Shown piece by piece: positions 1 to 64,000 of a stretch of 64,000 nt of DNA; the first letter of the stretch is position 1, and each line of letters opens with the position of its first letter. The stretch is from Candidatus Cloacimonetes bacterium HGW-Cloacimonetes-2. GTDB lineage: Bacteria; Cloacimonadota; Cloacimonadia; Cloacimonadales; Cloacimonadaceae. The stretch covers positions 186,001 to 250,000 of the forward strand of contig PHBP01000004.1 of assembly GCA_002842035.1 (NCBI GenBank), in the 5' to 3' direction. Both the position numbers and the translations under genes were made by a program. The notes under the pieces were generated by a model. The model searched no databases and was not told where the DNA came from. It worked only from the letters and a program-made list of their open reading frames with translations.

Positions 1-79
1 TGGGAGTTTCCACCAGAGATCCAATACCACCGTAAGAACTGATGATGTTGTGGCAGGGTATTTCAAAGTATTTACTCAT
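1..79 (-). CDS. drmB: DrmB-like DUF1998 protein, N-terminal 26 residues only (partial)
   Basis: The minus-strand reading frame starts at the ATG at 77-79 and runs off the left edge of the window. The visible peptide begins MSKYFEIPCHNIISSYGG and continues with GIGSLVETP. DrmB/DUF1998 proteins typically open with a short segment followed by a Tyr/Phe-Gly-x-Gly-Ser stretch like this one, so the match is suggestive but short. The start overlaps the last eight bases of the helicase gene upstream, as expected for translationally coupled DISARM genes. The identification leans on gene order (drmE-drmA-drmB) as much as on the sequence. Confidence 0.6.
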   Translation of the reverse strand, partial: MSKYFEIPCHNIISSYGGIGSLVETP

Positions 80-3000
80 AATCTGCGTTCCTTTTCACAC
101 CTTTGATTGTGTGCAGCTTGATAACAGCATTGGGACTGACTTCTCTCATTGAGTTAACTGCCAGCCAATCTCCACTCTCATAATCCAGAGCGGCTGCATC
201 TGAGGCACTCACCAGTAGTTTGCTGAAAGTCAAGTCTGGCTCCAGGGATAGTTTCTTGCGGAGTAGCTGAGTATGCTCCTTGATCTTTCTTTTCATAAAA
301 CCCAGCATTTCATCATCATTCATTCTCTGTGCCATAAACGCTAGTAACTCGTCGATATCTGAAGGCTTAACAAGGGCAGGCGTTTCGATTCCCTTTACCA
401 ACCTCAGATAAGCAGCCAGAAGAGTCGGCATGAGTTTCCTAATAGCAATCCTCGTGTATGGTGTAATTGAGATTGGTTCCACAAAACGGTAATAGTTATG
501 GTGAAAAGACGCGAAGTTTTCAAAGTGGGATTTGTCTCTCACTCGGAACGGATTGAAAAGGCTAAGAACTAGACCGGGATGCCTGCGTGCAATACGACTG
601 GTAACCTGTATATACTCTGAAATGCTTTTAGGCTGCCCGTTCATGAGAATCAGATTCAAGCGTTCAATATCCAGCCCCACCGATATCATATTTGTGGCAA
701 AAACTATGTCAATAGGGTTGAATCCCCCGTTTTGTAATTCGTCTTCCGTTACACCTGCAGATTCCAGTATATGTAGAATAGATTTCACTTCATGGCCAGA
801 AATTCTGCTCGTTAGCTCTTTGGGGGGATTCAGCCAGTGCTTTTTACACAAAGGGTAATGTTTTAAGACCATTTGCGAATAGGCCTGTTGAATCTCGTCC
901 CGAGCTTTACTGTACATCCTTCCCAATTCCCTGAGCGAGTTGTAATAGGAAACCACAGTCCAGTAATCGTCAAGCCGTTCGCTGATTTTACCCTTGAGTT
1001 CCCAGCGGCTGAAGAGCAGGAGTGAGAGAAGCTTGATCTGAGTGGTAGTGAAGGTCTTACCGGTTGGTAAAACTCCGATGTACTGCCGGTGAAGGTCATT
1101 GGTGTCCACTTTGGCGAAGAAATTATCTTCATAATTGATGCCAGGAGGCGGGAAGGTTTTTACTGATCTGTTGCCGAACAGTCCTTTAACCTGTTCTGAC
1201 GCATTCTTTATGGTGGCAGTAGAGGCTATGATCCTCGGCATCATACCTTTTTTTCGGCATAACATGTCTATTACACTCTCAAAAAGCGCAGTGATGCTTC
1301 CTAGGGGTCCCGAGATCAGGTGCAGCTCATCCTGAATAATCAAGTCTGGTGGAAGGTTGCCTGAAGTACCGCCAAAGAAGCTGGATGACTCTTCCACCCA
1401 TGCCAACCTGGCAAATTTATCTATAGTGGCAAAAAGCAGAGAAGGGGGATTATTGTAGAGACTTTCATCTACCAGATCGATAGGTAACCCATCATGATAA
1501 TGACAATCTGGGTTTAAACAGCGGATTTCAAACTTGTTTCTTAGACAACTAAAACCCATTCGACCTTCTTGTATCAGGCTTGTTCCGCACCAGGGGCAAT
1601 CACTCAACGGGAACTTGTTTTGCCTCAGTGCGTCTTCCAGGTTTTGTGCTCCGTCTATCTTTTCAATGATCGCTAGAGCGCTGTCATCTCCTTCATGAAG
1701 TTTGTTGGGGGATGAGGCAGCGCCAATCCACAAACCAATGGAATATGGGTGATTCTCTGTTAGAGAGTGCATGAACTGATCACAAACGAAATTCAGAGAT
1801 AGGATCATCCTGGAAGCCCTCTCAAACTGCTGTGCTGTGAGCAATCGGAGAGTATAGCGCATAATAACGGATGTGCCTAAGCCTTGCTTTCCGTTGTTAA
1901 AGCGCCTGAATAAGAGGGAGAAAGCTGTAAGGAGGAAGTATGCCTCAGTCTTTCCTCCTCCAGTAGGAAACCATAGTAAATCGATGCTCTTTGATCGTAA
2001 CTCTGATGATGGATTTATAACGCAGTCCAAATTTATCAGCAAGAATGCAAGCTGAAAGGGATGGTAGTAGATGTTGTTTTGTTCTGAATAGGTTTCTGGT
2101 GGTATTTTACCAGCGCCGGACATGTTTACCAACATTGCTCCGTTTGCTATCCTATAAAGCTTCATCATCTCCGGTCTGCTGTTTAAAATTTCCAAGCCTT
2201 GGTTCATCCTCTCAAGTGCTTCTCTTTGTCCGTTGACTATCTCAGCTGACGCTTCAGCATACCTATCCAATACCCGAGAACCTAACTCCTCCTGCTGGTT
2301 CACCCAATCCTCGTAGCTCCCAGTAAACAGACGCAGCTCTGAGATCACCTCTTCATCAGAACTAACACTGTAACAGCTGTTTTCCAGAACATTCAAGGCC
2401 TTACTAAGCCCAGTATATCTGCTGTTTACAGTCACCGGAGGGATAACTGAGGGAAGGAAGTCTGTATAAACTGACGATGTACTTCCCGGTTCCAGGCTCC
2501 AAGCGCAGGAGCAGTTGTGAGCCAAAGAATATACTTTCGAGTTTCTATACTGGCAATCTATGATCTTGTCTTCTATCCCTGCATAGGTGGGTAAAGGTTG
2601 TTGTGGTAACGGAATCAGGAAATCGCTCTCGATTCTAAAGCCAGCTTGGAACATACACTTAAGGTTTAATGCTGGTTTATCGAGGATAAGATTTTCGCCA
2701 TACTCGTGAACTGAAGTATTCTCAACCATCACTTTTACAACAGAGTGATTGTTTGTACTCTGGATCAACAGTACATGAACTGAGTATCCGAAGGAAGATT
2801 TGGCATCGTCTTTCCAGGATATGCAGATTTCTTTTGTATCGAGAAGTTGGTCCATTGCTATCTCAAATGAGTCATCATGCTGCTTTCTGATCCAAGTCTT
2901 ACGGTATAGAGGCATTATCTTGCGTAGAATAGTATTGAGTTTGGAGTAGCGTTCATTTTCAGTGCCTTTTGATTCTGTTAGGCGAGTATAAACAACCTGC

Positions 3001-3632
3001 TTGATCTTCCTAAGATTGGCAAAATCTCCGGTAACCTGACCTGTACTTACACCCTGAAGTGTTTTTTTTAGATACACTTGCTGACTATCAGAATCATAGC
3101 CTAACACTTTGTGCAGGAATTGCTCATCACCGGAATTGAGATTTTTGATTAGCTCGTAATCTTCATTGCTCAGGCTTATCCTGTAGCTCTGGTGAAGCTC
3201 TTGAGTTGGGTCTATTTGCCTGTACCTTCCATAACTCAATAGTATTTGGAAGGAGGGAGCCTCTGTCTTTAGGCAGAATGAAAGGCCAAAAAGATAGGGA
3301 AACAACTCAGACCTGGAAAAGTCATCGTTGTCGGCATCATCACCGTCAATTCTGCTTGATATAGGGGTTTCAGGGACATCAACAGGATTCTGGCCAATGT
3401 CTGTTATCAGATCCTCCTCATCCAGAAAACTGGACTGCAAATCAGACAATGAGGTGTTAACCTTGGTGTTTGGGACTATGTGAGGAAAGATGATTCCAGA
3501 ATAATACTTACTTACGGGGTAGTCTGTTACCAGTTCCTCTTCATCCTTTGATGCAAAGGCATCATTAACCGGGCCGGTCAGATGCTTGCGAATCAGATTT
3601 TTTAGCAGATCTCTGGGGTCATTCTCCATCAT
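72..3632 (-). CDS. drmA: DISARM helicase DrmA (SF2 helicase-like)
   Basis: A 1186-residue superfamily 2 helicase-like protein. Visible motifs include Walker A FPTGGGKTEAYF (about residue 555), a zinc-finger pair CPWCG / CLNPDC just after it, a Walker B variant QDELHL (about 765) followed by SGPLGS, motif III SATI, and the helicase C-terminal block GLDIERLNL and QVTSRIARR (about 985-1015). The DELHLISGPLGS arrangement is characteristic of DrmA. In DISARM, DrmA works with DrmB against incoming phage DNA. The frame is open upstream to 3758, but the ATG at 3630-3632 has GGAGG six bases before it and overlaps the end of the upstream gene by 14 bases, so I take that start; the next codon is also ATG. 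No damage is seen. Confidence 0.85.
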   Translation of the reverse strand: MMENDPRDLLKNLIRKHLTGPVNDAFASKDEEELVTDYPVSKYYSGIIFPHIVPNTKVNTSLSDLQSSFLDEEDLITDIGQNPVDVPETPISSRIDGDDADNDDFSRSELFPYLFGLSFCLKTEAPSFQILLSYGRYRQIDPTQELHQSYRISLSNEDYELIKNLNSGDEQFLHKVLGYDSDSQQVYLKKTLQGVSTGQVTGDFANLRKIKQVVYTRLTESKGTENERYSKLNTILRKIMPLYRKTWIRKQHDDSFEIAMDQLLDTKEICISWKDDAKSSFGYSVHVLLIQSTNNHSVVKVMVENTSVHEYGENLILDKPALNLKCMFQAGFRIESDFLIPLPQQPLPTYAGIEDKIIDCQYRNSKVYSLAHNCSCAWSLEPGSTSSVYTDFLPSVIPPVTVNSRYTGLSKALNVLENSCYSVSSDEEVISELRLFTGSYEDWVNQQEELGSRVLDRYAEASAEIVNGQREALERMNQGLEILNSRPEMMKLYRIANGAMLVNMSGAGKIPPETYSEQNNIYYHPFQLAFLLINLDCVINPSSELRSKSIDLLWFPTGGGKTEAYFLLTAFSLLFRRFNNGKQGLGTSVIMRYTLRLLTAQQFERASRMILSLNFVCDQFMHSLTENHPYSIGLWIGAASSPNKLHEGDDSALAIIEKIDGAQNLEDALRQNKFPLSDCPWCGTSLIQEGRMGFSCLRNKFEIRCLNPDCHYHDGLPIDLVDESLYNNPPSLLFATIDKFARLAWVEESSSFFGGTSGNLPPDLIIQDELHLISGPLGSITALFESVIDMLCRKKGMMPRIIASTATIKNASEQVKGLFGNRSVKTFPPPGINYEDNFFAKVDTNDLHRQYIGVLPTGKTFTTTQIKLLSLLLFSRWELKGKISERLDDYWTVVSYYNSLRELGRMYSKARDEIQQAYSQMVLKHYPLCKKHWLNPPKELTSRISGHEVKSILHILESAGVTEDELQNGGFNPIDIVFATNMISVGLDIERLNLILMNGQPKSISEYIQVTSRIARRHPGLVLSLFNPFRVRDKSHFENFASFHHNYYRFVEPISITPYTRIAIRKLMPTLLAAYLRLVKGIETPALVKPSDIDELLAFMAQRMNDDEMLGFMKRKIKEHTQLLRKKLSLEPDLTFSKLLVSASDAAALDYESGDWLAVNSMREVSPNAVIKLHTIKGVKRNADYE

Positions 3633-6111
3633 TATCCACCTCCGTTTCCCCGATTTGGATAAATCTGTATCCTTCGTAGTTATGCTTAAGTATGCTGAGA
3701 ATTGCCATTTCATCAAAGTGAGATAGTAGAGGGTATTCACTTTGGTTGTCCAATACATGCCTGGTTATGTAGATATCAGGATTTCCCTCTTTGTTCAGCA
3801 TAATAGACTGCAGTTCGTTACTTAGGTTCTGCCCCAGGCTGATCATAACACCCATGAAGAAACTCCGGGCGCAGCGTATCTCATCAACTTCAACCTGGGT
3901 TAAAAACCCTTCATTCTTAAGGAATTCCAAGACTCTGTCCATTTTACTCTTTTGGGGGAAGCGGATTGCATCAGGGTGAAGTACCCAGCGACTGCGTATA
4001 CTTTCAGGATCCAGACCTGCATTGATGGAAAGCTTCTGCAGTCTTTGAGTATCAATCTGGTAAAAGGGACTATCTTCGAATACTTGGATATACAAGTATT
4101 CTCTAATCTTGGTTTTCCAGAGCTTGGAACTCTCATTCATCTGGGAAAACCGCTCTGATTCCTGGCTGAGAATGTTATAAAGAGAGTCCCTGCTCCGGTT
4201 GCAGTAGAGGAGTATTTTGTCCCCCTCTTCCAAGTCTTGAACTGAGACTAGTTCGAAGTCATTATCGATCATTAGTTCGGCATCTTCAGACAAGACTCGT
4301 AGAACTTTGTTGGGGCTGGTTTCAGTTATCCGATTCCCGGCTGAATCAAGTAAATCAAGAGAACAGGAGGTATAGGCACGAGCTCCAGAGAAAGCAAAAC
4401 CATCTTCAGCAGTTGTTTCTGAATAGTTTTCTTCAAATCTGCTGATGATGTCTTCAGCCGCTTCTCTTTCATCATTATTTAAACTCAAGTGAGGAAACAA
4501 GCTGGTGTCTTTTGGTCCCATGTTTCTGGATTCGTACTTGCGTATCTGGCGTAATTGAGTTTGGAAGCGCTTAAGCTCTGGCTTGTATAGTGCTAAGTGA
4601 ATTTTTGTCTCTGCAAACATAGATATGTTGTTGAGCCAGGCAATCTGTTTATAGTTCGGGAGCATGGCCAGAAGATAAGTGCCATAAGCCAGGCCATTTG
4701 CCAGCTCTTGTTTGAAGGTCTTAAAGGGAAGAACCTTACCAAAGAAACGTGTGGACACCAGGATACGTTTCTGCCAATCCTCGACTTGCTTATTGCTCAC
4801 AACGAGGGTTGTGAAGCCAGTAGTCTGCTCTTTTAGTCTATCAATCAAAGTTGAAGAATCTTGCTTTGCCAGATAGACCTGTTTCAGTGAAAGGATCAGA
4901 TCTTCCAACTCTTTAGTAAATTCTTCGGGTTCATAGTTATCTGCCCTCATAGCTTTTTCCGTCTCCTCCATAAGGGGTTCTGCTATTTGTGTATCGAAAT
5001 CAGTGATAGTATCTAGCTTGTCGAATAGTATCTTATAGAAAGCATAACGTAGTTTTGAGCTTAGTTCCGGTGCCCCTAATTCTTCTTGAACCTGGGACAA
5101 CAACGTGTAGAAGTTCTTTGAAGCGTCCATAAGCTCATCTGACATATCGAGAGGATCCGGTACAAACTCCAGAGAATGCCTTCCACTGAGATTATTCTCT
5201 TCCCGGCTATTCCAATGCCATAAGAGCATTGAGTTATCTCTGACAACTGCCTGATTACCGACCAAGCAAAATCTGGAGAACAGACCGTTGGCGCAATCGT
5301 TTTTAACTAGAGCTTTCAGCCTGCTGATCTTACTGTCGCCGGTAAAGAGAAGATACTCAAACTTCTGAGTTTCGTGGTTTCTGAGCATGTATTCCCGCAC
5401 CAGTTCATATTCACTGGCAACCAGTATCATGGGGTCGATGGGAAGAGTGCTGTTAGTGGGTTCCTGATGGTTCCTTGTGATACCTGCTACTGGAAGAGCA
5501 TGTAACAGCCCAAGTCTTTTTAACTCATCAAAAAATTCCTTCTTTCTGCTGATTACGATAATCTTCTTCTTAAAGATTGAAGGCGCTATATTCTTAGATC
5601 TACTCACTGCTTGATAAAAGGCTTGGTAATGCCCTAAGTTCTGATTGCACTTACCCTCAAAATAGTAGCGCTCGTCTGCCATATAGTAGCTGATAACAAT
5701 CTGTTCTAAGCTTTCAAAGAACTTTATCCTTTTGCCTTGCTTGATCCTGGTAAAAAGAATGTGCCTGCTATCCTTCAGTCCATAGTTCATGAGAACACCA
5801 TCCACAATGAATGTGCGGCCAATGTTTATCGGGTTCGTGGAAGCTACGTACAGAGATGCGTTCTCCAGTAGAAGCCGGCATACTTCCGGATAAAGAATTG
5901 GCATTGTTAGTTCCTGAGCGCTTTGCTTGTCGGATGTTCCGATGTATAAACTTCTTTTATCCAAAGAGGCCTTGTTAGCTATATACGCATTCAGGCATGA
6001 AAAATCTTCTCCTAAGTATAGATCTTGATATACATCATCGCGACCCAGATTCTCTAGAGTCTTCCTAGCATCTTCAATGAGACTGTAAACACTCTTCTTT
6101 GCATTTGTCAT
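3619..6111 (-). CDS. drmE: DISARM class 2 protein DrmE
   Basis: An 830-residue protein with no catalytic motif I can name. Its length, its position directly upstream of drmA and its 14-base overlap with it match drmE, the signature gene of class 2 DISARM (order drmE-drmA-drmB-drmC-drmMII). Its biochemical role is not established. The sequence is largely alpha-helical in character, with no signal peptide or membrane segment, so a cytoplasmic protein is expected. The ATG at 6109-6111 has GGGAGG upstream at good spacing. The function call depends mainly on gene order; a profile search with the DrmE N- and C-terminal families would settle it. Confidence 0.75.
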   Translation of the reverse strand: MTNAKKSVYSLIEDARKTLENLGRDDVYQDLYLGEDFSCLNAYIANKASLDKRSLYIGTSDKQSAQELTMPILYPEVCRLLLENASLYVASTNPINIGRTFIVDGVLMNYGLKDSRHILFTRIKQGKRIKFFESLEQIVISYYMADERYYFEGKCNQNLGHYQAFYQAVSRSKNIAPSIFKKKIIVISRKKEFFDELKRLGLLHALPVAGITRNHQEPTNSTLPIDPMILVASEYELVREYMLRNHETQKFEYLLFTGDSKISRLKALVKNDCANGLFSRFCLVGNQAVVRDNSMLLWHWNSREENNLSGRHSLEFVPDPLDMSDELMDASKNFYTLLSQVQEELGAPELSSKLRYAFYKILFDKLDTITDFDTQIAEPLMEETEKAMRADNYEPEEFTKELEDLILSLKQVYLAKQDSSTLIDRLKEQTTGFTTLVVSNKQVEDWQKRILVSTRFFGKVLPFKTFKQELANGLAYGTYLLAMLPNYKQIAWLNNISMFAETKIHLALYKPELKRFQTQLRQIRKYESRNMGPKDTSLFPHLSLNNDEREAAEDIISRFEENYSETTAEDGFAFSGARAYTSCSLDLLDSAGNRITETSPNKVLRVLSEDAELMIDNDFELVSVQDLEEGDKILLYCNRSRDSLYNILSQESERFSQMNESSKLWKTKIREYLYIQVFEDSPFYQIDTQRLQKLSINAGLDPESIRSRWVLHPDAIRFPQKSKMDRVLEFLKNEGFLTQVEVDEIRCARSFFMGVMISLGQNLSNELQSIMLNKEGNPDIYITRHVLDNQSEYPLLSHFDEMAILSILKHNYEGYRFIQIGETEVDNDGE

Positions 6112-6310
6112 TCTCTACCTCCCGATACGAACCTAAGATACATGATAGAATATGCTCTTCCACTTACGGAAAACCGGTAAAAGCCCTATCATCTGAGGGT
6201 CAACAGAACAGACCCGGAACCGATCAAAGCTCCTCATAGCCATACTTTCCTTGATACAATCTTAATATTCGCAAGAGTATAGAATTAGTCGGGATTGTCA
6301 AGGAGTTAAT
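6112..6310 (-). promoter_or_regulatory. Upstream region of the DISARM operon, possible -35 element
   Basis: On the minus strand, TTGACA lies at 6296-6301 and TATACT follows after 14 bases, a shorter gap than the usual 16-18. This is the only promoter-like pair found upstream of drmE, about 170 bases before its start codon. It is tentative. Confidence 0.25.
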
Positions 6311-7035
6311 ACGGTGAGCATATATTTAGCTATCTGAAATGCTGTCACTAGCGGGATTCTTTGGCTTGCAATGGGTTTGTTGCGCTAGCTGAATTAGCTC
6401 CTGGCTGGGCTTTTTACATATTCCTGACTCATAGTCTCAAGCCGCTTCGCAGGTTTGAAACTACGCTCAGGAATGACGAATCGCGGGGCTGGGTGGTTTG
6501 CGGAGCTGGGACGTGGTTTGTGGAGCTAGGTAGTGTTTTTGGTTGAACGGGTGTCTGCGGTGTCGCCCACAAGGGGCTTTATGGGTTCCTTGGGCTCGTC
6601 ACGAGGGGCTAACGCACCCTCGCTATGATCTTTCGCCCGCAAGGGGCTCTATTTGTCTTGTGGTCTGTTCCTGGGGTTCCGCTCGCAGTAAGCAGTGATC
6701 AGAGAACAGTGAACAGATGGGTTGTGCTTCGGAGCGTGAAAGAAACTGAATGCGCTTCACGTGGATATTCAGAATGGATTCCTGCCTTTCCCACCCCCAC
6801 CAAACCGCAAACGCTTTGTTGGGGACCCTGTCGCAGGAATAACGGCAAGGGCTGGGTCTGGGCGGTAGGTTTCGTGCTGGAGTTAATACTGAGCTAGACG
6901 ATAGTATTCATTAAAAAAGCATTAACACTATACATCACACTGCAAAATGAGGAATCTGATAAAGCCGAAGACTTTTCTTGACATTTGCATTATTTCCAGC
7001 AGATTTGTTTTTATCTAATTTTTGGAGTCTGAAAT
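6311..7035. repeat. Gene-free stretch made of dispersed repeat modules
   Basis: About 0.7 kb without a convincing gene; the small open frames have no start signals or family resemblance. Three kinds of module are visible. (1) ATTCCTGA ... TCAGGAATGACG at 6420-6478, an imperfect inverted repeat. (2) Near-direct repeats of about 19 bases at 6563-6581 and 6633-6651 sharing an AAGGGGCT core, with a related CACGAGGGGCT between them. (3) A CAGTGATCAGAGAACAGTG module at 6692-6721 and a longer GATTCCTGCC ... CAGGAATAACGG module at 6777-6845. Modules of type 3 recur on the far side of the next gene. Confidence 0.7.
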
Positions 7036-8232
7036 ATGGTTATTGAGTCTGGTATGTTGATCCGGGATTACCGTATTGTATCTTTACTTGGTAGTGGTGG
7101 AATGGGCGACGTATGGCTGGCTGAAGATGTAAATATCCAGCGTAAGCTCGCAATAAAAGTTCTGAATCCCTCTCTTGCAGCAGATGCTGGATTGGCTGAA
7201 AGGTTCCGGCTGGAAGCTCAGATGCAGGCAGAATTGCATCATCCGGGAATTGTAAACATCCACAGCTTTTTTGCTCACGAGGATAGCTATCTGCTCTGTA
7301 TGGAATATGCTCGAGGAATTACCTTAAGAGATTTGATCGGGATTACCGGTCCAATCCCTTATGAAAGGGCTGTAATGATAATACTGCAGGTTCTCAGGAC
7401 ACTTCAGTTTATCCACGAAAGAGGGATTATCCATCGTGATATCAAACCCAGTAACATAATGATCGATACGAAGCACAACGATAACGTGAAAGTGATGGAT
7501 TTTGGGATTGCCAAAGCAATGGGAAGCTTGCTCAAGACGAGAACAGGAACCACGATGGGCTCTCCTCTGTATATGAGTCCGGAACAGATTACCAGAGGCA
7601 GCAATCTCGATCTCAGGACAGATATCTTCAGCCTGGGAATTACTTTTTTCGAGATGCTGAGCGGACGCCTGCCATATAATACCGACACGGAAAGTGAGTA
7701 TAATATCCAGAAGCAGATCGTGGAAATGCCTATGCCGGATCCCCGCTCCTACTATCCTCATATACCGGGCTGGGTGATCCCTATCCTAAGTAGAATGAGC
7801 GAAAAAGATGAAGCGAGACGATGGCAAAACTGCGCTACTATCATCGATGCCCTGGAAGCCGGGCTAAGGGGACGCCCCTCCCAGATTCCGGTACAAGCAC
7901 CACCTCTTACGGCAAGGAATCAGCAGCAGGTTGTCCCGCAGGCCAGGGGATACAGCAATCAAGATACGGGGATGCCGCCTAATAATATATATCTTGTCCC
8001 TCCAAAAAAGAGTAAGATAGGCTTATGGATCGGGCTGGGGATTAGTGTATGCATATTGATGGTGTTTGCGATGCTAATGGTGATTGGGATTCTTGCCTCA
8101 GCAGCAGAATCTCCATCCGAGGAACCTGCTCCTTTAGAAGAACCTGCCCCAATGGTTCCTCCGGCACTTATTGATACGACTACTACCTATGAAATGCCGC
8201 CCTGGATTATTGATCCGGAGCTGGGTATTTGA
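7036..8232 (+). CDS. Eukaryote-type Ser/Thr protein kinase with one membrane segment (PknB-like)
   Basis: A 398-residue Hanks-type kinase that phosphorylates protein Ser/Thr residues. The N-terminal domain (about 10-275) has the glycine loop GSGGMGDVW, the ATP-binding lysine K41 (AIKVL), the catalytic HRDIKPSN (H133-D135), DFG at 155-157 and the SPLYMSPEQ activation segment ending. A Pro/Gln-rich linker is followed by one membrane helix near 335-355 (LWIGLGISVCILMVFAML) and a short acidic, proline-rich outer tail of about 40 residues. There are no PASTA repeats. The kinase domain should face the cytoplasm. The ATG has GGAG about ten bases upstream. The gene stands alone, flanked on both sides by the same repeat modules. 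TTGACA at 6978-6983 could be its -35 element. Confidence 0.93.
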   Translation: MVIESGMLIRDYRIVSLLGSGGMGDVWLAEDVNIQRKLAIKVLNPSLAADAGLAERFRLEAQMQAELHHPGIVNIHSFFAHEDSYLLCMEYARGITLRDLIGITGPIPYERAVMIILQVLRTLQFIHERGIIHRDIKPSNIMIDTKHNDNVKVMDFGIAKAMGSLLKTRTGTTMGSPLYMSPEQITRGSNLDLRTDIFSLGITFFEMLSGRLPYNTDTESEYNIQKQIVEMPMPDPRSYYPHIPGWVIPILSRMSEKDEARRWQNCATIIDALEAGLRGRPSQIPVQAPPLTARNQQQVVPQARGYSNQDTGMPPNNIYLVPPKKSKIGLWIGLGISVCILMVFAMLMVIGILASAAESPSEEPAPLEEPAPMVPPALIDTTTTYEMPPWIIDPELGI

Positions 8233-8501
8233 TTCTCGTAGTACAGGGGTTTTTGAGATTCCTGCCTTCCCACCCCACCAAACCGCAAAGGGTTTGCTGG
8301 GGACCCCGGTCGCAGGATTGACGGCGAAGGAGCGCTGCGCGCTGTGAACAGTGATCAGAAATCAGTGAACAGATGGGGACGCTGTGCGCTTCCGGCTCAG
8401 TTCTGCCGCAGGTCAGGGTAAAAAGATGGGAAAAGCTTGACACAAATCCTTGCTTTGGAGACTTGGCGTAAATAACAGCAATCTAATTGTATGGAGGAAA
8501 A
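8233..8501. repeat. Second copy of the repeat modules flanking the kinase gene
   Basis: The segment at 8257-8324 (GATTCCTGCC ... CGCAGGATTGACGG) closely matches 6777-6845, including the shared core CCACCAAACCGCAAA and GGGGACCC. The segment at 8346-8376 (CAGTGATCAGAAATCAGTG then AACAGATGGGG) matches 6692-6721. The two modules appear in opposite order on the two sides of the kinase gene. Confidence 0.75.
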
Positions 8502-8882
8502 ATGCTGGTACATGATGATTTACTCTACACCGAGAGCCATGAATGGATCCGGGTCGATGGCGATCTCGCCACGATCGGTATCTCTGATTTTGCCCAACAC
8601 GAACTGGGCGATATCGTCTTTGTGGAGCTGCCCGAAGTTGGCACCAAAGTCTCTTCCGGCGAGCCATGCGGTAGCATCGAAGCCGTGAAAGCCGTGGAAG
8701 ATCTCTTCTCCCCCCTATCCGGTAAAGTCGAAGAAAAGAATACCGATCTCGAAGACAGCCCCGACCTGATGAATAAATCCCCCTATGAAGACGGCTGGTT
8801 GATCAAGATCAGAATGAGCAATCAGGACGAGCTGGAAAATCTGCTCTCCGCTGTCGAATACAAAAAGATCATCGAGGATTGA
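8502..8882 (+). CDS. gcvH: Glycine cleavage system H protein
   Basis: A 126-residue lipoyl carrier that shuttles the aminomethyl group between the P and T proteins of glycine cleavage. The lipoylation motif is SIEAVKAVED with lysine K63. The N-terminus LYTESHEWIRVDGD and the C-terminal SPYEDGWLIKI are typical, and the length is normal. The ATG at 8502 has GGAGG four bases upstream; an earlier TTG in frame at 8487 lacks this spacing. No P, T or L protein genes are nearby. It is followed after seven bases by gmk. A lone gcvH could also supply lipoyl groups to other enzymes. Confidence 0.95.
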   Translation: MLVHDDLLYTESHEWIRVDGDLATIGISDFAQHELGDIVFVELPEVGTKVSSGEPCGSIEAVKAVEDLFSPLSGKVEEKNTDLEDSPDLMNKSPYEDGWLIKIRMSNQDELENLLSAVEYKKIIED

Positions 8883-8889
8883 GCCCGGT

Positions 8890-9513
8890 TTGATCCAAAA
8901 AAGCAAAAGCTTCCTGATCATCCTGTCCGCCCCTTCCGGTGGCGGAAAAAGCACTATCCTCACAGAGATATTGAAGGTGACGGAGGATATCGATTATTCG
9001 GTATCCTTCACGACCCGCGCTCCCAGAGGTCAGGAACAAAACGGCATCCACTACCACTTTGTGGATGAAGCTGAATTTGTAAAAAGGATAGATCAAAAGG
9101 ACTTTCTGGAGCATGCCAGAGTATTTGGAAATTGGTATGGCACCTCGATCAGCTATATCCAGAGCCGGCTGGATCTTTCCCGCCACGTGATAATGGATAT
9201 AGACGTCCAGGGTGCTGCTCAGATCAGCGCCACGGATATCCCCTATATCAAGATCTTTATCATCCCGCCATCTATGCAAATCCTGCGCGATCGCTTGATA
9301 AAACGCGGAACGGATTCGATGGAGGAGATCAATAAACGCCTCGGAATCGCCCGGGACGAGATCAAATACATCAGCCATTATGACTATCTGGTGGTCAATG
9401 ACGAGCTGTCCCAGGCAGTAAAAGAAGTCCTTGCCATCATCCGGGCGGAGGAAAACCGAGTCGCCCGTTACCACAACCCCATCGAAGGTTTTATGCAAGA
9501 GGAGAAGCAATGA
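8890..9513 (+). CDS. gmk: Guanylate kinase
   Basis: A 207-residue enzyme that phosphorylates GMP to GDP with ATP. The P-loop APSGGGKS lies near residues 14-21, and SFTTRAPRGQEQNGIHYHFV is the GMP-binding region. The length is standard. The start is inferred to be the TTG at 8890: it is the first start codon in the frame after the gcvH stop, and the protein begins properly from it. Its last four bases overlap the next gene (ATGA), so the two are coupled. Confidence 0.95.
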   Translation: MIQKSKSFLIILSAPSGGGKSTILTEILKVTEDIDYSVSFTTRAPRGQEQNGIHYHFVDEAEFVKRIDQKDFLEHARVFGNWYGTSISYIQSRLDLSRHVIMDIDVQGAAQISATDIPYIKIFIIPPSMQILRDRLIKRGTDSMEEINKRLGIARDEIKYISHYDYLVVNDELSQAVKEVLAIIRAEENRVARYHNPIEGFMQEEKQ

Positions 9514-9881
9514 ATACACCCAAGATAGAGAACTTTCTCGAAAAATCCGATATGAACTATCTTTTCTGCCTGCTCACCAAGCTGGAGATCCAGAGAGTAA
9601 ATCAATTGCCAGCCCACGTGAAACAGAAATTCATAGAAAAGATCACCGTGATGGCTATGGAACACGTAGCTGAAAACGAAGTGCCGGATTACATTACAGA
9701 GATCGCCGAAGCCGAGCTCGCAATGGCAGAAGAAGCCGCCCGCGAGATGGATGATGAAGGTGATTTTGACCTGGAAATGGAGACCATCGACGATTCCAAG
9801 CACTTCATCGAAGACATCAATCCCGAAGATATGGACGAAGCCATCGAAGACGACTTTGACGACGATGGAGATGACGACTAA
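9510..9881 (+). CDS. Small acidic protein in the rpoZ position, possible RNA polymerase omega subunit
   Basis: A 123-residue protein with a helical N-terminal half (MNTPKIENFLEK, MNYLFCLLTKLEIQRVNQL) and a highly acidic tail rich in Asp and Glu from about residue 80. In many bacteria rpoZ directly follows gmk, and the N-terminal layout (short DxxLEK-like start, then a hydrophobic, arginine-containing helix) is compatible with a diverged omega. The classic omega motif with paired Ala-Arg residues is not clear. The ATGA overlap with gmk and the three-base gap to the next gene place it firmly in the operon. Function remains a guess. Confidence 0.5.
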   Translation: MNTPKIENFLEKSDMNYLFCLLTKLEIQRVNQLPAHVKQKFIEKITVMAMEHVAENEVPDYITEIAEAELAMAEEAAREMDDEGDFDLEMETIDDSKHFIEDINPEDMDEAIEDDFDDDGDDD

Positions 9882-9884
9882 TCA

Positions 9885-10571
9885 ATGCCCTCCATCAAGG
9901 AATTAAAGCAATACCTTGAAACTCTGCAAAACCTGGGTATCAAAGAGCTTTACGCAGAAGCCGGAGCCACGCCCGGCTCCACAGCCCGGGAAGAAGACTA
10001 TTCTAATCTAGATAACGAAAGCCACCTGGCCCTCCTGGAAGCCAAATACGCCAATTGCACCAAGTGCACCCTGGCAGCCGGACGGATCAAATTCGTCTAT
10101 GGCGATGGTAATCCGGAAGCAAAAGTAATGATCATCGGAGAAGCTCCCGGCGAGCAAGAAAACCTGATGGGCAAGCCCTTTGTGGGCAAAGCCGGAGAGC
10201 TTTTGGACAGGATGATCGCGGCTATCCACCTGGATCGGGAAACGGTCTATATCGCCAATATCGTGAAATGCCGTCCACCGGGAAACCGGGATCCCCAACC
10301 GGAAGAACGCATTGCCTGCCTGCCCTATCTGGTGGAGCAAATCTCCATAGTCAAACCCAAGATCATCCTGATGATGGGGCTGGTCGCGGCTCAGACGCTG
10401 CTTGCCACCAACCAGTCATTGGGCAATCTGCGCCAGAAGGTACATTTCTTTGAAGGCATCCCGAGCTATGTAAGCTATCACCCGGCAGCTCTCCTGCGCA
10501 ATCCAAATTGGAAACTTCCCGCCTGGGAAGACCTGAAGCTCTTTTACCAGCACTATCTGAATCTCATCTAG
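9885..10571 (+). CDS. Uracil-DNA glycosylase, family 4 (iron-sulfur type)
   Basis: A 228-residue base-excision repair enzyme that removes uracil from DNA. Family 4 features are visible: the first cysteine pair CTKC, motif GEAPGEQENLMGKPFVG, the third cysteine in CRPPGNRDP, the fourth in ERIACLPYL (a 4Fe-4S cluster set), and the C-terminal SYHPAALLRNP. An N-terminal extension of about 45 residues precedes the core, as in phage SPO1 polymerase-like relatives. The start ATG lies three bases after the preceding stop codon. Confidence 0.93.
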   Translation: MPSIKELKQYLETLQNLGIKELYAEAGATPGSTAREEDYSNLDNESHLALLEAKYANCTKCTLAAGRIKFVYGDGNPEAKVMIIGEAPGEQENLMGKPFVGKAGELLDRMIAAIHLDRETVYIANIVKCRPPGNRDPQPEERIACLPYLVEQISIVKPKIILMMGLVAAQTLLATNQSLGNLRQKVHFFEGIPSYVSYHPAALLRNPNWKLPAWEDLKLFYQHYLNLI

Positions 10572-10573
10572 CA

Positions 10574-11377
10574 ATGCTGCGTTTCCTACGCCATATCAGC
10601 ATCCTGATCACCCTGACGATACTTCTATCCCTGGGATATCTGGGTGCGGAAACGATGGCTATCTATGGGGATACCAGGACAAATAGCGAGATACATTCGC
10701 AAGTGGTGCTGGAGATTGCGGGCTGGAAGCCGGGGATCGCCTTTCACAGCGGAGACCTGAGCCAAAGGGGACAGACACAGGCTGAATATGATCGGTGGAA
10801 GAGCATTTCGGCACCACTCAGCGAACTCTGCAGGATCTACCCGGCAAAGGGCAATCACGAGCGAGACAGAGAGCTATTCCTGGCAAATTTCCCCTATCTG
10901 AACGGCTCGAGCTGGTATAGCCTGGAGCAGGATTCGATAAAGTTTGTGGTATTGGACAGCACTGAGGATCTGAGCCCGGGATCGCCTCAGTATCAGTATC
11001 TGGCTCTTCAACTGGCACAGACTGGGCTGCCGATTGTGATCATTATGCACCATCCGGTCTTTAGCAGCGGAGAGCACGGAGACGAGCTGTCTTTGGGGTT
11101 GTTTTTGCCTGGTCTATTTGAGGATAGCAGGGTGAAGCTGGTGATCAGCGGACACGAGCACTCCTATGAGCGCCTGGAGTATGGCGGGATCAGCTATCTC
11201 GTTAGCGGTGGAGGCGGTGCGCCTCTGAGGGATGCGACAACTGAGCATCCTTATAGCAAGATCTTTGTAAAAAAACACAATTACATCATCGCGCAAAGGG
11301 ACAAAGACGAGCTTTCTATCAGCGTTTATAGCCTCGGCAGAGAGCTGATCGAGAGCATCACTATCGATCTTCGCTAA
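10574..11377 (+). CDS. Secreted calcineurin-like metallophosphoesterase
   Basis: A 267-residue phosphoesterase of the purple acid phosphatase-like type. The metal-binding motifs appear in order: GDTRTN, HSGDLSQRG, GNHERD, MHHPVFSSGEHG and GHEHSYER. A hydrophobic N-terminal segment (ISILITLTILLSLGYLGAE) looks like a signal peptide, so it should act in the periplasm or outside. The ATG at 10574 lies two bases after the udg stop codon; the frame is open further upstream but that part lies inside udg. The substrate is unknown. Confidence 0.85.
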   Translation: MLRFLRHISILITLTILLSLGYLGAETMAIYGDTRTNSEIHSQVVLEIAGWKPGIAFHSGDLSQRGQTQAEYDRWKSISAPLSELCRIYPAKGNHERDRELFLANFPYLNGSSWYSLEQDSIKFVVLDSTEDLSPGSPQYQYLALQLAQTGLPIVIIMHHPVFSSGEHGDELSLGLFLPGLFEDSRVKLVISGHEHSYERLEYGGISYLVSGGGGAPLRDATTEHPYSKIFVKKHNYIIAQRDKDELSISVYSLGRELIESITIDLR

Positions 11378-11443
11378 GCATTTGCCTTTTCTTGGGCACG
11401 ATTCCTGCATAGATTATCATCAGCAATTTGAATGGAGTTTTCA

Positions 11444-12952
11444 GTGAAATATATTGTCGTTTTAATAATGCTCGTGGTGGCGATGGGAAGCCTGATGGCG
11501 CAGATAAATGGAGAGATTAGCCAGCTTGGGGACAAGACAGTGCTCAAGATCTGGGGCAATCACTATCAGCGCGGCTATGCCCAGGGCTATCTTTTGGCAG
11601 ATGAGATCAAGGAAGTCTTTACCGACTATTTCTATACGATGCAGGTCTTTTCAGACCAGGATTATTACAACCAGCTTTGGGACTTTACTACCTCCAGCTT
11701 TGCACCTGATAACCGCTTTATCACGGAATGTACGGGCATTGCAGAGGGGATGGCAGCCTCCTCCGCGGGGGCATATGTCGCTGTGCTGGGCAGAAACCTG
11801 GAAGCACAGGATCTTTTGATGCTCAATGCTTCGGTGGATCTGGCTTATCTGGAATCAAGCAAGGAACTCCAGCTTGGCTGTGCCAGTCTGGCAAGCTGGG
11901 GCAGTTCTACCCAGGCGGACGAGATCCTGCAGGGTAGCGCGGTGATCACGAGATTTTTGGATTGGACGACCAATACCGCATTGATCGGCAATCCGCTCTT
12001 GGTAGTGCATTTCCCCTCAGAGCCGGACGAGATGCGCTGGGTCAATTTCACCTTCCCTGGCTTTATCGGAGCGATCACGGCTCTGAATGAGGAACTGCAC
12101 TTTGCCTCGATGAATACCGGAAATGATCACTATTACAACGATCTAAACGGCTTGAATCCGATCCTTTACAGCATCCGCAGCGGTATCGAACGCAGGGATT
12201 ATGATCAGAATGGGATTCAGGATGCTGATGATCTATATTCAGCGATCCAGAGCAAGAATCACCTGGCAGGATTCATTGTGCAGAATCTGCTGGAGAACGG
12301 TGGAGAGGCCTATAACAGCGTGATCGAGACCAATAACGGCGGAACAGCACGGCGTTTGTACAATCAAAGCGGTGATCTCCCGGGATTGCATCTGGCAGCA
12401 ACCAATCATTTCCGAGTGCTGTCTTATCCCACTTGTTGCACGAGATACGTCAATATCCAGGATTCGCTTTATACAAACCGCTATCTGAGCGCAAAAAGGC
12501 AGTGGAACGTGCTCAGCGGGGCGGCAGGGATGGATAACAATCTGATGGCGATTCAGTATATTCCGGCGCAGGATTATCTGCTCTGGGCGGTTGCAACAGC
12601 GAATACTCCGGCATTTGCACGGCCGGCAGTGACCTTTGCGCCTTCACAGCTCTTTAGCCATCCGGTCTCAAATAATGATGATCACCTTGTGCAAGCGCCT
12701 TTTGATATCTCCGTCTATCCCAATCCTTTTGGCAATCCTGCCGAGCTGAGATTGGAAACAAAAAGCGAGATAAACCGGGTGGAGATTTTTAACCTGAGGG
12801 GACAGAGGATTTATAATGGACAAGGCAGGGGAAACAGCCACAGCTTTGGCGAGCTGAGTGCTGAGATGCCCAGCGGGATCTATCTGATCCGGGTAAGCGA
12901 TACTCAGGGCAATACGGGTAGCTGCAGGATACTGAAGATCGGGAGTAAATAA
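11444..12952 (+). CDS. Secreted C45-like acyltransferase/hydrolase with C-terminal sorting domain
   Basis: A protein of about 502 residues in three parts: a signal peptide (YIVVLIMLVVAMGSLMAQ), an Ntn-hydrolase-like domain resembling the C45 peptidase / penicillin acyltransferase group, and a C-terminal type IX-type sorting domain (SVYPNPFGNPAELRL ... GIYLIRVSD). The nucleophile candidate is the Cys in QLGCASLASWG (about residue 146), with an NHYQRGYAQG motif near the start as in family members. GTG at 11444 has GGAG six bases upstream and gives a clean signal peptide; an ATG at 11432 is the alternative. The substrate is unknown. It converges on the next gene with a six-base gap and no visible terminator. 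Confidence 0.75.
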   Translation: MKYIVVLIMLVVAMGSLMAQINGEISQLGDKTVLKIWGNHYQRGYAQGYLLADEIKEVFTDYFYTMQVFSDQDYYNQLWDFTTSSFAPDNRFITECTGIAEGMAASSAGAYVAVLGRNLEAQDLLMLNASVDLAYLESSKELQLGCASLASWGSSTQADEILQGSAVITRFLDWTTNTALIGNPLLVVHFPSEPDEMRWVNFTFPGFIGAITALNEELHFASMNTGNDHYYNDLNGLNPILYSIRSGIERRDYDQNGIQDADDLYSAIQSKNHLAGFIVQNLLENGGEAYNSVIETNNGGTARRLYNQSGDLPGLHLAATNHFRVLSYPTCCTRYVNIQDSLYTNRYLSAKRQWNVLSGAAGMDNNLMAIQYIPAQDYLLWAVATANTPAFARPAVTFAPSQLFSHPVSNNDDHLVQAPFDISVYPNPFGNPAELRLETKSEINRVEIFNLRGQRIYNGQGRGNSHSFGELSAEMPSGIYLIRVSDTQGNTGSCRILKIGSK

Positions 12953-12958
12953 GCTCGT

Positions 12959-13891
12959 TTAGTGGTACTGGTAGATCATCCAGCCATCACGGCCGAGACC
13001 CAGGAAGATATAATCCTGATCCAAGGCTACGTCATAGACTGTTGCCACCGGAAGGATGCTATTCACTTCCTGAATACGGGTGGGCAGGGAGACATCCATA
13101 ATGCGCATACCGCCAGGACCCAGGGCTACAAAGAGGCGGTTGTCTTTGACCTCAATATCCAGGATATCGTGAGTAAAGCGGTATTGATTGATCAGGGTGG
13201 GGTTGTTCAAGTCTCTGATGCTCATTGCCATCAGGTTTTTACCGGCACCAATCCAGATGATATCATTGTTCTTTGCCAGGACCCGGGCGTCATAGATCTG
13301 ATAGTTGGTACCCATAGAGGTGGGAAACTGGAGATCGGTAATATCAACGGTCACCAGACCAAAGTCATTTAGAGCATAGAGATAGGGATATTCCGCGTGG
13401 AAGTCCTTAATGCCCCATTTCTCCGAGAAAGTGCTGCGGATATCGCGTTGACCACCGCTGCCAATATCGATGATATCTATACCTCTGTAGCGATCGGCAA
13501 TGTAGATGGTGGCGCCTTCGCGAGTGATGCGGTCGCCGATGAAAGTAGTGGGGAAAAAGATACGTCCGTAGAGATTGAGTGAATCAACCGGCACGACAGT
13601 ATTGGTGGGCTCCGCGGAGCAAATGTAGAGATAACGATCGGCTGCTACATTGATATCTTCTATAGGGAATACGGAGTAGAATGAGGCTTCGATGCGGGGT
13701 TGCCAGGCATTGAAGCTGGAATATATCCAGATCTGGTTGTTGTTGCGCACATAGACCTGCTGGTTTTCAGCCATTATGCTCATAGCCTGGCTGTTCTTAA
13801 CGTGCGTAATGAGATTGAGAAACTTGTTGTCCACTGCTCCCAAAGAGAGCAGGATCGAGGTGGCAATTAGGGCCAATAAGAGCTTTTTCAT
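12959..13891 (-). CDS. Secreted LVIVD-repeat beta-propeller protein
   Basis: A 310-residue protein with a signal peptide (MKKLLLALIATSILLSLGAV) and repeated units of the LVIVD type, for example GATIYIADRYRGIDIIDI, NDFGLVTVDITDL, KNLMAMSIRDLNNP and PGGMRIMDVSLP. Such propellers usually sit at the cell surface or in the periplasm and have no known enzymatic role. The ATG at 13889-13891 directly follows GGAGTAAAG, and the frame is open further upstream only as a shadow of moxR. It is the last gene of a minus-strand run, two bases after moxR. Confidence 0.7.
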   Translation of the reverse strand: MKKLLLALIATSILLSLGAVDNKFLNLITHVKNSQAMSIMAENQQVYVRNNNQIWIYSSFNAWQPRIEASFYSVFPIEDINVAADRYLYICSAEPTNTVVPVDSLNLYGRIFFPTTFIGDRITREGATIYIADRYRGIDIIDIGSGGQRDIRSTFSEKWGIKDFHAEYPYLYALNDFGLVTVDITDLQFPTSMGTNYQIYDARVLAKNNDIIWIGAGKNLMAMSIRDLNNPTLINQYRFTHDILDIEVKDNRLFVALGPGGMRIMDVSLPTRIQEVNSILPVATVYDVALDQDYIFLGLGRDGWMIYQYH

Positions 13892-13893
13892 CT

Positions 13894-14874
13894 TTACTCC
13901 AGGATGCTTTTGATAATGTCTCCTGAGCTCAGGCCTTCCGCCTCTGCTGCAAATGATACCAGGATGCGGTGAGATAGGACTATCTCCGCAACACTGCGTA
14001 CATCTTCTTCGGCAGGAGTGAGTCTGCCGGAAAGGGCAGCACGGGTCTTGGCAGCCAGAATCAGGAACTGGGAAGCTCTGGGACCGGCACCCCAATTGAC
14101 CCACTTCTTCACTTCGGAGGAAGCTTCCGGATCAGACGGGCGGGTACTGCGAGCCAGCTTTACAGCATACTTTAGCACGTGATCGCTGACTGGAAGGGAG
14201 CGGATGGCTTCTTGTGCAGCGATGATCTCCTGAGCATTGAAGACAGGCGATATCTGAGGCACAGCAAGCCCGGTCGTGCTTTCCACGATCTTTAGCTCTT
14301 CCTCGTAGGAGGGATATCCAATCTTGATATAAAACATAAAGCGATCCAATTGTGCTTCCGGAAGCGGATATGTGCCTTCCTGCTCGATGGGATTTTGAGT
14401 AGCCATCACGATGAAAGGTCTGTCCAGCATCCATGTCTTATTACCTGCGGTAACTGCATTTTCCTGCATAGCTTGTAATAAGGCTGCCTGAGTCTTGGGC
14501 GGAGTGCGGTTGATCTCGTCCGCCAGGATCATATTGGCAAAGATAGGACCCTTGAGGTATTGAAATTGCTTGTTCTCACCACTTGCGCCGGAGACCAGGA
14601 CGTCTGAGCCGGTGATATCCGAAGGCATCAGATCAGGTGTAAATTGAATCCTGCTAAAGCTGAGATTGAGAGCTTTGGCAATCGTGGAGATCAACAAGGT
14701 CTTGGCAAGCCCCGGAACGCCTTCGATCAGGATGTGTCCGCCGGAAAAGAGCCCGGTAAGCACCTGATCCACCACAATGTCCTGCCCAATGATCTGTTTC
14801 CCGATCTCTGCTGTGAGAGTGAGCCGGGATTTCTGAAGCTGGTTGATTGTATCTATCAGTTGTTGTTCATTCAT
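13894..14874 (-). CDS. MoxR-family AAA+ ATPase
   Basis: A 326-residue AAA+ ATPase thought to act as a chaperone for metal or cofactor insertion into partner proteins. The Walker A region is GVPGLAKTLL, Walker B is ILADEINRTPPKTQAALL, sensor 1 is MATQNPIEQEGTYPLPEAQLDRF, and the lid domain is complete. The usual partners (DUF58 and VWA proteins) are not next to it. The ATG at 14872-14874 overlaps the end of the upstream membrane protein gene by eight bases. Confidence 0.92.
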   Translation of the reverse strand: MNEQQLIDTINQLQKSRLTLTAEIGKQIIGQDIVVDQVLTGLFSGGHILIEGVPGLAKTLLISTIAKALNLSFSRIQFTPDLMPSDITGSDVLVSGASGENKQFQYLKGPIFANMILADEINRTPPKTQAALLQAMQENAVTAGNKTWMLDRPFIVMATQNPIEQEGTYPLPEAQLDRFMFYIKIGYPSYEEELKIVESTTGLAVPQISPVFNAQEIIAAQEAIRSLPVSDHVLKYAVKLARSTRPSDPEASSEVKKWVNWGAGPRASQFLILAAKTRAALSGRLTPAEEDVRSVAEIVLSHRILVSFAAEAEGLSSGDIIKSILE

Positions 14875-15871
14875 AAGTCTTATCATCCTTGTAAACTGCT
14901 TTAATAACGTCGTAACCACTCACACTAAAGGAGATTATCCCCAGGATGCTCATGATCAGCGCTGTCAGAATATGAGCAAAGACCATCACCGCTGAAGCGC
15001 TGTCTTTCGTCAATCCAAATCCTATGGAAAAGATGATGATCATCATCCATTCGTTGCTGCCCAGTTGTGCCGGAGGTTGCGGCAGTGCATAAGAGAGATT
15101 GATAAGGGTATATCCAAAGAGCACCATCGCAAAGGGATAGCTCATTCCAAAGGCACGAAAGAGGCTGTAGAAATAGAAGCCATCCAGAAAGACACCCAGC
15201 GCTGTGAGCAGGATCGAGACCGCTAGCACAGTCCAGTGATGCTCAAAGATATTCAGCCCCGCCACAAAGAGCTTCATAAAGCCTTGTGCCTTGGCTCTAA
15301 ACACTCTGGGTAAGATCGCCAGGACTTTCTCAAAGAAGCTGTGAACTCCCTTTTGGTTCAAAGCTGCCATCAGCAGTAGTGCCAGCGACAGCACAAAGAC
15401 CAGTGCCAACAAGACCAGCAGAATTGTCATCCCTGTAGAAAGCTGTACCGCCAGAAAGGGCAACATCAGCAGCACAAAGAAGATTCCCAAGGTGTCAAAA
15501 CTCTTGTCTATAAAGATTGAAGGCAGTGATGCAGAGACCGGGAGCCCGTGATTCTTGCGGATAAACCACGCCTTGACCAGCTCTCCCAAGCGGATCGGAA
15601 TCATATAGTTGATAAAGTTGCCACCCATACTATAAAGCCAGGTGCGTCCCACGCCGATCGGGATATCCTTGCGCAGGATCAGGTTCCACCTCAGAGAGCG
15701 GATAAAGTATGCCATTACATAGATCACTGCCGCCAGGAGCACAAGGCTCTTATCGACCTCACGTATCTTGAGTATTATCTGATCGAGCTCAGTGAAACTA
15801 AGCCAGAGCCCGATCAAGACCAAGCCCAGAATCAGTCCTATGATCAGGCTACTGATGCGTTTTTTAGACAT
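14867..15871 (-). CDS. LPG synthase-like integral membrane protein (UPF0104 family)
   Basis: A 334-residue polytopic membrane protein with about eight hydrophobic segments. The family signature RLGELVKAWFIRK and the GNFINYMIPIRLGE stretch identify the lysylphosphatidylglycerol synthase transmembrane family; only the flippase-like membrane part is present, without the soluble aminoacyltransferase domain. Related stand-alone proteins are often found near glycosyltransferase or polysaccharide genes. The start ATG at 15869-15871 gives MSKKRISSL; it overlaps the upstream gene by eight bases, so the operon is tightly coupled. Confidence 0.82.
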   Translation of the reverse strand: MSKKRISSLIIGLILGLVLIGLWLSFTELDQIILKIREVDKSLVLLAAVIYVMAYFIRSLRWNLILRKDIPIGVGRTWLYSMGGNFINYMIPIRLGELVKAWFIRKNHGLPVSASLPSIFIDKSFDTLGIFFVLLMLPFLAVQLSTGMTILLVLLALVFVLSLALLLMAALNQKGVHSFFEKVLAILPRVFRAKAQGFMKLFVAGLNIFEHHWTVLAVSILLTALGVFLDGFYFYSLFRAFGMSYPFAMVLFGYTLINLSYALPQPPAQLGSNEWMMIIIFSIGFGLTKDSASAVMVFAHILTALIMSILGIISFSVSGYDVIKAVYKDDKTYE

Positions 15872-16730
15872 CAGACTCCGGAACAAACTGCAGATAGTAG
15901 TGATGTGCCCAGTATTTCTTAAAAGCCTCCGGGGCAAATCTCTCCAGGAAGCTATAGCGCATCATCCTGTCCTCAAAATCAGGATCCTTGCCTGTATAGA
16001 AATCCATTATGCTGACCCGTTTGCCGGGTGCTTTCTGCGCCACAGGGACTTTGCACTTGCCCATCAGCTTGCAAAACATACAATGCTTCATCAGGAAGTC
16101 CTCTTTGCTCATTCCGATATCCGGCCACAGTGGACAATCGAAATAGCCTTTGGCTTCCAGGCGCCAGCCCAGCTTGCGCAGATGCCATGAGATCACAGCA
16201 GGATCGATAAAGCCGGGATTTACTTCCGGATAAAGCTCCGGACTGTAGTCTTTGATCTGGGTTTTATATCCTATCCCTGCCCTGTTTGGCACACTGATAA
16301 AGATCAGCTTGGAGCTTACCCGGGATAGCTCTCCCAAGTAGCGCGGCAGATCCTTTACAAACCAGATCGCCGAGAAACTAAAGCTCATATCGATGCTTTT
16401 ATCCGGATAGTCGAGCAGTGAGTAATCCTTGTTATATCTAATCTCCAACGGCAGATCGAGCTTTTGCCAGAGAGCTTTGATCTCCTCTATCCTGAGCTCG
16501 TTATGATCTTCCAGATGCACCTCTGCCCCATCCAAAGCCGCCTGCATCAGGTTGATCCCGGAAAGCCCGGTAAAGCCAAAGGACGGACTCTCCAGGATGC
16601 TCTTGATTCCATGCTTGCAAATGGCCTCGCTGATCAAGCGATTGAGGATTATCCTCTCGTAAGAAGAGCCCAGACCCTCATCGGGATTGTCAAAGTACTT
16701 TTCCCAGTCGTGTATGATAGGAATGGCCAT
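15864..16730 (-). CDS. Class I SAM-dependent methyltransferase-like protein
   Basis: A 288-residue protein with a type 11 methyltransferase layout: a diverged nucleotide-binding region (ILESPSFGFTGLSGI), an acidic residue after the second strand (VHLEDHNE), and IDMSFSFSAIWFVKDLPRYLGELSRV in place of the usual strand 4 region. The C-terminal third contains a cysteine group (HCMFCKLMGKCKVP), which may bind a metal. Substrate not known. Two adjacent ATG codons lie after GGAGG; the second (16728-16730) has the better spacing. It overlaps the epimerase stop codon. Confidence 0.65.
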   Translation of the reverse strand: MAIPIIHDWEKYFDNPDEGLGSSYERIILNRLISEAICKHGIKSILESPSFGFTGLSGINLMQAALDGAEVHLEDHNELRIEEIKALWQKLDLPLEIRYNKDYSLLDYPDKSIDMSFSFSAIWFVKDLPRYLGELSRVSSKLIFISVPNRAGIGYKTQIKDYSPELYPEVNPGFIDPAVISWHLRKLGWRLEAKGYFDCPLWPDIGMSKEDFLMKHCMFCKLMGKCKVPVAQKAPGKRVSIMDFYTGKDPDFEDRMMRYSFLERFAPEAFKKYWAHHYYLQFVPESDV

Positions 16731-17704
16731 CATTCCTCCCTATAGGCTTTGATGATGCTTTGGATGCCGGGGATGGTAAAACGCTCTTTCAAGCCCATCA
16801 GTTGATAGGTCTCCCGGACATCATAGATCCAGCTCTTGGAGATCAGCTCAAAGCGGCTGGTCCACAGCTCGTTCTTTACAAACTTAGCCAGATACTCGCC
16901 AATCGCAAAGAGTTTACGGTCAAAATACATCCACTGGATGTAGTTTTTATTACGCAATTGCCTGCTGATGAAATTGACCAGATCAGCCAATTGTACCGGC
17001 TCACGATCCGCAACATTTAGGCTGATGGCGTTGGGATAGTCATTACACAGGAGCCAGATAAAGGCATCCGAGATCGTCTCGATATCACACAGATGAATCC
17101 AGGTCCGCTTATTGATCATCGGAAAGATCCGTTTATCAACCATCTTGACCAATTGCCAGGGGAAGCCGTAATCGCCTCTGCCATAGGTGATGGAAGGCCT
17201 CAGGATGGCTGCCCGCAATCCCTGTAAGACAGCTTTGTTGATGATGCGTTCGGATTGGATCTTGGTGTAGTGGTAATAGTTATCAGGATTTCGCTCCGTT
17301 TCGTTGTTTGCCGGCAGCTCGTCCGGGATTGCCCCAAATACTCCCACCGACGAGCAGAACAAGAGCTCGCAATTGTTATTCAGGCAATACTCCACAAACT
17401 GCTCAGTAGCCATTACATTGGCGCGGTAATAGACTTCCTTGGGGAACTTTCTGCCCCCTCGGAGCGCTCCTATATGCAGGATCGTATCAAAGCTGCGATT
17501 GTCCAGAAACTCTTTCAGGTCTTTGGTATCAGCCAGATCCAGGGGAACAGTCTCGCTCTTTTCCTGAAACTCTCCAAACCTCTCATAATCTGTATTGGGA
17601 CGCACCAGCGCCGTGATCTCGTAGGGAAGTTCCTGCGCCAATATCTTGATCAAGACGGCTTTGCCGATCAGTCCGCTGATCCCGGTGATAAGTAGCTTCT
17701 TCAT
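16730..17704 (-). CDS. NAD-dependent epimerase/dehydratase (extended SDR)
   Basis: A 324-residue extended short-chain dehydrogenase. The NAD-binding motif is TGISGLIGKAV at residues 8-18, the catalytic Ser is in CSSVGVFG, and the YxxxK motif is YYHYTKIQ. Such enzymes modify nucleotide sugars or related substrates; the neighbours (PHP phosphatase, methyltransferase, LPG synthase-like protein) suggest a role in envelope or polysaccharide building. It overlaps the PHP phosphatase upstream by one base, consistent with one operon. Confidence 0.85.
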   Translation of the reverse strand: MKKLLITGISGLIGKAVLIKILAQELPYEITALVRPNTDYERFGEFQEKSETVPLDLADTKDLKEFLDNRSFDTILHIGALRGGRKFPKEVYYRANVMATEQFVEYCLNNNCELLFCSSVGVFGAIPDELPANNETERNPDNYYHYTKIQSERIINKAVLQGLRAAILRPSITYGRGDYGFPWQLVKMVDKRIFPMINKRTWIHLCDIETISDAFIWLLCNDYPNAISLNVADREPVQLADLVNFISRQLRNKNYIQWMYFDRKLFAIGEYLAKFVKNELWTSRFELISKSWIYDVRETYQLMGLKERFTIPGIQSIIKAYREE

Positions 17705-18495
17705 TATCCGAATATCTTTGCCAAAAAGCTCTTTTTCCTGCGGCTGTGGCTGCGGTGATGATGCATCACTTTGACGTAGGTATAAGGGATATCCTCTCCG
17801 CTCTCGATCCGCGAAGGGAATTCCTGCATCAGGAGCTCCGCCGTTCTCCTGTCCAGATGCTCTTCGATCCAGGTAAAGGCATTGGGAAAGGTATCATAAC
17901 TGCCTCTGGCATGGTCGTCAGAAGCAATAAAGTGTACCCAGCCTTCTTCCAGGAGCCTGTAGGCAGTGTCTTTGACCTTTGCTCCGTAAAAACCCATAAA
18001 ACTGGCTGCGTTTACTTGAACATAAACATTACGGGAGATCAGGTTCTTGATCTCGGAAGGACGTTTCATTATGCTGACGTATCGTTCGGCGTGCGCCAGA
18101 ATGGGCTTTGCCCCCATCCTGAGGACAGGATATATCGTCCCATAGAGATCAGGCGGGAGTCCATTGAGATCTGATTCAAACAGCACATAGCGGGAATCCC
18201 CCATAAAGAGCGATTCACGCCGGATATCGTCCCAAGCCCCCATTTGTAAAAAGACCTCAAAGCCCGGCTTTAGCTCCAGAGAAATCCCTGCAGCTTCCAT
18301 CGCGCTCTTGAGCTCGTTAAATTTCTTGTCGTATTCCGCCCTGGAATACTCGTAATGCCCTTTGAAGAAGTGTGAAGTAAGGTAAAGCCTCCGGGTGCCG
18401 CTTTCAGCTATCTTTTTCAGGCTTTCCAGCGATTGTTGCAGATCGGTAGATCCATCATCTATCCCCGGCAGGATATGGCTGTGAATATCAATCAT
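17704..18495 (-). CDS. PHP-type tyrosine-protein phosphatase (CpsB/YwqE family)
   Basis: A 263-residue PHP-domain phosphatase. It has the metal-binding motifs IDIHSHILPGIDDG at the N-terminus, LTSHF, E79 within LELKPGFEVF, AHAERY and ASDDHARG, the set seen in CpsB/CapC/YwqE phosphatases that dephosphorylate the tyrosine kinases controlling polysaccharide export. The C-terminus is basic and His-rich (HHHRSHSRRKKS). No BY-kinase gene is visible in the window, so its partner is elsewhere or different. Confidence 0.88.
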   Translation of the reverse strand: MIDIHSHILPGIDDGSTDLQQSLESLKKIAESGTRRLYLTSHFFKGHYEYSRAEYDKKFNELKSAMEAAGISLELKPGFEVFLQMGAWDDIRRESLFMGDSRYVLFESDLNGLPPDLYGTIYPVLRMGAKPILAHAERYVSIMKRPSEIKNLISRNVYVQVNAASFMGFYGAKVKDTAYRLLEEGWVHFIASDDHARGSYDTFPNAFTWIEEHLDRRTAELLMQEFPSRIESGEDIPYTYVKVMHHHRSHSRRKKSFLAKIFG

Positions 18496-18500
18496 TTTTC

Positions 18501-19388
18501 TTAGGGGAGACGCTCCTGTATCATCTGGATGAATTCCACGAGGACATCGTTGTGCTCAAAGGGTTTGATCATCCGTTCGGATTCATCTATCATTCTTTCC
18601 ACCATCTTGCGAGCCTTGTCAAAGCCCAATAGCCCGGTATAGCTCGATCTGCTGGTAGGCACAAACTCAATATCGCCGTCCAGATCCTCGCTTCCGCGGC
18701 CGTAATCCTCGGCGATATCATCGATCATCCGGTATGCCAGGCCAAGATTGAGCGCGTAGTTATTCATAATCTGGCGCGTATTCTCATCCGCACCCGCCAG
18801 TAAGCAGGCAATATCCGATGAGGCTTGCAAGAGCGCACCGGTCTTTTTGGAATCTATATATCTCAATGTGTTGATTTTCATCTGCTTGCGTTTGTTGATC
18901 AGAGCAACTGCCTGACCCCCGATCATACCATAAGACTTGGCATAATTGGATAGTATTCGCACTGCCTGAATCGCTTTGGCGGGATCTTTGATATGGCTGA
19001 GAGCTTCAAAGGACAGCGTATAGAGCGCATCGCCTACCATAATGGCAGTCGCATTGCCATATTGCATATGCAATGCCGGAGCTCCACGGCGTTCCTTACG
19101 GTTCATTATCGCCGGCATATCATCGTGAACGATAGCTGCATTGTGCATAATTTCCACAGCCGCTGCAGCCGCAAGCACGCTTTCGAAGTTCTTTGTCTTC
19201 TTCATTCCGGTCAGCATCTCGTAAACCGCTACGAGCAGCAAGGTTCTCCACCTCTTGCCTCCGGAAAATACGGCCTTGTTCATCGCCTCATTGAGTTCCT
19301 TGGAACAGCTGCCATCCAAGGTCAGAAAAGTCTTGAGTGTCTTTTCGACCATATCTAGCCTGGTCTCAAAATACTTTTGTAACAGCAA
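18501..19388 (-). CDS. Polyprenyl diphosphate synthase (FPP/GGPP type) with altered first Asp motif
   Basis: A trans-isoprenyl diphosphate synthase of about 295 residues that condenses IPP with allylic diphosphates. GGKRWR, KKTGALLQAS, GGQA and the second Asp region MIDDIAED are in place. The first Asp-rich motif reads HDDMPAIMNRKERRG: the residue equivalent to the third Asp of DDx4D is Met95, and the second motif has Glu227 at the DDxxD end. I chose the TTG at 19388 because AGGGAG lies five bases upstream; the ATG at 19412 has no ribosome site. The gene is divergent from typA. Confidence 0.8.
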   Translation of the reverse strand: MLLQKYFETRLDMVEKTLKTFLTLDGSCSKELNEAMNKAVFSGGKRWRTLLLVAVYEMLTGMKKTKNFESVLAAAAAVEIMHNAAIVHDDMPAIMNRKERRGAPALHMQYGNATAIMVGDALYTLSFEALSHIKDPAKAIQAVRILSNYAKSYGMIGGQAVALINKRKQMKINTLRYIDSKKTGALLQASSDIACLLAGADENTRQIMNNYALNLGLAYRMIDDIAEDYGRGSEDLDGDIEFVPTSRSSYTGLLGFDKARKMVERMIDESERMIKPFEHNDVLVEFIQMIQERLP

Positions 19389-19514
19389 GTTAACTCCCTT
19401 AACCTGATACATCGGTCATAATATTATGATCTTAAATCTAATGTATAACTTATGCCGTTTTGTCAAGTTTTATCTGGTGAAGCTACTCATTAGCCCCGGA
19501 TTACTTAACTTGCA

Positions 19515-19543
19515 TTGACTTATATGCCCTGTTTCAGAATACT
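19515..19543 (+). promoter_or_regulatory. Possible sigma-70-type promoter for typA
   Basis: TTGACT at 19515-19520 and AATACT at 19538-19543 are separated by 17 bases and lie about 30 bases before the typA start codon, in the divergent gap between two genes. The -10 element is only partly conserved. Confidence 0.35.
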
Positions 19544-19573
19544 GCACCATAATCTGCAACCTAAAGGATAAGA

Positions 19574-21382
19574 ATGTACAAAATCAAGAACATAGCCATC
19601 ATCGCACACGTGGATCACGGCAAGACAACCTTGGTCGATGCGATGCTCAGGCAAGCCGGCGTCTTCCGTGACAACGAGAAGATGGTAGAACGAGTAATGG
19701 ACTCCAACGATATAGAAAAAGAACGCGGGATCACGATCTTTTCAAAGTGCGCATCCCTTACCTACAATGGCTACAAAATCAATCTGGTAGATACTCCCGG
19801 TCACTCCGATTTTGGCGGAGAAGTGCAGCGCATTATGAAGATGGTGGATTCTGTATTGCTATTGGTGGATGCCTTTGAAGGCCCTATGCCTCAGACCAAG
19901 TATGTGCTCAAAAACGCTCTCGAGATGGGGCTCAAACCCATCGTAGTGATCAACAAGATAGATCGTCCCAATGCCCGCGCCCACGACGTCCTCGATATGA
20001 TCTTCGAGCTATTTCTTGAGCTCAACGCACATCACGAACAGCTCGATTTCCCAGTGATTTACGCCTCCGGAAAGGATGGCTATGCAGTCAATGAACTTAC
20101 AGACGAGCCCAAGAATATCTTCCCGCTACTGGATCTGGTGATCTCCAAGGTCCCGGATACCAAAGGCGACCGCCGCAAGCCTTTCCAGATGCTTACCTCT
20201 GCCATTGAATACGACACCTATCTAGGCAAACTGGGCACCGGAAAGATACACAACGGCAATCTGCACGCTGGCGACGAAGTAGTCTTGCTCAAGCGTGACG
20301 GCTCGAGCGTGGTCAGCAAGGTCTCAAGTATCTTTACCTATGCGGGATTGAGCAAGAAGGAAGTCAAAGTGGCTCACGCCGGCGATATCGTCTGTGTAGC
20401 AGGTATCGAGCTGATCGATATCGGCGAAACCATTGCCAACAAAGACAATCCCGTCTCACTGCCCAGTTTTAACATAGACGAACCGACTATTGCGGTCGAA
20501 TTCGTGATCAACAATTCCCCCTTTATGGGACGAAGCGGTAAGTGGCTCACTTCAAACAAGATCTGGGAGCGTTTGCAAAAAGAGCTTCAGACCAATGTCT
20601 CCCTCGTGGTGGAACGAACCGATTCCGCCGATACCTTCACCGTAAAAGGCAGAGGCGAGCTGCAACTCTCCATCCTGATGGAGAATATGCGCAGGGAAGG
20701 CTATGAATTTCAGATCTCCAAGCCACGCGTGCTCTTCAAAGAGATCGATGGCGTCCTGATGGAGCCGATCGAACTGGCAGTAGTGGAAGTGGCACAAGAA
20801 TTTGTGGGCTCCGTGATCGATATGATGGGGCAGCGCAGAGGTGAATTGGTAAGTATGACTCCGGCGATCGATGGCTACTCCAGGCTCGATTTCAAAATTC
20901 CCGCCCGGGGCTTGATTGGATGCCGCAATGAGTTTCTCACCGAGACCCGCGGCACAGGTATTATAAACCAGTGTTTCTCCGGATACGAGGAATTCAAAGG
21001 CGAGATCACCGGCAGTAACCACGGCTCTCTGGTGGCGCTGGAAAGCGGTACCGCACTGGGCTATTCACTCAATGCTTTCCAACCTCGCGGTACCTTTTTC
21101 ATTCATCCCAACACAGAGGTTTACGCCGGGATGGTAGTCGGTCAGCACAGCAAGGACAAAGACCTCGTGATCAACGTATGCCGTGGCAAGAAACTCACCA
21201 ACAACCGCGCTGCAGGCAAAGATGACGCCATCAAACTGATTCCGCCCAGGATTTTCAACCTGGAGCAGGCAATGGAGTATGTTGGCGAGGATGAACTTTT
21301 GGAGATCACTCCGGATAGCATCCGCATTCGCAAAAAGATCCTGGATCATACCGCCCGCAAGCGTTACGAAAATTCTCTTTAG
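19574..21382 (+). CDS. typA: Ribosome-binding GTPase TypA/BipA
   Basis: A 602-residue translational GTPase that binds the ribosome and affects assembly and stress responses. G motifs are AHVDHGKTT (G1), GITI (G2), DTPGHSDF (G3), NKID (G4) and YASGKDGYA (G5). The EF-G-like domains III and V and the BipA-specific C-terminal region (NVCRGKKLTNNRAAGKDD, IELAVVEV earlier) are intact. The ATG has AAGGATAAG upstream. It is a single gene followed by a repeat-rich gap. Confidence 0.97.
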   Translation: MYKIKNIAIIAHVDHGKTTLVDAMLRQAGVFRDNEKMVERVMDSNDIEKERGITIFSKCASLTYNGYKINLVDTPGHSDFGGEVQRIMKMVDSVLLLVDAFEGPMPQTKYVLKNALEMGLKPIVVINKIDRPNARAHDVLDMIFELFLELNAHHEQLDFPVIYASGKDGYAVNELTDEPKNIFPLLDLVISKVPDTKGDRRKPFQMLTSAIEYDTYLGKLGTGKIHNGNLHAGDEVVLLKRDGSSVVSKVSSIFTYAGLSKKEVKVAHAGDIVCVAGIELIDIGETIANKDNPVSLPSFNIDEPTIAVEFVINNSPFMGRSGKWLTSNKIWERLQKELQTNVSLVVERTDSADTFTVKGRGELQLSILMENMRREGYEFQISKPRVLFKEIDGVLMEPIELAVVEVAQEFVGSVIDMMGQRRGELVSMTPAIDGYSRLDFKIPARGLIGCRNEFLTETRGTGIINQCFSGYEEFKGEITGSNHGSLVALESGTALGYSLNAFQPRGTFFIHPNTEVYAGMVVGQHSKDKDLVINVCRGKKLTNNRAAGKDDAIKLIPPRIFNLEQAMEYVGEDELLEITPDSIRIRKKILDHTARKRYENSL

Positions 21383-21390
21383 GCTCTGTT

Positions 21391-21496
21391 TGAATCCTCA
21401 GGCGATCCCCTAGTGATCCCCTAGTGATTCCCTAGTGACGACAAGGGAATCTCCAGTGCAGTGCCAGTGATTTGTCAGTGGTTTCAAAGGGGAAGG
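21391..21496 (+). repeat. Dispersed repeat element with 11-bp tandem units (copy A)
   Basis: Three consecutive 11-base units GATCCCCTAGT, GATCCCCTAGT and GATTCCCTAGT occupy 21404-21436, followed by GACAAGGGAATCTCCAG and GTTTCAAAGGGGAAGG. The same string of modules occurs inverted at 37990-38092. Confidence 0.85.
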
Positions 21497-21736
21497 ATTA
21501 TTACCGCAAAGAAAGCAGAGGGAGTAGATCTACTCGCAATGGTGGAGTTGTAGCGCATAAATCTGCTTAGGATCTGTCCATACAGCCCATATAGTCCATC
21601 ATCCGCCCTTCGCCACGCAATGTCGTCCAAGTCCCGGAGGGACGTTATTCTATAGCCTGGGGTGAAGCTACCGGGGGTCCCCTGAAAGTCACAGGTGGTT
21701 TGGCGACGACATCGGTCGCAGGAATGACATCCTGCC
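21497..21736. other. Intergenic region with repeat fragments, no gene seen
   Basis: Holds fragments seen in other gaps, such as TACCGCAAAGAAAGCAGAG (compare 37625 onward), CCCGGAGGGACGTTATTC and GGTCGCAGGAATGACATCC near the 3' end of trmL. No coding frame or RNA gene was recognised. Confidence 0.5.
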
Positions 21737-22210
21737 TTAGTGGTCAGCGCCTATCTGCCTGATCGCCTCATAGAGCACAATCGCGACTGAATTTGCCAGA
21801 TTGATGGAGCGGATCTCACCGGTCATCGGGATGGTGATACAGCGCTCCGCATTTTCAGATAGCAGGTCCTCTGGCAATCCGCGTGATTCGGGGCCAAAGA
21901 CGATGTAATCACCCGGCTTGTAAGCACAATCCAGATAGCTATTTGCAGTCTTGGTAGTGGCAAAATGGAAATTGGCAGCAGGATCGGAGGCAAGAAGCTC
22001 AGCAAAGCTATCCCAGATCTGGTAATCAAGCTTGTGCCAATAGTCGAGTCCGGCGCGGCGCAGGGATTTATCATCGAGCAAGAAGCGGATGGGACGGATC
22101 AGGTGGAGCTTGGCACCGCTACCCAGGCAGAGTCTGCCGATATTGCCTGTATTGGCAGGGATTTCCGGTTCAAAGAGCACGATATTGAGATCGCAGGGAA
22201 CAATCTGCAT
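21737..22210 (-). CDS. trmL: tRNA (cytidine/uridine-34-2'-O)-methyltransferase TrmL
   Basis: A 157-residue SPOUT methyltransferase that 2'-O-methylates the wobble base of certain leucine tRNAs. The SPOUT knot motifs are PEIPANTGNIGRLC, FGPESRGLPE and IPMTGEIRSINLANSVAI. The length matches the family (about 155). The stop codon lies just beyond a repeat fragment. It is the last gene of a minus-strand run. Confidence 0.93.
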   Translation of the reverse strand: MQIVPCDLNIVLFEPEIPANTGNIGRLCLGSGAKLHLIRPIRFLLDDKSLRRAGLDYWHKLDYQIWDSFAELLASDPAANFHFATTKTANSYLDCAYKPGDYIVFGPESRGLPEDLLSENAERCITIPMTGEIRSINLANSVAIVLYEAIRQIGADH

Positions 22211-22213
22211 AGC

Positions 22214-23260
22214 TTAGTTGATGCGAAAATTGGTGAGGTCGTTCCAGAAATCCAGCCAGCCTTTGATTCCCTCATTGATGGCTGTTTTATCCAGTTTATG
22301 ATGTGTGGAATGGCTATAGATCGGGATGCGGGCAAAGCTGAGCGGAAGCTCTGTAGTGGAATTGGCAGGAAAAAGGCCAAGTTTATAGACCATTGTCTTT
22401 TGCGAGCCGGGACTGATGAGATATTCTATAAACGCCTTTGCTATCTTGGGATTGGCGCTGTTCTTGTGAATCGCAGTGTGCTCGGTATAGATGAAGCTAC
22501 CTTCGCCGGGAATGACGCTTTTGAAGTAGTCTAGATTGGGATCCTGTTCTTTCAGCCAGGCGGAGTAAGTATTGAGCCCGATGATCATCGCGTATTGTCC
22601 GCTCTCCAGGGCTTTTAGCCCCTCCTCGGGAGCTTCCAGCTTCTTGCCGATATTCTTTCTCAAGCTTAGCCAGAGCATACGGAAACCATCTTCGCCAAAT
22701 AGAGCCCGGGTCCAGATCAGTGATGATCTGCCCAAGCCTGAAACGTTTGGATCGCAGATCGCCATCTGGCTGATATACCTGGCATCCTGGAGATCGCCAA
22801 AAGTGGTGGGTGGTATATCGATCTGGCGTTCATTATAAACAATCGCCAGGTTGGCAAAGCCATACGGGATCAGGGGATCGGCAGGATCATAGCTTAGTTC
22901 CCGGGAAAACTTGTTTACCTGCAAATCCTTTACGGGCAGGAAGTACTGATCCAGGCTGTCACCATAGGCAAAGCTGCCCGGGATGCCTATCACGAGATCG
23001 GCAATGCAGCTATCGGAGCTTGCAGCCTCCATCAGTTCATGAGAGGTGGGATAGGTTGTTGTAGTGATGCTGCAATTGTAGAGCCTGGAAAACTCACGTG
23101 TGATGATGGCTTCCAGACCGCTGGAGCGAAATTGCTGGATGGCCAGGATGCTCAGCTTGCTGGCGGGAAGATTGGCAGGAACCTTTGGTTTATCATCTTT
23201 CTTGCCGCAGGAAGTAAGCGCTAAAGCCAGAATAATGATCAGAACAGGAAAGCGTTTCAA
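22214..23260 (-). CDS. Substrate-binding lipoprotein, ThiB/iron-type ABC transporter family
   Basis: A 348-residue lipoprotein with lipobox LTSC after a short hydrophobic signal. The mature part has the fold signature of family 1 extracellular solute-binding proteins, and DPNVSGLGRSSLIWTRALFGEDGF resembles the DPRTSTPGLG region of thiamine-binding ThiB/TbpA. The start is TTG at 23258-23260 with GGAGG nine bases upstream; the longer open frame upstream is a shadow of mlaE. No ABC permease or ATPase of the matching type is adjacent, so the ligand is uncertain. Confidence 0.75.
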   Translation of the reverse strand: MKRFPVLIIILALALTSCGKKDDKPKVPANLPASKLSILAIQQFRSSGLEAIITREFSRLYNCSITTTTYPTSHELMEAASSDSCIADLVIGIPGSFAYGDSLDQYFLPVKDLQVNKFSRELSYDPADPLIPYGFANLAIVYNERQIDIPPTTFGDLQDARYISQMAICDPNVSGLGRSSLIWTRALFGEDGFRMLWLSLRKNIGKKLEAPEEGLKALESGQYAMIIGLNTYSAWLKEQDPNLDYFKSVIPGEGSFIYTEHTAIHKNSANPKIAKAFIEYLISPGSQKTMVYKLGLFPANSTTELPLSFARIPIYSHSTHHKLDKTAINEGIKGWLDFWNDLTNFRIN

Positions 23261-23262
23261 GC

Positions 23263-24012
23263 TTAGAAGCCTCCAAATAGGATCCAGGCAACTATGAAAT
23301 CCATTACCAGGATGAAAACCGAGGAATAGACCACCGTGCCGGTCGTGGAACGTCCTACACCTTCTGCACCTCCGTAAGTGCGGGCTCCAAAAAAGCAGGA
23401 AAGGCTGGTGATGATATAGCCAAAGACCATAGATTTTAGCAGACCTCCCCATAAGTCAGAGGGCGTGAAGTAGCTGCGCATATTGACGAAAAAAGTGTGG
23501 TAGTGCAGGCCATAACGGATCCAGGAAAAGTACCAGGCGGATGCTATGCCAATCAGATTGGCGTAGATGGTGATGATGGGGAAACCTATGATGCCAGCTA
23601 CAATACGCGGCATATAAAGGAAATCGGAGGGGCTGATGCTCATCGATTCCAGGGCGTCCAGTTGCTCAGAGACCTTCATTGTGCCGATCTCTGCAGCCAT
23701 TGCTGCGCCTATCTTGCCGGTCATTACCAGGGCAGTCAATACCGGTGCCAGCTCGATCATCGTGGATTTGCCGATCAGGACGCTAAGGAGATTGGTGGGT
23801 ATATAGCCTTTGGATTGGTAAACCGCCTGCAAGGCAGTAACCATCCCGGTAAATGCGGCAGTAAGGGTGATCAGAAAAAAGGAATCATAAGTGATGTGTT
23901 GGAGCTGAATCAGCAACTCCTGACGGCGCTTATAAAGTCTCGGCAAAGCCGATAAAGCTTTGCCGACGAAGATTACGTATTCACCCAGAGCGGGGATAAA
24001 CTTAAGGTTCAT
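23263..24012 (-). CDS. mlaE: MlaE/YrbE-family lipid ABC transporter permease
   Basis: A 249-residue integral membrane protein of the MlaE family, which moves phospholipids or other lipids between membranes. Family signatures are ALVMTGKIGAAMAAEIGTMKVSEQLDAL, PRIVAGIIGFP and GGAEGVGRSTTGTVVYSSV. About five hydrophobic segments are present. The partners mlaF (ATPase) and mlaD (MCE) are not nearby. The ATG at 24010-24012 overlaps the dnaB stop by eleven bases; a TTG at 24024 is also in frame. Confidence 0.92.
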   Translation of the reverse strand: MNLKFIPALGEYVIFVGKALSALPRLYKRRQELLIQLQHITYDSFFLITLTAAFTGMVTALQAVYQSKGYIPTNLLSVLIGKSTMIELAPVLTALVMTGKIGAAMAAEIGTMKVSEQLDALESMSISPSDFLYMPRIVAGIIGFPIITIYANLIGIASAWYFSWIRYGLHYHTFFVNMRSYFTPSDLWGGLLKSMVFGYIITSLSCFFGARTYGGAEGVGRSTTGTVVYSSVFILVMDFIVAWILFGGF

Positions 24013-25381
24013 CTCTCTTTTCAAGATTGCGGAAGAGAGTGATCTCCTTCACGAAGCCCAAATCAGCGCTACCGGTGGCACCATGGCGGTTTTTGCCGAC
24101 AATCACTTCTGCAATACCGGGTTTTTCTGTTTTATCGGGATTGTAATACTCATCGCGATAGATAAACATCACAAGGTCGGCATCCTGCTCGATAGCGCCT
24201 GATTCACGCAGGTCAGCCAGGCGGGGCCGACGGTCTTCACGAGTTTCCAGGGAGCGGTTTAGCTGGGAAAGTGCTACGACCGGGATCTTCATATCCTTGG
24301 CGAGGATTTTGAGCGCGCGGGAGATTTCGGCGATCTCCTGCTGGCGGTTGTCTCTATCCCGAGGGAGGGTCATAAGCTGGAGATAGTCAATAATGATCAA
24401 GTCCAATCCACCCAGCTCGGCAGCCAGTCTGCGGGTTTTAGCACGGATTTCCAGAGGGCTGTTGGTGCCTGATTCATCAATGTATATCTGGCGGGTGGAG
24501 AGCACTTCGGAGGCTTGCATTATGCGAATCAGCTTCTCTTCATTCATCCCAAAACCCTTGAGCATCGCTTCCATATTAACCTCGGAAGCAGAGGCAAACA
24601 TACGCATAATCACTTCGTCCGCAGCCATTTCCATCGTGAAGATAGCGACCTTTTTATTTAGATCGACTGCGGCGTGTGTGGCGATATTTAAGGCGAGAGC
24701 TGTCTTACCCATAGCAGGACGGGCAGCAATGATGATGAACTGACCGGGGCGAAAACCACCGCAGATCTTGTCCAGATCGCCATATCCAGTGCCAATCCCC
24801 ACGACGGGGACTTTGGTGGAGGCAATCTGGTCTATAGTATCGATAACTTCCTTGGAGATATCGCCAATGCGCTGGAAACCCTGTCGCTGCGGGACTTCTG
24901 CTATGGCAAAGATGTCTTGCTCGGCTTGATCCACGATGTCCTTGACGGGACGATCGGAGTTGTAGCAGGATTCGATGATGCCATTGGAAGCAAGGATCAG
25001 CATCCTAAGCAGGGCTTGATCTACCAGAATTGTAAGGTGGTAATCAAAATTGGCGCTGGATACCACGAAATCGACCAGTTCGTTGATATAGGGGATTCCA
25101 CCGATCTTGTCCAGGTGATTGTTGCGCTCCAGACGGTTGATCACGGTAAGGGCATCGATCTCTATGCTTTCATTGAAGAGCTCTTGGATAGAGCGGAAGA
25201 TTAGTTTGTGGGCTGTTTTGTAAAAGTATTCCTCTTTGATCTTCTCGATGCCTTTGCTTACAACATCCGCATCGATCATCATAGCGGAAAGCACGGCGGC
25301 TTCTGCGTTGATGTCGTTTGGCAGGCTGCGTTCGGAGATCTTTACTTTCTCGAGATCAGTTTCTGCTTTTTTGCGGGGCAT
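24002..25381 (-). CDS. dnaB: Replicative DNA helicase DnaB
   Basis: A 459-residue hexameric replicative helicase. The N-terminal domain begins LPNDINAEAAVLSAMM, the linker helix follows, and the RecA-like domain has Walker A ARPAMGKTALALN, Walker B LDLIIIDYLQLM, and the SQLNRSLETREDRRP motif with the arginine finger region. No intein is present. The start codon overlaps the coaD stop by one base. Confidence 0.97.
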   Translation of the reverse strand: MPRKKAETDLEKVKISERSLPNDINAEAAVLSAMMIDADVVSKGIEKIKEEYFYKTAHKLIFRSIQELFNESIEIDALTVINRLERNNHLDKIGGIPYINELVDFVVSSANFDYHLTILVDQALLRMLILASNGIIESCYNSDRPVKDIVDQAEQDIFAIAEVPQRQGFQRIGDISKEVIDTIDQIASTKVPVVGIGTGYGDLDKICGGFRPGQFIIIAARPAMGKTALALNIATHAAVDLNKKVAIFTMEMAADEVIMRMFASASEVNMEAMLKGFGMNEEKLIRIMQASEVLSTRQIYIDESGTNSPLEIRAKTRRLAAELGGLDLIIIDYLQLMTLPRDRDNRQQEIAEISRALKILAKDMKIPVVALSQLNRSLETREDRRPRLADLRESGAIEQDADLVMFIYRDEYYNPDKTEKPGIAEVIVGKNRHGATGSADLGFVKEITLFRNLEKRDEP

Positions 25382-25860
25382 CAGGAAGCTCCTTTGCTCT
25401 TGAGAGCTTCTATCACGCAGGCAGGCACGAAGTCCTTTAGATCCCCGCCCAGATCTGCTATCTGGCGCACCATTGATGACGACAGATACATATATTTGAG
25501 GCTGGGAACCAGGAAGACAGTCTCTATCTCGGGGCAGAGTTTCTTGTTTGTAAGAGCGAGGGATAGCTCGTATTCAAAGTCCGAGACGGCTCTCATACCA
25601 CGTAGCATCGCAGGGGCACCCACACGCTTGGCAAATTCCACCACGAGTCCTTCAAAGCTCTCTACTCTTACATTGGGAAGATGAGCGCAGGAGATTTCGC
25701 AGAGAGAGTGACGTTCCTCAAGATTAAAGAGGCTTTGCTTGCCTGTGTAGGATGCAACGCCTACTATTACCTCGTCATAAAGCTTGGATGCCTTCTCAAT
25801 GATATTGAGATGTCCAAAAGTGATAGGATCAAAGGTCCCGGGATAAAGAACCTTGTGCAT
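25381..25860 (-). CDS. coaD: Phosphopantetheine adenylyltransferase
   Basis: A 159-residue enzyme of coenzyme A synthesis that adenylylates 4'-phosphopantetheine. The nucleotidyltransferase motif YPGTFDPITFGHLNII, the RGMRAVSDFEYE loop and the C-terminal YMYLSSSMVRQIADLGGDL with the ISSS-like motif are all present. Its start overlaps the stop of the aminopeptidase gene by one base. Confidence 0.96.
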   Translation of the reverse strand: MHKVLYPGTFDPITFGHLNIIEKASKLYDEVIVGVASYTGKQSLFNLEERHSLCEISCAHLPNVRVESFEGLVVEFAKRVGAPAMLRGMRAVSDFEYELSLALTNKKLCPEIETVFLVPSLKYMYLSSSMVRQIADLGGDLKDFVPACVIEALKSKGAS

Positions 25861-27092
25861 CAGTCACTCAGGGCGGCTTTGCGGATGCTTTCGATCTCTT
25901 CGATCTCTTTGGGGATGTTTTGTGAAAGCACGCAATAACCGGTTTCAGTGACCAATACATCATCCTCGATCCTTACACCAAGGCGCTCTTCAGGTATGTA
26001 GATGCCGGGCTCGACTGTGATGACATTTCCCTTCTCCAGGGTAGCTTCTCTGCCGCCCACATCGTGAGTATCCATACCCAGGAAGTGGCTCACGCCGTGC
26101 ATATAGTACTTGGTAATCTCATCCAGATCGTTGATCAGACCAATAGCCAGGCAGCCTTCTGCAAGGAGTTCGCGTGTCTTGATTTGTAAATCCATCAGGG
26201 TAATACCCGGCTTTATCATCTCAATGATCTGCTTCTGCACACTCAGCACCAGCGAATAAATCTGCTTTTGGCGTTCGCTGAAACTTCCGCTCACAGGGAA
26301 ACAACGAGTAACGTCTGCGCTGTAATTCATATAGCTGGCACCAACATCGAGGAGAACAAGCTCTCCAGATTCTATGCGGCAGTTGTTTTGCTCGTAGTGC
26401 AAGGTCGCGGCATTGATGCCACTGGCGATAATGGGTGCAAAGCCCCAAGTGCGGGCACCACTGATCTGCATCCGGTAGAAGAGCGTAGCTTCGAGCTCAT
26501 ACTCCATCATACCGGCTTTGGCGCACTCCATAATGTCCATAATGCCTTTGCCGGTAATATCGATGGCACGTTGAAGCTGCATCAGTTCCCAATCGCTCTT
26601 TACTTTACGCAGGGGAGCTATCAGATCGTGGATATCTTTGATCACGATGCCGGGATAACGCTCTGTGAGAGGCTTGAGAGCAAACATAGCATAAGGAAGC
26701 GGTTGATCCAGCTTGAGAGTACCGATGCTGCTGTAAATCCTTTGGAGCTTGGGAGCATGGAGGCTGAGCTCTCCCAAGAACTGGTCCAGATAGGAGACCT
26801 TGGTGATTCCGCTGATTTCAGTAGCTTCATCCGGACGCATCTTCTTGCCTGTCCAAACCTCTTCTTCCGGGATTCCTCTCTGAATAAAGAGCTGAGTCAC
26901 CAGGCTGCGTTCGCCTTTGACCATTATAAAGATGGCATTGGGAACAGCCAGGCCGGTGAGATAGAGGAAGTTGTTTTCCTGGGTAAACTTCTCGAGGTGT
27001 GCTTCCCGCTTGGCAAACAGGACTACAGCCTCTCCCACTGAGAGCTGCTGGGCAAGTAAATCACGTCGTTGGCTAAAGATCTCTGAATTCAT
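25860..27092 (-). CDS. pepP: Xaa-Pro aminopeptidase, M24B family
   Basis: A 410-residue metallopeptidase removing N-terminal residues before proline. The creatinase-like N-terminal domain is followed by the pita-bread domain, with metal ligands in LLDVGASYMNYSADVTR (two Asp), GVSHFLGMDTHDVGG (His), TVEPGIYIP (Glu) and GVRIEDDVLV (Glu). Length is in the family range. It heads the coaD-dnaB run. Confidence 0.92.
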   Translation of the reverse strand: MNSEIFSQRRDLLAQQLSVGEAVVLFAKREAHLEKFTQENNFLYLTGLAVPNAIFIMVKGERSLVTQLFIQRGIPEEEVWTGKKMRPDEATEISGITKVSYLDQFLGELSLHAPKLQRIYSSIGTLKLDQPLPYAMFALKPLTERYPGIVIKDIHDLIAPLRKVKSDWELMQLQRAIDITGKGIMDIMECAKAGMMEYELEATLFYRMQISGARTWGFAPIIASGINAATLHYEQNNCRIESGELVLLDVGASYMNYSADVTRCFPVSGSFSERQKQIYSLVLSVQKQIIEMIKPGITLMDLQIKTRELLAEGCLAIGLINDLDEITKYYMHGVSHFLGMDTHDVGGREATLEKGNVITVEPGIYIPEERLGVRIEDDVLVTETGYCVLSQNIPKEIEEIESIRKAALSD

Positions 27093-27116
27093 GATCGGTA
27101 CTCCTAAGTAAGAATC

Positions 27117-27728
27117 CTATTGGTGTCTTTGTTCACTGCGCATATCCGAGATGGAACCAGCAGTCTGGGAGGACTTGTCCCCTCTTTCGCCCCTGCCTTC
27201 AAAGAACTGGGTGTAGGTGCTGTCCATCAGGATTTGCTTGTTAAAGAAAGAATACTCCTGATCGGCATTGTTGACAATCTTAATATCCCAAAATCCCTGA
27301 TCGACAGTCCAACTTACACTGGCGCCGGGAGCTATGTCTCCGGAGAGATCATCCGAGCCCCAGGTTTGATCCTCAGAAGGTGACAGATAGACTTTTTTGA
27401 TCGTGCGGTTGCTGTTGTTGATCACACGGATAGCCCCTCCATCGGAGGTGAGTGTGATGACGCTGATATTGCCTCTCTCGATATAGCGGGTGGTAGAACC
27501 GCTAAAGAGATAAAGGCCATCGTATTGCACAGTGACATTGGTATCTGTATTGTAGAACCGGGAATAGTCCTCATTGGGACGGACGGTTCTCTGATCGTAA
27601 TAATCCAGCGTAATTGAAACATCGGTGGTGCTGCGGTTTCTGATCTTGAGCTCTCCATCGCCCACGCAGGCGCCGATCGAGAGCAGGATAAGGCTTATCA
27701 GACTGAGGATTACTATGCGTCTGATCAT
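27117..27728 (-). CDS. Hypothetical lipoprotein
   Basis: A 203-residue protein with an N-terminal hydrophobic segment ending in a lipobox-like SIGAC, then two beta-rich units of similar feel (LKIRNRSTTDVSITLDY and IRVINNSNRTIKKVYLS). I recognise no family. It lies 21 bases downstream of clpX. The C-terminus is polar and low in complexity. Confidence 0.6.
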   Translation of the reverse strand: MIRRIVILSLISLILLSIGACVGDGELKIRNRSTTDVSITLDYYDQRTVRPNEDYSRFYNTDTNVTVQYDGLYLFSGSTTRYIERGNISVITLTSDGGAIRVINNSNRTIKKVYLSPSEDQTWGSDDLSGDIAPGASVSWTVDQGFWDIKIVNNADQEYSFFNKQILMDSTYTQFFEGRGERGDKSSQTAGSISDMRSEQRHQ

Positions 27729-27749
27729 CTTGTCTCCTTTTACCTATGC

Positions 27750-28991
27750 TTAATTTGCTGCTTTCCTCTTTGCTGCTACGGGAGCAATAAGCCCATATTG
27801 CGGGCTGGTCTCTCCCTTCACGACCTCAGCCGTGATCTGGCAGGTGGCGATATCCTTGCGATCCGGAATCTCATACATAATCTTCAGCATGAATTTCTCC
27901 ATTATGGATCGTAGTCCACGAGCCCCGGTCTTTTGGGTAATGGCTATCTTGGCAATTTCTTTCAGAGCTTCCTTGTCAAAGCCCAGCTCCACTCCATCCA
28001 GCTCAAAGAGCTTCTGATATTGCTTGCTGAGCGAGTTTCTGGGCTCCGTAAGGATATCGACAAGCGCATCCTCATCCAGTTCGTGTAAGGTGCAGATCAC
28101 GGGTAAGCGCCCGATCAGTTCCGGAATCAGGCCATACTTCAATAGATCGTGCGAGACGGTCTGATTGAGGATGTTCAGATCTGCTTTATCAGTTCCCAAT
28201 ACCACATCAAAGCCGATAGCTTTTTTAGCGGTACGTTCCTGGATGATCTTTTCCAATCCAAAGAAAGCTCCCCCGGCTATGAAAAGGATATTACGGGTAT
28301 CCATCTCGATGAAATCCTGCTGGGGATGCTTGCGTCCACCTTTGGGCGGAACGTTTACACGGGTCCCCTCAAGTATCTTGAGCAGAGCCTGTTGCACACC
28401 CTCACCCGAAACATCCCGGGTAATGGAAGGCGTCTCGGACTTGCGGCTGATCTTGTCGATCTCGTCGATATAGACGATCCCGCGTTCGGCTTTGGCAACA
28501 TCATAATCAGCATTCTGCAAGAGCCTTACGAGGATGTTTTCCACATCTTCGCCAACGTAGCCCGCTTCTGTGAGAGTCGTGGCATCAGAGATGGCAAAAG
28601 GCACCTTGAGAAAGCGTGCCAAAGTCTGCGCGATGAGAGTCTTACCGCTGCCGGTAGGTCCGATCATCAGGATATTGCTTTTCTCCAGATCGATCTCGTC
28701 TTTCTTGGTCTGACGGAATATCCGCTTGTAATGGTTATAGACCGCCACCGATATGATCTCCTTGGCGTTGGTCTGTCCGATTACGTATTGGTCGAGATAG
28801 CTTTTGATATCACTGGGCTTGGGTAGCTCAAACTGCTCTTCTTCAATCTCTGTTTCAGAGCTTTCCACGATGTTGTGACACATCTTGATACACTCGTCGC
28901 AGATGTTCCCCGCGATACCACGGATCAATTTATCTACTTCTCCTTCTGATTTTCCACAAAAGGAGCAGCTAAGGTTTCTATATTTTTCCAA
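27750..28991 (-). CDS. clpX: ATP-dependent Clp protease ATP-binding subunit ClpX
   Basis: A 413-residue AAA+ unfoldase that feeds proteins to ClpP. The N-terminal zinc domain is CSFCGKSE ... CDECIKMC, Walker A is [12 protein letters not shown], Walker B is [10 protein letters not shown], and the [27 protein letters not shown] segment contains the pore region. The IGF loop that docks on ClpP reads AIGFDVVLG. Gene order tig-clpP-clpX is standard. Confidence 0.97.
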
Positions 28992-29019
28992 GGATTACCT
29001 CCTTATCTTGGTCTTGGCT

Positions 29020-29604
29020 TCACTTACGGTTTGTAATCACTTCGTCTATGATGCCGTATGCTTTGGCTTCTTCAGCACTCAGGAAATAGTTACGATCGGT
29101 ATCTTCAGCGATCTGTGTAATCGGCTTACCGGTATGCTTGTGCAGGATCTGATTCATTCTTTCTCTCAGATATAGTATTTCCTTTGCCTGAATCTCGATA
29201 TCTGCTGCTTGTCCCTGAGCTCCGCCCAGAGGCTGGTGAATCATTATTCTGCTATTGGGCAAAGCTATCCGCTTGCCGGGCTCACCTGCTGCCAAAAGAA
29301 CTGCTGCCATGGACGCTGCCTGGCCTATGCATATAGTACTCACTTTGGGGCGAACATACTGCATAGTATCGTAAATCGCCAATCCGGAAGAGATTACTCC
29401 ACCAGGGCTATTGATATACATATAGATATCTTTGTCCTGATCTTCGCCTTCCAGGTGCAAAAGCTGCGCCACGACGGAAGCCGCCAGATTATCTTCGATC
29501 ACGCCGCCTAAAAAGACTATTCTGTCTTTGAGCAAACGCGAATAGATGTCATAGGAACGTTCGGTTCTGCCTATCTGTTCTACTACAAAGGGTATGAAAC
29601 TCAT
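29020..29604 (-). CDS. clpP: ATP-dependent Clp protease proteolytic subunit
   Basis: A 194-residue serine protease forming the ClpP barrel. The catalytic Ser is in [14 protein letters not shown], the His in [16 protein letters not shown] and the Asp in [28 protein letters not shown] and the usual length support the call. It lies between tig (nine-base gap) and clpX (28-base gap). Confidence 0.97.
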
Positions 29605-29613
29605 CGTGCCTCC

Positions 29614-30903
29614 TTAGGCCTCGGTATCCTCTGTTGTCGCTTCTTCGGCATCCTCTTCGTTGACCGGTTCCGGCACAAAGAATTCGCTCTTATCAGCCAA
29701 GTTTTTCAGGATATGATAGTTCTTTGCCACCTCGGCAAATTCCTCATCTTCGATATCTTTCTTGTGGGCTTCTTTCCAAGCTTCCAGGGTAAGATCTTCC
29801 AGGATTGCCTGATGCGTCATATATTCTGAAACCTGCTCTTCGCCGATCTCAGGATTCATTGCCTTGCGCAGATTGTTCATAATATAAACGTGAATCATCT
29901 CCTGAGCAATCTGCATCCGGATCTGACCCAGATAATACTTTTTGAGGGATTCATCGGTAATCGATTCCACCTGCTGTTGTGCCAGATACTCCAGAGTCTT
30001 CATCGGAAGATCAAAGTTATTCTCGGTAAAGAGATGCGAAATCACCGCATTGTTTTTGATATTGATGTTCTGATGCTCGTTTTTCAGGCTCATATCGCCC
30101 GCGATCTTGGCCTTCATCTGTTCCAGATTGTCAAATTCCAGATCCTTGGCAAATTCATCATCCAGAGCCGGGACCTGATTGCGCATCACGGAATTGACCA
30201 TCAGCTTGGCGGGATAGTTCTGCTCGGGATCAGGATCAGCCTTGAGGCTTGCCAATCCGTACATTACGAACTTGCCGGAAAGCTCTACTTCTACTTGATC
30301 ACCGGTCTTGGTGCCGATCAGTTCCGGGAATGAACGGAAAGGCTTGCTGTCGCCTGCATAAAGGCTGTAGTTCGTGGTATAAGGCGTACCCTTTACCTCA
30401 AAGGAAATCTCGCAATTTACTTCATCCTCTGCCACTGCAGTTTCGACATCTACCATCACGGCGTGTTCTGTCCGCAGCTCTTCGATATAGGCTGTCACCT
30501 GATCATCCAATTGCAGGGGCTGGAAAGGTATCTTCAAGCCATCAAGGCTCTTAAATTCTATCTGAGGCTCGGTCTCGATCTCTATCTTGATCACCATCTC
30601 CTTGCCCTTTTCCCATTCGATGTCCTTGACCTCGGGGTAGAGCAAATAGTGAATATCGTGTTCTTTGCTTGCTTCGCCAAAGGCATCATCTACCACGTCC
30701 TTTTGGAAATAGTCTTCGATCCTGTCGGCATACATTCTCTCCACCATTGCAAGCGGTGCTTTGCCTTTGCGAAAACCGGGCACAACCGCTTCCTTGGCTG
30801 CTTGGCTGAGATACTTTTTGTAATACTTTTCAATCCTCTCCGGTTCCACGATCAGGATGACTTCCTTGCTTGTGGCGTTGATGGGGTTGATGGTTACTTG
30901 CAC
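29614..30903 (-). CDS. tig: Trigger factor
   Basis: A 429-residue ribosome-associated chaperone. The ribosome-binding signature is VPGFRKGKAPLAMVE. The PPIase region is diverged, and the C-terminal helical chaperone domain is present, ending in an acidic Glu-rich tail. I chose the GTG at 30901-30903, which gives MQVTINPINATSKEV and has AAGGAG six bases upstream; an in-frame ATG at 30930 overlaps close to the tRNA gene and lacks a ribosome site. Confidence 0.93.
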   Translation of the reverse strand: MQVTINPINATSKEVILIVEPERIEKYYKKYLSQAAKEAVVPGFRKGKAPLAMVERMYADRIEDYFQKDVVDDAFGEASKEHDIHYLLYPEVKDIEWEKGKEMVIKIEIETEPQIEFKSLDGLKIPFQPLQLDDQVTAYIEELRTEHAVMVDVETAVAEDEVNCEISFEVKGTPYTTNYSLYAGDSKPFRSFPELIGTKTGDQVEVELSGKFVMYGLASLKADPDPEQNYPAKLMVNSVMRNQVPALDDEFAKDLEFDNLEQMKAKIAGDMSLKNEHQNINIKNNAVISHLFTENNFDLPMKTLEYLAQQQVESITDESLKKYYLGQIRMQIAQEMIHVYIMNNLRKAMNPEIGEEQVSEYMTHQAILEDLTLEAWKEAHKKDIEDEEFAEVAKNYHILKNLADKSEFFVPEPVNEEDAEEATTEDTEA

Positions 30904-30934
30904 TGTATTCTCCTTAGTTTTTATCTTCATAAAT

Positions 30935-31019
30935 TGGTGCGAAAGAGGGGACTCGAACCCCTACAGGTTTCCCTACTGGATCCTAAGTCCAGCGCGTCTG
31001 CCAATTCCGCCACTTTCGC
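30935..31019 (-). tRNA. tRNA-Leu, anticodon TAG
   Basis: On the minus strand the acceptor stem GCGAAAG pairs with CTTTCGC, followed by A and an encoded CCA. The anticodon stem CTGGA/TCCAG encloses the loop CTTAGGA, giving TAG, which reads CUA/CUN leucine codons. The long variable arm typical of tRNA-Leu (TAGGGAAACCTGTA) and the T arm GGGGTTCGAGTCCCC are complete. Confidence 0.97.
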
Positions 31020-31164
31020 ACGCTTTAGGCATTTCTCGTGTAAACTTGTAAAGTCTGTCCATTTTTTTGGAATAGCCCTCTTCTGTCAAGTCTGAATTCA
31101 GCTCGGGTAAAACTGCTGCTATGATTGGTCTTAACTGCCAAAGACAGGCGCATTGTCGATCGTC

Positions 31165-31803
31165 CTAGACCCTTATCCTATCTGCCAGATGGAGAAAGAA
31201 CTCGCGAGACCAGCTTTCCAAAGCCCCGGCATTCTCAATAAAAGGCATCACATCCTCTGCCGCCTGTTTGAAATCGACTTGCGAGATTCGCTCTTTCAGA
31301 ATCTGGCGAAAGTAGCCCTCATTAAGTTCCTGAGCAGAGGATAAATGTCCGCTTTGCTTTAGTCTGGCCTCCAAATGAGCCAGATTGAGAGATATACCCC
31401 TGCGGACAAACCAGATCAGATCATACCAATCCCTGCCTTTCACCCTTGAGAGCCTGCCCCTTGCCAAAACAGCGTGCATCTTGCCTGCGAAAAGATCCTG
31501 GATGGACATCACGCGAACACTGAAGGGAATCGGCTCCAAGATGAATTTGCTCTCACTGGCAAATGCGCAGGGCGGGTGCGGATCAATCTCAAGCTTTACA
31601 CTGCTGAGTTCATCTCGGTGCAGGCTTTTCAAATCTGTGGCTGGTATCTCAAGATTGAGCAGAGTTTGCAAAGTGTTGGCTTTCACAAAGGCAGATTCTA
31701 TCACGCTATCCTTCTTCAATACCAGCTCTGTCCTGGCTACAATGCCCCAGGCAGCGAGTTCCCTGCGCACATATTCCAGATACTTTACCAGGCTGAAATC
31801 TGT
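31165..31803 (-). pseudogene. Truncated AbiEii-type nucleotidyltransferase toxin
   Basis: The open frame covers the C-terminal part of an AbiEii/AbiGii-like nucleotidyltransferase: EYVRRELAAWGIVAR, SVRVMSIQDLFAGKMHAVLARG and RVKGRDWYDLIWFVRRG are typical. The N-terminal region with the nucleotidyltransferase active-site motif (GGT...S.D.DF) is absent. A stop codon (31804-31806) closes the frame upstream, and the previous gene is itself cut at the same spot, so an internal deletion has joined the two. It should not be catalytically active. Confidence 0.75.
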
Positions 31804-32128
31804 CTATAGCTGTCTCAAAGAGCTTCTTCCTGCCCGTGCACACAGATGTAACGCTGTGAACCGCCTCCGGAATCAAGCTGTAACTTGAGAGGGCGTAATC
31901 CAGCGAAATGTAGGAAGGACCATACAGAAGATTGGCCGTTTGCTCCAGGGAAAGCTCTCTCCCAAAGCGCTCCGGGAGTATGTATAGACCGCTTTTGAGC
32001 GCAATTATTTCACCTGAGCTCAGGAGCTTGCTGATCTTGTTTCGCGGATAGCGATAATCCTTGAAAATATGCTTAAGGAACTGGTAATCAAAAGGCTGCT
32101 GCTTGATCTTGAGTAGCTGCTCGGCCAT
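31706..32128 (-). pseudogene. Truncated AbiEi-type antitoxin (winged-helix N-terminal part)
   Basis: The first 110 or so residues match an AbiEi antitoxin: a winged-helix start (FDYQFLKHIFKDYRYPRNKISKLLSSGEIIALKSGLYILP) and SYISLDYALSSYSLIPEAVHSVTSV. After FETAIDRFQ the frame enters unrelated sequence that is the AbiEii gene read in another frame, and ends at 31706. The C-terminal antitoxin domain is missing. The ATG at 32126-32128 (MAEQLLKIKQ) follows GGTGGTAAAG. The DNA-binding part and its likely operator are preserved. Confidence 0.75.
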
Positions 32129-32136
32129 CTTTACCA

Positions 32137-32167
32137 CCACTATGTTGACAATAAATCAACATAGTGG
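32137..32167. promoter_or_regulatory. Perfect 12-bp inverted repeat, likely AbiEi operator
   Basis: CCACTATGTTGA at 32137-32148 and TCAACATAGTGG at 32156-32167 are perfect reverse complements separated by seven bases (CAATAAA). The palindrome sits just upstream of the antitoxin start codon. AbiEi proteins repress their own promoter by binding inverted repeats, so this is a probable operator. No T-run follows, which speaks against a terminator. Confidence 0.65.
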
Positions 32168-32468
32168 CTGTATGTCGAAAGAATTCCATCGAAGATCGGA
32201 GATTGTTTTTTGTCTGTTTCAGGAGCTCATATTAGGCGATTTACGGGCAGATAATCCAGAATTAGACATTACATGCCAGATTGCACTAAAGACCCACCAA
32301 AAGGCGATATTGCGCTTCTCTCTCGAAGAAGTGGATTGGATGGTCAGTTCCCTTAGGCGATTAACGAATGAAGTCACATGGTGTGTATCTGGGAAGGGTT
32401 TCTCAAATCTAGTGATTTGAATTGCTGATTGGTCGTGGGGTTGACAAACTATAAGAGTAGCAAAGGTA
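32168..32468. other. Gap of about 300 bp with no supported gene
   Basis: One plus-strand open frame (32103-32420) spans it, but it runs through the palindrome, has no ribosome site and resembles nothing known. TTGACAAACTATAAG near 32442 could be part of a promoter. Confidence 0.4.
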
Positions 32469-32504
32469 AAGCGGAGGTCTATTGGCAATTTTAGATCTCC
32501 GCTT
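32469..32504 (-). terminator. Hairpin downstream of the sorting-domain pseudogene
   Basis: AAGCGGAG at 32469-32476 pairs with CTCCGCTT at 32497-32504. On the minus strand it lies 15 bases beyond the stop of the gene at 32519 and is followed by TTTACCTTTG, an imperfect T-rich tract. Confidence 0.5.
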
Positions 32505-32518
32505 GTAGTTCTATCCTA

Positions 32519-33620
32519 CTATTTTACTATGCACATTTTCTTAGTTATTGCTCTGCCTTTGTATGTCATCCTATAGAAGTAAACTCCTGAGCCCATTGAC
32601 CTGTTGTTCCGGTCTCTGCCATCCCATACCAGCTCTATGGTAGCCTTTGGTAAGGGACTCATACCGTGTTTCCTTGACCAACTGCCCGCGAATGTTATAA
32701 ATAGCCAGTTGCGCAGGAGCATCTTCTGGGACCTCAAAGGCTATTGTGGTTGTAGGGTTGAATGGATTTGGGTAGTTTTTATGTAAAACAAACGAGATTG
32801 GAACTGGTGGATATGATTCGCTGACTCTAGAGTCACATGATTGCGGAAAGTGTTCTCGCTCTCCACCTCCTTTCACCCAGCAATCTGTTGCTCTGCGGAT
32901 GGCTATGTTGTTGCCCCAATAGCTATAGTAACCGTTTTCACCGTCAAACTGTTCATGCTTCCCTACCCTACTTTTAACTTCTCGCTCCGATAAGCCATCC
33001 CTAATCCTGACGATCTTCAAATCCTCTATGCCAATATTGTATTTGTAAGCATCATCAGTTCCAGATACTAAAATAGCATCCTTCCGGCAGTCCAGCGTTG
33101 TCATAGTTGTGTCGGTAGTATCTGCATTTATGAGGAATTTCAGTTCTGTCTGGTGAGATCCTGCGCCCTTCAAAGAGATGTTCGAACCCATGACGATCTG
33201 GTCGCTAAAGTTATAGACACCGGGTGGGATATAGATTTGAGCATGAATACCTTGATTTGCGATATTATCTCTCATCCAGATTACTAACTTCGTGAAAGTA
33301 AAAGAGTCGTCTTCTTCATAATCTGGTACAGCAGGTGGAATGTGATGATGAGTTGAATCACTAAGGGAATAGTATGTTAAAGAATCGGGGATAGCTCGCA
33401 CATTGATTGTGAACACAGAATCAATTACGGCACTTGATCCTGCAGATCTCCACGAAGAGTACACAAAAGCTGAAACGTTCACTGTAGCCGGTGGAGTCAT
33501 ATCACCATCGGGAACTACATCACTTTCAGTTTGAAACTCGGCATCTATTACAAAACCATATAAGCTAATAGAATATAACAACGCAAAGCACAAAAGTAGT
33601 AACATAACTGATTTAATCAT
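32519..33620 (-). pseudogene. Beta-helix surface protein with sorting domain, frameshifted
   Basis: The gene starts at ATG 33618-33620 with AGGTGAGG upstream and a signal peptide (MIKSVMLLLLCFALLYSIS). It has a pectate-lyase-like start of a right-handed beta-helix (AQIYIPPGVYNFSDQIVMGS) and then jumps to a sorting domain (HKNYPNPFNPTTTIAFEV). The helix domain looks too short, suggesting an internal deletion. Within the sorting domain the frame changes: WDGRDRNNRSMGSGVYFYR continues in another frame. One extra base in the CC pair at 32629-32630 explains it. The protein is probably not exported correctly. It is downstream of two unknown secreted proteins. Confidence 0.75.
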
Positions 33621-33629
33621 GGATTTGCC

Positions 33630-34673
33630 TCACCTATCTGATACATCTGCATAGAAGTACAGTTTAGTACCGTCCCAGGTGGGAGCAATGCTGTAAACTG
33701 TAAATAATGCTAATGATCCGTTTTCCTTTAATAATGAGAAATCGATTCTCGTGTCAAGATTGTATGCTTTTAGCTTGTCTGGGTATCCTGGTTCCGCATA
33801 AAACACAATATTCGCATCTTTGCATATTTTTGCTATATAACCATGATCAAGTGAGGCTTTAATTGGAAACCGTACACTATTACCTGTTTGCTTATCATGA
33901 CACTTGAGATCAAGAGTTGGATACTCATCCCAAACATGTATGATATAACGATTGTCTGATGAAACGCCAAATGTTGAATAGGGATACATACTGCCCCCGG
34001 TGGAGACAAGCGAAAGCTCACCACCATCCAGTCGCGAACGTTTTACATTAACTCCTTCATAATAAACAAAATCTTCGCTTTCTGAGTAAAAAGCATTAAC
34101 ACAAATGCTATCTATTGTGGGAATATAACCAATATCTCCTGAACGCAGATCCATCCAAGATAAGAATTCGGTAAATCTGGAAGGCGGTCCGTATCCGTGA
34201 GATGTATAAGTAATAAAGTTTCCCAGATCCGAAACAATCGGGTTTCTCAGTGTTCTTACACTCTCGGATGTAAGTTGCCTGGATACCATCGTATTCAAAT
34301 CAAGCTCGTGGATATTCTTATCTTTTGAGGCAAAATAGAGCTTGCTACCATCGGGAGATTGGGACAAACGGGCTGGCTGTTGCTGGAGGGTATAGATGTT
34401 ATCAGTTATGCTCACCGGACGGATTGTGTCCGTCTCCGATATCCACAGCTTTTCTCCATAGAAGATGATCCGATTGTCTTTGGTCGTATATATATCCCAA
34501 AATCCGGTGGTACCGAAGTTTAAGTCCACTTTCTTTATCTTCCTGAATCCGGTGCCATCCGCATTGATAATGCATAGCCAAGGTTCTACAGGCGGGTAAG
34601 ATGGCTCTGTCAGACATGAATTCAAGAGTAGCATGAGACCAAGTAGTATAACCAAGTATATATATCTTTTCAT
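33630..34673 (-). CDS. Lipoprotein with WD40/TolB-like propeller repeats
   Basis: A 347-residue protein with a lipoprotein signal (VILLGLMLLLNSC). The body contains propeller-like units (PWLCIINADGTGFRKIKK, LSQSPDGSKLYFASKDKNIHELDL, APTWDGTKLYFYAD), similar to TolB/PD40 repeats. Function is unknown. It is separated by nine bases from each neighbour, so it is probably co-transcribed with them. Confidence 0.65.
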   Translation of the reverse strand: MKRYIYLVILLGLMLLLNSCLTEPSYPPVEPWLCIINADGTGFRKIKKVDLNFGTTGFWDIYTTKDNRIIFYGEKLWISETDTIRPVSITDNIYTLQQQPARLSQSPDGSKLYFASKDKNIHELDLNTMVSRQLTSESVRTLRNPIVSDLGNFITYTSHGYGPPSRFTEFLSWMDLRSGDIGYIPTIDSICVNAFYSESEDFVYYEGVNVKRSRLDGGELSLVSTGGSMYPYSTFGVSSDNRYIIHVWDEYPTLDLKCHDKQTGNSVRFPIKASLDHGYIAKICKDANIVFYAEPGYPDKLKAYNLDTRIDFSLLKENGSLALFTVYSIAPTWDGTKLYFYADVSDR

Positions 34674-34682
34674 TTCTTCCTC

Positions 34683-35435
34683 CTATCTATCTGATCTGTG
34701 GAATTCTGTGATCTGGTACTTACTTTGTTTTACCAGACCTGCGTTACCTTCGAAAAGTTCCGGATTATCCAGATACACAGCCATTAGCTTGGCTGGCAGT
34801 AGCTTGGGTACCGCTTCCGAGAAATAGACTTTCGTTAGTTCCTGCACAGCTTGTCTGATTTCAGGACTAATGCCTTCCACAACAGGAACATCTAGTGCTC
34901 TCACAAAGCAATTCAAGCTTGATCTTCCCAGCGAGAAGCTCTCTCTTTGGCTTAGGCTCGAAAACACTGGCATTGCGATATCTTGCGGTAAACTGGGATT
35001 ACTTGCTCTGGTGTTTTGATTTTTCATAGTCAGGATTCTTGTATCCACTTCTGCGCTTGATAATAGGATAGGTCTTTGTTCTATCCCGTCCTCATCAAAA
35101 CCCCAATACTCCAGCAAGGTATTATTCTGCAGATCAATTCTGTAATAGAGGATGTTGCCGTCGAAGTCCTCCCTGATAGTTGCCACATCGCCAATCCGCT
35201 GGGTAACCTCCAGGCTGCATAGCTCCGGATCTTCCCTTTGTGAAGAGTGATCCGCTATCTCATATTGGACATAATCCCCCGCCTGCAGATCATTCCCAAA
35301 ACGAAGTGGAAAAGTTGACTGCACGTAAGCCAGCATATCCCTTTGAGCCTCAGACTCCATTTGAGAGTCATCTTCATAAGCGGTTGCCCAGACCATCGAG
35401 CAACAGATCAACATAACGATACATGAAAAAATCAC
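34683..35435 (-). CDS. Hypothetical secreted protein
   Basis: A 250-residue protein with an N-terminal hydrophobic segment (CIVMLICCSMVWATA) and a polar, beta-rich body. I recognise no family. The start is uncertain: GTG at 35435 is the first in frame, without a good ribosome site, and an ATG seven codons later is possible. It appears to head the three-gene group ending at 32519. Confidence 0.5.
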   Translation of the reverse strand: MIFSCIVMLICCSMVWATAYEDDSQMESEAQRDMLAYVQSTFPLRFGNDLQAGDYVQYEIADHSSQREDPELCSLEVTQRIGDVATIREDFDGNILYYRIDLQNNTLLEYWGFDEDGIEQRPILLSSAEVDTRILTMKNQNTRASNPSLPQDIAMPVFSSLSQRESFSLGRSSLNCFVRALDVPVVEGISPEIRQAVQELTKVYFSEAVPKLLPAKLMAVYLDNPELFEGNAGLVKQSKYQITEFHRSDR

Positions 35436-35532
35436 TAATTTTCAGCATTTATTCATCTTTCTTCTCCTATGTTTTATGCCAAAAACATACTGGTGATTAT
35501 CATCCAGATTGTCAATTACTTTCTTTCTCATC

Positions 35533-36229
35533 TCACATCCCCCCGTTTTTTAAACAAGGCAGGATCAGTTGTTGGTTTTCTAGCCACACTTCGTTGAACG
35601 GATTGATTTTATATCGGGTTACTGTGCTGAAGCAAACTTCAACCAGTAGTGTCAGCCGGTAATAGACGAAGACATAGATCTTTTTCCACGTTTTGTTAGT
35701 ATAGGACATGACACTGGGAAATGCCTGCAGATAGTGATAGGCAAACCTTTTCAGGAATATAGGAAACACATTGTCAGCAGTAGGATTTGATTCATGTTTT
35801 GCAGTCGTGTGTAGGAGGTCAACTGGATCTTTTCCAGCCATAGGATCGTTTGAAATGGCGGTGCACCTCTTCTATCTTCCAGCGTAACCGGTATGTCCTC
35901 AAAGCTTTTAGTGCTATTTTCTCAAGAGTCAGGCCGGGTTCATACGGAAAGTCGCAAAAGAAGTAAAAGAACCCGCCTTGCTTGCCAGAACCGTGCCGCG
36001 CCACGACCAGCCAGGTCTCCAGGGTTTCCGGATCCTTGACCGGATGGGAATCCAGCCTGATCCCCACCCGCTTGACTCCGCATTTGAACATTCTGTTGGA
36101 TGCTTTATCCTGGACGCTGAAGTTTAGTTTCACCGACTTTGCGACCTCAAGAAAACTGCGCTCACAGCCTCCGGTTATGAGGCTTCTGTCACCTGTGGAA
36201 TTTGAGATTGTGTCGCCACAGCACAGCAA
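35533..36229 (-). pseudogene. IS4-family transposase relic
   Basis: Two overlapping frames together resemble the C-terminal half of an IS4-type DDE transposase. The upstream frame (35819-36229) holds the Y(2)R(3)E(6)K signature as YRLRWKIEEVHRHFK. The continuation LKRFAYHYLQAFP is in another frame (35533-35841), so a frameshift lies near 35830. The N-terminal half with the first catalytic Asp residues is missing. No clear terminal inverted repeats were found. Confidence 0.7.
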
Positions 36230-36297
36230 ACAGTCCTCTTAGTTTAGTGCCACAGACTTAAGAGCATTCCTTGGCTGGTCAGGAAGAATAATCCCTA

Positions 36298-37134
36298 CTA
36301 CTCACCCAAAGCTGCATTGTCGATCAGACGTACCCGATCGATAAAAACTGCCATTATGATCCGTGAACTGCTATCCACCTGTTTTAATGGCTGCAGATTC
36401 TCACTATCCACGATCTGGATATAGTCCACCTGCCCGTATTGGGAGCAATGCTCCTCCGCAATTTGTTGTAATTTCGTGGCGTCCCTTTCTCCGGAAGCTG
36501 TGGCCTGCTGTACCAGCTTGATCGCCTGGGAAAGGCACAATGCCCTCTGCCGCTGCGCCGGATCCAGATAGCTATTACGCGAGCTCATTGCCAGGCCATC
36601 CGCTTCTCTTACGATCGGACAAGCCACAATCCTGGATTCTAGATTCAGATCCCGCAGCATAGTTTGCAATACTTTCACCTGCTGGAAGTCTTTGGATCCC
36701 ATAAAGATATGATCTGGCTTTACGATGTTGACCAGCTTGAGCACAATGGTCGCCACACCGCGGAAATGCCCGGGACGGCTGGCACCACAGAGGATACCGG
36801 AAAGACCTTCCACCTCCACCCAAGTTTTGTAGTTCGGTGGATATATCTGCTCGTTTGTAGGGAAAAAGACGTAATCTACCCTGTATTGCGAGAGTAAGTG
36901 CAGATCCCGCTCCAGATCACGGGGATAGCTGCTGAGATCCTCGTTGGGACCAAACTGGCTGGGATTGACATATATTGATACTATCGTGATATCGCAGTTG
37001 TCGTTACTGGCTTTGACCAGCGAGAGATGCCCCTCGTGCAGATAGCCCATCGTGGGCACAAAACCGATGCTTTTGTCTGTAGGTAATTCCCGCCGGACTA
37101 CACGCATTTCTGCGATTGTATGTACAAGTTGCAT
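36298..37134 (-). CDS. panC: Pantothenate synthetase (pantoate-beta-alanine ligase)
   Basis: A 278-residue enzyme that joins pantoate and beta-alanine using ATP. FVPTMGYLHEGHLSLV contains the HIGH-like motif, and VNPSQFGPNEDLSSYPRDLERD, FMGSKDFQQV and GLAMSSRNSYL (KMSKS-like) are typical. The start overlaps the panD stop by one base (TAATG), which couples the two steps of the pathway. Confidence 0.97.
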   Translation of the reverse strand: MQLVHTIAEMRVVRRELPTDKSIGFVPTMGYLHEGHLSLVKASNDNCDITIVSIYVNPSQFGPNEDLSSYPRDLERDLHLLSQYRVDYVFFPTNEQIYPPNYKTWVEVEGLSGILCGASRPGHFRGVATIVLKLVNIVKPDHIFMGSKDFQQVKVLQTMLRDLNLESRIVACPIVREADGLAMSSRNSYLDPAQRQRALCLSQAIKLVQQATASGERDATKLQQIAEEHCSQYGQVDYIQIVDSENLQPLKQVDSSSRIIMAVFIDRVRLIDNAALGE

Positions 37135-37487
37135 TAGTGTTTTATGACTTTGTTTTGCTCGTCCACTATCACGATCGTGGGACGGTGATTTGCCGCTTCC
37201 CGATCGTCCATCATCCCGTAATTAATAATGATTACTTTGTCACCTGCCATAGCCAGTCTGGCTGCGGCTCCGTTGATCCCAATCTCGCCGCTTCCGCGCT
37301 TTCCCAGGATCACATAGGTGGAAAATCTGGCACCGTTATTTATGTTAAAGACCTCCACCCTCTCGAATTCGCGCATTCCGCTGGCGTCGAGCAGGTCTTG
37401 GTCGATACTGATGCTGCCATTGTAATTGAGGTCGCATTCAGTCACCGTAGCCCGGTGAATCTTGGACAGAAGTATTTGCCTGAGCAT
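37134..37487 (-). CDS. panD: Aspartate 1-decarboxylase
   Basis: A 117-residue pyruvoyl enzyme making beta-alanine from aspartate, the substrate for PanC. Self-cleavage is expected between Gly24 and Ser25 (NYNGSISID); the HRATVTE and INGAAARLAMAGDKVIIINYG motifs are present. The ATG at 37485-37487 has GAGGA four bases upstream, and the longer frame upstream is not needed. Confidence 0.96.
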   Translation of the reverse strand: MLRQILLSKIHRATVTECDLNYNGSISIDQDLLDASGMREFERVEVFNINNGARFSTYVILGKRGSGEIGINGAAARLAMAGDKVIIINYGMMDDREAANHRPTIVIVDEQNKVIKH

Positions 37488-37559
37488 TAAATCCTCATTT
37501 TTTAGTATGATATAAGACAAAATAGTTGTAAGGCTCTGGCTGTCAATCAAAATCAGCAA

Positions 37560-38197
37560 AAAGCAGTCCGGGATTGTGTTTGAGACCTCTGTACCGAGCT
37601 TGTAGTGAAGGGGGAGTTTTCTTTACCACAGAGAAAGCGGAGAAAAGCAAAGAAGAGCAGAGGAATTGGAAAATAAAGCTGATTGAGGAGAGTAACCCTC
37701 TTTGGTAGGATTTATCCGAGGATACAGGCAACTTCTTCCCTTGATTGGATTCCTGATTTTCTCCCAACCAAACTGCAAGCGCAGCTGAGATTCCTGCCTT
37801 GGCAGGAATGACGGAAGGGGTTAGGACTATGTATGAGAAGCTTTGGCTGGCAGGTAGGCTCCCAAGAATAACTGATACTATGCTTTTTTGCAGGAACATT
37901 CTATCTCTTCCCAGCACAATACTCCTGCCTCTGCTGTTCTCTGCTATCTCTGTGGTAAAAAAACCCTCCTTTACACCTTGTTAAAAAAACTTCCCCTTTG
38001 AAACCACTGGCAAAACTCGGGCACTGCTCTGGAGATTCCCTTGTCGCCACTAGGGGATCACTAGGGAATCACTAGGGGATCACGAGAGAATCCAAGCAGG
38101 AAGAATGAGTCATCAAGGCAACAAATCAATTGACATCCAGAACAGTGGCAGATAGTTCGTAACAATATGATTCGTAATCAAAAAGGAGGTTGATGCT
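37560..38197. repeat. Repeat-rich gap with several nested modules
   Basis: No gene seen. Modules: an inverted pair at about 37595-37645 and 37930-37983 sharing TTTACCACAGAGA and its complement; GATTCCTGATTT ... CAGGAATGACGG at 37748-37814, ending in the palindrome TTCCTGCCTTGGCAGGAA; and at 37990-38092 the inverted copy of the element at 21391-21496. Confidence 0.7.
37990..38092 (-). repeat. Dispersed repeat element with 11-bp tandem units (copy B, inverted)
   Basis: ACTAGGGGATC, ACTAGGGAATC and ACTAGGGGATC at 38049-38081 are the reverse complement of the tandem units at 21404-21436. The flank CTTCCCCTTTGAAACCACTG and GGAGATTCCCTTGTC match the other copy in inverse order and orientation. Confidence 0.85.
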
Positions 38198-38785
38198 ATG
38201 ACAAAATGCAAATGGTGTGGAAGCGTATACGCTTCATACACAAAAGTATGCCCCGTTTGTAATAGGCGTGTTTCTAGTCAGCGAAAAAATTGGTATATAT
38301 TTATTTACTTACTGGGAGCACTAGTGGCAGTAACAATAGTATGGTCTGTAATATACTCGTATCGCGAACTCAATGAAGATAACCTTGAGCAAACGCCAGA
38401 TCGTAGAATACCTTATCATCTAGTTGATGCAAGTAGTCTATATACTGCTGATAGAATAATTGTTTCTCAAGACAATGCTACTGAGCCAGATCTTATTGAT
38501 TTGGGCAATACCCTCAGGTACGATCTTAGAAACAAGAAAGGGGTGGTCCAAATACTGGTATATGATGATCTTGAATCTGCTAAGATATTAACTCAAGAGC
38601 GTAGAAATGCATATGCCATGGGCTCACTAGATGATCATTCTCTTGATAAGTATTACAAGCATCATATTGCCACTTATTGGAAGAATACATACACAGGACA
38701 TCATAGTTATGCAATTTTCTTGGATGGAAGTCTCGGTGACAGGCAGATAGACATAGATTATAGCAAGAAAGAAAATTACAGATGA
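38198..38785 (+). CDS. Zinc-ribbon membrane protein of unknown function
   Basis: A 195-residue protein starting with a zinc ribbon (CKWCGSVYASYTKVCPVC), then one membrane helix (WYIFIYLLGALVAVTIVWSVIY) and an outer domain of about 140 residues without a recognised family. Its codons look more A/T-rich than those of neighbouring genes, and it sits next to repeat elements, so recent arrival is possible. The ATG has GGAGG about ten bases upstream. Confidence 0.6.
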   Translation: MTKCKWCGSVYASYTKVCPVCNRRVSSQRKNWYIFIYLLGALVAVTIVWSVIYSYRELNEDNLEQTPDRRIPYHLVDASSLYTADRIIVSQDNATEPDLIDLGNTLRYDLRNKKGVVQILVYDDLESAKILTQERRNAYAMGSLDDHSLDKYYKHHIATYWKNTYTGHHSYAIFLDGSLGDRQIDIDYSKKENYR

Positions 38786-38899
38786 AACTATCTCTTATCC
38801 TAGCCCAAAACATCAGTTACAATAATTGCGTGATTAAATGAGGATACCATCAAAAGCATAGACACCTATAGCGAGACCAAATTCAAGAGCTTTGATCCG

Positions 38900-39646
38900 G
38901 TGCAGCAACTCAAGGCAATTGAGCGCATAATGCAGGCTATCGAAGATTGCCCCCTGGAGCAGGATCAGGAGCTGATTGATAACCTGACTATGCTGCTGGA
39001 TATCTATGGCGGAGAGCAGCTTATCACGCTGAGCGGGCTAAAGCAAGCTTGCCGGGAAGGGGGACGCACATTGCGGGAGGAGATAGGCAAGTACTATTTG
39101 GCAAAGGGCAGGATCTGCAGAGACGATCAAATCCTTGTGCTCAAATCAGATGGCATACGGAAAAGTGACCCAGTCGCCAAAGCCAGAGCTGAGAAAATGG
39201 TGGTGATTCTGGATAATCTGCGTTCCGTCTTCAACGCTGGCTCAATCTTTAGAACCGGAGAGTGTCTGGGGATAGGAGAAATAGTCTTCTGCGGAAGCAG
39301 CCCCGGACCCGAACACCCACATTTTGCCAAGACCGCAATGGGCACCCAGGATCGGCTTTCCTGGCGTCGGTATCTAAACACCAGGGAAGCGGTAATCCAT
39401 TACAAAGAAGAGGGATACAAGATATTGGCACTGGAGACAGCGGAGGGAGCAAGCTCGGTTTTTGAGACTGGGGTCGATTTTCCTCTAGCCTTGATCCTGG
39501 GCAATGAAGCGCTGGGCATCAGCCGGGAAGTGCTCGCGGAGGTCGATCAGATCGTAGCTTTGCCTGTTTTGGGCTGGAAAAATTCGCTCAACGTAGGTGT
39601 TGCTTTCGCAGTGGCTGCTTACCAGATGATCTTTAGCCGCGGCTGA
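38900..39646 (+). CDS. SpoU/TrmH-family RNA 2'-O-methyltransferase
   Basis: A 248-residue SPOUT enzyme that probably methylates tRNA or rRNA. The motifs are VILDNLRSVFNAGSIFRTGE, LALILGNEALGISREVL and LPVLGWKNSLNVGVAFAVAAYQ. The N-terminal part is a helical extension. The start is doubtful: GTG at 38900 has no ribosome site, and the frame remains open and protein-like upstream to the stop at 38831 (NEDTIKSIDTYSETKFKSFDP) without a normal start codon. It overlaps the convergent udk by 14 bases. Confidence 0.82.
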   Translation: MQQLKAIERIMQAIEDCPLEQDQELIDNLTMLLDIYGGEQLITLSGLKQACREGGRTLREEIGKYYLAKGRICRDDQILVLKSDGIRKSDPVAKARAEKMVVILDNLRSVFNAGSIFRTGECLGIGEIVFCGSSPGPEHPHFAKTAMGTQDRLSWRRYLNTREAVIHYKEEGYKILALETAEGASSVFETGVDFPLALILGNEALGISREVLAEVDQIVALPVLGWKNSLNVGVAFAVAAYQMIFSRG

Positions 39647-40259
39647 TCTCGTAATGCAGATAGCCGTGGAGCATATAAAGCACCTTGTCAAATTCGCGTT
39701 CACCGGGGATAATCACATCGGCATTCTTTTTGCTGGGCTCGATGAAGGCATCGTGAGAAGGCTTTACCGTTAGAACATACTTATCCAATACTCCTTCAAC
39801 GTCATAGCCCCGATCACGGGTATCGCGGATCAATCTGCGCACCAGCCTGAGATCGGCATCGGTATCGACAAAGATCCGTAGATCGCTAAGCTGTAGCAGC
39901 TCGGGATAATAGAGCGCAAAGATACCTTCCAGGATAATCACGTCTGCATAGGCAACGCAGAGAGTGCCTTCGCTACGCTCGTGAGTGATAAAATCGTAAT
40001 CCGGCACGTTTACCGCGTGTCCAGCCATCATCTGCCGGATGTCCTGAACGAGGTAAGCCGTGTCGATGGCGGAAGGATGATCAAAATTGTATTCGCGGCT
40101 CTCCTCAGCATTCATCCCACTTAGATCGTGATAGTAGTTATCGTGCGAGATGATCACGGTTTTGAGCTCGCCCAGACGGCGTCCGATGGCTTTGGCGATG
40201 GTGGTCTTACCGGAGCAGGTACCCCCTCCGATCAAGATCAGGCGGCAATTGTTGATCAT
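39633..40259 (-). CDS. udk: Uridine kinase
   Basis: A 208-residue salvage enzyme phosphorylating uridine or cytidine. The P-loop is GGGTCSGKTT, HDNYYHD and NFDHPSAID are the substrate-binding segments, and IRDTRDRGYDVEGVLDKY is the lid region. The length is typical. It overlaps the M48 protease gene by four bases and ends inside the opposing methyltransferase gene. Confidence 0.92.
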   Translation of the reverse strand: MINNCRLILIGGGTCSGKTTIAKAIGRRLGELKTVIISHDNYYHDLSGMNAEESREYNFDHPSAIDTAYLVQDIRQMMAGHAVNVPDYDFITHERSEGTLCVAYADVIILEGIFALYYPELLQLSDLRIFVDTDADLRLVRRLIRDTRDRGYDVEGVLDKYVLTVKPSHDAFIEPSKKNADVIIPGEREFDKVLYMLHGYLHYEISRG

Positions 40260-41248
40260 TGAGTTCTCCCGGTGAGTATGGCTTTGTATCGGTTGTAGCG
40301 CAAGTCTTTGTCAAGAGTGCGGCGATTGTGGACAATGTAAGAATCTATGGTGTTTCTAAGAGCATCCATCCTGCTGCGGACGCTTTCTTTGGTATAATGC
40401 TGGGTTATCGAGGAAGGTGGAAATCTGAGGAGACGGAAGAGCATATCCATAATGGTGTGGTTGCTATATGCGCAGCGGATCAGGTAACGCAGGGCTGCCT
40501 GGTCGGTGAGAGCTTCGACCGCCTCATAATTGGATTGCATTGTGTCTTCCAACAAGCAGGCATAGTTTTGATCGAGCTCGGTAGCATTGCCATCAATGAT
40601 GCTATTAAGTTTTTCGGGATTTTGCTCCAGCAGTTCCGCAGATAAATTTCTCCAATATTCTGTGGTGCTAAAGTAGAAATGCCCGTGTACTATATGGGCT
40701 ATCTCGTGAGCGAGAATAAAGGCAAGCTCGGCTTCGCTATTGACTTGCAGTAGCAAGCCTTTGGTGAGGAAAATATACGCACCGGGGAGAGTGTAGCTGG
40801 CGGGTTCTATCTTATCGAGCACGTAGCAGAGGGGCTTTAGCCCGGGTAGTTCGGTATTCGATGCGACCAATGCGGCAACTTGATTCAGGTAGTTTTGGAG
40901 CTGCTGGTCTCTGATCATACGCTCCTTACCAAGCTCTGATGCAAGTGCCAATCCTAGAGCGCTATCCAGGATACCGGGAGCTGTTACTCTCGTAGTGTCA
41001 ATCAGGGGAAATGCTCTTTGAAAGGGAACCGGATCGACCAGATCATAGGTTTCCCGGAGAAATTGGCGATACCCATCTTCCTTGATAATAAGATCAGGCT
41101 CAAATTGCTCGAGAGCGTCCCGATCTTTGGCAAAGCGCAGGGCAAGCATTTTGCGCGATATTGCCTCTTCACTGCCGGGCATTATCTCTCCCGGCAAGAT
41201 CATCCGGATGGTCAGGCAAATGGCAATCAGAAACAGTCGTTTGGGCAT
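40256..41248 (-). CDS. M48-family metalloprotease, exported
   Basis: A 330-residue protein with a signal peptide (LFLIAICLTIRMILPGE) and the zinc site HEIAHIVHGH; the likely third ligand is the Glu in EAVEALTDQAALRY. BepA- or LoiP-like periplasmic proteases of this family control outer-membrane protein assembly. No TPR domain is visible. It lies one base after the hybrid kinase gene, and its own stop overlaps udk. Confidence 0.85.
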   Translation of the reverse strand: MPKRLFLIAICLTIRMILPGEIMPGSEEAISRKMLALRFAKDRDALEQFEPDLIIKEDGYRQFLRETYDLVDPVPFQRAFPLIDTTRVTAPGILDSALGLALASELGKERMIRDQQLQNYLNQVAALVASNTELPGLKPLCYVLDKIEPASYTLPGAYIFLTKGLLLQVNSEAELAFILAHEIAHIVHGHFYFSTTEYWRNLSAELLEQNPEKLNSIIDGNATELDQNYACLLEDTMQSNYEAVEALTDQAALRYLIRCAYSNHTIMDMLFRLLRFPPSSITQHYTKESVRSRMDALRNTIDSYIVHNRRTLDKDLRYNRYKAILTGRTQ

Positions 41249-41249
41249 A

Positions 41250-43688
41250 TCACTCTCTGGGTTTTACTTTCATCAGGAGGCTAAAGAGCAGCTCCAGATC
41301 GACCGGCTTGGAGATATAATCATCCATTCCGGAGGCAATGAAACGCTCGCGATCACCGCTCATTGCGGCAGCTGTATAGGCATAGATGGTGGTCTTGCGA
41401 CCGGTCAGGCTTTCGATCTCGCGTATCTTGTGAGTAGCAGTAACTCCATCCATCACAGGCATATGGACATCCATCAGAATACAATCAAAATCCATCTGCT
41501 GGTAGAGATCGACTGCTTCCTGGCCGTTGTTTGCAATCGTGACATCCAATTGCCACTGCTCCAGTTGCTTCTTTGTAGCACTCTGATTTACGAGCTCATC
41601 TTCGACCAAGAGGACTTTCAAATGGGGCAGAAACTCTTCGCGGAGCTCCTGTTGGCGGGTAAGTATGTGTTCGGCTTTGACCTCATTCTGCAGTCTGAAG
41701 GGCAGAATAAAGAAGAAGCTGGAGCCTTCATTGGGCTTGCTTTCCACCCAGATAAAGCCACCCATCAGCTCGACCAGGCGCTTTACGATGCTGAGGCCGA
41801 GTCCGGTGCCGCCATACTTGCGTGTGATGCGGTTATCAAGCTGGGAGAAGTTGTCGAAGATATCCTTCTGTTTCATAGGATCGATGCCGATACCGGTATC
41901 TTTAACGCAGAATAGGATGCGGACATCATTTTCGCTGCGGTTGTAAACCTCTGCAGAAACTTCAATATAGCCTTCCTCAGTGAACTTCATCGCATTTTGC
42001 AGGAGATTGATCAGTACCTGGCGCAACCGTAGCATATCTCCATTGAGCAAAGCAGGGAGGTTTTCATTGATATTACTGCGAATATCCACTCCGGCTTTTT
42101 CGCGTTGGTAGGCGAAACTCTTTACCATATCCCTGATCAAATAGGCAGGATTGAAATCGGTAAAGATCAGATCCATCTTACCGCTTTCGATCTTGGAGAC
42201 ATCGAGGATATCGTTTACGATCTTCATCAGGCTTTGCCCGGATGAATAGATGATATCGTAGTATTCACGTTGCTCGGGGCTCGCTTCCATCTGCATCAAG
42301 ACCTGGACAAAGCCCATAATGCCATTGAGGGGAGTACGGATCTCGTGGCTCATATTTGCCAGGAAGTGTCCCTTGGCAATGCTGGCAGTTTCGGCTTTTT
42401 CTTTGGCTTCAAGCAGCTCCGCCTCCAGAGCTTTCTGGGATGTTATATCAACCATATAGCCATAAACTGCATATTCACCGCTGTCTTCTTTGATAATCTG
42501 GTTGTAATCCAGAACCCAGCGGATTTCTCCGGATTTGGTGACAATCCTGTATTGCTTTAGCTCTGTCTCGATACCATTACTGATCTGGGATTCCAGCAAT
42601 TGATCAACCTCAGGCCTATCTTCAGAGAATACTATGTCTGTGTAGTTATCTGCATTTTCTATTGCCAACTGGGGATCATAGCCCCAGGCACGCAGTCCAT
42701 CGGAGACATAGATCGTGCTATATGGCTTGGTCTTGTGTTTGTAAACAACGATCGGACCCTTGAGAAAGATCTGGTAGTCGCGTCTGAGCTCTTCGAGCTC
42801 GTGTTCCGTGAGTTTTCCGGCTTCGGTACAATCCTGCAGCTTTCTTTTGATTGGGAAAAACCTGGCTGCAAGCAGGGCAATCGTCGCAAGACTGGTCAAA
42901 AGCAGCATAACCAGCGGTAAGATACCGGTGCTTCTGCTATTTGCCAAAGCGGTAAACTTGCTGGAATACTCTCCGAACCACTTGTTTTGTAGCTTCTCCA
43001 GAGTGCCGTCACTTTCGAGCTGGGAGAGGACTTTATCTATCCTGGCAATCAGCTCTGGGTCCTTGGAAGCCATACAATAATAACGAGGCTGTATCTCTCC
43101 ACGAATGGCAATGATATTCTCAAGATCCAGCGTCTTGATCAGATGCATACCATTCATATAGTTTATTAATGCTGCATCGCCTACCCCGGTGCTTAACAGA
43201 TGGATCACATCTTCCTGAGTAGGCAGTTCCACGACCTTGCCGGCGAACTCATTATCACGTATGTAATCAAGGGCTATGTCGCCTTCCTGAACCAAAATCT
43301 CGGCCTTCTTGAGCTGATCTTGATTGGTGAAGCGGGAGTTGTTCCTTACGAAGAAAGTGCGCCAGGTATTCGTGTGGGGATTGCTAAACTGCAATTCCTG
43401 AGCTCTCGCCGGTGAGAAAGCGATACCTTGAATCAGGTCGATTGATCCATTATCCAGCTCTTCTCTTACCCGAGCCCATTTCGTCAGCTTCCAGACAGGC
43501 TTTAGATCCAGCCTTTGGGCAATGATGCCCGAAAGCTCCACATTATAGCCTGTAGGGTCGCCGGAATCGCCCAAATACTCGTATGGAGGAAAGTTCACAT
43601 CTCCCCCTATAACCAGTTCTCCGGCTGCTCCATACAGTGATGCCACTCCCATAATGAGTAAAACAAAGCAAAAGATAACAAGCTTCAA
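41250..43688 (-). CDS. BvgS-like hybrid sensor histidine kinase
   Basis: An 812-residue hybrid kinase. In order: signal peptide; one periplasmic family 3 solute-binding sensor domain (about 22-245, VNFPPYEYLGDSGDPTGYNVEL); membrane helix (about 255-275); PAS domain (about 300-420); HisKA with FLANMSHEIRTPLNG; HATPase with NLLQNAMKFTEEG and GGTGLGLSIVKRLVELMGG; and a C-terminal receiver LLVEDELVNQSA ... LMDVHMPVMDG. The start is TTG at 43686-43688 with AGGAGG eight bases upstream. No Hpt domain or separate output regulator is adjacent. The ligand is probably an amino acid-like compound, by family analogy. Confidence 0.9.
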   Translation of the reverse strand: MKLVIFCFVLLIMGVASLYGAAGELVIGGDVNFPPYEYLGDSGDPTGYNVELSGIIAQRLDLKPVWKLTKWARVREELDNGSIDLIQGIAFSPARAQELQFSNPHTNTWRTFFVRNNSRFTNQDQLKKAEILVQEGDIALDYIRDNEFAGKVVELPTQEDVIHLLSTGVGDAALINYMNGMHLIKTLDLENIIAIRGEIQPRYYCMASKDPELIARIDKVLSQLESDGTLEKLQNKWFGEYSSKFTALANSRSTGILPLVMLLLTSLATIALLAARFFPIKRKLQDCTEAGKLTEHELEELRRDYQIFLKGPIVVYKHKTKPYSTIYVSDGLRAWGYDPQLAIENADNYTDIVFSEDRPEVDQLLESQISNGIETELKQYRIVTKSGEIRWVLDYNQIIKEDSGEYAVYGYMVDITSQKALEAELLEAKEKAETASIAKGHFLANMSHEIRTPLNGIMGFVQVLMQMEASPEQREYYDIIYSSGQSLMKIVNDILDVSKIESGKMDLIFTDFNPAYLIRDMVKSFAYQREKAGVDIRSNINENLPALLNGDMLRLRQVLINLLQNAMKFTEEGYIEVSAEVYNRSENDVRILFCVKDTGIGIDPMKQKDIFDNFSQLDNRITRKYGGTGLGLSIVKRLVELMGGFIWVESKPNEGSSFFFILPFRLQNEVKAEHILTRQQELREEFLPHLKVLLVEDELVNQSATKKQLEQWQLDVTIANNGQEAVDLYQQMDFDCILMDVHMPVMDGVTATHKIREIESLTGRKTTIYAYTAAAMSGDRERFIASGMDDYISKPVDLELLFSLLMKVKPRE

Positions 43689-43691
43689 TGT

Positions 43692-45215
43692 CTAGGCCTC
43701 CTGTAAATCTTCTATCCGCTGAACGTATCTTATCATATCATACTTACGCTCCAACCCAGCAGAATTCATATAACGCACCGAACCGAATATAGGGCGGCTT
43801 TGCCAGGGACGATCGTGCTTGCCAAAGCACCAGGCAATCCCGGCAAAGGAATTTGGATCCCTGCCATCCAGCTCGTACTTATCGTTCAAATACATCATCA
43901 TATAATAAGCAGTCTCTGGATCAGGCGTCCATTCGATGAGCTTCTTTCCCCAGTACATCCGCATATAGTTATGCATCTTGCCGGTGACAAGCAGCTCTCT
44001 TTGAGCAGCATTCCAATAGGGATCATGGGTTTGGGCATTCTCCAATATGTCAATCGAATACTTGTAATTTCTGGGGTCTGTGCTGTGTATTTCCAGCGAC
44101 TCCCTTGCCCAGCCGGGCAGAGATGAATAGCTATCATAGCCCGGATTGTAATGACAGAAGTTCATACTAAGCTCTCTGCGCACTATGAGTTCTTCACAAA
44201 ATGATGCTATCGACAAAGGCAACCCCTGATAAGCAGATTTCTGCTTGATCATTGCCGGAATATCAGAGGCTTTCAGCTCGAAATGCCGAATGATCCGGCG
44301 CACTATCTCACGAGCCGAGATCTGTCCAAAATGCAGATAGGGAGACAGCTCGCTCTGATAGCTGGTGGCAGGATTGTTGCGCGAATCCCCATAACGCGGG
44401 AGTTTCATATCTACAAACTGCTGCAGATGCTCCATCGCGGCACTATGGCCCCCACAGTATCTGGCAGGAGGCCCGGGATCAGGTGCTAAACGCTTTGCTA
44501 TCCATGTTTCCAAATTCCCGCTATCTGAGAAAGCTTCTGCTATATCCAGGAATCCTGCCTGGGATAGAGCAGCCTTCAGTTCGCCGGGTATCTTGACAAT
44601 TGGCTCGGGAAGCTCCGGTGGCGCATACAGGTATGGCTCCAGGACTTTTAGCAGCTTGGGACGCAGTGTTGCTGCCGCATATTCTTCCTTTGGACTGGCT
44701 ATCTCAAGTGGTACAATCGGTTCTGTCTCATACTGCAGATAGCTCAAGCCGGCTGCTGCGCAGTATGTGTAGAGCTTTGTTCTGAGCTCTCTCTGCCAGT
44801 TCAAATAACCTGTATCAAGGAAGAGAGTTTTTGCTAAAGGGAGGATAGGGACAAGGCATTCAAAGGGATCGCCAAATGATATGAACAAGCTCAGTTGCTT
44901 GCTTGCCAATGCCTTTGCCAGTTCATAAAGGCCTTGAAACATAAATCTGTAATGACGGAGATTGGCATCAGGCACCGAGTCTGTTACACAAAAAACCACA
45001 ATAAGAGGAAGCTTGTGAGCATTAGCCTCCTCGAGAGCAGCAAAAAATGCAGGATTGTCTGCCATCCTCTGCGCAGCCTGCATCCAGTAGATGATGCACT
45101 TGCCCAGGCGGATGTCGTTTATCCACCGGCGATATGGCTCAATCCCCGGGATACGCGCATCCTTTACCGTATTATCCATCATCTGTCTATCCAAGTGCTT
45201 CATTTCCAATGTCAT
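43692..45215 (-). CDS. phr: Class II CPD photolyase
   Basis: A 507-residue flavoprotein that repairs cyclobutane pyrimidine dimers with light. Class II features are the C-terminal run WNAAQRELLVTGKMHNYMRM, YWGKKLIEW, YLNDKYELDGRDPNSFAGIAWCFGKHDRPW and the N-terminal RRWINDIRLGKCIIYWMQAAQRM. The size is normal. The hybrid kinase gene follows after three bases. The first ATG is used; a second in frame lies four codons later. Its presence in a presumed anaerobe is of interest. Confidence 0.95.
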   Translation of the reverse strand: MTLEMKHLDRQMMDNTVKDARIPGIEPYRRWINDIRLGKCIIYWMQAAQRMADNPAFFAALEEANAHKLPLIVVFCVTDSVPDANLRHYRFMFQGLYELAKALASKQLSLFISFGDPFECLVPILPLAKTLFLDTGYLNWQRELRTKLYTYCAAAGLSYLQYETEPIVPLEIASPKEEYAAATLRPKLLKVLEPYLYAPPELPEPIVKIPGELKAALSQAGFLDIAEAFSDSGNLETWIAKRLAPDPGPPARYCGGHSAAMEHLQQFVDMKLPRYGDSRNNPATSYQSELSPYLHFGQISAREIVRRIIRHFELKASDIPAMIKQKSAYQGLPLSIASFCEELIVRRELSMNFCHYNPGYDSYSSLPGWARESLEIHSTDPRNYKYSIDILENAQTHDPYWNAAQRELLVTGKMHNYMRMYWGKKLIEWTPDPETAYYMMMYLNDKYELDGRDPNSFAGIAWCFGKHDRPWQSRPIFGSVRYMNSAGLERKYDMIRYVQRIEDLQEA

Positions 45216-45307
45216 TATTCTCTACTCTGTCTATCCACTGGTAGGGATTGACTATATCAGTCAAGCATTTTCACCAAAGACCTTCCAAAGCTGCTTTTCC
45301 CAAACAA

Positions 45308-45339
45308 GTAAAAAAGGGTACATCGATGGATGTACCCTT
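45308..45339 (-). terminator. Rho-independent terminator of the 45361-45933 gene
   Basis: AAGGGTACATC at 45314-45324 pairs with GATGTACCCTT at 45329-45339 around a four-base loop. On the minus strand the stem is followed by a run of T residues (A-run at 45308-45315 on the plus strand). It lies about 20 bases after the stop codon. Confidence 0.85.
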
Positions 45340-45360
45340 GTGGAAGATATACCGATTTGA

Positions 45361-45933
45361 TTAGATGGCTACTCTGAGGTTGCTCAGAGAAATTTTATAG
45401 CCCCCGCCGACCGTGATGAAGCCACGATAAGCTTCTGAGGTGTCGGTAATGCGGCTCTGCGCCCAATCATAGGTTCTGGCTTCGTTGTTGCTGGTGGGTG
45501 CCACATAGATATCGGCATCACCCATATTGTCAAAGAAATAGACTTCTTTTCCCAAAACGAGATCGGAAGATACGGCAGGCCTGGTCTTGACCCAATAGGT
45601 CACCCATTCTGAAGCACCGTTTTGCACAAACAAGAACTTTGCCTTGTTCTGGGTTTCGGGGGTTGGTGCTGTCTGCATCTTACCGAGCCAGACACGATTC
45701 CAGGGGTTTTGCCCCAAGGGCTCATCAAAGATAAAATAATCGTCTGCCTGGATGAAATGCATATCTCCGGTAGCACCGGCAGGAGGTGTAACCTGCACAA
45801 TCGGCTCAATCGCCGGAGTCTGAATCACAAATCCAGGTACTGAACAGCCTGCGATACCAATGCCCAATGCGATCAGCATCAGAGCGGTTAGAGCAAATAC
45901 GTAAGTCTTTTTGAATCCATAGTTCGGTTTCAT
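45361..45933 (-). CDS. Hypothetical lipoprotein
   Basis: A 190-residue protein with a lipoprotein signal (ALTALMLIALGIGIAGC). The mature part is beta-rich with aromatic residues (DDYFIFDEPLGQNPWNRVWLGK, SEWVTYWVKTRP) and ends LSNLRVAI. No family recognised. It is a single gene with its own terminator. The ATG has AAAGAGGAGTAAGAA upstream. Confidence 0.6.
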   Translation of the reverse strand: MKPNYGFKKTYVFALTALMLIALGIGIAGCSVPGFVIQTPAIEPIVQVTPPAGATGDMHFIQADDYFIFDEPLGQNPWNRVWLGKMQTAPTPETQNKAKFLFVQNGASEWVTYWVKTRPAVSSDLVLGKEVYFFDNMGDADIYVAPTSNNEARTYDWAQSRITDTSEAYRGFITVGGGYKISLSNLRVAI

Positions 45934-46304
45934 TTCTTACTCCTCTTTCCATGTTTTTTCGTAATAATCGCATCAGGTGGGCCTTTGATAAATCTGTCAA
46001 TCAAAACTTGCTACATTATTAGCTATGTATAAGCTATCATCCTGCTTATAATGCTGCAATGATTTATCTTACAAGTATCGGGAATCTTGCTTTCGCACTT
46101 CTCTCGCTTATCAGGAGTGGAGATTTAGCTCGGAGAATGAACAGGTCCCGCCCGGCTTGTGGAAAAAGAGCATAAGCATTGGATAGATTAGGACTGATGG
46201 CTTGTAAAAAGGCATTGACAAAAACAAAAGGAGTCCAAAGAATTGCTATCGGTTCATTTTACTGCCAAATCTGATAGTGAACCCTGAATTACCAAGGAGG
46301 TTTT
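45934..46304. other. Divergent gap upstream of hppA
   Basis: About 370 bases without a gene. TTGACA at 46215-46220 could be a -35 element for hppA, but no convincing -10 follows at the right distance. AAGGAGG lies directly before the hppA start codon. Confidence 0.4.
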
Positions 46305-48659
46305 ATGCCCGGTTTGCCCCCAATTTGGTACATTGCGCCAATTGGAGCAATATCAGCTCTTAGTTTTGCTTTCCTGTTCTTTAAAATGATACAACGATCA
46401 GATCCCGGGAATCCCCGGATGCAGGAGATCGCCGGATACGTTCGCGAGGGTGCATTTGCCTATCTAAAGCAGCAATACAAAGGCGTCTCGATCTTCTTTG
46501 CTGTCGTACTCGCAATCTTCTTCTATATGGTTTACGGGCTCAAGATCCTGGATCCAATGATCCCCTGGGGTTTCCTGAGTGGCGGCATTATGAGTGGTCT
46601 GGCTGGATTCATCGGTATGAATACTGCGACAATGGCATCAAACCGCACAGCCCAGGCTTGCTCTGAAAGCCTCAACAAAGGCCTCAAAGTAGCCTTCCGG
46701 GCAGGCAGTGTGATGGGATTGGTAGTCGTGGGGCTCGCATTGTTTGATATGTCCGCCTGGTGGCTGATTCTCCGCTATGTAATGAACTATGAGTTTCAGA
46801 CCATTGCAGTGGTGATGCTTTCCTTTGGAATGGGCGCTTCCACCCAAGCTCTCTTTGCCCGTCTGGGCGGTGGTATATATACCAAAGCTGCGGACGTGGG
46901 TGCTGATCTGGTCGGTAAAGTCGAAGCAGACATCCCCGAAGATGATCCCCGCAATCCTGCGACTATTGCAGATAATGTGGGCGATAACGTTGGCGATGTT
47001 GCAGGTATGGGTGCTGATCTTTATGAAAGCTATGCTGGATCGATCCTGGCTACTGCCGCGCTGGGTATGAGCGCAGTGCTCCAGATTGCAGCACGTCAGC
47101 CCAGTTTTGCCGCTAATATGTTCAATTTTATTGCAGCTCCGATGATTCTGGCAGGCATAGGTGCTTTGCTCTCGATCATTGGTATCTTCCTGGTCTCTAC
47201 CAAGGAAGACGCCGGTATGAGCGATCTGATGAAATCCCTGAACAAATCAGTCTGGGTATCCTCGATCCTGATTGCTGTAGCATCCTATTTCCTTACTCGA
47301 GCGCTCCTCCCGGAGAAGTACTATTTTGGCGTATTCCTCTCCTCTGTGGTTGGCCTGGTAGCAGGAGTCCTGATCGGTTGGACTACAGAATTGTACACCT
47401 CTCACAGCTACAAGAGCACTCGCAACATCTCAAAGCAAGGTGAATACGGCTCTGCCACAGTGATACTGGAAGGCATCTCAGTTGGGATGAAATCCACCGC
47501 TGCACCCGTCATTATCATATCAATTGGTATAGTCATAGCATTCGTTGCAAGCCACGGTTATGAAGTGGTCGAGATGGGGCTCTATGGCATCGGCTTTGGA
47601 GCTGTCGGAATGCTGGCAACCCTGGGTGTTACCCTTGCGATGGACGCCTTTGGCCCGATTGCCGATAATGCCGGAGGCAATGCCCAGATGTCCTATTTGC
47701 CCAAAGAAGTCCGCGAACGCACAGACAATCTGGATGCCGTAGGAAATACAACCGCTGCTATCGGCAAGGGTTTTGCCATTGGCAGTGCTGCACTTACTGC
47801 GATGGCTCTGATGGCTGCCTATCTGGAAAAGGTACGCGAGAGCTTTGGTGAGATTGCCAAAAACCTCGGTGAAGTGCAGATCCTCAATATCGACTACGGT
47901 AATTACATAGAAAAGATCGATGCATCCAAGGCTTCGCTGATAGACTTTATCCAATACTATCAGATCAATCCGCTCAATCCCAAGTTCCTGCTGGGTATCT
48001 TCGTCGGTGCGATGGTGACCTATGTCTTTTCCGCGCTTACGATTAAGGCAGTGGGTCGGGCTGCCGGCCTGATGGTCAAGGAAGTTCGCCGTCAGTTTAC
48101 CACCATGCCCGGTATCCTGCAGGGTAAGACCAAGCCGGATTATGCCAATTGCGTAAAGATTTCTACCATTGGTGCGCAGAGAGAGATGGTCTTACCAGCT
48201 CTGATCGGCATTATTACCCCGATTATCACAGGATTGTTGTTTGGAGTAGCCGGCGTGATAGGCGTCCTGATCGGTGGACTCACAACCGGCTTTGTATCCG
48301 CAGTGATGATGAACAACGCTGGTGGCGCTTGGGACAATGCCAAGAAATACGTCGAAACAGGCCAATTAGGAGGTCCCGGATCAGCAGTTCATAAGGCGAC
48401 AATAGTCGGTGATACGGTCGGCGATCCTTTCAAAGATACCGCCGGACCTTGCATAAACATCCTGATCAAGCTGATGAGTATGGTCTCGATCGTCTTTAGC
48501 GGCCTGATCGTCACATACTCTCCCAAGATTGAAAAGCTCTATACACCGGTTTACAACAACAGCCACAAGATTGAGCTCAAATATGATAATCCCCAGCTTG
48601 CACCGGTTGAAAAGCCAGTAGAAACAGCCCCGGTGCAAAGCCCAAATCCCAGCAACTGA
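46305..48659 (+). CDS. hppA: Membrane-bound ion-translocating pyrophosphatase, K+-dependent type
   Basis: A 784-residue polytopic enzyme (about 16 helices) that couples pyrophosphate hydrolysis to pumping of H+ or Na+. The active-site signature [19 protein letters not shown] and [19 protein letters not shown] are exact, as is [12 protein letters not shown] near the C-terminus. The [20 protein letters not shown] segment has Ala where K+-independent enzymes have Lys, so K+ dependence is predicted, and with it possible Na+ transport. AAGGAGG precedes the ATG. The C-terminal extension of about 40 residues is polar and proline-rich. Confidence 0.96.
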
Positions 48660-48678
48660 TACACTGATATTATCCCCG

Positions 48679-48713
48679 GACGGCTTGTCATATCGGCAAG
48701 CCGTCTATTTTTT
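48679..48713 (+). terminator. Rho-independent terminator of hppA
   Basis: GACGGCTTG at 48679-48687 pairs with CAAGCCGTC at 48697-48705, followed by TATTTTTT. It lies 20 bases after the stop codon. Confidence 0.9.
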
Positions 48714-48994
48714 GCCCCGCTATCTTCCCCTCCGCTGCTCCCTCTCCAATAAGGACGCAAACCTACCAATGTATTCATTCACTTCTGCGCTCCCTTTCGC
48801 TTGATATGAGCTAAAGCTATGCAAAGTTTGTGCTTGCTGCTTGTTCATACAGGATTCAAGCAGGATTCGTCCATCCTGGAAGCAGGAATCGAAGGAGAGA
48901 CTATTTACTATCGGAGATGTGAATCTTTGATTGACAAAATAATCAGTCTCCTGTTCCTTGTAATTCCTTGAGAAATCAGTTTGGAGATTGAATT
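48714..48994. other. Gap between hppA terminator and tdk
   Basis: No gene seen. It contains two near-repeats, CAGGATTCAAGCAGGATTCG and GAAGCAGGAATCGAAGG, at about 48850-48895, which resemble the CAGGAAT-type modules elsewhere. TTGACAAAATAATCAG at 48930 may be part of the tdk promoter. Confidence 0.4.
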
Positions 48995-49555
48995 TTGAAC
49001 ATAATAAATAATCATACGGGTTGGATCGAAGTGATCTGCGGTAGTATGTTCAGCGGTAAGACCGAGGAATTGATCCGCCGGATCAGACGCGCAGAGTATG
49101 CCCGGCAAAAGGTTTTGGTATTCAAGCCTGTCATAGATAATCGCTATGACAAAGTAAATATCGTCTCCCACTCCCAGATGCAAGCTCCCTCCATACCGAT
49201 CGAGGATGCCTCCGAGATACTGGGCTATCTCACCGAAGATGTCAAGATCATTGCCATAGACGAGGCTCAGTTTTTTGCGGAGAATATCGTAGCAATATGC
49301 AACGAATTGGCAGACAAAGGCTATCGGGTCATCGTAGCAGGATTGGATCAGGATTACAAGGGAGAGCCCTTTGGCTATATGCCACAGTTGCTTGCTATTG
49401 CCGAATACGTGACCAAGAATCTCGCCATCTGCGTAGTCTGCGGCAATCCGGCAAATCGGACGCAGCGCACTATTCACAAGGGAGATCAGATATTGGTAGG
49501 CTCTACCGAGGCTTACGAAGCTCGTTGCCGTAATTGCCACGAGATTCTGGATTAG
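48995..49555 (+). CDS. tdk: Thymidine kinase (type II)
   Basis: A 186-residue salvage enzyme phosphorylating thymidine. Walker A is [11 protein letters not shown], Walker B is AIDEAQFF, the lasso-region zinc ligands are CVVCGNP and CRNCHE. The start is TTG at 48995, with GGAG about nine bases upstream; no ATG is available in the right position. It is followed after three bases by a YggT gene. Confidence 0.95.
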
Positions 49556-49558
49556 AGT

Positions 49559-49816
49559 ATGAATTCAGGCTTCCTTATCGTAGTAATCCTCAGGCTTTTG
49601 CAGATTTATAACTACCTGATACTGGCAAGAGTCCTGCTCTCGTGGTTTATCCGGGATCCGATGAATCCGATTTACCGCTTTCTATGGAGCATTACAGAGC
49701 CTGTTCTCAGTCCCATTCGCAGAATTCTGCCCCAAATGGGCGGCTGGGATTTCTCGCCGATCGTGGCTTTCTTGCTGATCGACTTGTTATCAAGATTTCT
49801 AATTAGTATTTTATAG
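49559..49816 (+). CDS. YggT-family membrane protein
   Basis: An 85-residue protein with two hydrophobic segments (IVVILRLLQIYNYLILARVLLSW and FSPIVAFLLIDLLSRFLIS) and the family motif ITEPVLSPIRRILP between them. YggT proteins are often encoded near cell-division genes, and here divIVA follows directly. Confidence 0.88.
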   Translation: MNSGFLIVVILRLLQIYNYLILARVLLSWFIRDPMNPIYRFLWSITEPVLSPIRRILPQMGGWDFSPIVAFLLIDLLSRFLISIL

Positions 49817-49830
49817 ATTCGGGAGGATCG

Positions 49831-50415
49831 ATGCCATTAACCCCACTAGATATCAGACATCAGGAATTCAGTGGCCAAATGTTTGGCTATAGCAAAAAGG
49901 AAGTGAGAGCCTTGCTGGAACAGATCGCCAGCGAGATGGAAACCACCTTCCAGCAAAAAGAACGCGAGCTGCAAAAAGCACAACAGATGCAGTATGAAGT
50001 CAAGCAGGAAGCTGTCCAGGCATCCAACGCCGTGGAAGACCTGAAGCGTCGTGAAGAGCTGATCAGCCGCACCCTCGTCTTTGCCGAAAAGACCAAAGCG
50101 GATATCATCGGAAACGCTCGCAAAGAAGCGGAAAATATCATTCACGAAGCAGAGCTCAAGGCAAAGCGGGTAATTCAGGAAACCAAGCAGTACCTGAACG
50201 TCCTCGATCACCAATATATGCACCTCAAAGAGCAAAAACGCCAGTTCCTGATGCAGTTTAGAGTCGAATTGCAGACCTTTATGGATCGCATAGGCAAAGA
50301 CCCTCTCCTCACCAAAGAAGCCGAGCAGATGCTGGATAGTGAATTCAAACGCATCAAAGACGAGATCCAGCCTCAGATCGAGCACAACGAGAATAAACCT
50401 CAGAACCAAGGATAA
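49831..50415 (+). CDS. DivIVA-domain coiled-coil protein
   Basis: A 194-residue protein with an N-terminal DivIVA domain (LTPLDIRHQEFSGQMFGYSKKEVRALLEQIASE) and a long coiled coil to about residue 170. In Gram-positive bacteria DivIVA marks curved membrane; its role here is not established. The ATG has GGAGG six bases upstream. YggT plus DivIVA next to each other is a common pairing. Confidence 0.88.
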   Translation: MPLTPLDIRHQEFSGQMFGYSKKEVRALLEQIASEMETTFQQKERELQKAQQMQYEVKQEAVQASNAVEDLKRREELISRTLVFAEKTKADIIGNARKEAENIIHEAELKAKRVIQETKQYLNVLDHQYMHLKEQKRQFLMQFRVELQTFMDRIGKDPLLTKEAEQMLDSEFKRIKDEIQPQIEHNENKPQNQG

Positions 50416-50420
50416 GAAAC

Positions 50421-51230
50421 TTGAATTATAGAGATACGGCAACCTGGCTAAAGCAGCAGCTTCCCCTCATCCCGTCCTTTGGCATCATTCTGGGCACGGG
50501 ATTGGGTAATATGGCAGATATCTATCCTGTCCTGGCGGAATTCCCTTACAAAGACATTCCAGGTTTTGTGCAGAGCACTGCCCCTTCTCACAAAGGCAGG
50601 CTGGTACTGGTAGAAATCTCCGGCGAGCCCGTCCTGGTAATGCAGGGAAGATTCCACTACTACGAAGGCTACAAGATGAGCGAGGTGGTCTTTCCCACCC
50701 GCGTGATGGCAGCTCTGGGAGTACAGGCCCTGATCGTGACCAATGCAGCAGGAAGCCTCCGCGAAGAGCTCAGCCCCGGAACAATTGTTCAGATCACAGA
50801 TCACATAAACTTTATGGGCGCCAATCCCCTGATCGGTGAAAATGACGATAACCTTGGCGAACGCTTCCCCTCGATGAATGGTCAATACGATCCGGAGCAT
50901 CGCCGTATCTGTGACGAACTTGCCAAAGAAATGTCCATCGAGACCAGGCACGGAATCTATATCGGGGTCACTGGGCCCAGCCTTGAGACTCGTGCCGAAT
51001 GCGCCTTCTTCGCTCAGATTGGTGCAGATCTGGTAGGAATGTCAACCGTTCCTGAAGTCATCGCTGCCCGCCACGCCGGGATGAAAGTTTTGGCATATTC
51101 CATTGTGACAAACTACAGCAATCTCTTCCACGATCTTCCCCACTCCCAGGATGAGATCCAGGCCAATGCAGCTATCGCAGCAAAGAACCTCAGGACCCTT
51201 TTGGAGAGATTCATAGCCACTATCGGCTGA
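50421..51230 (+). CDS. Purine nucleoside phosphorylase (trimeric, PNP-I)
   Basis: A 269-residue enzyme of purine salvage that cleaves nucleosides with phosphate. Motifs are LGTGLGNM, HKGRLVLVEISGEPVLVMQGRFHYYEGY, TNAAGSL, GVTGPSLETRAECAF and the base-binding region with E and N (LVGMSTVPEVIAARHAGMKVLAYSIVTN). The start is TTG at 50421 with AAGGATAAG upstream. It follows divIVA by five bases. Confidence 0.94.
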   Translation: MNYRDTATWLKQQLPLIPSFGIILGTGLGNMADIYPVLAEFPYKDIPGFVQSTAPSHKGRLVLVEISGEPVLVMQGRFHYYEGYKMSEVVFPTRVMAALGVQALIVTNAAGSLREELSPGTIVQITDHINFMGANPLIGENDDNLGERFPSMNGQYDPEHRRICDELAKEMSIETRHGIYIGVTGPSLETRAECAFFAQIGADLVGMSTVPEVIAARHAGMKVLAYSIVTNYSNLFHDLPHSQDEIQANAAIAAKNLRTLLERFIATIG

Positions 51231-51340
51231 TTTCAAGCGTTTAATCACCCTCATACAGATATCCTAAGCTTTAGGAACAAAATTTGCTTTGTATCCTATT
51301 GATGTTCAAGTAGGTCTTATTGAGCATCAGAGGAGATATA

Positions 51341-53410
51341 ATGAAGCGTAGCTTACTGATCATAGTTTTGGCATACGCAGCAGTATTCCTAAGTGCGACA
51401 GGCGTAGTTGTAAACAGGCTGAGTACCTCGTTTGAGATCGCCCGCCTCAATACCTGCGATTTTGAAGTAAACGTAAGCAATCAGACGGCACAGGTCAAGG
51501 TCACCGAATCTTTTACAAACACAAGTCCCTGGCGAATAATGCCCAGGCTCTACTTTCCGCTTCCCCGGGGAGCCAATCCCAATACCCTGAGATGGAACTA
51601 CGGAGATCAATGGCATCAAGCCTATATCGGTGGAGTTCCACAAGGAGCACCCGGCGGTCCCACTCAATTCCCGGACAATTTCATCGTCTATATCCAATTG
51701 ATGCCGGTGATTTTTGACGCTCCGGATTCTCTCGAGAGCGGTGCCAGCATCATCTTTGAGCTTAGCTACGTTCAGCAGCTAAATAGCAATTTCGGCAGCT
51801 TTACCCTGAATCTAAAGAACGACTATCAGCTAATGCAGGCTGCTCCCCTAGCCAGGCAATCTCTGAATCTAAACCTCCAATCAATCGAGCAGATTACGGA
51901 TTTTGATATCCTTGATATCAATGCCCAGACTTCTTTTACAGGCAATACAGCCAGCGCTACCTTCAATCTGCTGAATCAACCTGCAAACAACAATTACCGA
52001 TGTATATGGCAGCTCCAAACTGGTAATCCTACCTCCTGGGGACTCAGCACAATGCTGGACGAAGCCCCTGATGGGCAAGCTCCCGGCTTCTTCCTCTACA
52101 ACCTTACAGAAGAAAGTATTCCGGCAGATTCCACTTATGCCCTCCGGATCAATCTGGTAATTGATGTCTCCGGGAGTATGACCTTTGAAGATCGCCTCAC
52201 AAATGCCAAACAGGCAGCGATCTATGTAATCAACAACCTTGGTCCAAATGACTATTTCAACATCATCCTCTTCGATCACGTCACCCATCCGCTCTGGAGC
52301 GCTCTGAGGCCAAATACTTTCCCAAACCGTTCACAGGCAATCAGCTTTATCAATAGCTATACGATCACCAGCCTCAACGGCACCAATCTCTACGCAGGAT
52401 TGCAGCAAGCTCTGCATCAGTTTACCCCGCCTGCACAGGGGATAAAGAACTGCGTAATGCTGCTCTCGGATGGACAGCCAAACGTTGGCGTTACGGATAC
52501 CTATGAGATCGTCACACGGGTAAATAGCCACGTCGCAACCTATCACATCGAGCCCTACATCTTTTGCTTTGGCGTAGGCTCCGAGGTCAATTACCAATTG
52601 CTAAACGCTTTGGCTCAGCATCACCGTGGCCTGGCGATCTTCCTGGAAAGCGCTGAAATCACTACTGTGATCCCCAGCTTCTACGATGTAATGAGAAATC
52701 CCACACTACAGAGTGCAATCATCACAATAGGCCCCGCAGGCAGCGCTTTAGAAATCTTCCCGGATCCTGTACCTACGATTTATGGTGGGATGCAATACCG
52801 AATTCTGGGACGCTATACCGTCCCCCAAAATCTGGCTATCTCGGTAGATGGCTACCACGAAGGAGATTTTGTCTCTTTCAATTATGATTACCAGCTCTCT
52901 GCTGCTGATAGCACCAGTCTGGGCTTTATCCCCAAGCTTTGGGCAAGCGCCAAGATCGACAAGCTGCTGATCGATTATTACCAGCTTAGCCCCGGCTCTC
53001 CCCAAGCGGTCGCCCTCAGGCAGCAGATCATCGATCTTAGCATAGACTACCAGGTAGTCTGCATATTCACCAGCTTCGTGATCGATCCTCCGGTGGAAAA
53101 CGATGAAGAGCTAAACAGCCCTCTCTGTCCCATCAAACAGCTCAAAAACTATCCCAATCCTTTCAATCCCTCCACCACCATCAGCTTTGAAGTCAGCTCT
53201 GATCTCTATGAAGACGCAGAGCTGAGGATTTACAATGTCCGTGGCCAGCTGGTCTATATCAAAAAGATCAGGCTCAATGGCAAGGGACTCTACGAAGTCC
53301 GGTGGGATGGCAAAGATCTCCAGGATAGAGCTGTCTCCAGCGGATTATACATTTACACACTGCGTGTGGGAGATTACATCCTGCATTCCAAGATGACCCT
53401 TTCAAAGTAA
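51341..53410 (+). CDS. Secreted VIT/VWA-domain protein with C-terminal sorting domain
   Basis: A 689-residue protein with signal peptide (SLLIIVLAYAAVFLSA), an N-terminal VIT domain (about 25-190; VTESFTNTSPWRIMPRLYFPLP), a VWA domain with the MIDAS motif DVSGSM (about residue 277), and a type IX-like sorting domain at the end (LKNYPNPFNPSTTISFEV ... GLYIYTLRVGD). It resembles inter-alpha-trypsin inhibitor heavy-chain-like surface proteins, and is likely an adhesive or matrix-binding protein. The ATG at 51341 has AGGAG seven bases upstream. Confidence 0.88.
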   Translation: MKRSLLIIVLAYAAVFLSATGVVVNRLSTSFEIARLNTCDFEVNVSNQTAQVKVTESFTNTSPWRIMPRLYFPLPRGANPNTLRWNYGDQWHQAYIGGVPQGAPGGPTQFPDNFIVYIQLMPVIFDAPDSLESGASIIFELSYVQQLNSNFGSFTLNLKNDYQLMQAAPLARQSLNLNLQSIEQITDFDILDINAQTSFTGNTASATFNLLNQPANNNYRCIWQLQTGNPTSWGLSTMLDEAPDGQAPGFFLYNLTEESIPADSTYALRINLVIDVSGSMTFEDRLTNAKQAAIYVINNLGPNDYFNIILFDHVTHPLWSALRPNTFPNRSQAISFINSYTITSLNGTNLYAGLQQALHQFTPPAQGIKNCVMLLSDGQPNVGVTDTYEIVTRVNSHVATYHIEPYIFCFGVGSEVNYQLLNALAQHHRGLAIFLESAEITTVIPSFYDVMRNPTLQSAIITIGPAGSALEIFPDPVPTIYGGMQYRILGRYTVPQNLAISVDGYHEGDFVSFNYDYQLSAADSTSLGFIPKLWASAKIDKLLIDYYQLSPGSPQAVALRQQIIDLSIDYQVVCIFTSFVIDPPVENDEELNSPLCPIKQLKNYPNPFNPSTTISFEVSSDLYEDAELRIYNVRGQLVYIKKIRLNGKGLYEVRWDGKDLQDRAVSSGLYIYTLRVGDYILHSKMTLSK

Positions 53411-53434
53411 GCATAGCTATTTGCCAATACCTCC

Positions 53435-53467
53435 GGAGAGACCGTTTACCGCGGTCTCTCCTTTGTT
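53435..53467 (+). terminator. Rho-independent terminator after the VIT/VWA gene
   Basis: GGAGAGACCG at 53435-53444 pairs perfectly with CGGTCTCTCC at 53452-53461, followed by TTTGTTTT. Confidence 0.88.
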
Positions 53468-53579
53468 TTATCGGCTACTGACCACTTCAGAACTTGCTGC
53501 TTTTTTTTATATTGACAGCCAGAGCAATCTAAGAATAGTTGAAAAACTAGATAAATGGTTTATAAAAGAGGAGCTGATA

Positions 53580-53981
53580 ATGGCCGGAAAGAAATTGACG
53601 CCAGAGAGATTGAAGCACTACGAGTCAGTGATTATGGCTGAGCTCAAAGAAAGCGTCGCCTATATCGAGAATATAAACAAGGATCAGAGCATCGGAGCCC
53701 GCGAAAGCAGCGGCGATCTCTCTTCCTATGCCTTTCATCAGGCAGATCAGGGTTCTGATACAAACCTGATGGAGCAAAACGTAATGCTGATGGAGCAGGA
53801 GCGCGAAAAGATCCGCCAGCTCAATGACGCTCTGCATCGCATCTACGATGGCGTCTTCGGTATCTGCGAAATGTGTGGTGAAAATATCCAGGAGACCCGC
53901 CTGGACGTAATCCCCTATGCCCGCAATTGCTTTGATTGCACAGAGAAAATGGAAGACAAAAAGAGGAAACAAAGACGCTGA
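53580..53981 (+). CDS. DksA/TraR-family zinc-finger protein
   Basis: A 133-residue protein with a coiled-coil N-terminal part and a C-terminal zinc finger (CEMCGENIQETRLDVIPYARNCFDC), the layout of DksA/TraR proteins that modulate RNA polymerase. The DxxDxA tip motif of DksA is not evident. The ATG at 53580 has AGAGGAG upstream; the longer open frame upstream runs through the preceding terminator and is not used. lspA follows immediately; the pair is common in many phyla. Confidence 0.85.
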   Translation: MAGKKLTPERLKHYESVIMAELKESVAYIENINKDQSIGARESSGDLSSYAFHQADQGSDTNLMEQNVMLMEQEREKIRQLNDALHRIYDGVFGICEMCGENIQETRLDVIPYARNCFDCTEKMEDKKRKQRR

Positions 53982-54545
53982 ATGCACAGCCCCAAGTATA
54001 ACCCCAAGCCCGCTTTTCTCTTGATGGCTCTGGTCATCATCCTGGATCAGCTTACCAAAGTCTGGGCACGCATCTCGCTGCAACTGGGAGAATCCGTCCC
54101 CATTCTGGATAGTATCTTTGGCGAGACTTTTCGCCTTACCCTGGTCCAAAACACCGGCGCTGCTTTTAGCCTCTCTCCCGGATCCCCTGTGTTCAACCGG
54201 ATTTTCTTTATCGCCACAGCTCTTTTGGCATCTGTCTTTATCATCTGGTTGCTCTATCAAAATAGCAGCAAGCTCCAGGTAACTGCCTTTGGCCTTGTCC
54301 TGGGTGGAGCCTTGGGCAATGCCATCGATCGCGCCGTGATCGGCAGCGTTACCGATTTCTTCGATGTCAATTTCCCCGATTTCATTATGCACCGTTTCCC
54401 CATCTTCAATATAGCCGATAGTGCCATCTTTATAGCGATGGTGCTCCTCATCTTTGAGATGATCTTTCTATCAGAAAAATCCAAAGGCAAGATCGAGCCT
54501 CTGCCCGAATTGCCGGAAATAGATTCAAACAACAAGGAGATATAG
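53982..54545 (+). CDS. lspA: Lipoprotein signal peptidase (signal peptidase II)
   Basis: A 187-residue membrane aspartyl protease that removes the signal peptide of lipoproteins. Four helices, LDQLTKVWA, LVQNTGAAFS, GGALGNAIDRAVIGSVTDFFDV (catalytic Asp) and FPIFNIADSAI (second catalytic Asp) are all present. The ATG follows the preceding stop codon directly. Several lipoproteins in this window would be its substrates. Confidence 0.95.
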   Translation: MHSPKYNPKPAFLLMALVIILDQLTKVWARISLQLGESVPILDSIFGETFRLTLVQNTGAAFSLSPGSPVFNRIFFIATALLASVFIIWLLYQNSSKLQVTAFGLVLGGALGNAIDRAVIGSVTDFFDVNFPDFIMHRFPIFNIADSAIFIAMVLLIFEMIFLSEKSKGKIEPLPELPEIDSNNKEI

Positions 54546-55988
54546 ATGAAGCGTTTTCTGATTCTCTTGATAGCGGTTGCGCTTGCCGGGCTCAGCTATG
54601 CCCAGGTACTCACCTGCTACGATGTTCAGTTTACTACATCAGCCAACGGTAACTCACCCTATCTGAATCAAGTGGTCACCGTTGAAGGAATAGTGGTAGC
54701 CGAGAAGTTTTACACCGGCACCAACACCTCAAATTACGGATTTGTGATTTCCGATCCCGAGGGCGGTCCTTGGAGCGGCCTCTTGATCTTTACAAACCGT
54801 TATTTCCCCCAGATAGGCGATAGAGTATCCGTTACCGGCTCTATTGCGGAGTATTATGAATTTACAGAGATGACCAGCGTAAGCGCTTACTCTGTGATCT
54901 CCACCGGCAATGCTCTTCCCGCCCCCGCCTTGATCACCACCGGCACTCTTGCCAATGCTGCCACAGCGGAGCAATGGGAATCCTGTTTTGTCAAGGTCGA
55001 AGATGTCAATATCACTGCCGCTCCCAATAGCCATCAGGAGTTTTATATCAATGATGGTACCGGAGCTGCCCAGGTAGACGATCAATGCTTCCCCCGCAGC
55101 GGTTTCTTCTGGCCTGCCGGAGTAGCAGTAGGGCAATCCTGGGCTCGCATCCAGGGAGTAGTGGATTTTTCCTTTGATTACTATGCGATCAATCCCCGCA
55201 CTCTGAATGACATCCTTCAGATCGATAGCGTTGCCAATGCCCAGATCCGCATCCCAAATCAGACAGCTGAGCTCGATGCAAATATCGCTGTCCCCGTTAT
55301 GACCTCCCGTCTCAAGCTCGCCTGGGGCCTATCCGGCTTTGAAGCCAAGATCAAGATCGATCCTGCCAAGCTCGAACTGCTCGGCCTCGATATCACTTCC
55401 ACCGTGATCACCCAGATGCCTGCTGATCCCACCATTTCTGCCGATGGCACAGAGATCACGATAGTCTTCGCTTCTCAGGAACCCATCGTTTCCAATGCCG
55501 ATGAAGCACCGCTGATCAATCTGCTTTTCAAGACCGTCAGCTATGGCGAAGCCTGGATAGATTTGCTCAGCTTCAAATACGACGAGACTGCTGTCGCCTC
55601 GCTCACCCGCGGCAAGATTTCCATCCCGATCCGCGAGAATATCGCCTGGCTCAATATTGGCAATCAGCAGAATAGCCGCAATATCTTTGATCCCACTCTC
55701 AATCAAAAGCTGATCATAGAATACGGCAGCAAAGTCGGCTCTACCGGCGTCAATGCCCGCGTCTATGTCCGCATCTACGATGGCAAAGGCCGCTTGGTCG
55801 CCACCCCTGTAAACAAGGTCATCTCTTCTGCCCTCGGATTTGAGAATTTTGAATTTGACGGACGTGACTCGATGATGAATTATCTGGAGCCCGGTCTCTA
55901 CTACTGCCATCTGGAGATAGTGGAGCGTGAAACCGGACGCAAATACAATACCACCCAGCCCATTGTGGTAAGGGCAAATCTCAAGTGA
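54546..55988 (+). CDS. Secreted OB-fold/cohesin-like protein
   Basis: A 480-residue exported protein (signal peptide RFLILLIAVALAGLSYAQ). The N-terminal 200 residues look like the nuclease-associated OB-fold seen in secreted Bacteroidetes proteins (VVTVEGIVVAEKFYTG, GDRVSVTGSIAEYYEFTEM, FYINDGTGAAQV). A middle region is cohesin-like (RLKLAWGLSGFEAKIKIDPAKL), and the C-terminus resembles a FlgD-like Ig domain (VRIYDGKGRLV ... FEFDGRDSMMNYLEPGLYYC). No nuclease domain is seen. The ATG follows lspA directly. Confidence 0.65.
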   Translation: MKRFLILLIAVALAGLSYAQVLTCYDVQFTTSANGNSPYLNQVVTVEGIVVAEKFYTGTNTSNYGFVISDPEGGPWSGLLIFTNRYFPQIGDRVSVTGSIAEYYEFTEMTSVSAYSVISTGNALPAPALITTGTLANAATAEQWESCFVKVEDVNITAAPNSHQEFYINDGTGAAQVDDQCFPRSGFFWPAGVAVGQSWARIQGVVDFSFDYYAINPRTLNDILQIDSVANAQIRIPNQTAELDANIAVPVMTSRLKLAWGLSGFEAKIKIDPAKLELLGLDITSTVITQMPADPTISADGTEITIVFASQEPIVSNADEAPLINLLFKTVSYGEAWIDLLSFKYDETAVASLTRGKISIPIRENIAWLNIGNQQNSRNIFDPTLNQKLIIEYGSKVGSTGVNARVYVRIYDGKGRLVATPVNKVISSALGFENFEFDGRDSMMNYLEPGLYYCHLEIVERETGRKYNTTQPIVVRANLK

Positions 55989-55999
55989 GGGAGCATATA

Positions 56000-56848
56000 A
56001 TGAAGAAGATAGCTATTATCCTTGCACTCTTGGTCTTACAAGCCGCTTTCCTGGCTGCTGATCCCTTTGAAGATTTCCAGCCCTCTGCCCGTGCCCGCGC
56101 CCTTGGCGGAGCCTTTACAGGTATTGCCGATGATGTCAACGCGCTCTATTTCAATCCATCCGGTCTGGCTCAGACTCATTACGGCGTAAGCATAGGCTTT
56201 GCCAACCTGCAGGGACAGGAATTCAGCGAATTCAAGACCGCAGCAGTCGGCATTGCCCTGCCCAAGAATCTCGGCACCATCGCTTTGGGCGGCAGACTCT
56301 TTGACGTCAATTTTGAAGATGTCTCCCTGATGTCGGAGCAAACCTGGTCGATCGGCCATGGCTTTACTCTGCTTAGTGATATCCATTCCCAGCTCTACTT
56401 TGGCTACAGCGGCTCGCTCTACCGCCTCAGCTATGAGGATGAAGATGCCCAAAATGCCTTTGGCGTCGATCTCGGCGTTACTGCCATCCTGCATCAGCGC
56501 ACCCGCCTGGGCTTTGGAGTCCAAAATATCAATAATCCCAAAATGGGTGATAACAACCAGATCGATCTGCCCCGCAAGCTCGCAATGGGCATCTCTTATA
56601 TCCCATACGATGGCGTAACAACCACCATCGAGATGCGCAAGGACTTTGCCGAGGAGACCGAATTTATGGCAGGTGTGGAAGCCCGTATCTTTGAACCTTT
56701 TACCATCCGTGCAGGCGTGCATCAAAATCCCGCCACCTGGAATGCCGGAGCCGGATTTAATATCCGCGGCATCACCATCGATTATGCCTTTAGTTCTCAT
56801 GCTGTCCTGGACGGCACCCATTACTTTAACTTAGGTTATAAATTCTGA
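56000..56848 (+). CDS. PorV/PorQ-like outer-membrane beta-barrel protein
   Basis: A 282-residue protein with a signal peptide (IAIILALLVLQAAFLAAD) and the family opening ARARALGGAFTGIADDVNALYFNPSGLAQ, followed by alternating beta-barrel strands and a C-terminal aromatic (LGYKF). This family includes PorV, the shuttle protein of type IX secretion. ATG at 56000 has GAGGGAG upstream. It lies 11 bases after a secreted protein gene, so it could serve that protein's export. Confidence 0.82.
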   Translation: MKKIAIILALLVLQAAFLAADPFEDFQPSARARALGGAFTGIADDVNALYFNPSGLAQTHYGVSIGFANLQGQEFSEFKTAAVGIALPKNLGTIALGGRLFDVNFEDVSLMSEQTWSIGHGFTLLSDIHSQLYFGYSGSLYRLSYEDEDAQNAFGVDLGVTAILHQRTRLGFGVQNINNPKMGDNNQIDLPRKLAMGISYIPYDGVTTTIEMRKDFAEETEFMAGVEARIFEPFTIRAGVHQNPATWNAGAGFNIRGITIDYAFSSHAVLDGTHYFNLGYKF

Positions 56849-56859
56849 TAGGAGTTATA

Positions 56860-57144
56860 ATGGCAGCACTTGGATTCAAGAAGTTCATCCCTGCTTTCAT
56901 ACCTCTGGCCTTTGAGCTCTTGCGCCAGGTAAAACGCAACAACCACCACGATAGCAATATCCGCAAGACGGATAAAACCGCCGAGAAGATCGCGACTGTG
57001 GAGCACCTCCTGGTCCGCCTGGAAAAGAAAGTGCAAGCCAACCGGGAAGTCTATTCCAAGACTGCCACCCGCATCTACATCTGGATGGCAGGAAATTCCA
57101 TCCTCTTGATCCTGATCGGACTAAAAGTCTTTAATCTGATCTGA
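56860..57144 (+). CDS. Small membrane protein of unknown function
   Basis: A 94-residue protein with a basic N-terminal region, a short coiled-coil-like middle (KIATVEHLLVRLEKKVQAN) and one C-terminal membrane helix (MAGNSILLILIGLKVFNLI). No family recognised. The ATG has AGGAG seven bases upstream, and a terminator follows, marking the end of the operon. Confidence 0.65.
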   Translation: MAALGFKKFIPAFIPLAFELLRQVKRNNHHDSNIRKTDKTAEKIATVEHLLVRLEKKVQANREVYSKTATRIYIWMAGNSILLILIGLKVFNLI

Positions 57145-57164
57145 TCTATCCCCTTTCCACTTAC

Positions 57165-57197
57165 GCCGGAGCCTCCCCAGGTTCCGGCTTTTTTTTC
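57165..57197 (+). terminator. Rho-independent terminator closing the lspA-to-57144 operon
   Basis: GCCGGAGCC at 57165-57173 pairs (one G-T) with GGTTCCGGC at 57180-57188, followed by at least eight T residues. Confidence 0.88.
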
Positions 57198-57497
57198 ACT
57201 CTATACACTGATTCAAAGATCATAAAATACAAGACTCACTACTCTATGGGGGACAGATTTGGGATTTTCGGACAGATCTGGGGGATTTTTTTGGGGAGCA
57301 TTCATAAGCATCTGAATCCAATGGAGATCAAATCTGTGTATCGTTTTATGAGCCCATAGAAAATAATTGACAAGATTTCAAGAGGATATTTTTTAGAGAC
57401 TGTCAGATTTTATGTAAGCTGGTGCTGCTGCGGAGGCACTCTATCGGTGGTTTGACATTGATCGGAGTCATACTACAGCTCACCAAAAGGGGTGAAT
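57198..57497 (+). promoter_or_regulatory. Upstream region of the cas operon
   Basis: About 300 bases without a gene; no trace of cas3 was found. Two near-direct repeats GGACAGATTTGGG and GGACAGATCTGGGG lie at about 57250-57285. TTGACA at 57367-57372 could be a -35 element, although no good -10 follows at normal spacing. AAGGGG precedes the cas8e start. Confidence 0.35.
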
Positions 57498-58853
57498 ATG
57501 ATGTACAACCTGTTGGAACAGCCGTGGCTTTCCGTAATATATAACAACGGTGTCGCGGCAAGAATCAGCCTCATTGAGGCACTAAGCAAGGCTCATCAAT
57601 TACAAATTGCCTACCCTAATCCTATGGATAGGATTGCTGTCTTCAGGTTTATTCTGGCAATGAGCCTTTGGTGTAAACAAAAGACCGGAGACCCAATCAA
57701 AGACAGAATACCTCCACGCTGGTTTTCGTACCTTGCAGACCAGAAGCCTATGTTTGAACTATATGGGGACGACAAGAGGTTCATGCAAAGCAGAGGATTG
57801 ATACGCCTTAGGCCGGTTACAGAGCTATTCCACGAAGTACCAACCGGTAACAATGCATGGCACTTCCACCACAGCCGCGACTATGGCGATGGTGTGTGCC
57901 TTCACTGTATCGTAAATGGTATTCTTAGGCTACCAGTATTTTCTGTGAGTGGATTGCCGGATCTCAAATCTGGTATTAATGGCAGTCCCCCAATCTATTG
58001 CGTAAACTGGCCGGATAATCTCCTTGAAGCCCTTATACAAAACTGGCCATCCGAAGCCAATCTCGGTGCGCCAAACTGGGTCTATCAATATCAGTTCTCC
58101 CCTAGCGATTCAGTCCCACTGCTTGCAGGATTAACTGTACCGGCTCGGCTGCTATTCTTGAATGACCCCGTTGAAAGCAAAGAAGCCTGCTCCGCTTGTG
58201 GAGAGAAGCCGGGCCATCTGGTCTATTCTTGTCTGTATGAGTCTGCTGGCATTCTGGAAAATCAGAGCTGGAAAGATCCTTTTGCAGTCTATAAAGATGA
58301 CAGAGCTTTAAAGGCGTCAAACATTGTTGGAACTGGAAAGCTCGCATTTGACATGCGATATAGAGGGCTGCTGAGTACTATACTAAAGGATATGAGCTTC
58401 GAGCAATCCAGATCAATCCTGATAGTGGGCTTTGCTGTTGATAAAGCCAAATATGTGGACATCTGGGAAAAGACACTGCAAATTGAACCGCTAGCTATTA
58501 ACCCTGAGATTCTCGAGATACTCGAACATTGGAATGACTCAGTGAAGTTTACACTCAATCACAAATCCTTGAATAGGTTCAAGAATTTTAAAGCGAGTCT
58601 GGCATCTGATTTAGGACCTCAGACTGAAGCTATTTTCTATAAGAAGCTCAAAGCAGCTCTGCGCAGCAATGGGCTTGTCTGGGATGATCTATCCGATTCA
58701 AACCAGCTAGCTACACGCATCATATCCAAAGCTATGCTGCCGGGAATAAGCTCCAAACTCAGTCACGAGAGGTTTTTCATTAGGTCATCCATTCCAAAAG
58801 TACAGCAATCCAAGCAGAAGAAAGGAGGAAATGCTGATGAGCAGCAATCTTAG
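57498..58853 (+). CDS. cas8e: Type I-E CRISPR Cascade large subunit Cas8e (Cse1/CasA)
   Basis: A protein of about 451 residues that recognises the PAM and starts R-loop formation in type I-E. It begins MMYNLLEQPWLSVIYNNG and has RPVTELFHEVPTGNNAWHFHH (as in Cse1) and two CxxC pairs, CLHC and CSAC, at the usual zinc-binding positions. It is slightly shorter than the E. coli protein (about 500). ATG at 57498 or 57501 is preceded by AAGGGG; a GTG at 57492 is also in frame. It opens the operon; in most I-E loci cas3 would lie directly before it, but here there is only intergenic sequence. Confidence 0.92.
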   Translation: MMYNLLEQPWLSVIYNNGVAARISLIEALSKAHQLQIAYPNPMDRIAVFRFILAMSLWCKQKTGDPIKDRIPPRWFSYLADQKPMFELYGDDKRFMQSRGLIRLRPVTELFHEVPTGNNAWHFHHSRDYGDGVCLHCIVNGILRLPVFSVSGLPDLKSGINGSPPIYCVNWPDNLLEALIQNWPSEANLGAPNWVYQYQFSPSDSVPLLAGLTVPARLLFLNDPVESKEACSACGEKPGHLVYSCLYESAGILENQSWKDPFAVYKDDRALKASNIVGTGKLAFDMRYRGLLSTILKDMSFEQSRSILIVGFAVDKAKYVDIWEKTLQIEPLAINPEILEILEHWNDSVKFTLNHKSLNRFKNFKASLASDLGPQTEAIFYKKLKAALRSNGLVWDDLSDSNQLATRIISKAMLPGISSKLSHERFFIRSSIPKVQQSKQKKGGNADEQQS

Positions 58854-59349
58854 TAATGAATACATCCAACGGCTAACTATGCTAAAAGACGGCGAATTAT
58901 CTGTATTACGCAATCTTCAATATAAACAGCTGGATACTGGGCTTAGTGGATTCGACCTTTTTACTGCCCTTTGGTGGCCGCTACGAGAAAAAGGAAAACA
59001 TGCTCCGCGTAGAGAGGCTGCCTGGCTCATCGCAAAATTGTATGCAGCACGGAAAATGCAGCATAAATCCGATCAAAAACTGTCCATCTTGCTGGGTATG
59101 ATCTATCACAAGCTAATCCACAAAGACCAGAGAAAGGCAGATCAGGTACGAGCACTGAACGACAAACTGCTTAGCTTGCCTATCTACGCAATAGAACCTA
59201 CTCTGAACCAGTGTCTTGATCTCATCAAGAGAGAATTTGATGCTCTGGATTGGGTCAGGCTCTTGGATACAATATCTGCATGGGAATTGCCCAGTATTAG
59301 AGAACGCTGGGCTCAAGAATTCAACCAACAATATTACAAAAACTCGTGA
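58837..59349 (+). CDS. cse2: Type I-E Cascade small subunit Cse2 (Cas11e/CasB)
   Basis: A 170-residue, largely helical subunit that stabilises the displaced DNA strand; two copies line the belly of Cascade. Recognisable segments are FDLFTALWWPLREKGKHAPRREAAWLIAKLYA and the C-terminal WVRLLDTISAWE. The ATG at 58837 has AGGAGG eight bases upstream; an ATG at 58831 is too close to that site. The start overlaps the end of cas8e by 17 bases. Confidence 0.9.
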   Translation: MSSNLSNEYIQRLTMLKDGELSVLRNLQYKQLDTGLSGFDLFTALWWPLREKGKHAPRREAAWLIAKLYAARKMQHKSDQKLSILLGMIYHKLIHKDQRKADQVRALNDKLLSLPIYAIEPTLNQCLDLIKREFDALDWVRLLDTISAWELPSIRERWAQEFNQQYYKNS

Positions 59350-59359
59350 GGTAAGAGAA

Positions 59360-60478
59360 ATGAAAAGAACCCTTATTGAAATCCACATGATCCAAAACCA
59401 CTGCCCTTCAAACCTGAATCGTGATGATTTGGGCGCACCGAAAACTTGTTACTTCGGTGGAGTCCTGCGCTCCCGCATCTCCAGCCAATGTATCAAACGT
59501 AGCATCCGCACTTCTGATGATTTCGCTGATCTTCTTGGTGGAATCCGTACCAGACGTTTGGCAGAACAGATACAGGGGCAGCTCCAAGGCAGGGATATCA
59601 TCAAAAGAGCCAAAGATGTTCTTGCCAAATGCGGCATCAAATCAGGAGCCAAGAGCGCATCATCCGATATGTTGGTCTATACCACTAAGAATGCTATCAA
59701 AGCAATGGCAGATCTACTCAAGGATGATACGCTGAGTATTGACGATCTCAAAGAACAATTCGCAGGCTTGATCGAAAAAGATGTAAAGGTCCCAGATATG
59801 GCTCTTTGCGGAAGAATGCTCGAAACCGGAGAAATCAAGAACACTACGGTCGAGGCTGCTCTCCAAACTGCTCATGCCATCTCAACCCATGAAGCTATTC
59901 CTGAGGTTGATTATTATGTGGCTGTTGATGATATCAAAGGTGAAGACGCTGGGGCAGGATATCTGGATGAAGCAATCTACTCCTCGTCATGCTTCTATAA
60001 GTACTTCAGCATCGATCTTGAGCAGCTAGTTCACAATCTTGGCGGAGATGAGAAATTGGCTGCAAAAACTATCGGAGCTTTCATTTACGCATCAGCCCGC
60101 ACTAATCCCAGCGGTAAGCAAAATAGCTATGGAGCTCATAACTATCCCGAGGGGATTTTGGTTGAAATCAAGGATCGCCCATTTAACTATGCCAATGCCT
60201 TCGTCAAACCAGTAAGCCCAGTCAAAGACTCTGATCTCGTCACTCAAAGCATCGGACAACTTGCCAATTATATAAATGATGTCAATGTAGGCTATGGCTC
60301 AGTCGAGACTAAGCAATTGTGGTTTTCTCCGAATGGTAGGCACCCGCTTCAAACAGCCAAAGGTGATCAGCTAGGTGAGCTCGTAATCACGCTTGATGAT
60401 CTGGTAGAGAAGGTAGTCGGAATGACAGGTCACAATTGGCAGGATGTCCAAAACATCAAGGTAATCGAGGAGGCCTGA
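59360..60478 (+). CDS. cas7e: Type I-E Cascade backbone subunit Cas7e (Cse4/CasC)
   Basis: A 372-residue RAMP protein that forms the six-copy backbone along the crRNA spacer. It opens MKRTLIEIHMIQNHCPSNLNRDD and contains FGGVLRSRISSQCIKRSIR (the SSQ-KR segment typical of CasC) and FIYASARTNPSGKQNSYGAHN. Length is close to the family norm (about 360). GAGGTAAGAG precedes the ATG; the longer open frame to 59216 lies inside cse2. Confidence 0.95.
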   Translation: MKRTLIEIHMIQNHCPSNLNRDDLGAPKTCYFGGVLRSRISSQCIKRSIRTSDDFADLLGGIRTRRLAEQIQGQLQGRDIIKRAKDVLAKCGIKSGAKSASSDMLVYTTKNAIKAMADLLKDDTLSIDDLKEQFAGLIEKDVKVPDMALCGRMLETGEIKNTTVEAALQTAHAISTHEAIPEVDYYVAVDDIKGEDAGAGYLDEAIYSSSCFYKYFSIDLEQLVHNLGGDEKLAAKTIGAFIYASARTNPSGKQNSYGAHNYPEGILVEIKDRPFNYANAFVKPVSPVKDSDLVTQSIGQLANYINDVNVGYGSVETKQLWFSPNGRHPLQTAKGDQLGELVITLDDLVEKVVGMTGHNWQDVQNIKVIEEA

Positions 60479-60479
60479 T

Positions 60480-61631
60480 ATGGCCGCCAACACAATATTC
60501 CTCAGACTTGAAGGTCCACTCCAATCCTGGGGTGCTAGTAGCTCACGTCTTTCTGTCAGGCGAACCGATAATTTCCCGGGAAAGTCTGCTGTGGCAGGTT
60601 TGATTTGTTCCGCTTTGGGAGTGAGCAGAGAGGCAGCCTCGGATCTTTGGCTCCCCGAAATAGCAAGCCTGGCAATGGGGGTTCGCATCGATAGACCCGG
60701 GGTCAGGTGGTGGGATTATCATACAGTGGGGGCCGGGATGAGAGTCCCAATAGCTGATTATGATGCCGATAAATTAAATCCAGATAAGGGATTTATCACA
60801 GAATCTGAAGCCAGAGAGAATATCAAGGCAAAACCCGGAGCTGTGCTCTCCCGAAGAGAATATCTTTGTGATGCAAGTTTCTTGGTAGCTTTACAAGGAG
60901 CACCCGACAGGCTGGATTTGATCTGGAGAGCTCTCCTGGAACCTCATTGGCAGCTCTTTCTCGGCAGAAAATCCTGCAGCCCCTCCAGACCAATCACCGA
61001 ACATTCTCCGGGTGAGTATCCAAATCTCCTCACAGCTCTTTCATCTGTGCCATTGAGTACACCTGCTGTATATGAACTCCCAGATGAGGTGGAATGCTGG
61101 ATTGATTGGCAAGATAGGCAATCAACCGCCCCAAGCTCTGCAGAGATAGTGTATGATGTAGCAAAGAGCTTTGCTCCTCATTCATATCTTCCGCGTTTTA
61201 TCGTACCCTACATGATAGCTGTCGAAAGCTTGAAAACTGATCATCGTGGATATTCTATTGCCCGGTGGGCTCCTAAGCGATCCTCAGCGGCTTACGATAG
61301 TACGCAGTGGAAGATTATAAGAGCTCACAGATTGATCTTGGACAACAAATCCTGTATCCTCTGCAAATCACCTGCCACAACAGTGCAACATATCAGTTAT
61401 GCCAATGCCGGAGGCAATGAGAAACCTGAAGAACTTGCCTCTCTATGCCGGCTATGTCATGATGCTGCTACTATGCTGGAGTATGGTGCAGGGATGGGTA
61501 TCAACCGCATCGATCCGAGTGATCCAAAGTGGAGGCAGAAACTCCTCGAAAAACGTGCTGAGATTGTTCGCTTCCGTTCTGGAATGAAACGCAGTATTAT
61601 AATGGGAATGAAACCTGATGAGGAGGACTAA
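60480..61631 (+). CDS. cas5e: Cas5e fused to a C-terminal HNH nuclease domain
   Basis: A 383-residue protein; ordinary Cas5e (CasD) is about 225. Residues 1-240 are Cas5e: FLRLEGPLQSWGASSS, RRTDNFPGKSAVAGLICSALG and VLSRREYLCDASFLVAL; this part caps the 5' handle of the crRNA. After a linker (about 240-280), residues 280-370 form an HNH nuclease: CILC (C292, C295), a candidate catalytic His304 in TVQHISY, GGNEKPEELASLCRLCHDA with C323, C326 and His327. The four Cys would hold a structural zinc. The domain would place a DNA nuclease on Cascade itself. No frameshift is needed, and cas6e overlaps the stop by one base. The only alternative is a chance readthrough fusion, which the intact motif argues against. 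Confidence 0.93.
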   Translation: MAANTIFLRLEGPLQSWGASSSRLSVRRTDNFPGKSAVAGLICSALGVSREAASDLWLPEIASLAMGVRIDRPGVRWWDYHTVGAGMRVPIADYDADKLNPDKGFITESEARENIKAKPGAVLSRREYLCDASFLVALQGAPDRLDLIWRALLEPHWQLFLGRKSCSPSRPITEHSPGEYPNLLTALSSVPLSTPAVYELPDEVECWIDWQDRQSTAPSSAEIVYDVAKSFAPHSYLPRFIVPYMIAVESLKTDHRGYSIARWAPKRSSAAYDSTQWKIIRAHRLILDNKSCILCKSPATTVQHISYANAGGNEKPEELASLCRLCHDAATMLEYGAGMGINRIDPSDPKWRQKLLEKRAEIVRFRSGMKRSIIMGMKPDEED

Positions 61632-62407
61632 TGTACTTATCCCAATTGCTCGTTGACACCGGTGGCAATCCGGATCGTCCCAGACCCGGAAGGATGTGGA
61701 TAGGCAACGCCTACAATATACATCGCAGGCTGTCAATGGCCTTCCCTCGATATGAAACACTGCTAAATGATCCAGACAGCCTGAAGCCTTTCAATCCTGC
61801 GATGTTGGAAGATCGTCCATTTCTCTTCAGGCTTGATAACAACGTTAGTGATGATGGACAAAGAGCCATAATCATAGTGCAATCTTCTCTAAAGCCAAAT
61901 TGGGATTGGTGCTTCCACAACGCACCGGATTTTCTGGCAGCTCCCCCCCAGATGAAAAATTACGATCCTGATTATCAATCAGGAGAGACCCTGCGCTATA
62001 GAATCAAGCTCAATCCCACAATAAAAAGTAGCAGCCAAAAAAGCATAAATGCCATAACTGGTGAAGCTGGAAAAAATAGCAAGAGATTAGCTCTTACCTG
62101 GGATAAGGATTCCGATCCGGAGACAGCAATCAACATCTGGTTTGCCAAAAAAGCCGAATCTTCCGGTTTTAAGCTTATCCAAAGCAAGCTGATCCAATTA
62201 TCCTGGGTTTATGGCAGTAAGATGAAAGCTGCTGATGAGCAGAATGAAGCAGGAAAAGTCCAACACCACAAAATGAAATTCCGCTCTGCTCTCTTGGAGG
62301 GCATTCTCGAAGTCACAGATCCATCCTCTTTTAACAGGTGCATCTGTGATGGCATCGGCAGTGCCAAGAGCATGGGCTTTGGTCTCCTTACGGTATTGAG
62401 GTTATGA
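61631..62407 (+). CDS. cas6e: Type I-E crRNA endoribonuclease Cas6e (Cse3/CasE)
   Basis: A 258-residue RAMP ribonuclease that cuts the repeat hairpin and stays bound to the crRNA 3' end. The likely catalytic His is H31 in YNIHRRLSMAFP (equivalent to the conserved His of CasE), and the glycine-rich GIGSAKSMGFGLLTVL is at the C-terminus. It is longer than E. coli CasE (199), with extra sequence in the middle (about 110-175). ATG overlaps the cas5e stop by one base (TAATG). Confidence 0.93.
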   Translation: MYLSQLLVDTGGNPDRPRPGRMWIGNAYNIHRRLSMAFPRYETLLNDPDSLKPFNPAMLEDRPFLFRLDNNVSDDGQRAIIIVQSSLKPNWDWCFHNAPDFLAAPPQMKNYDPDYQSGETLRYRIKLNPTIKSSSQKSINAITGEAGKNSKRLALTWDKDSDPETAINIWFAKKAESSGFKLIQSKLIQLSWVYGSKMKAADEQNEAGKVQHHKMKFRSALLEGILEVTDPSSFNRCICDGIGSAKSMGFGLLTVLRL

Positions 62408-62408
62408 T

Positions 62409-63368
62409 ATGGCTTATGGAAACTTACATAAACTCCCCAAGATCAGCGATCGCCTTAGCTATCTCTATATTGAACACGCCAGAATAGATAAAGAAGATCA
62501 GGCAATTGCTATCAATAGCGACTTTGGCGGTACTCCTGTGCCCTGTGCCGGACTCGCTTTGTTGATGTTAGGACCTGGTGTATCAATCACGCATGCTGCG
62601 ATTACTACCCTGGCAGAATGTGGATGCTTGGTTGCCTGGGTCGGTGAATTTGGTGTTCGATTCTATGCTGCCGGTACTGGAACTACCAGATCAGCCAATA
62701 ATATTATGAAGCAAGCCAAGTATTGGACGGATGAAAGAATGCATATGAAAGTAGTACGGATGATGTATGAAATGAGATTTCCCGATAGACTCGATCCCAA
62801 TCTGAGCCTGCAGCAGATCCGTGGCAAAGAAGGTGTAAGAGTCAGGGATACCTATGCACGTCTGTCATCTCAGTACGGCGTCAAAATGGAGAAAAGGGAG
62901 TATGACAGACAAGCTTGGAAAAATGCCGATCCTATTAACAAAGCTCTGTCTGTAGCCAATTCCTGCTTGTACGGAATTTGTCATGCTGCAATTGTTGCGG
63001 CTGGTTACTCCCCGGCGTTGGGATTTGTCCATATAGGTAAACAGCTCTCCTTTGTCTATGATGTTGCTGATCTCTACAAGATGGAAACAACTGTCCCAGC
63101 CGCTTTCAAGACCGTTGCAGCCGGAGAGGCGGATTTGGAAAGAAGATGCAGAACTGCCTGCAGAGATGAATTTCACCAAACCAATATCCTCAAGAAGATC
63201 GTCTCAGATATTCATAAACTATTTGATCAGGATCTCTCAGAATTTGATGAAGTAGATGACTATGCTGTGGATCAATCAGCTCCGGGCTATCTCTGGAACC
63301 CACAGGGCGAAAGCTCCGCTGGTGGTATTATGTATGCTGGTACAGATCAGGAGGACAAAAAATGGTAG
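62409..63368 (+). CDS. cas1e: Type I-E CRISPR integrase Cas1e
   Basis: A 319-residue integrase that inserts new spacers together with Cas2. The metal-binding residues are Glu in IRGKEGVRVRDTYARL, His in LGFVHIGKQLSF and Asp in VYDVADLYK. The N-terminus LPKISDRLSYLYIEHARI is typical of Cas1e. The C-terminal tail is slightly longer than in E. coli. It follows cas6e by one base and overlaps cas2e by seven bases. Confidence 0.96.
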   Translation: MAYGNLHKLPKISDRLSYLYIEHARIDKEDQAIAINSDFGGTPVPCAGLALLMLGPGVSITHAAITTLAECGCLVAWVGEFGVRFYAAGTGTTRSANNIMKQAKYWTDERMHMKVVRMMYEMRFPDRLDPNLSLQQIRGKEGVRVRDTYARLSSQYGVKMEKREYDRQAWKNADPINKALSVANSCLYGICHAAIVAAGYSPALGFVHIGKQLSFVYDVADLYKMETTVPAAFKTVAAGEADLERRCRTACRDEFHQTNILKKIVSDIHKLFDQDLSEFDEVDDYAVDQSAPGYLWNPQGESSAGGIMYAGTDQEDKKW

Positions 63369-63643
63369 CTATTGTAATGGAAAGTGTTCCGATCGGTCTC
63401 AGAGGTGAACTCACTCGCTGGATGCTTGAGCTCAAGAGCGGTGTCTTTCTGGGAACTCTTTCCGCAAGAGTAAGAGAACAACTCTGGGCAAAGATCTGCG
63501 CAGAATCGAGAGGAGGTCCATGCATAATTGTATGGTCAGCACAGTGCGAACAGGGGTTCAAAATGCAATTCTGGGGTGCTCCCTCCAGAGTACCCACAAA
63601 TTGGGAGGGACTTCAGCTACTTACAAAGCCCTCAAAACCTTAA
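63362..63643 (+). CDS. cas2e: Type I-E CRISPR adaptation protein Cas2e
   Basis: A 93-residue protein forming the Cas1-Cas2 capture complex. The opening MVAIVMESVPIGLRGELTRWMLELKSGVFLG and PCIIVWSAQCEQGFKMQFWG match the Cas2e family (94 residues in E. coli). The stop codon lies 10 bases before the first repeat of the array. Confidence 0.96.
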   Translation: MVAIVMESVPIGLRGELTRWMLELKSGVFLGTLSARVREQLWAKICAESRGGPCIIVWSAQCEQGFKMQFWGAPSRVPTNWEGLQLLTKPSKP

Positions 63644-63653
63644 CTGATCAAGT

Positions 63654-64000
63654 GTATTCCCCACACACGTGGGGGTGAACCGATCAAGCGTGAGGGTATA
63701 GCAGCCAGGAACGTGTATTCCCCACACACGTGGGGGTGAACCGGCACTTGAGGCAAAGCCGGAGCGTGTAGCTTGGTATTCCCCACACACGTGGGGGTGA
63801 ACCGATAAACGTCCCGGCTACCTTGTCAAGGAAAAAGTATTCCCCACACACGTGGGGGTGAACCGATTCGGCATAAAATTGGCAACAACGTCCTCAGGTA
63901 TTCCCCACACACGTGGGGGTGAACCGGCAAAGAACTCCTGTTCCTTAAATCTGATCGAGTATTCCCCACACACGTGGGGGTGAACCGGTAGCTGGTTCTG
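63654..64000 (+). CRISPR. Type I-E CRISPR array, six repeats and running off the window
   Basis: Six identical 29-base repeats start at 63654, 63715, 63776, 63837, 63898 and 63959, exactly 61 bases apart, with five complete 32-base spacers and 13 bases of a sixth. Each repeat begins GTATTCCCCAC and ends GTGAACCG. The stem CCCCAC/GTGGGG with loop ACAC is the Cas6e hairpin. By comparison with the E. coli repeat (which ends ATAAACCG), the array is read on the plus strand, away from cas2, and the expected 5' handle is GUGAACCG. No degenerate last repeat is seen, so the array continues beyond the window. Confidence 0.99.

Follow-up and report, generated by a model that had tools for sequence, protein, structure and literature searches.

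The Cas5-HNH variant of type I-E CRISPR-Cas was first described in 2023, when crRNA-guided dsDNA cleavage was demonstrated (PMC10910872), and its formal name is I-E2 (PMC12669027). This rare kind of system was found, tested and solved structurally in a related bacterium in 2023-2024. The characterised relative cleaves by itself, both in vitro and in cells, and its activity is abolished by mutating the HNH catalytic residues (PMC10910872). Its cuts are PAM-distal, falling 3-4 bp beyond the protospacer on the target strand and 8 bp beyond it on the non-target strand and leaving 3' overhangs (PMC10910872), because the HNH domain extends into the interior of the complex, where it is held between Cas6 and Cas11 (PMC11822464). 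Collateral ssDNA cutting has also been reported for the characterised I-E2 (PMC10910872; PMC11822464). Cascades that do without Cas3 and introduce a defined double-strand break are of value as leads for genome editing, and they exemplify the convergence of a class 1 system on the chemistry of a single cut.

The locus considered here lies in a 64,000-nucleotide stretch of DNA (contig PHBP01000004.1, positions 186001-250000; the whole of it is called the window below) from an assembly of 2.5 Mb that is 99.55% complete. Judged by its relatives and by the Cas5 tree, the system belongs to Candidatus Cloacimonadota. What this bacterium carries is almost certainly an intact CRISPR-Cas system of type I-E2 (Cas5-HNH), cutting without Cas3. 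The Cas5-HNH protein is a new ortholog of a named and structurally solved variant and by itself brings no new mechanism; what the locus offers is a further complete, intact I-E2 ortholog from a near-complete genome.

The operon and the Cas5-HNH fusion

The operon is intact, spans 57492-63643 and has the order cas8e-cas11-cas7-cas5HNH-cas6-cas1-cas2. Its features, together with the array that follows, are:

57492..58853, + strand: cas8e (Cse1/CasA), 453 aa; PF09481 84 bits; best PDB match 8yb6_J, E=5e-85
58831..59349, + strand: cas11 (Cse2/CasB), small subunit, 172 aa; sole PDB match 8yb6_K, E=3e-35
59357..60478, + strand: cas7e (Cse4/CasC), backbone subunit, 373 aa; TIGR01869 264 bits; best PDB match 8yb6_D, E=3e-135
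60480..61631, + strand: cas5e-HNH fusion gene, 383 aa, ATG start
60492..61172, + strand: Cas5e domain (residues 5-231) of the fusion; TIGR01868 and PF09704 matches
61308..61580, + strand: HNH domain region (about residues 277-367) of the fusion; PF01844, invariant residues, beta-beta-alpha order
61631..62407, + strand: cas6e (Cse3/CasE), crRNA-processing endoribonuclease, 258 aa; TIGR01907 73 bits; best PDB match 8yb6_B, E=7e-84
62409..63368, + strand: cas1e integrase; TIGR03638 378 bits
63362..63643, + strand: cas2e; TIGR01873 69 bits
63654..64000, running on past the window to about 66548, + strand: CRISPR array with the 29-nt repeat GTATTCCCCACACACGTGGGGGTGAACCG

All of the Cascade subunits in the window match type I-E models, giving an I-E backbone with five Cascade genes, and in PDB searches with Cas8, Cas11, Cas7 and Cas6 the chains of 8yb6 far outscored any matches to canonical I-E chains. 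The cas8e product is expected to be the large subunit and PAM reader. The genome holds one copy of cas1, and an Rfam search of the locus matched no family.

The fusion protein is about 159 residues longer than E. coli CasD (224 aa), in agreement with an earlier sequence-only reading, which had put Cas5e at some 160 residues over its usual length. TIGR01868 matched residues 5-231 at 141.7 bits (cut-off 68.95) in a profile search, and PF09704 matched the Cas5e part at 127 bits in a Pfam search. The HNH pattern that the same reading had proposed for the extension is found where it had been placed, with zinc cysteines C292, C295, C323 and C326 and catalytic-type histidines H304 and H327; these six residues are invariant in 58/58 Cas5-HNH loci, so the pattern is not due to chance. 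When residues 234-383 were searched alone against Pfam, PF01844 (HNH) scored 22.6 against a gathering score of 21.4, while the HNH part of an IscB model gave a weak match to the fusion (24 bits, cut-off 175). An AlphaFold model (mean pLDDT 78.7) has the beta-beta-alpha order typical of HNH domains, with strands at 301-304 and 319-322 and a helix at 324-337, and Foldseek returned Cas5-HNH Cascade entries as its top PDB fold matches. In a phmmer search of the PDB the best match was 8yb6 (E=5e-123, residues 3-382, approximately 50% identity), and the solved Cas5-HNH Cascade chains 8yb6, 8yha, 8zlu and 9jxs all aligned with the fusion over its full length; the chain of 9jxs, a dsDNA-bound structure, has Ala at the position equivalent to H327. 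The profile search, the model and the alignment with reported proteins thus bear out the suggestion that this is a type I-E Cascade with an HNH-Cas5e fusion of the reported kind, namely variant I-E2 (PMC12669027).

The middle Asn position of the HNH motif is occupied by Glu in the window's protein; across the 58 loci it is Asp in 44, Glu in 13 and Ala in 1. The loss of this Asn would suit a Cascade that binds and silences its target, with the HNH domain serving as a non-catalytic scaffold. Such a role is extremely improbable given that both histidines and all four cysteines are invariant, and given that the characterised I-E2 protein carries Asp at this position yet is active, its catalytic mutants being inactive (PMC10910872).

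Distribution of Cas5-HNH loci and absence of Cas3

In a set of 125 Cloacimonadota genomes, Cas5-HNH was found in five, one of which has two copies, and type I-E cas2 occurred only in these five genomes and in one other (G097), whose Cas5e is plain and lacks HNH. A scan of 84,980 species genomes yielded 57 loci, 56 of them with HNH; the exception, L083, is an ordinary I-E locus with cas3 in place and was left out of the count. With a locus from a viral collection (L084) and that of the window, the total is 58 Cas5-HNH loci, which is enough for comparing PAMs, cut sites and cas3 loss across the family. The I-E2 variant is spread over more than twelve phyla, its hosts belonging, by record titles and tree labels, to Cloacimonadota, Planctomycetota, Nitrospirota, Nitrospinota, Chloroflexota, Armatimonadota, Myxococcota, Thermodesulfobacteriota, Hydrogenedentota, Acidobacteriota, Sumerlaeota, Pseudomonadota, Kapabacteria and Bacillota and including one Thermoplasmata archaeon; since these hosts are metagenome bins, individual phylum assignments may be mistaken. 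The genes keep the same order wherever the contig is long enough. In plasmid and phage collections, searches turned up ordinary Cas5e-type matches but no Cas5-HNH of full length. A tree of the Cas5 domain that included eight canonical Cas5e rows, whose branches are long, required two changes of the HNH label.

The Cas5-HNH operon of L084 lies on an 8.3 kb IMG/VR contig, so a virus may carry the system, or the contig may be chromosomal sequence that was misclassified. A complete locus (L043) lies on an 800-kb contig binned as the Thermoplasmata archaeon, with Chloroflexota loci as its nearest neighbours in the Cas5 tree; transfer to an archaeon and a binning error are both possible. One genome (G013) has two I-E2 loci, L022 and L023, which are 38-57% alike in Cas8, Cas11, Cas7 and the Cas5 body and 78-96% alike from the HNH domain through Cas6, Cas1 and Cas2, a contrast in sequence identity which suggests that recombination took place inside cas5-HNH.

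Profile searches (cas3_core and cas3_HD) found no Cas3 over the cut-off in the window's locus or anywhere in its genome. The six leading candidates in that genome were rejected, being RecG, a DEAD-box RNA helicase, Mfd, a DExH helicase, PriA and an HDIG protein. Likewise, none of the five Cloacimonadota genomes with Cas5-HNH had a cas3 over the cut-off; in G097, cas3 adjoins cas8. An intact cas3 was found in none of the surveyed Cas5-HNH loci: throughout the family the gene has disappeared from the locus, with short fragments left beside three to four loci.

It could be proposed that the system is an ordinary I-E one in which the HNH domain has an accessory role and target degradation falls to an unlinked Cas3. 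A Cas3 over the cut-off is indeed encoded elsewhere in the genome in 15 of 48 Cas5-HNH hosts outside Cloacimonadota, so that Cas3 might contribute in trans in those hosts, but not in the window's genome. The lack of Cas3 in this near-complete genome and in the remaining Cas5-HNH genomes of Cloacimonadota, the family-wide loss of cas3 from the locus and the ability of the characterised relative to cut without Cas3 (PMC10910872) leave this proposal with next to no chance of being correct.

The cas3 fragments adjoin cas8, lying upstream of it, in L057 (6445-6792), L051 (6458-6886), L059 (5078-5368) and perhaps L048 (157-321), and three of them retain the beginning of the HD domain. Such remnants beside Cas5-HNH loci were noted in the discovery paper too (PMC10910872).

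Predicted target cleavage and the CRISPR array

Cleavage by an I-E2 complex that works without Cas3 can be outlined for the window's system by analogy with its relative. The array transcript would be cut by Cas6 into crRNAs with 32-nt spacers, and on each crRNA a Cascade ring would be formed by Cas8, Cas11, Cas7, Cas5-HNH and Cas6. Once the PAM had been read by Cas8, the crRNA would open an R-loop along the target, and a full R-loop would cause Cas6 and the HNH domain to shift, opening a channel next to Cas11. The HNH domain would then be expected to cut on the PAM-distal side, 3-4 bp past the protospacer on the target strand and 8 bp past it on the non-target strand, with 3' overhangs. The Cas3 helicase-nuclease would take no part, and new spacers would be added by Cas1 and Cas2. 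Both R-loop gating and PAM-distal double-strand cutting are inferred here from the relative. In outline, the sequence-only reading was probably right that the effector cuts its target itself, which fits the absence of Cas3 and the activity of the relative.

The same reading had placed the cut on the PAM-proximal side. In Cascades, the body of Cas5 touches the 5' handle of the crRNA, close to the PAM, and a nuclease domain fused to Cas5 might on that account cut there. The cuts of the relative, however, were mapped PAM-distally (PMC10910872), with the HNH domain between Cas6 and Cas11 (PMC11822464), and since the window's fusion, Cas6 and Cas11 are homologous to those of the relative, the fusion over its full length, its HNH domain probably lies in the same place. 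A near-PAM cut is therefore very improbable. The details of PAM-distal cutting may nonetheless vary. The Cas5-HNH of one surveyed locus (L025, in genome G017), which is almost the same in sequence as the solved protein and lies on the same contig as the UBA4175 record (L030), is 49% identical to that of the window, and Cas8 of the G017 locus is 38% identical to the window's. Because Cas8 and Cas11 have diverged from the characterised locus, the PAM and the cut offsets may differ.

Read beyond the window, the whole array (L013) comprises 48 repeats of 29 nt and 47 spacers of 31-32 nt. It is clean, the last repeat being the only clearly degenerate one. Just 10 bp (63644-63653) separate the cas2 stop from the array. 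Across 45 I-E2 loci the median of this distance is 16 bp (range 0-97), compared with 67, 83, 104 and 848 bp in ordinary I-E controls, which number four loci only. In 4/6 Cloacimonadota loci, TGATCAAGT precedes the first repeat. With the array starting so near the cas2 stop, the CRISPR leader may overlap cas2 in many I-E2 loci. Synonymous-codon conservation in cas2 shows a weak excess at codons 80-84 (z about 2-3.4), with codons 10 and 21 higher singly. It is conceivable, although we think it unlikely, that the window represents a diverged I-E2 lineage with its own PAM and cut geometry, in which the leader lies inside the 3' end of cas2 and coding sequence is thus needed for spacer acquisition and for expression of the array.

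The 47 spacers, concatenated and compared with the 125 Cloacimonadota genomes (best two candidates per genome), gave no convincing protospacers, and three single spacers used as exact patterns found none in IMG/VR. For spacer 6, both G017 and G048 contain a similar sequence in a TolQ/ExbB/MotA-like gene, 7-8 mismatches away; this target was rejected, as about ten such chance matches are expected by a rough estimate and no copy of spacer 6 within 3 mismatches was present in its own genome outside the array.

Comparison with known systems

The I-E2 Cascade of Candidatus Cloacimonetes (Altae-Tran et al. 2023; PDB 8yb6, 8yha, 8zlu, 8zp7, 9jxs) has the same fusion architecture as the window's system and shares with it five Cascade genes, the absence of Cas3, the active-site residues and 32-nt spacers. 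The two are separate orthologs, with approximately 50% identity in Cas5-HNH and less in Cas8. The canonical I-E Cascade-Cas3 system of E. coli has homologues of Cas8e, Cas11, Cas7, Cas5e, Cas6e, Cas1e and Cas2e in common with the window, as well as gene order, a 29-nt repeat and a 61-nt period, but it includes Cas3, and its Cas5, at 224 aa, has no HNH domain. The Cas3 helicase-nuclease that marks the canonical type is missing from the window's locus and genome. In the type I-F4 Cas8-HNH system of Selenomonas, an HNH domain likewise stands in for Cas3 inside Cascade; its HNH is described as independently acquired (PMC10910872; PMC12669027) and is carried on Cas8f in an I-F backbone, whereas that of the window sits on Cas5e. 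The HNH domains of IscB and Cas9 are weakly similar in motif, but these are single-protein effectors with RuvC and without a Cascade. With an HNH domain at the C-terminus of Cas5e, a five-gene Cascade, no Cas3, an intact HNH site and an I-E array with 32-nt spacers, the locus shares these features with I-E2.
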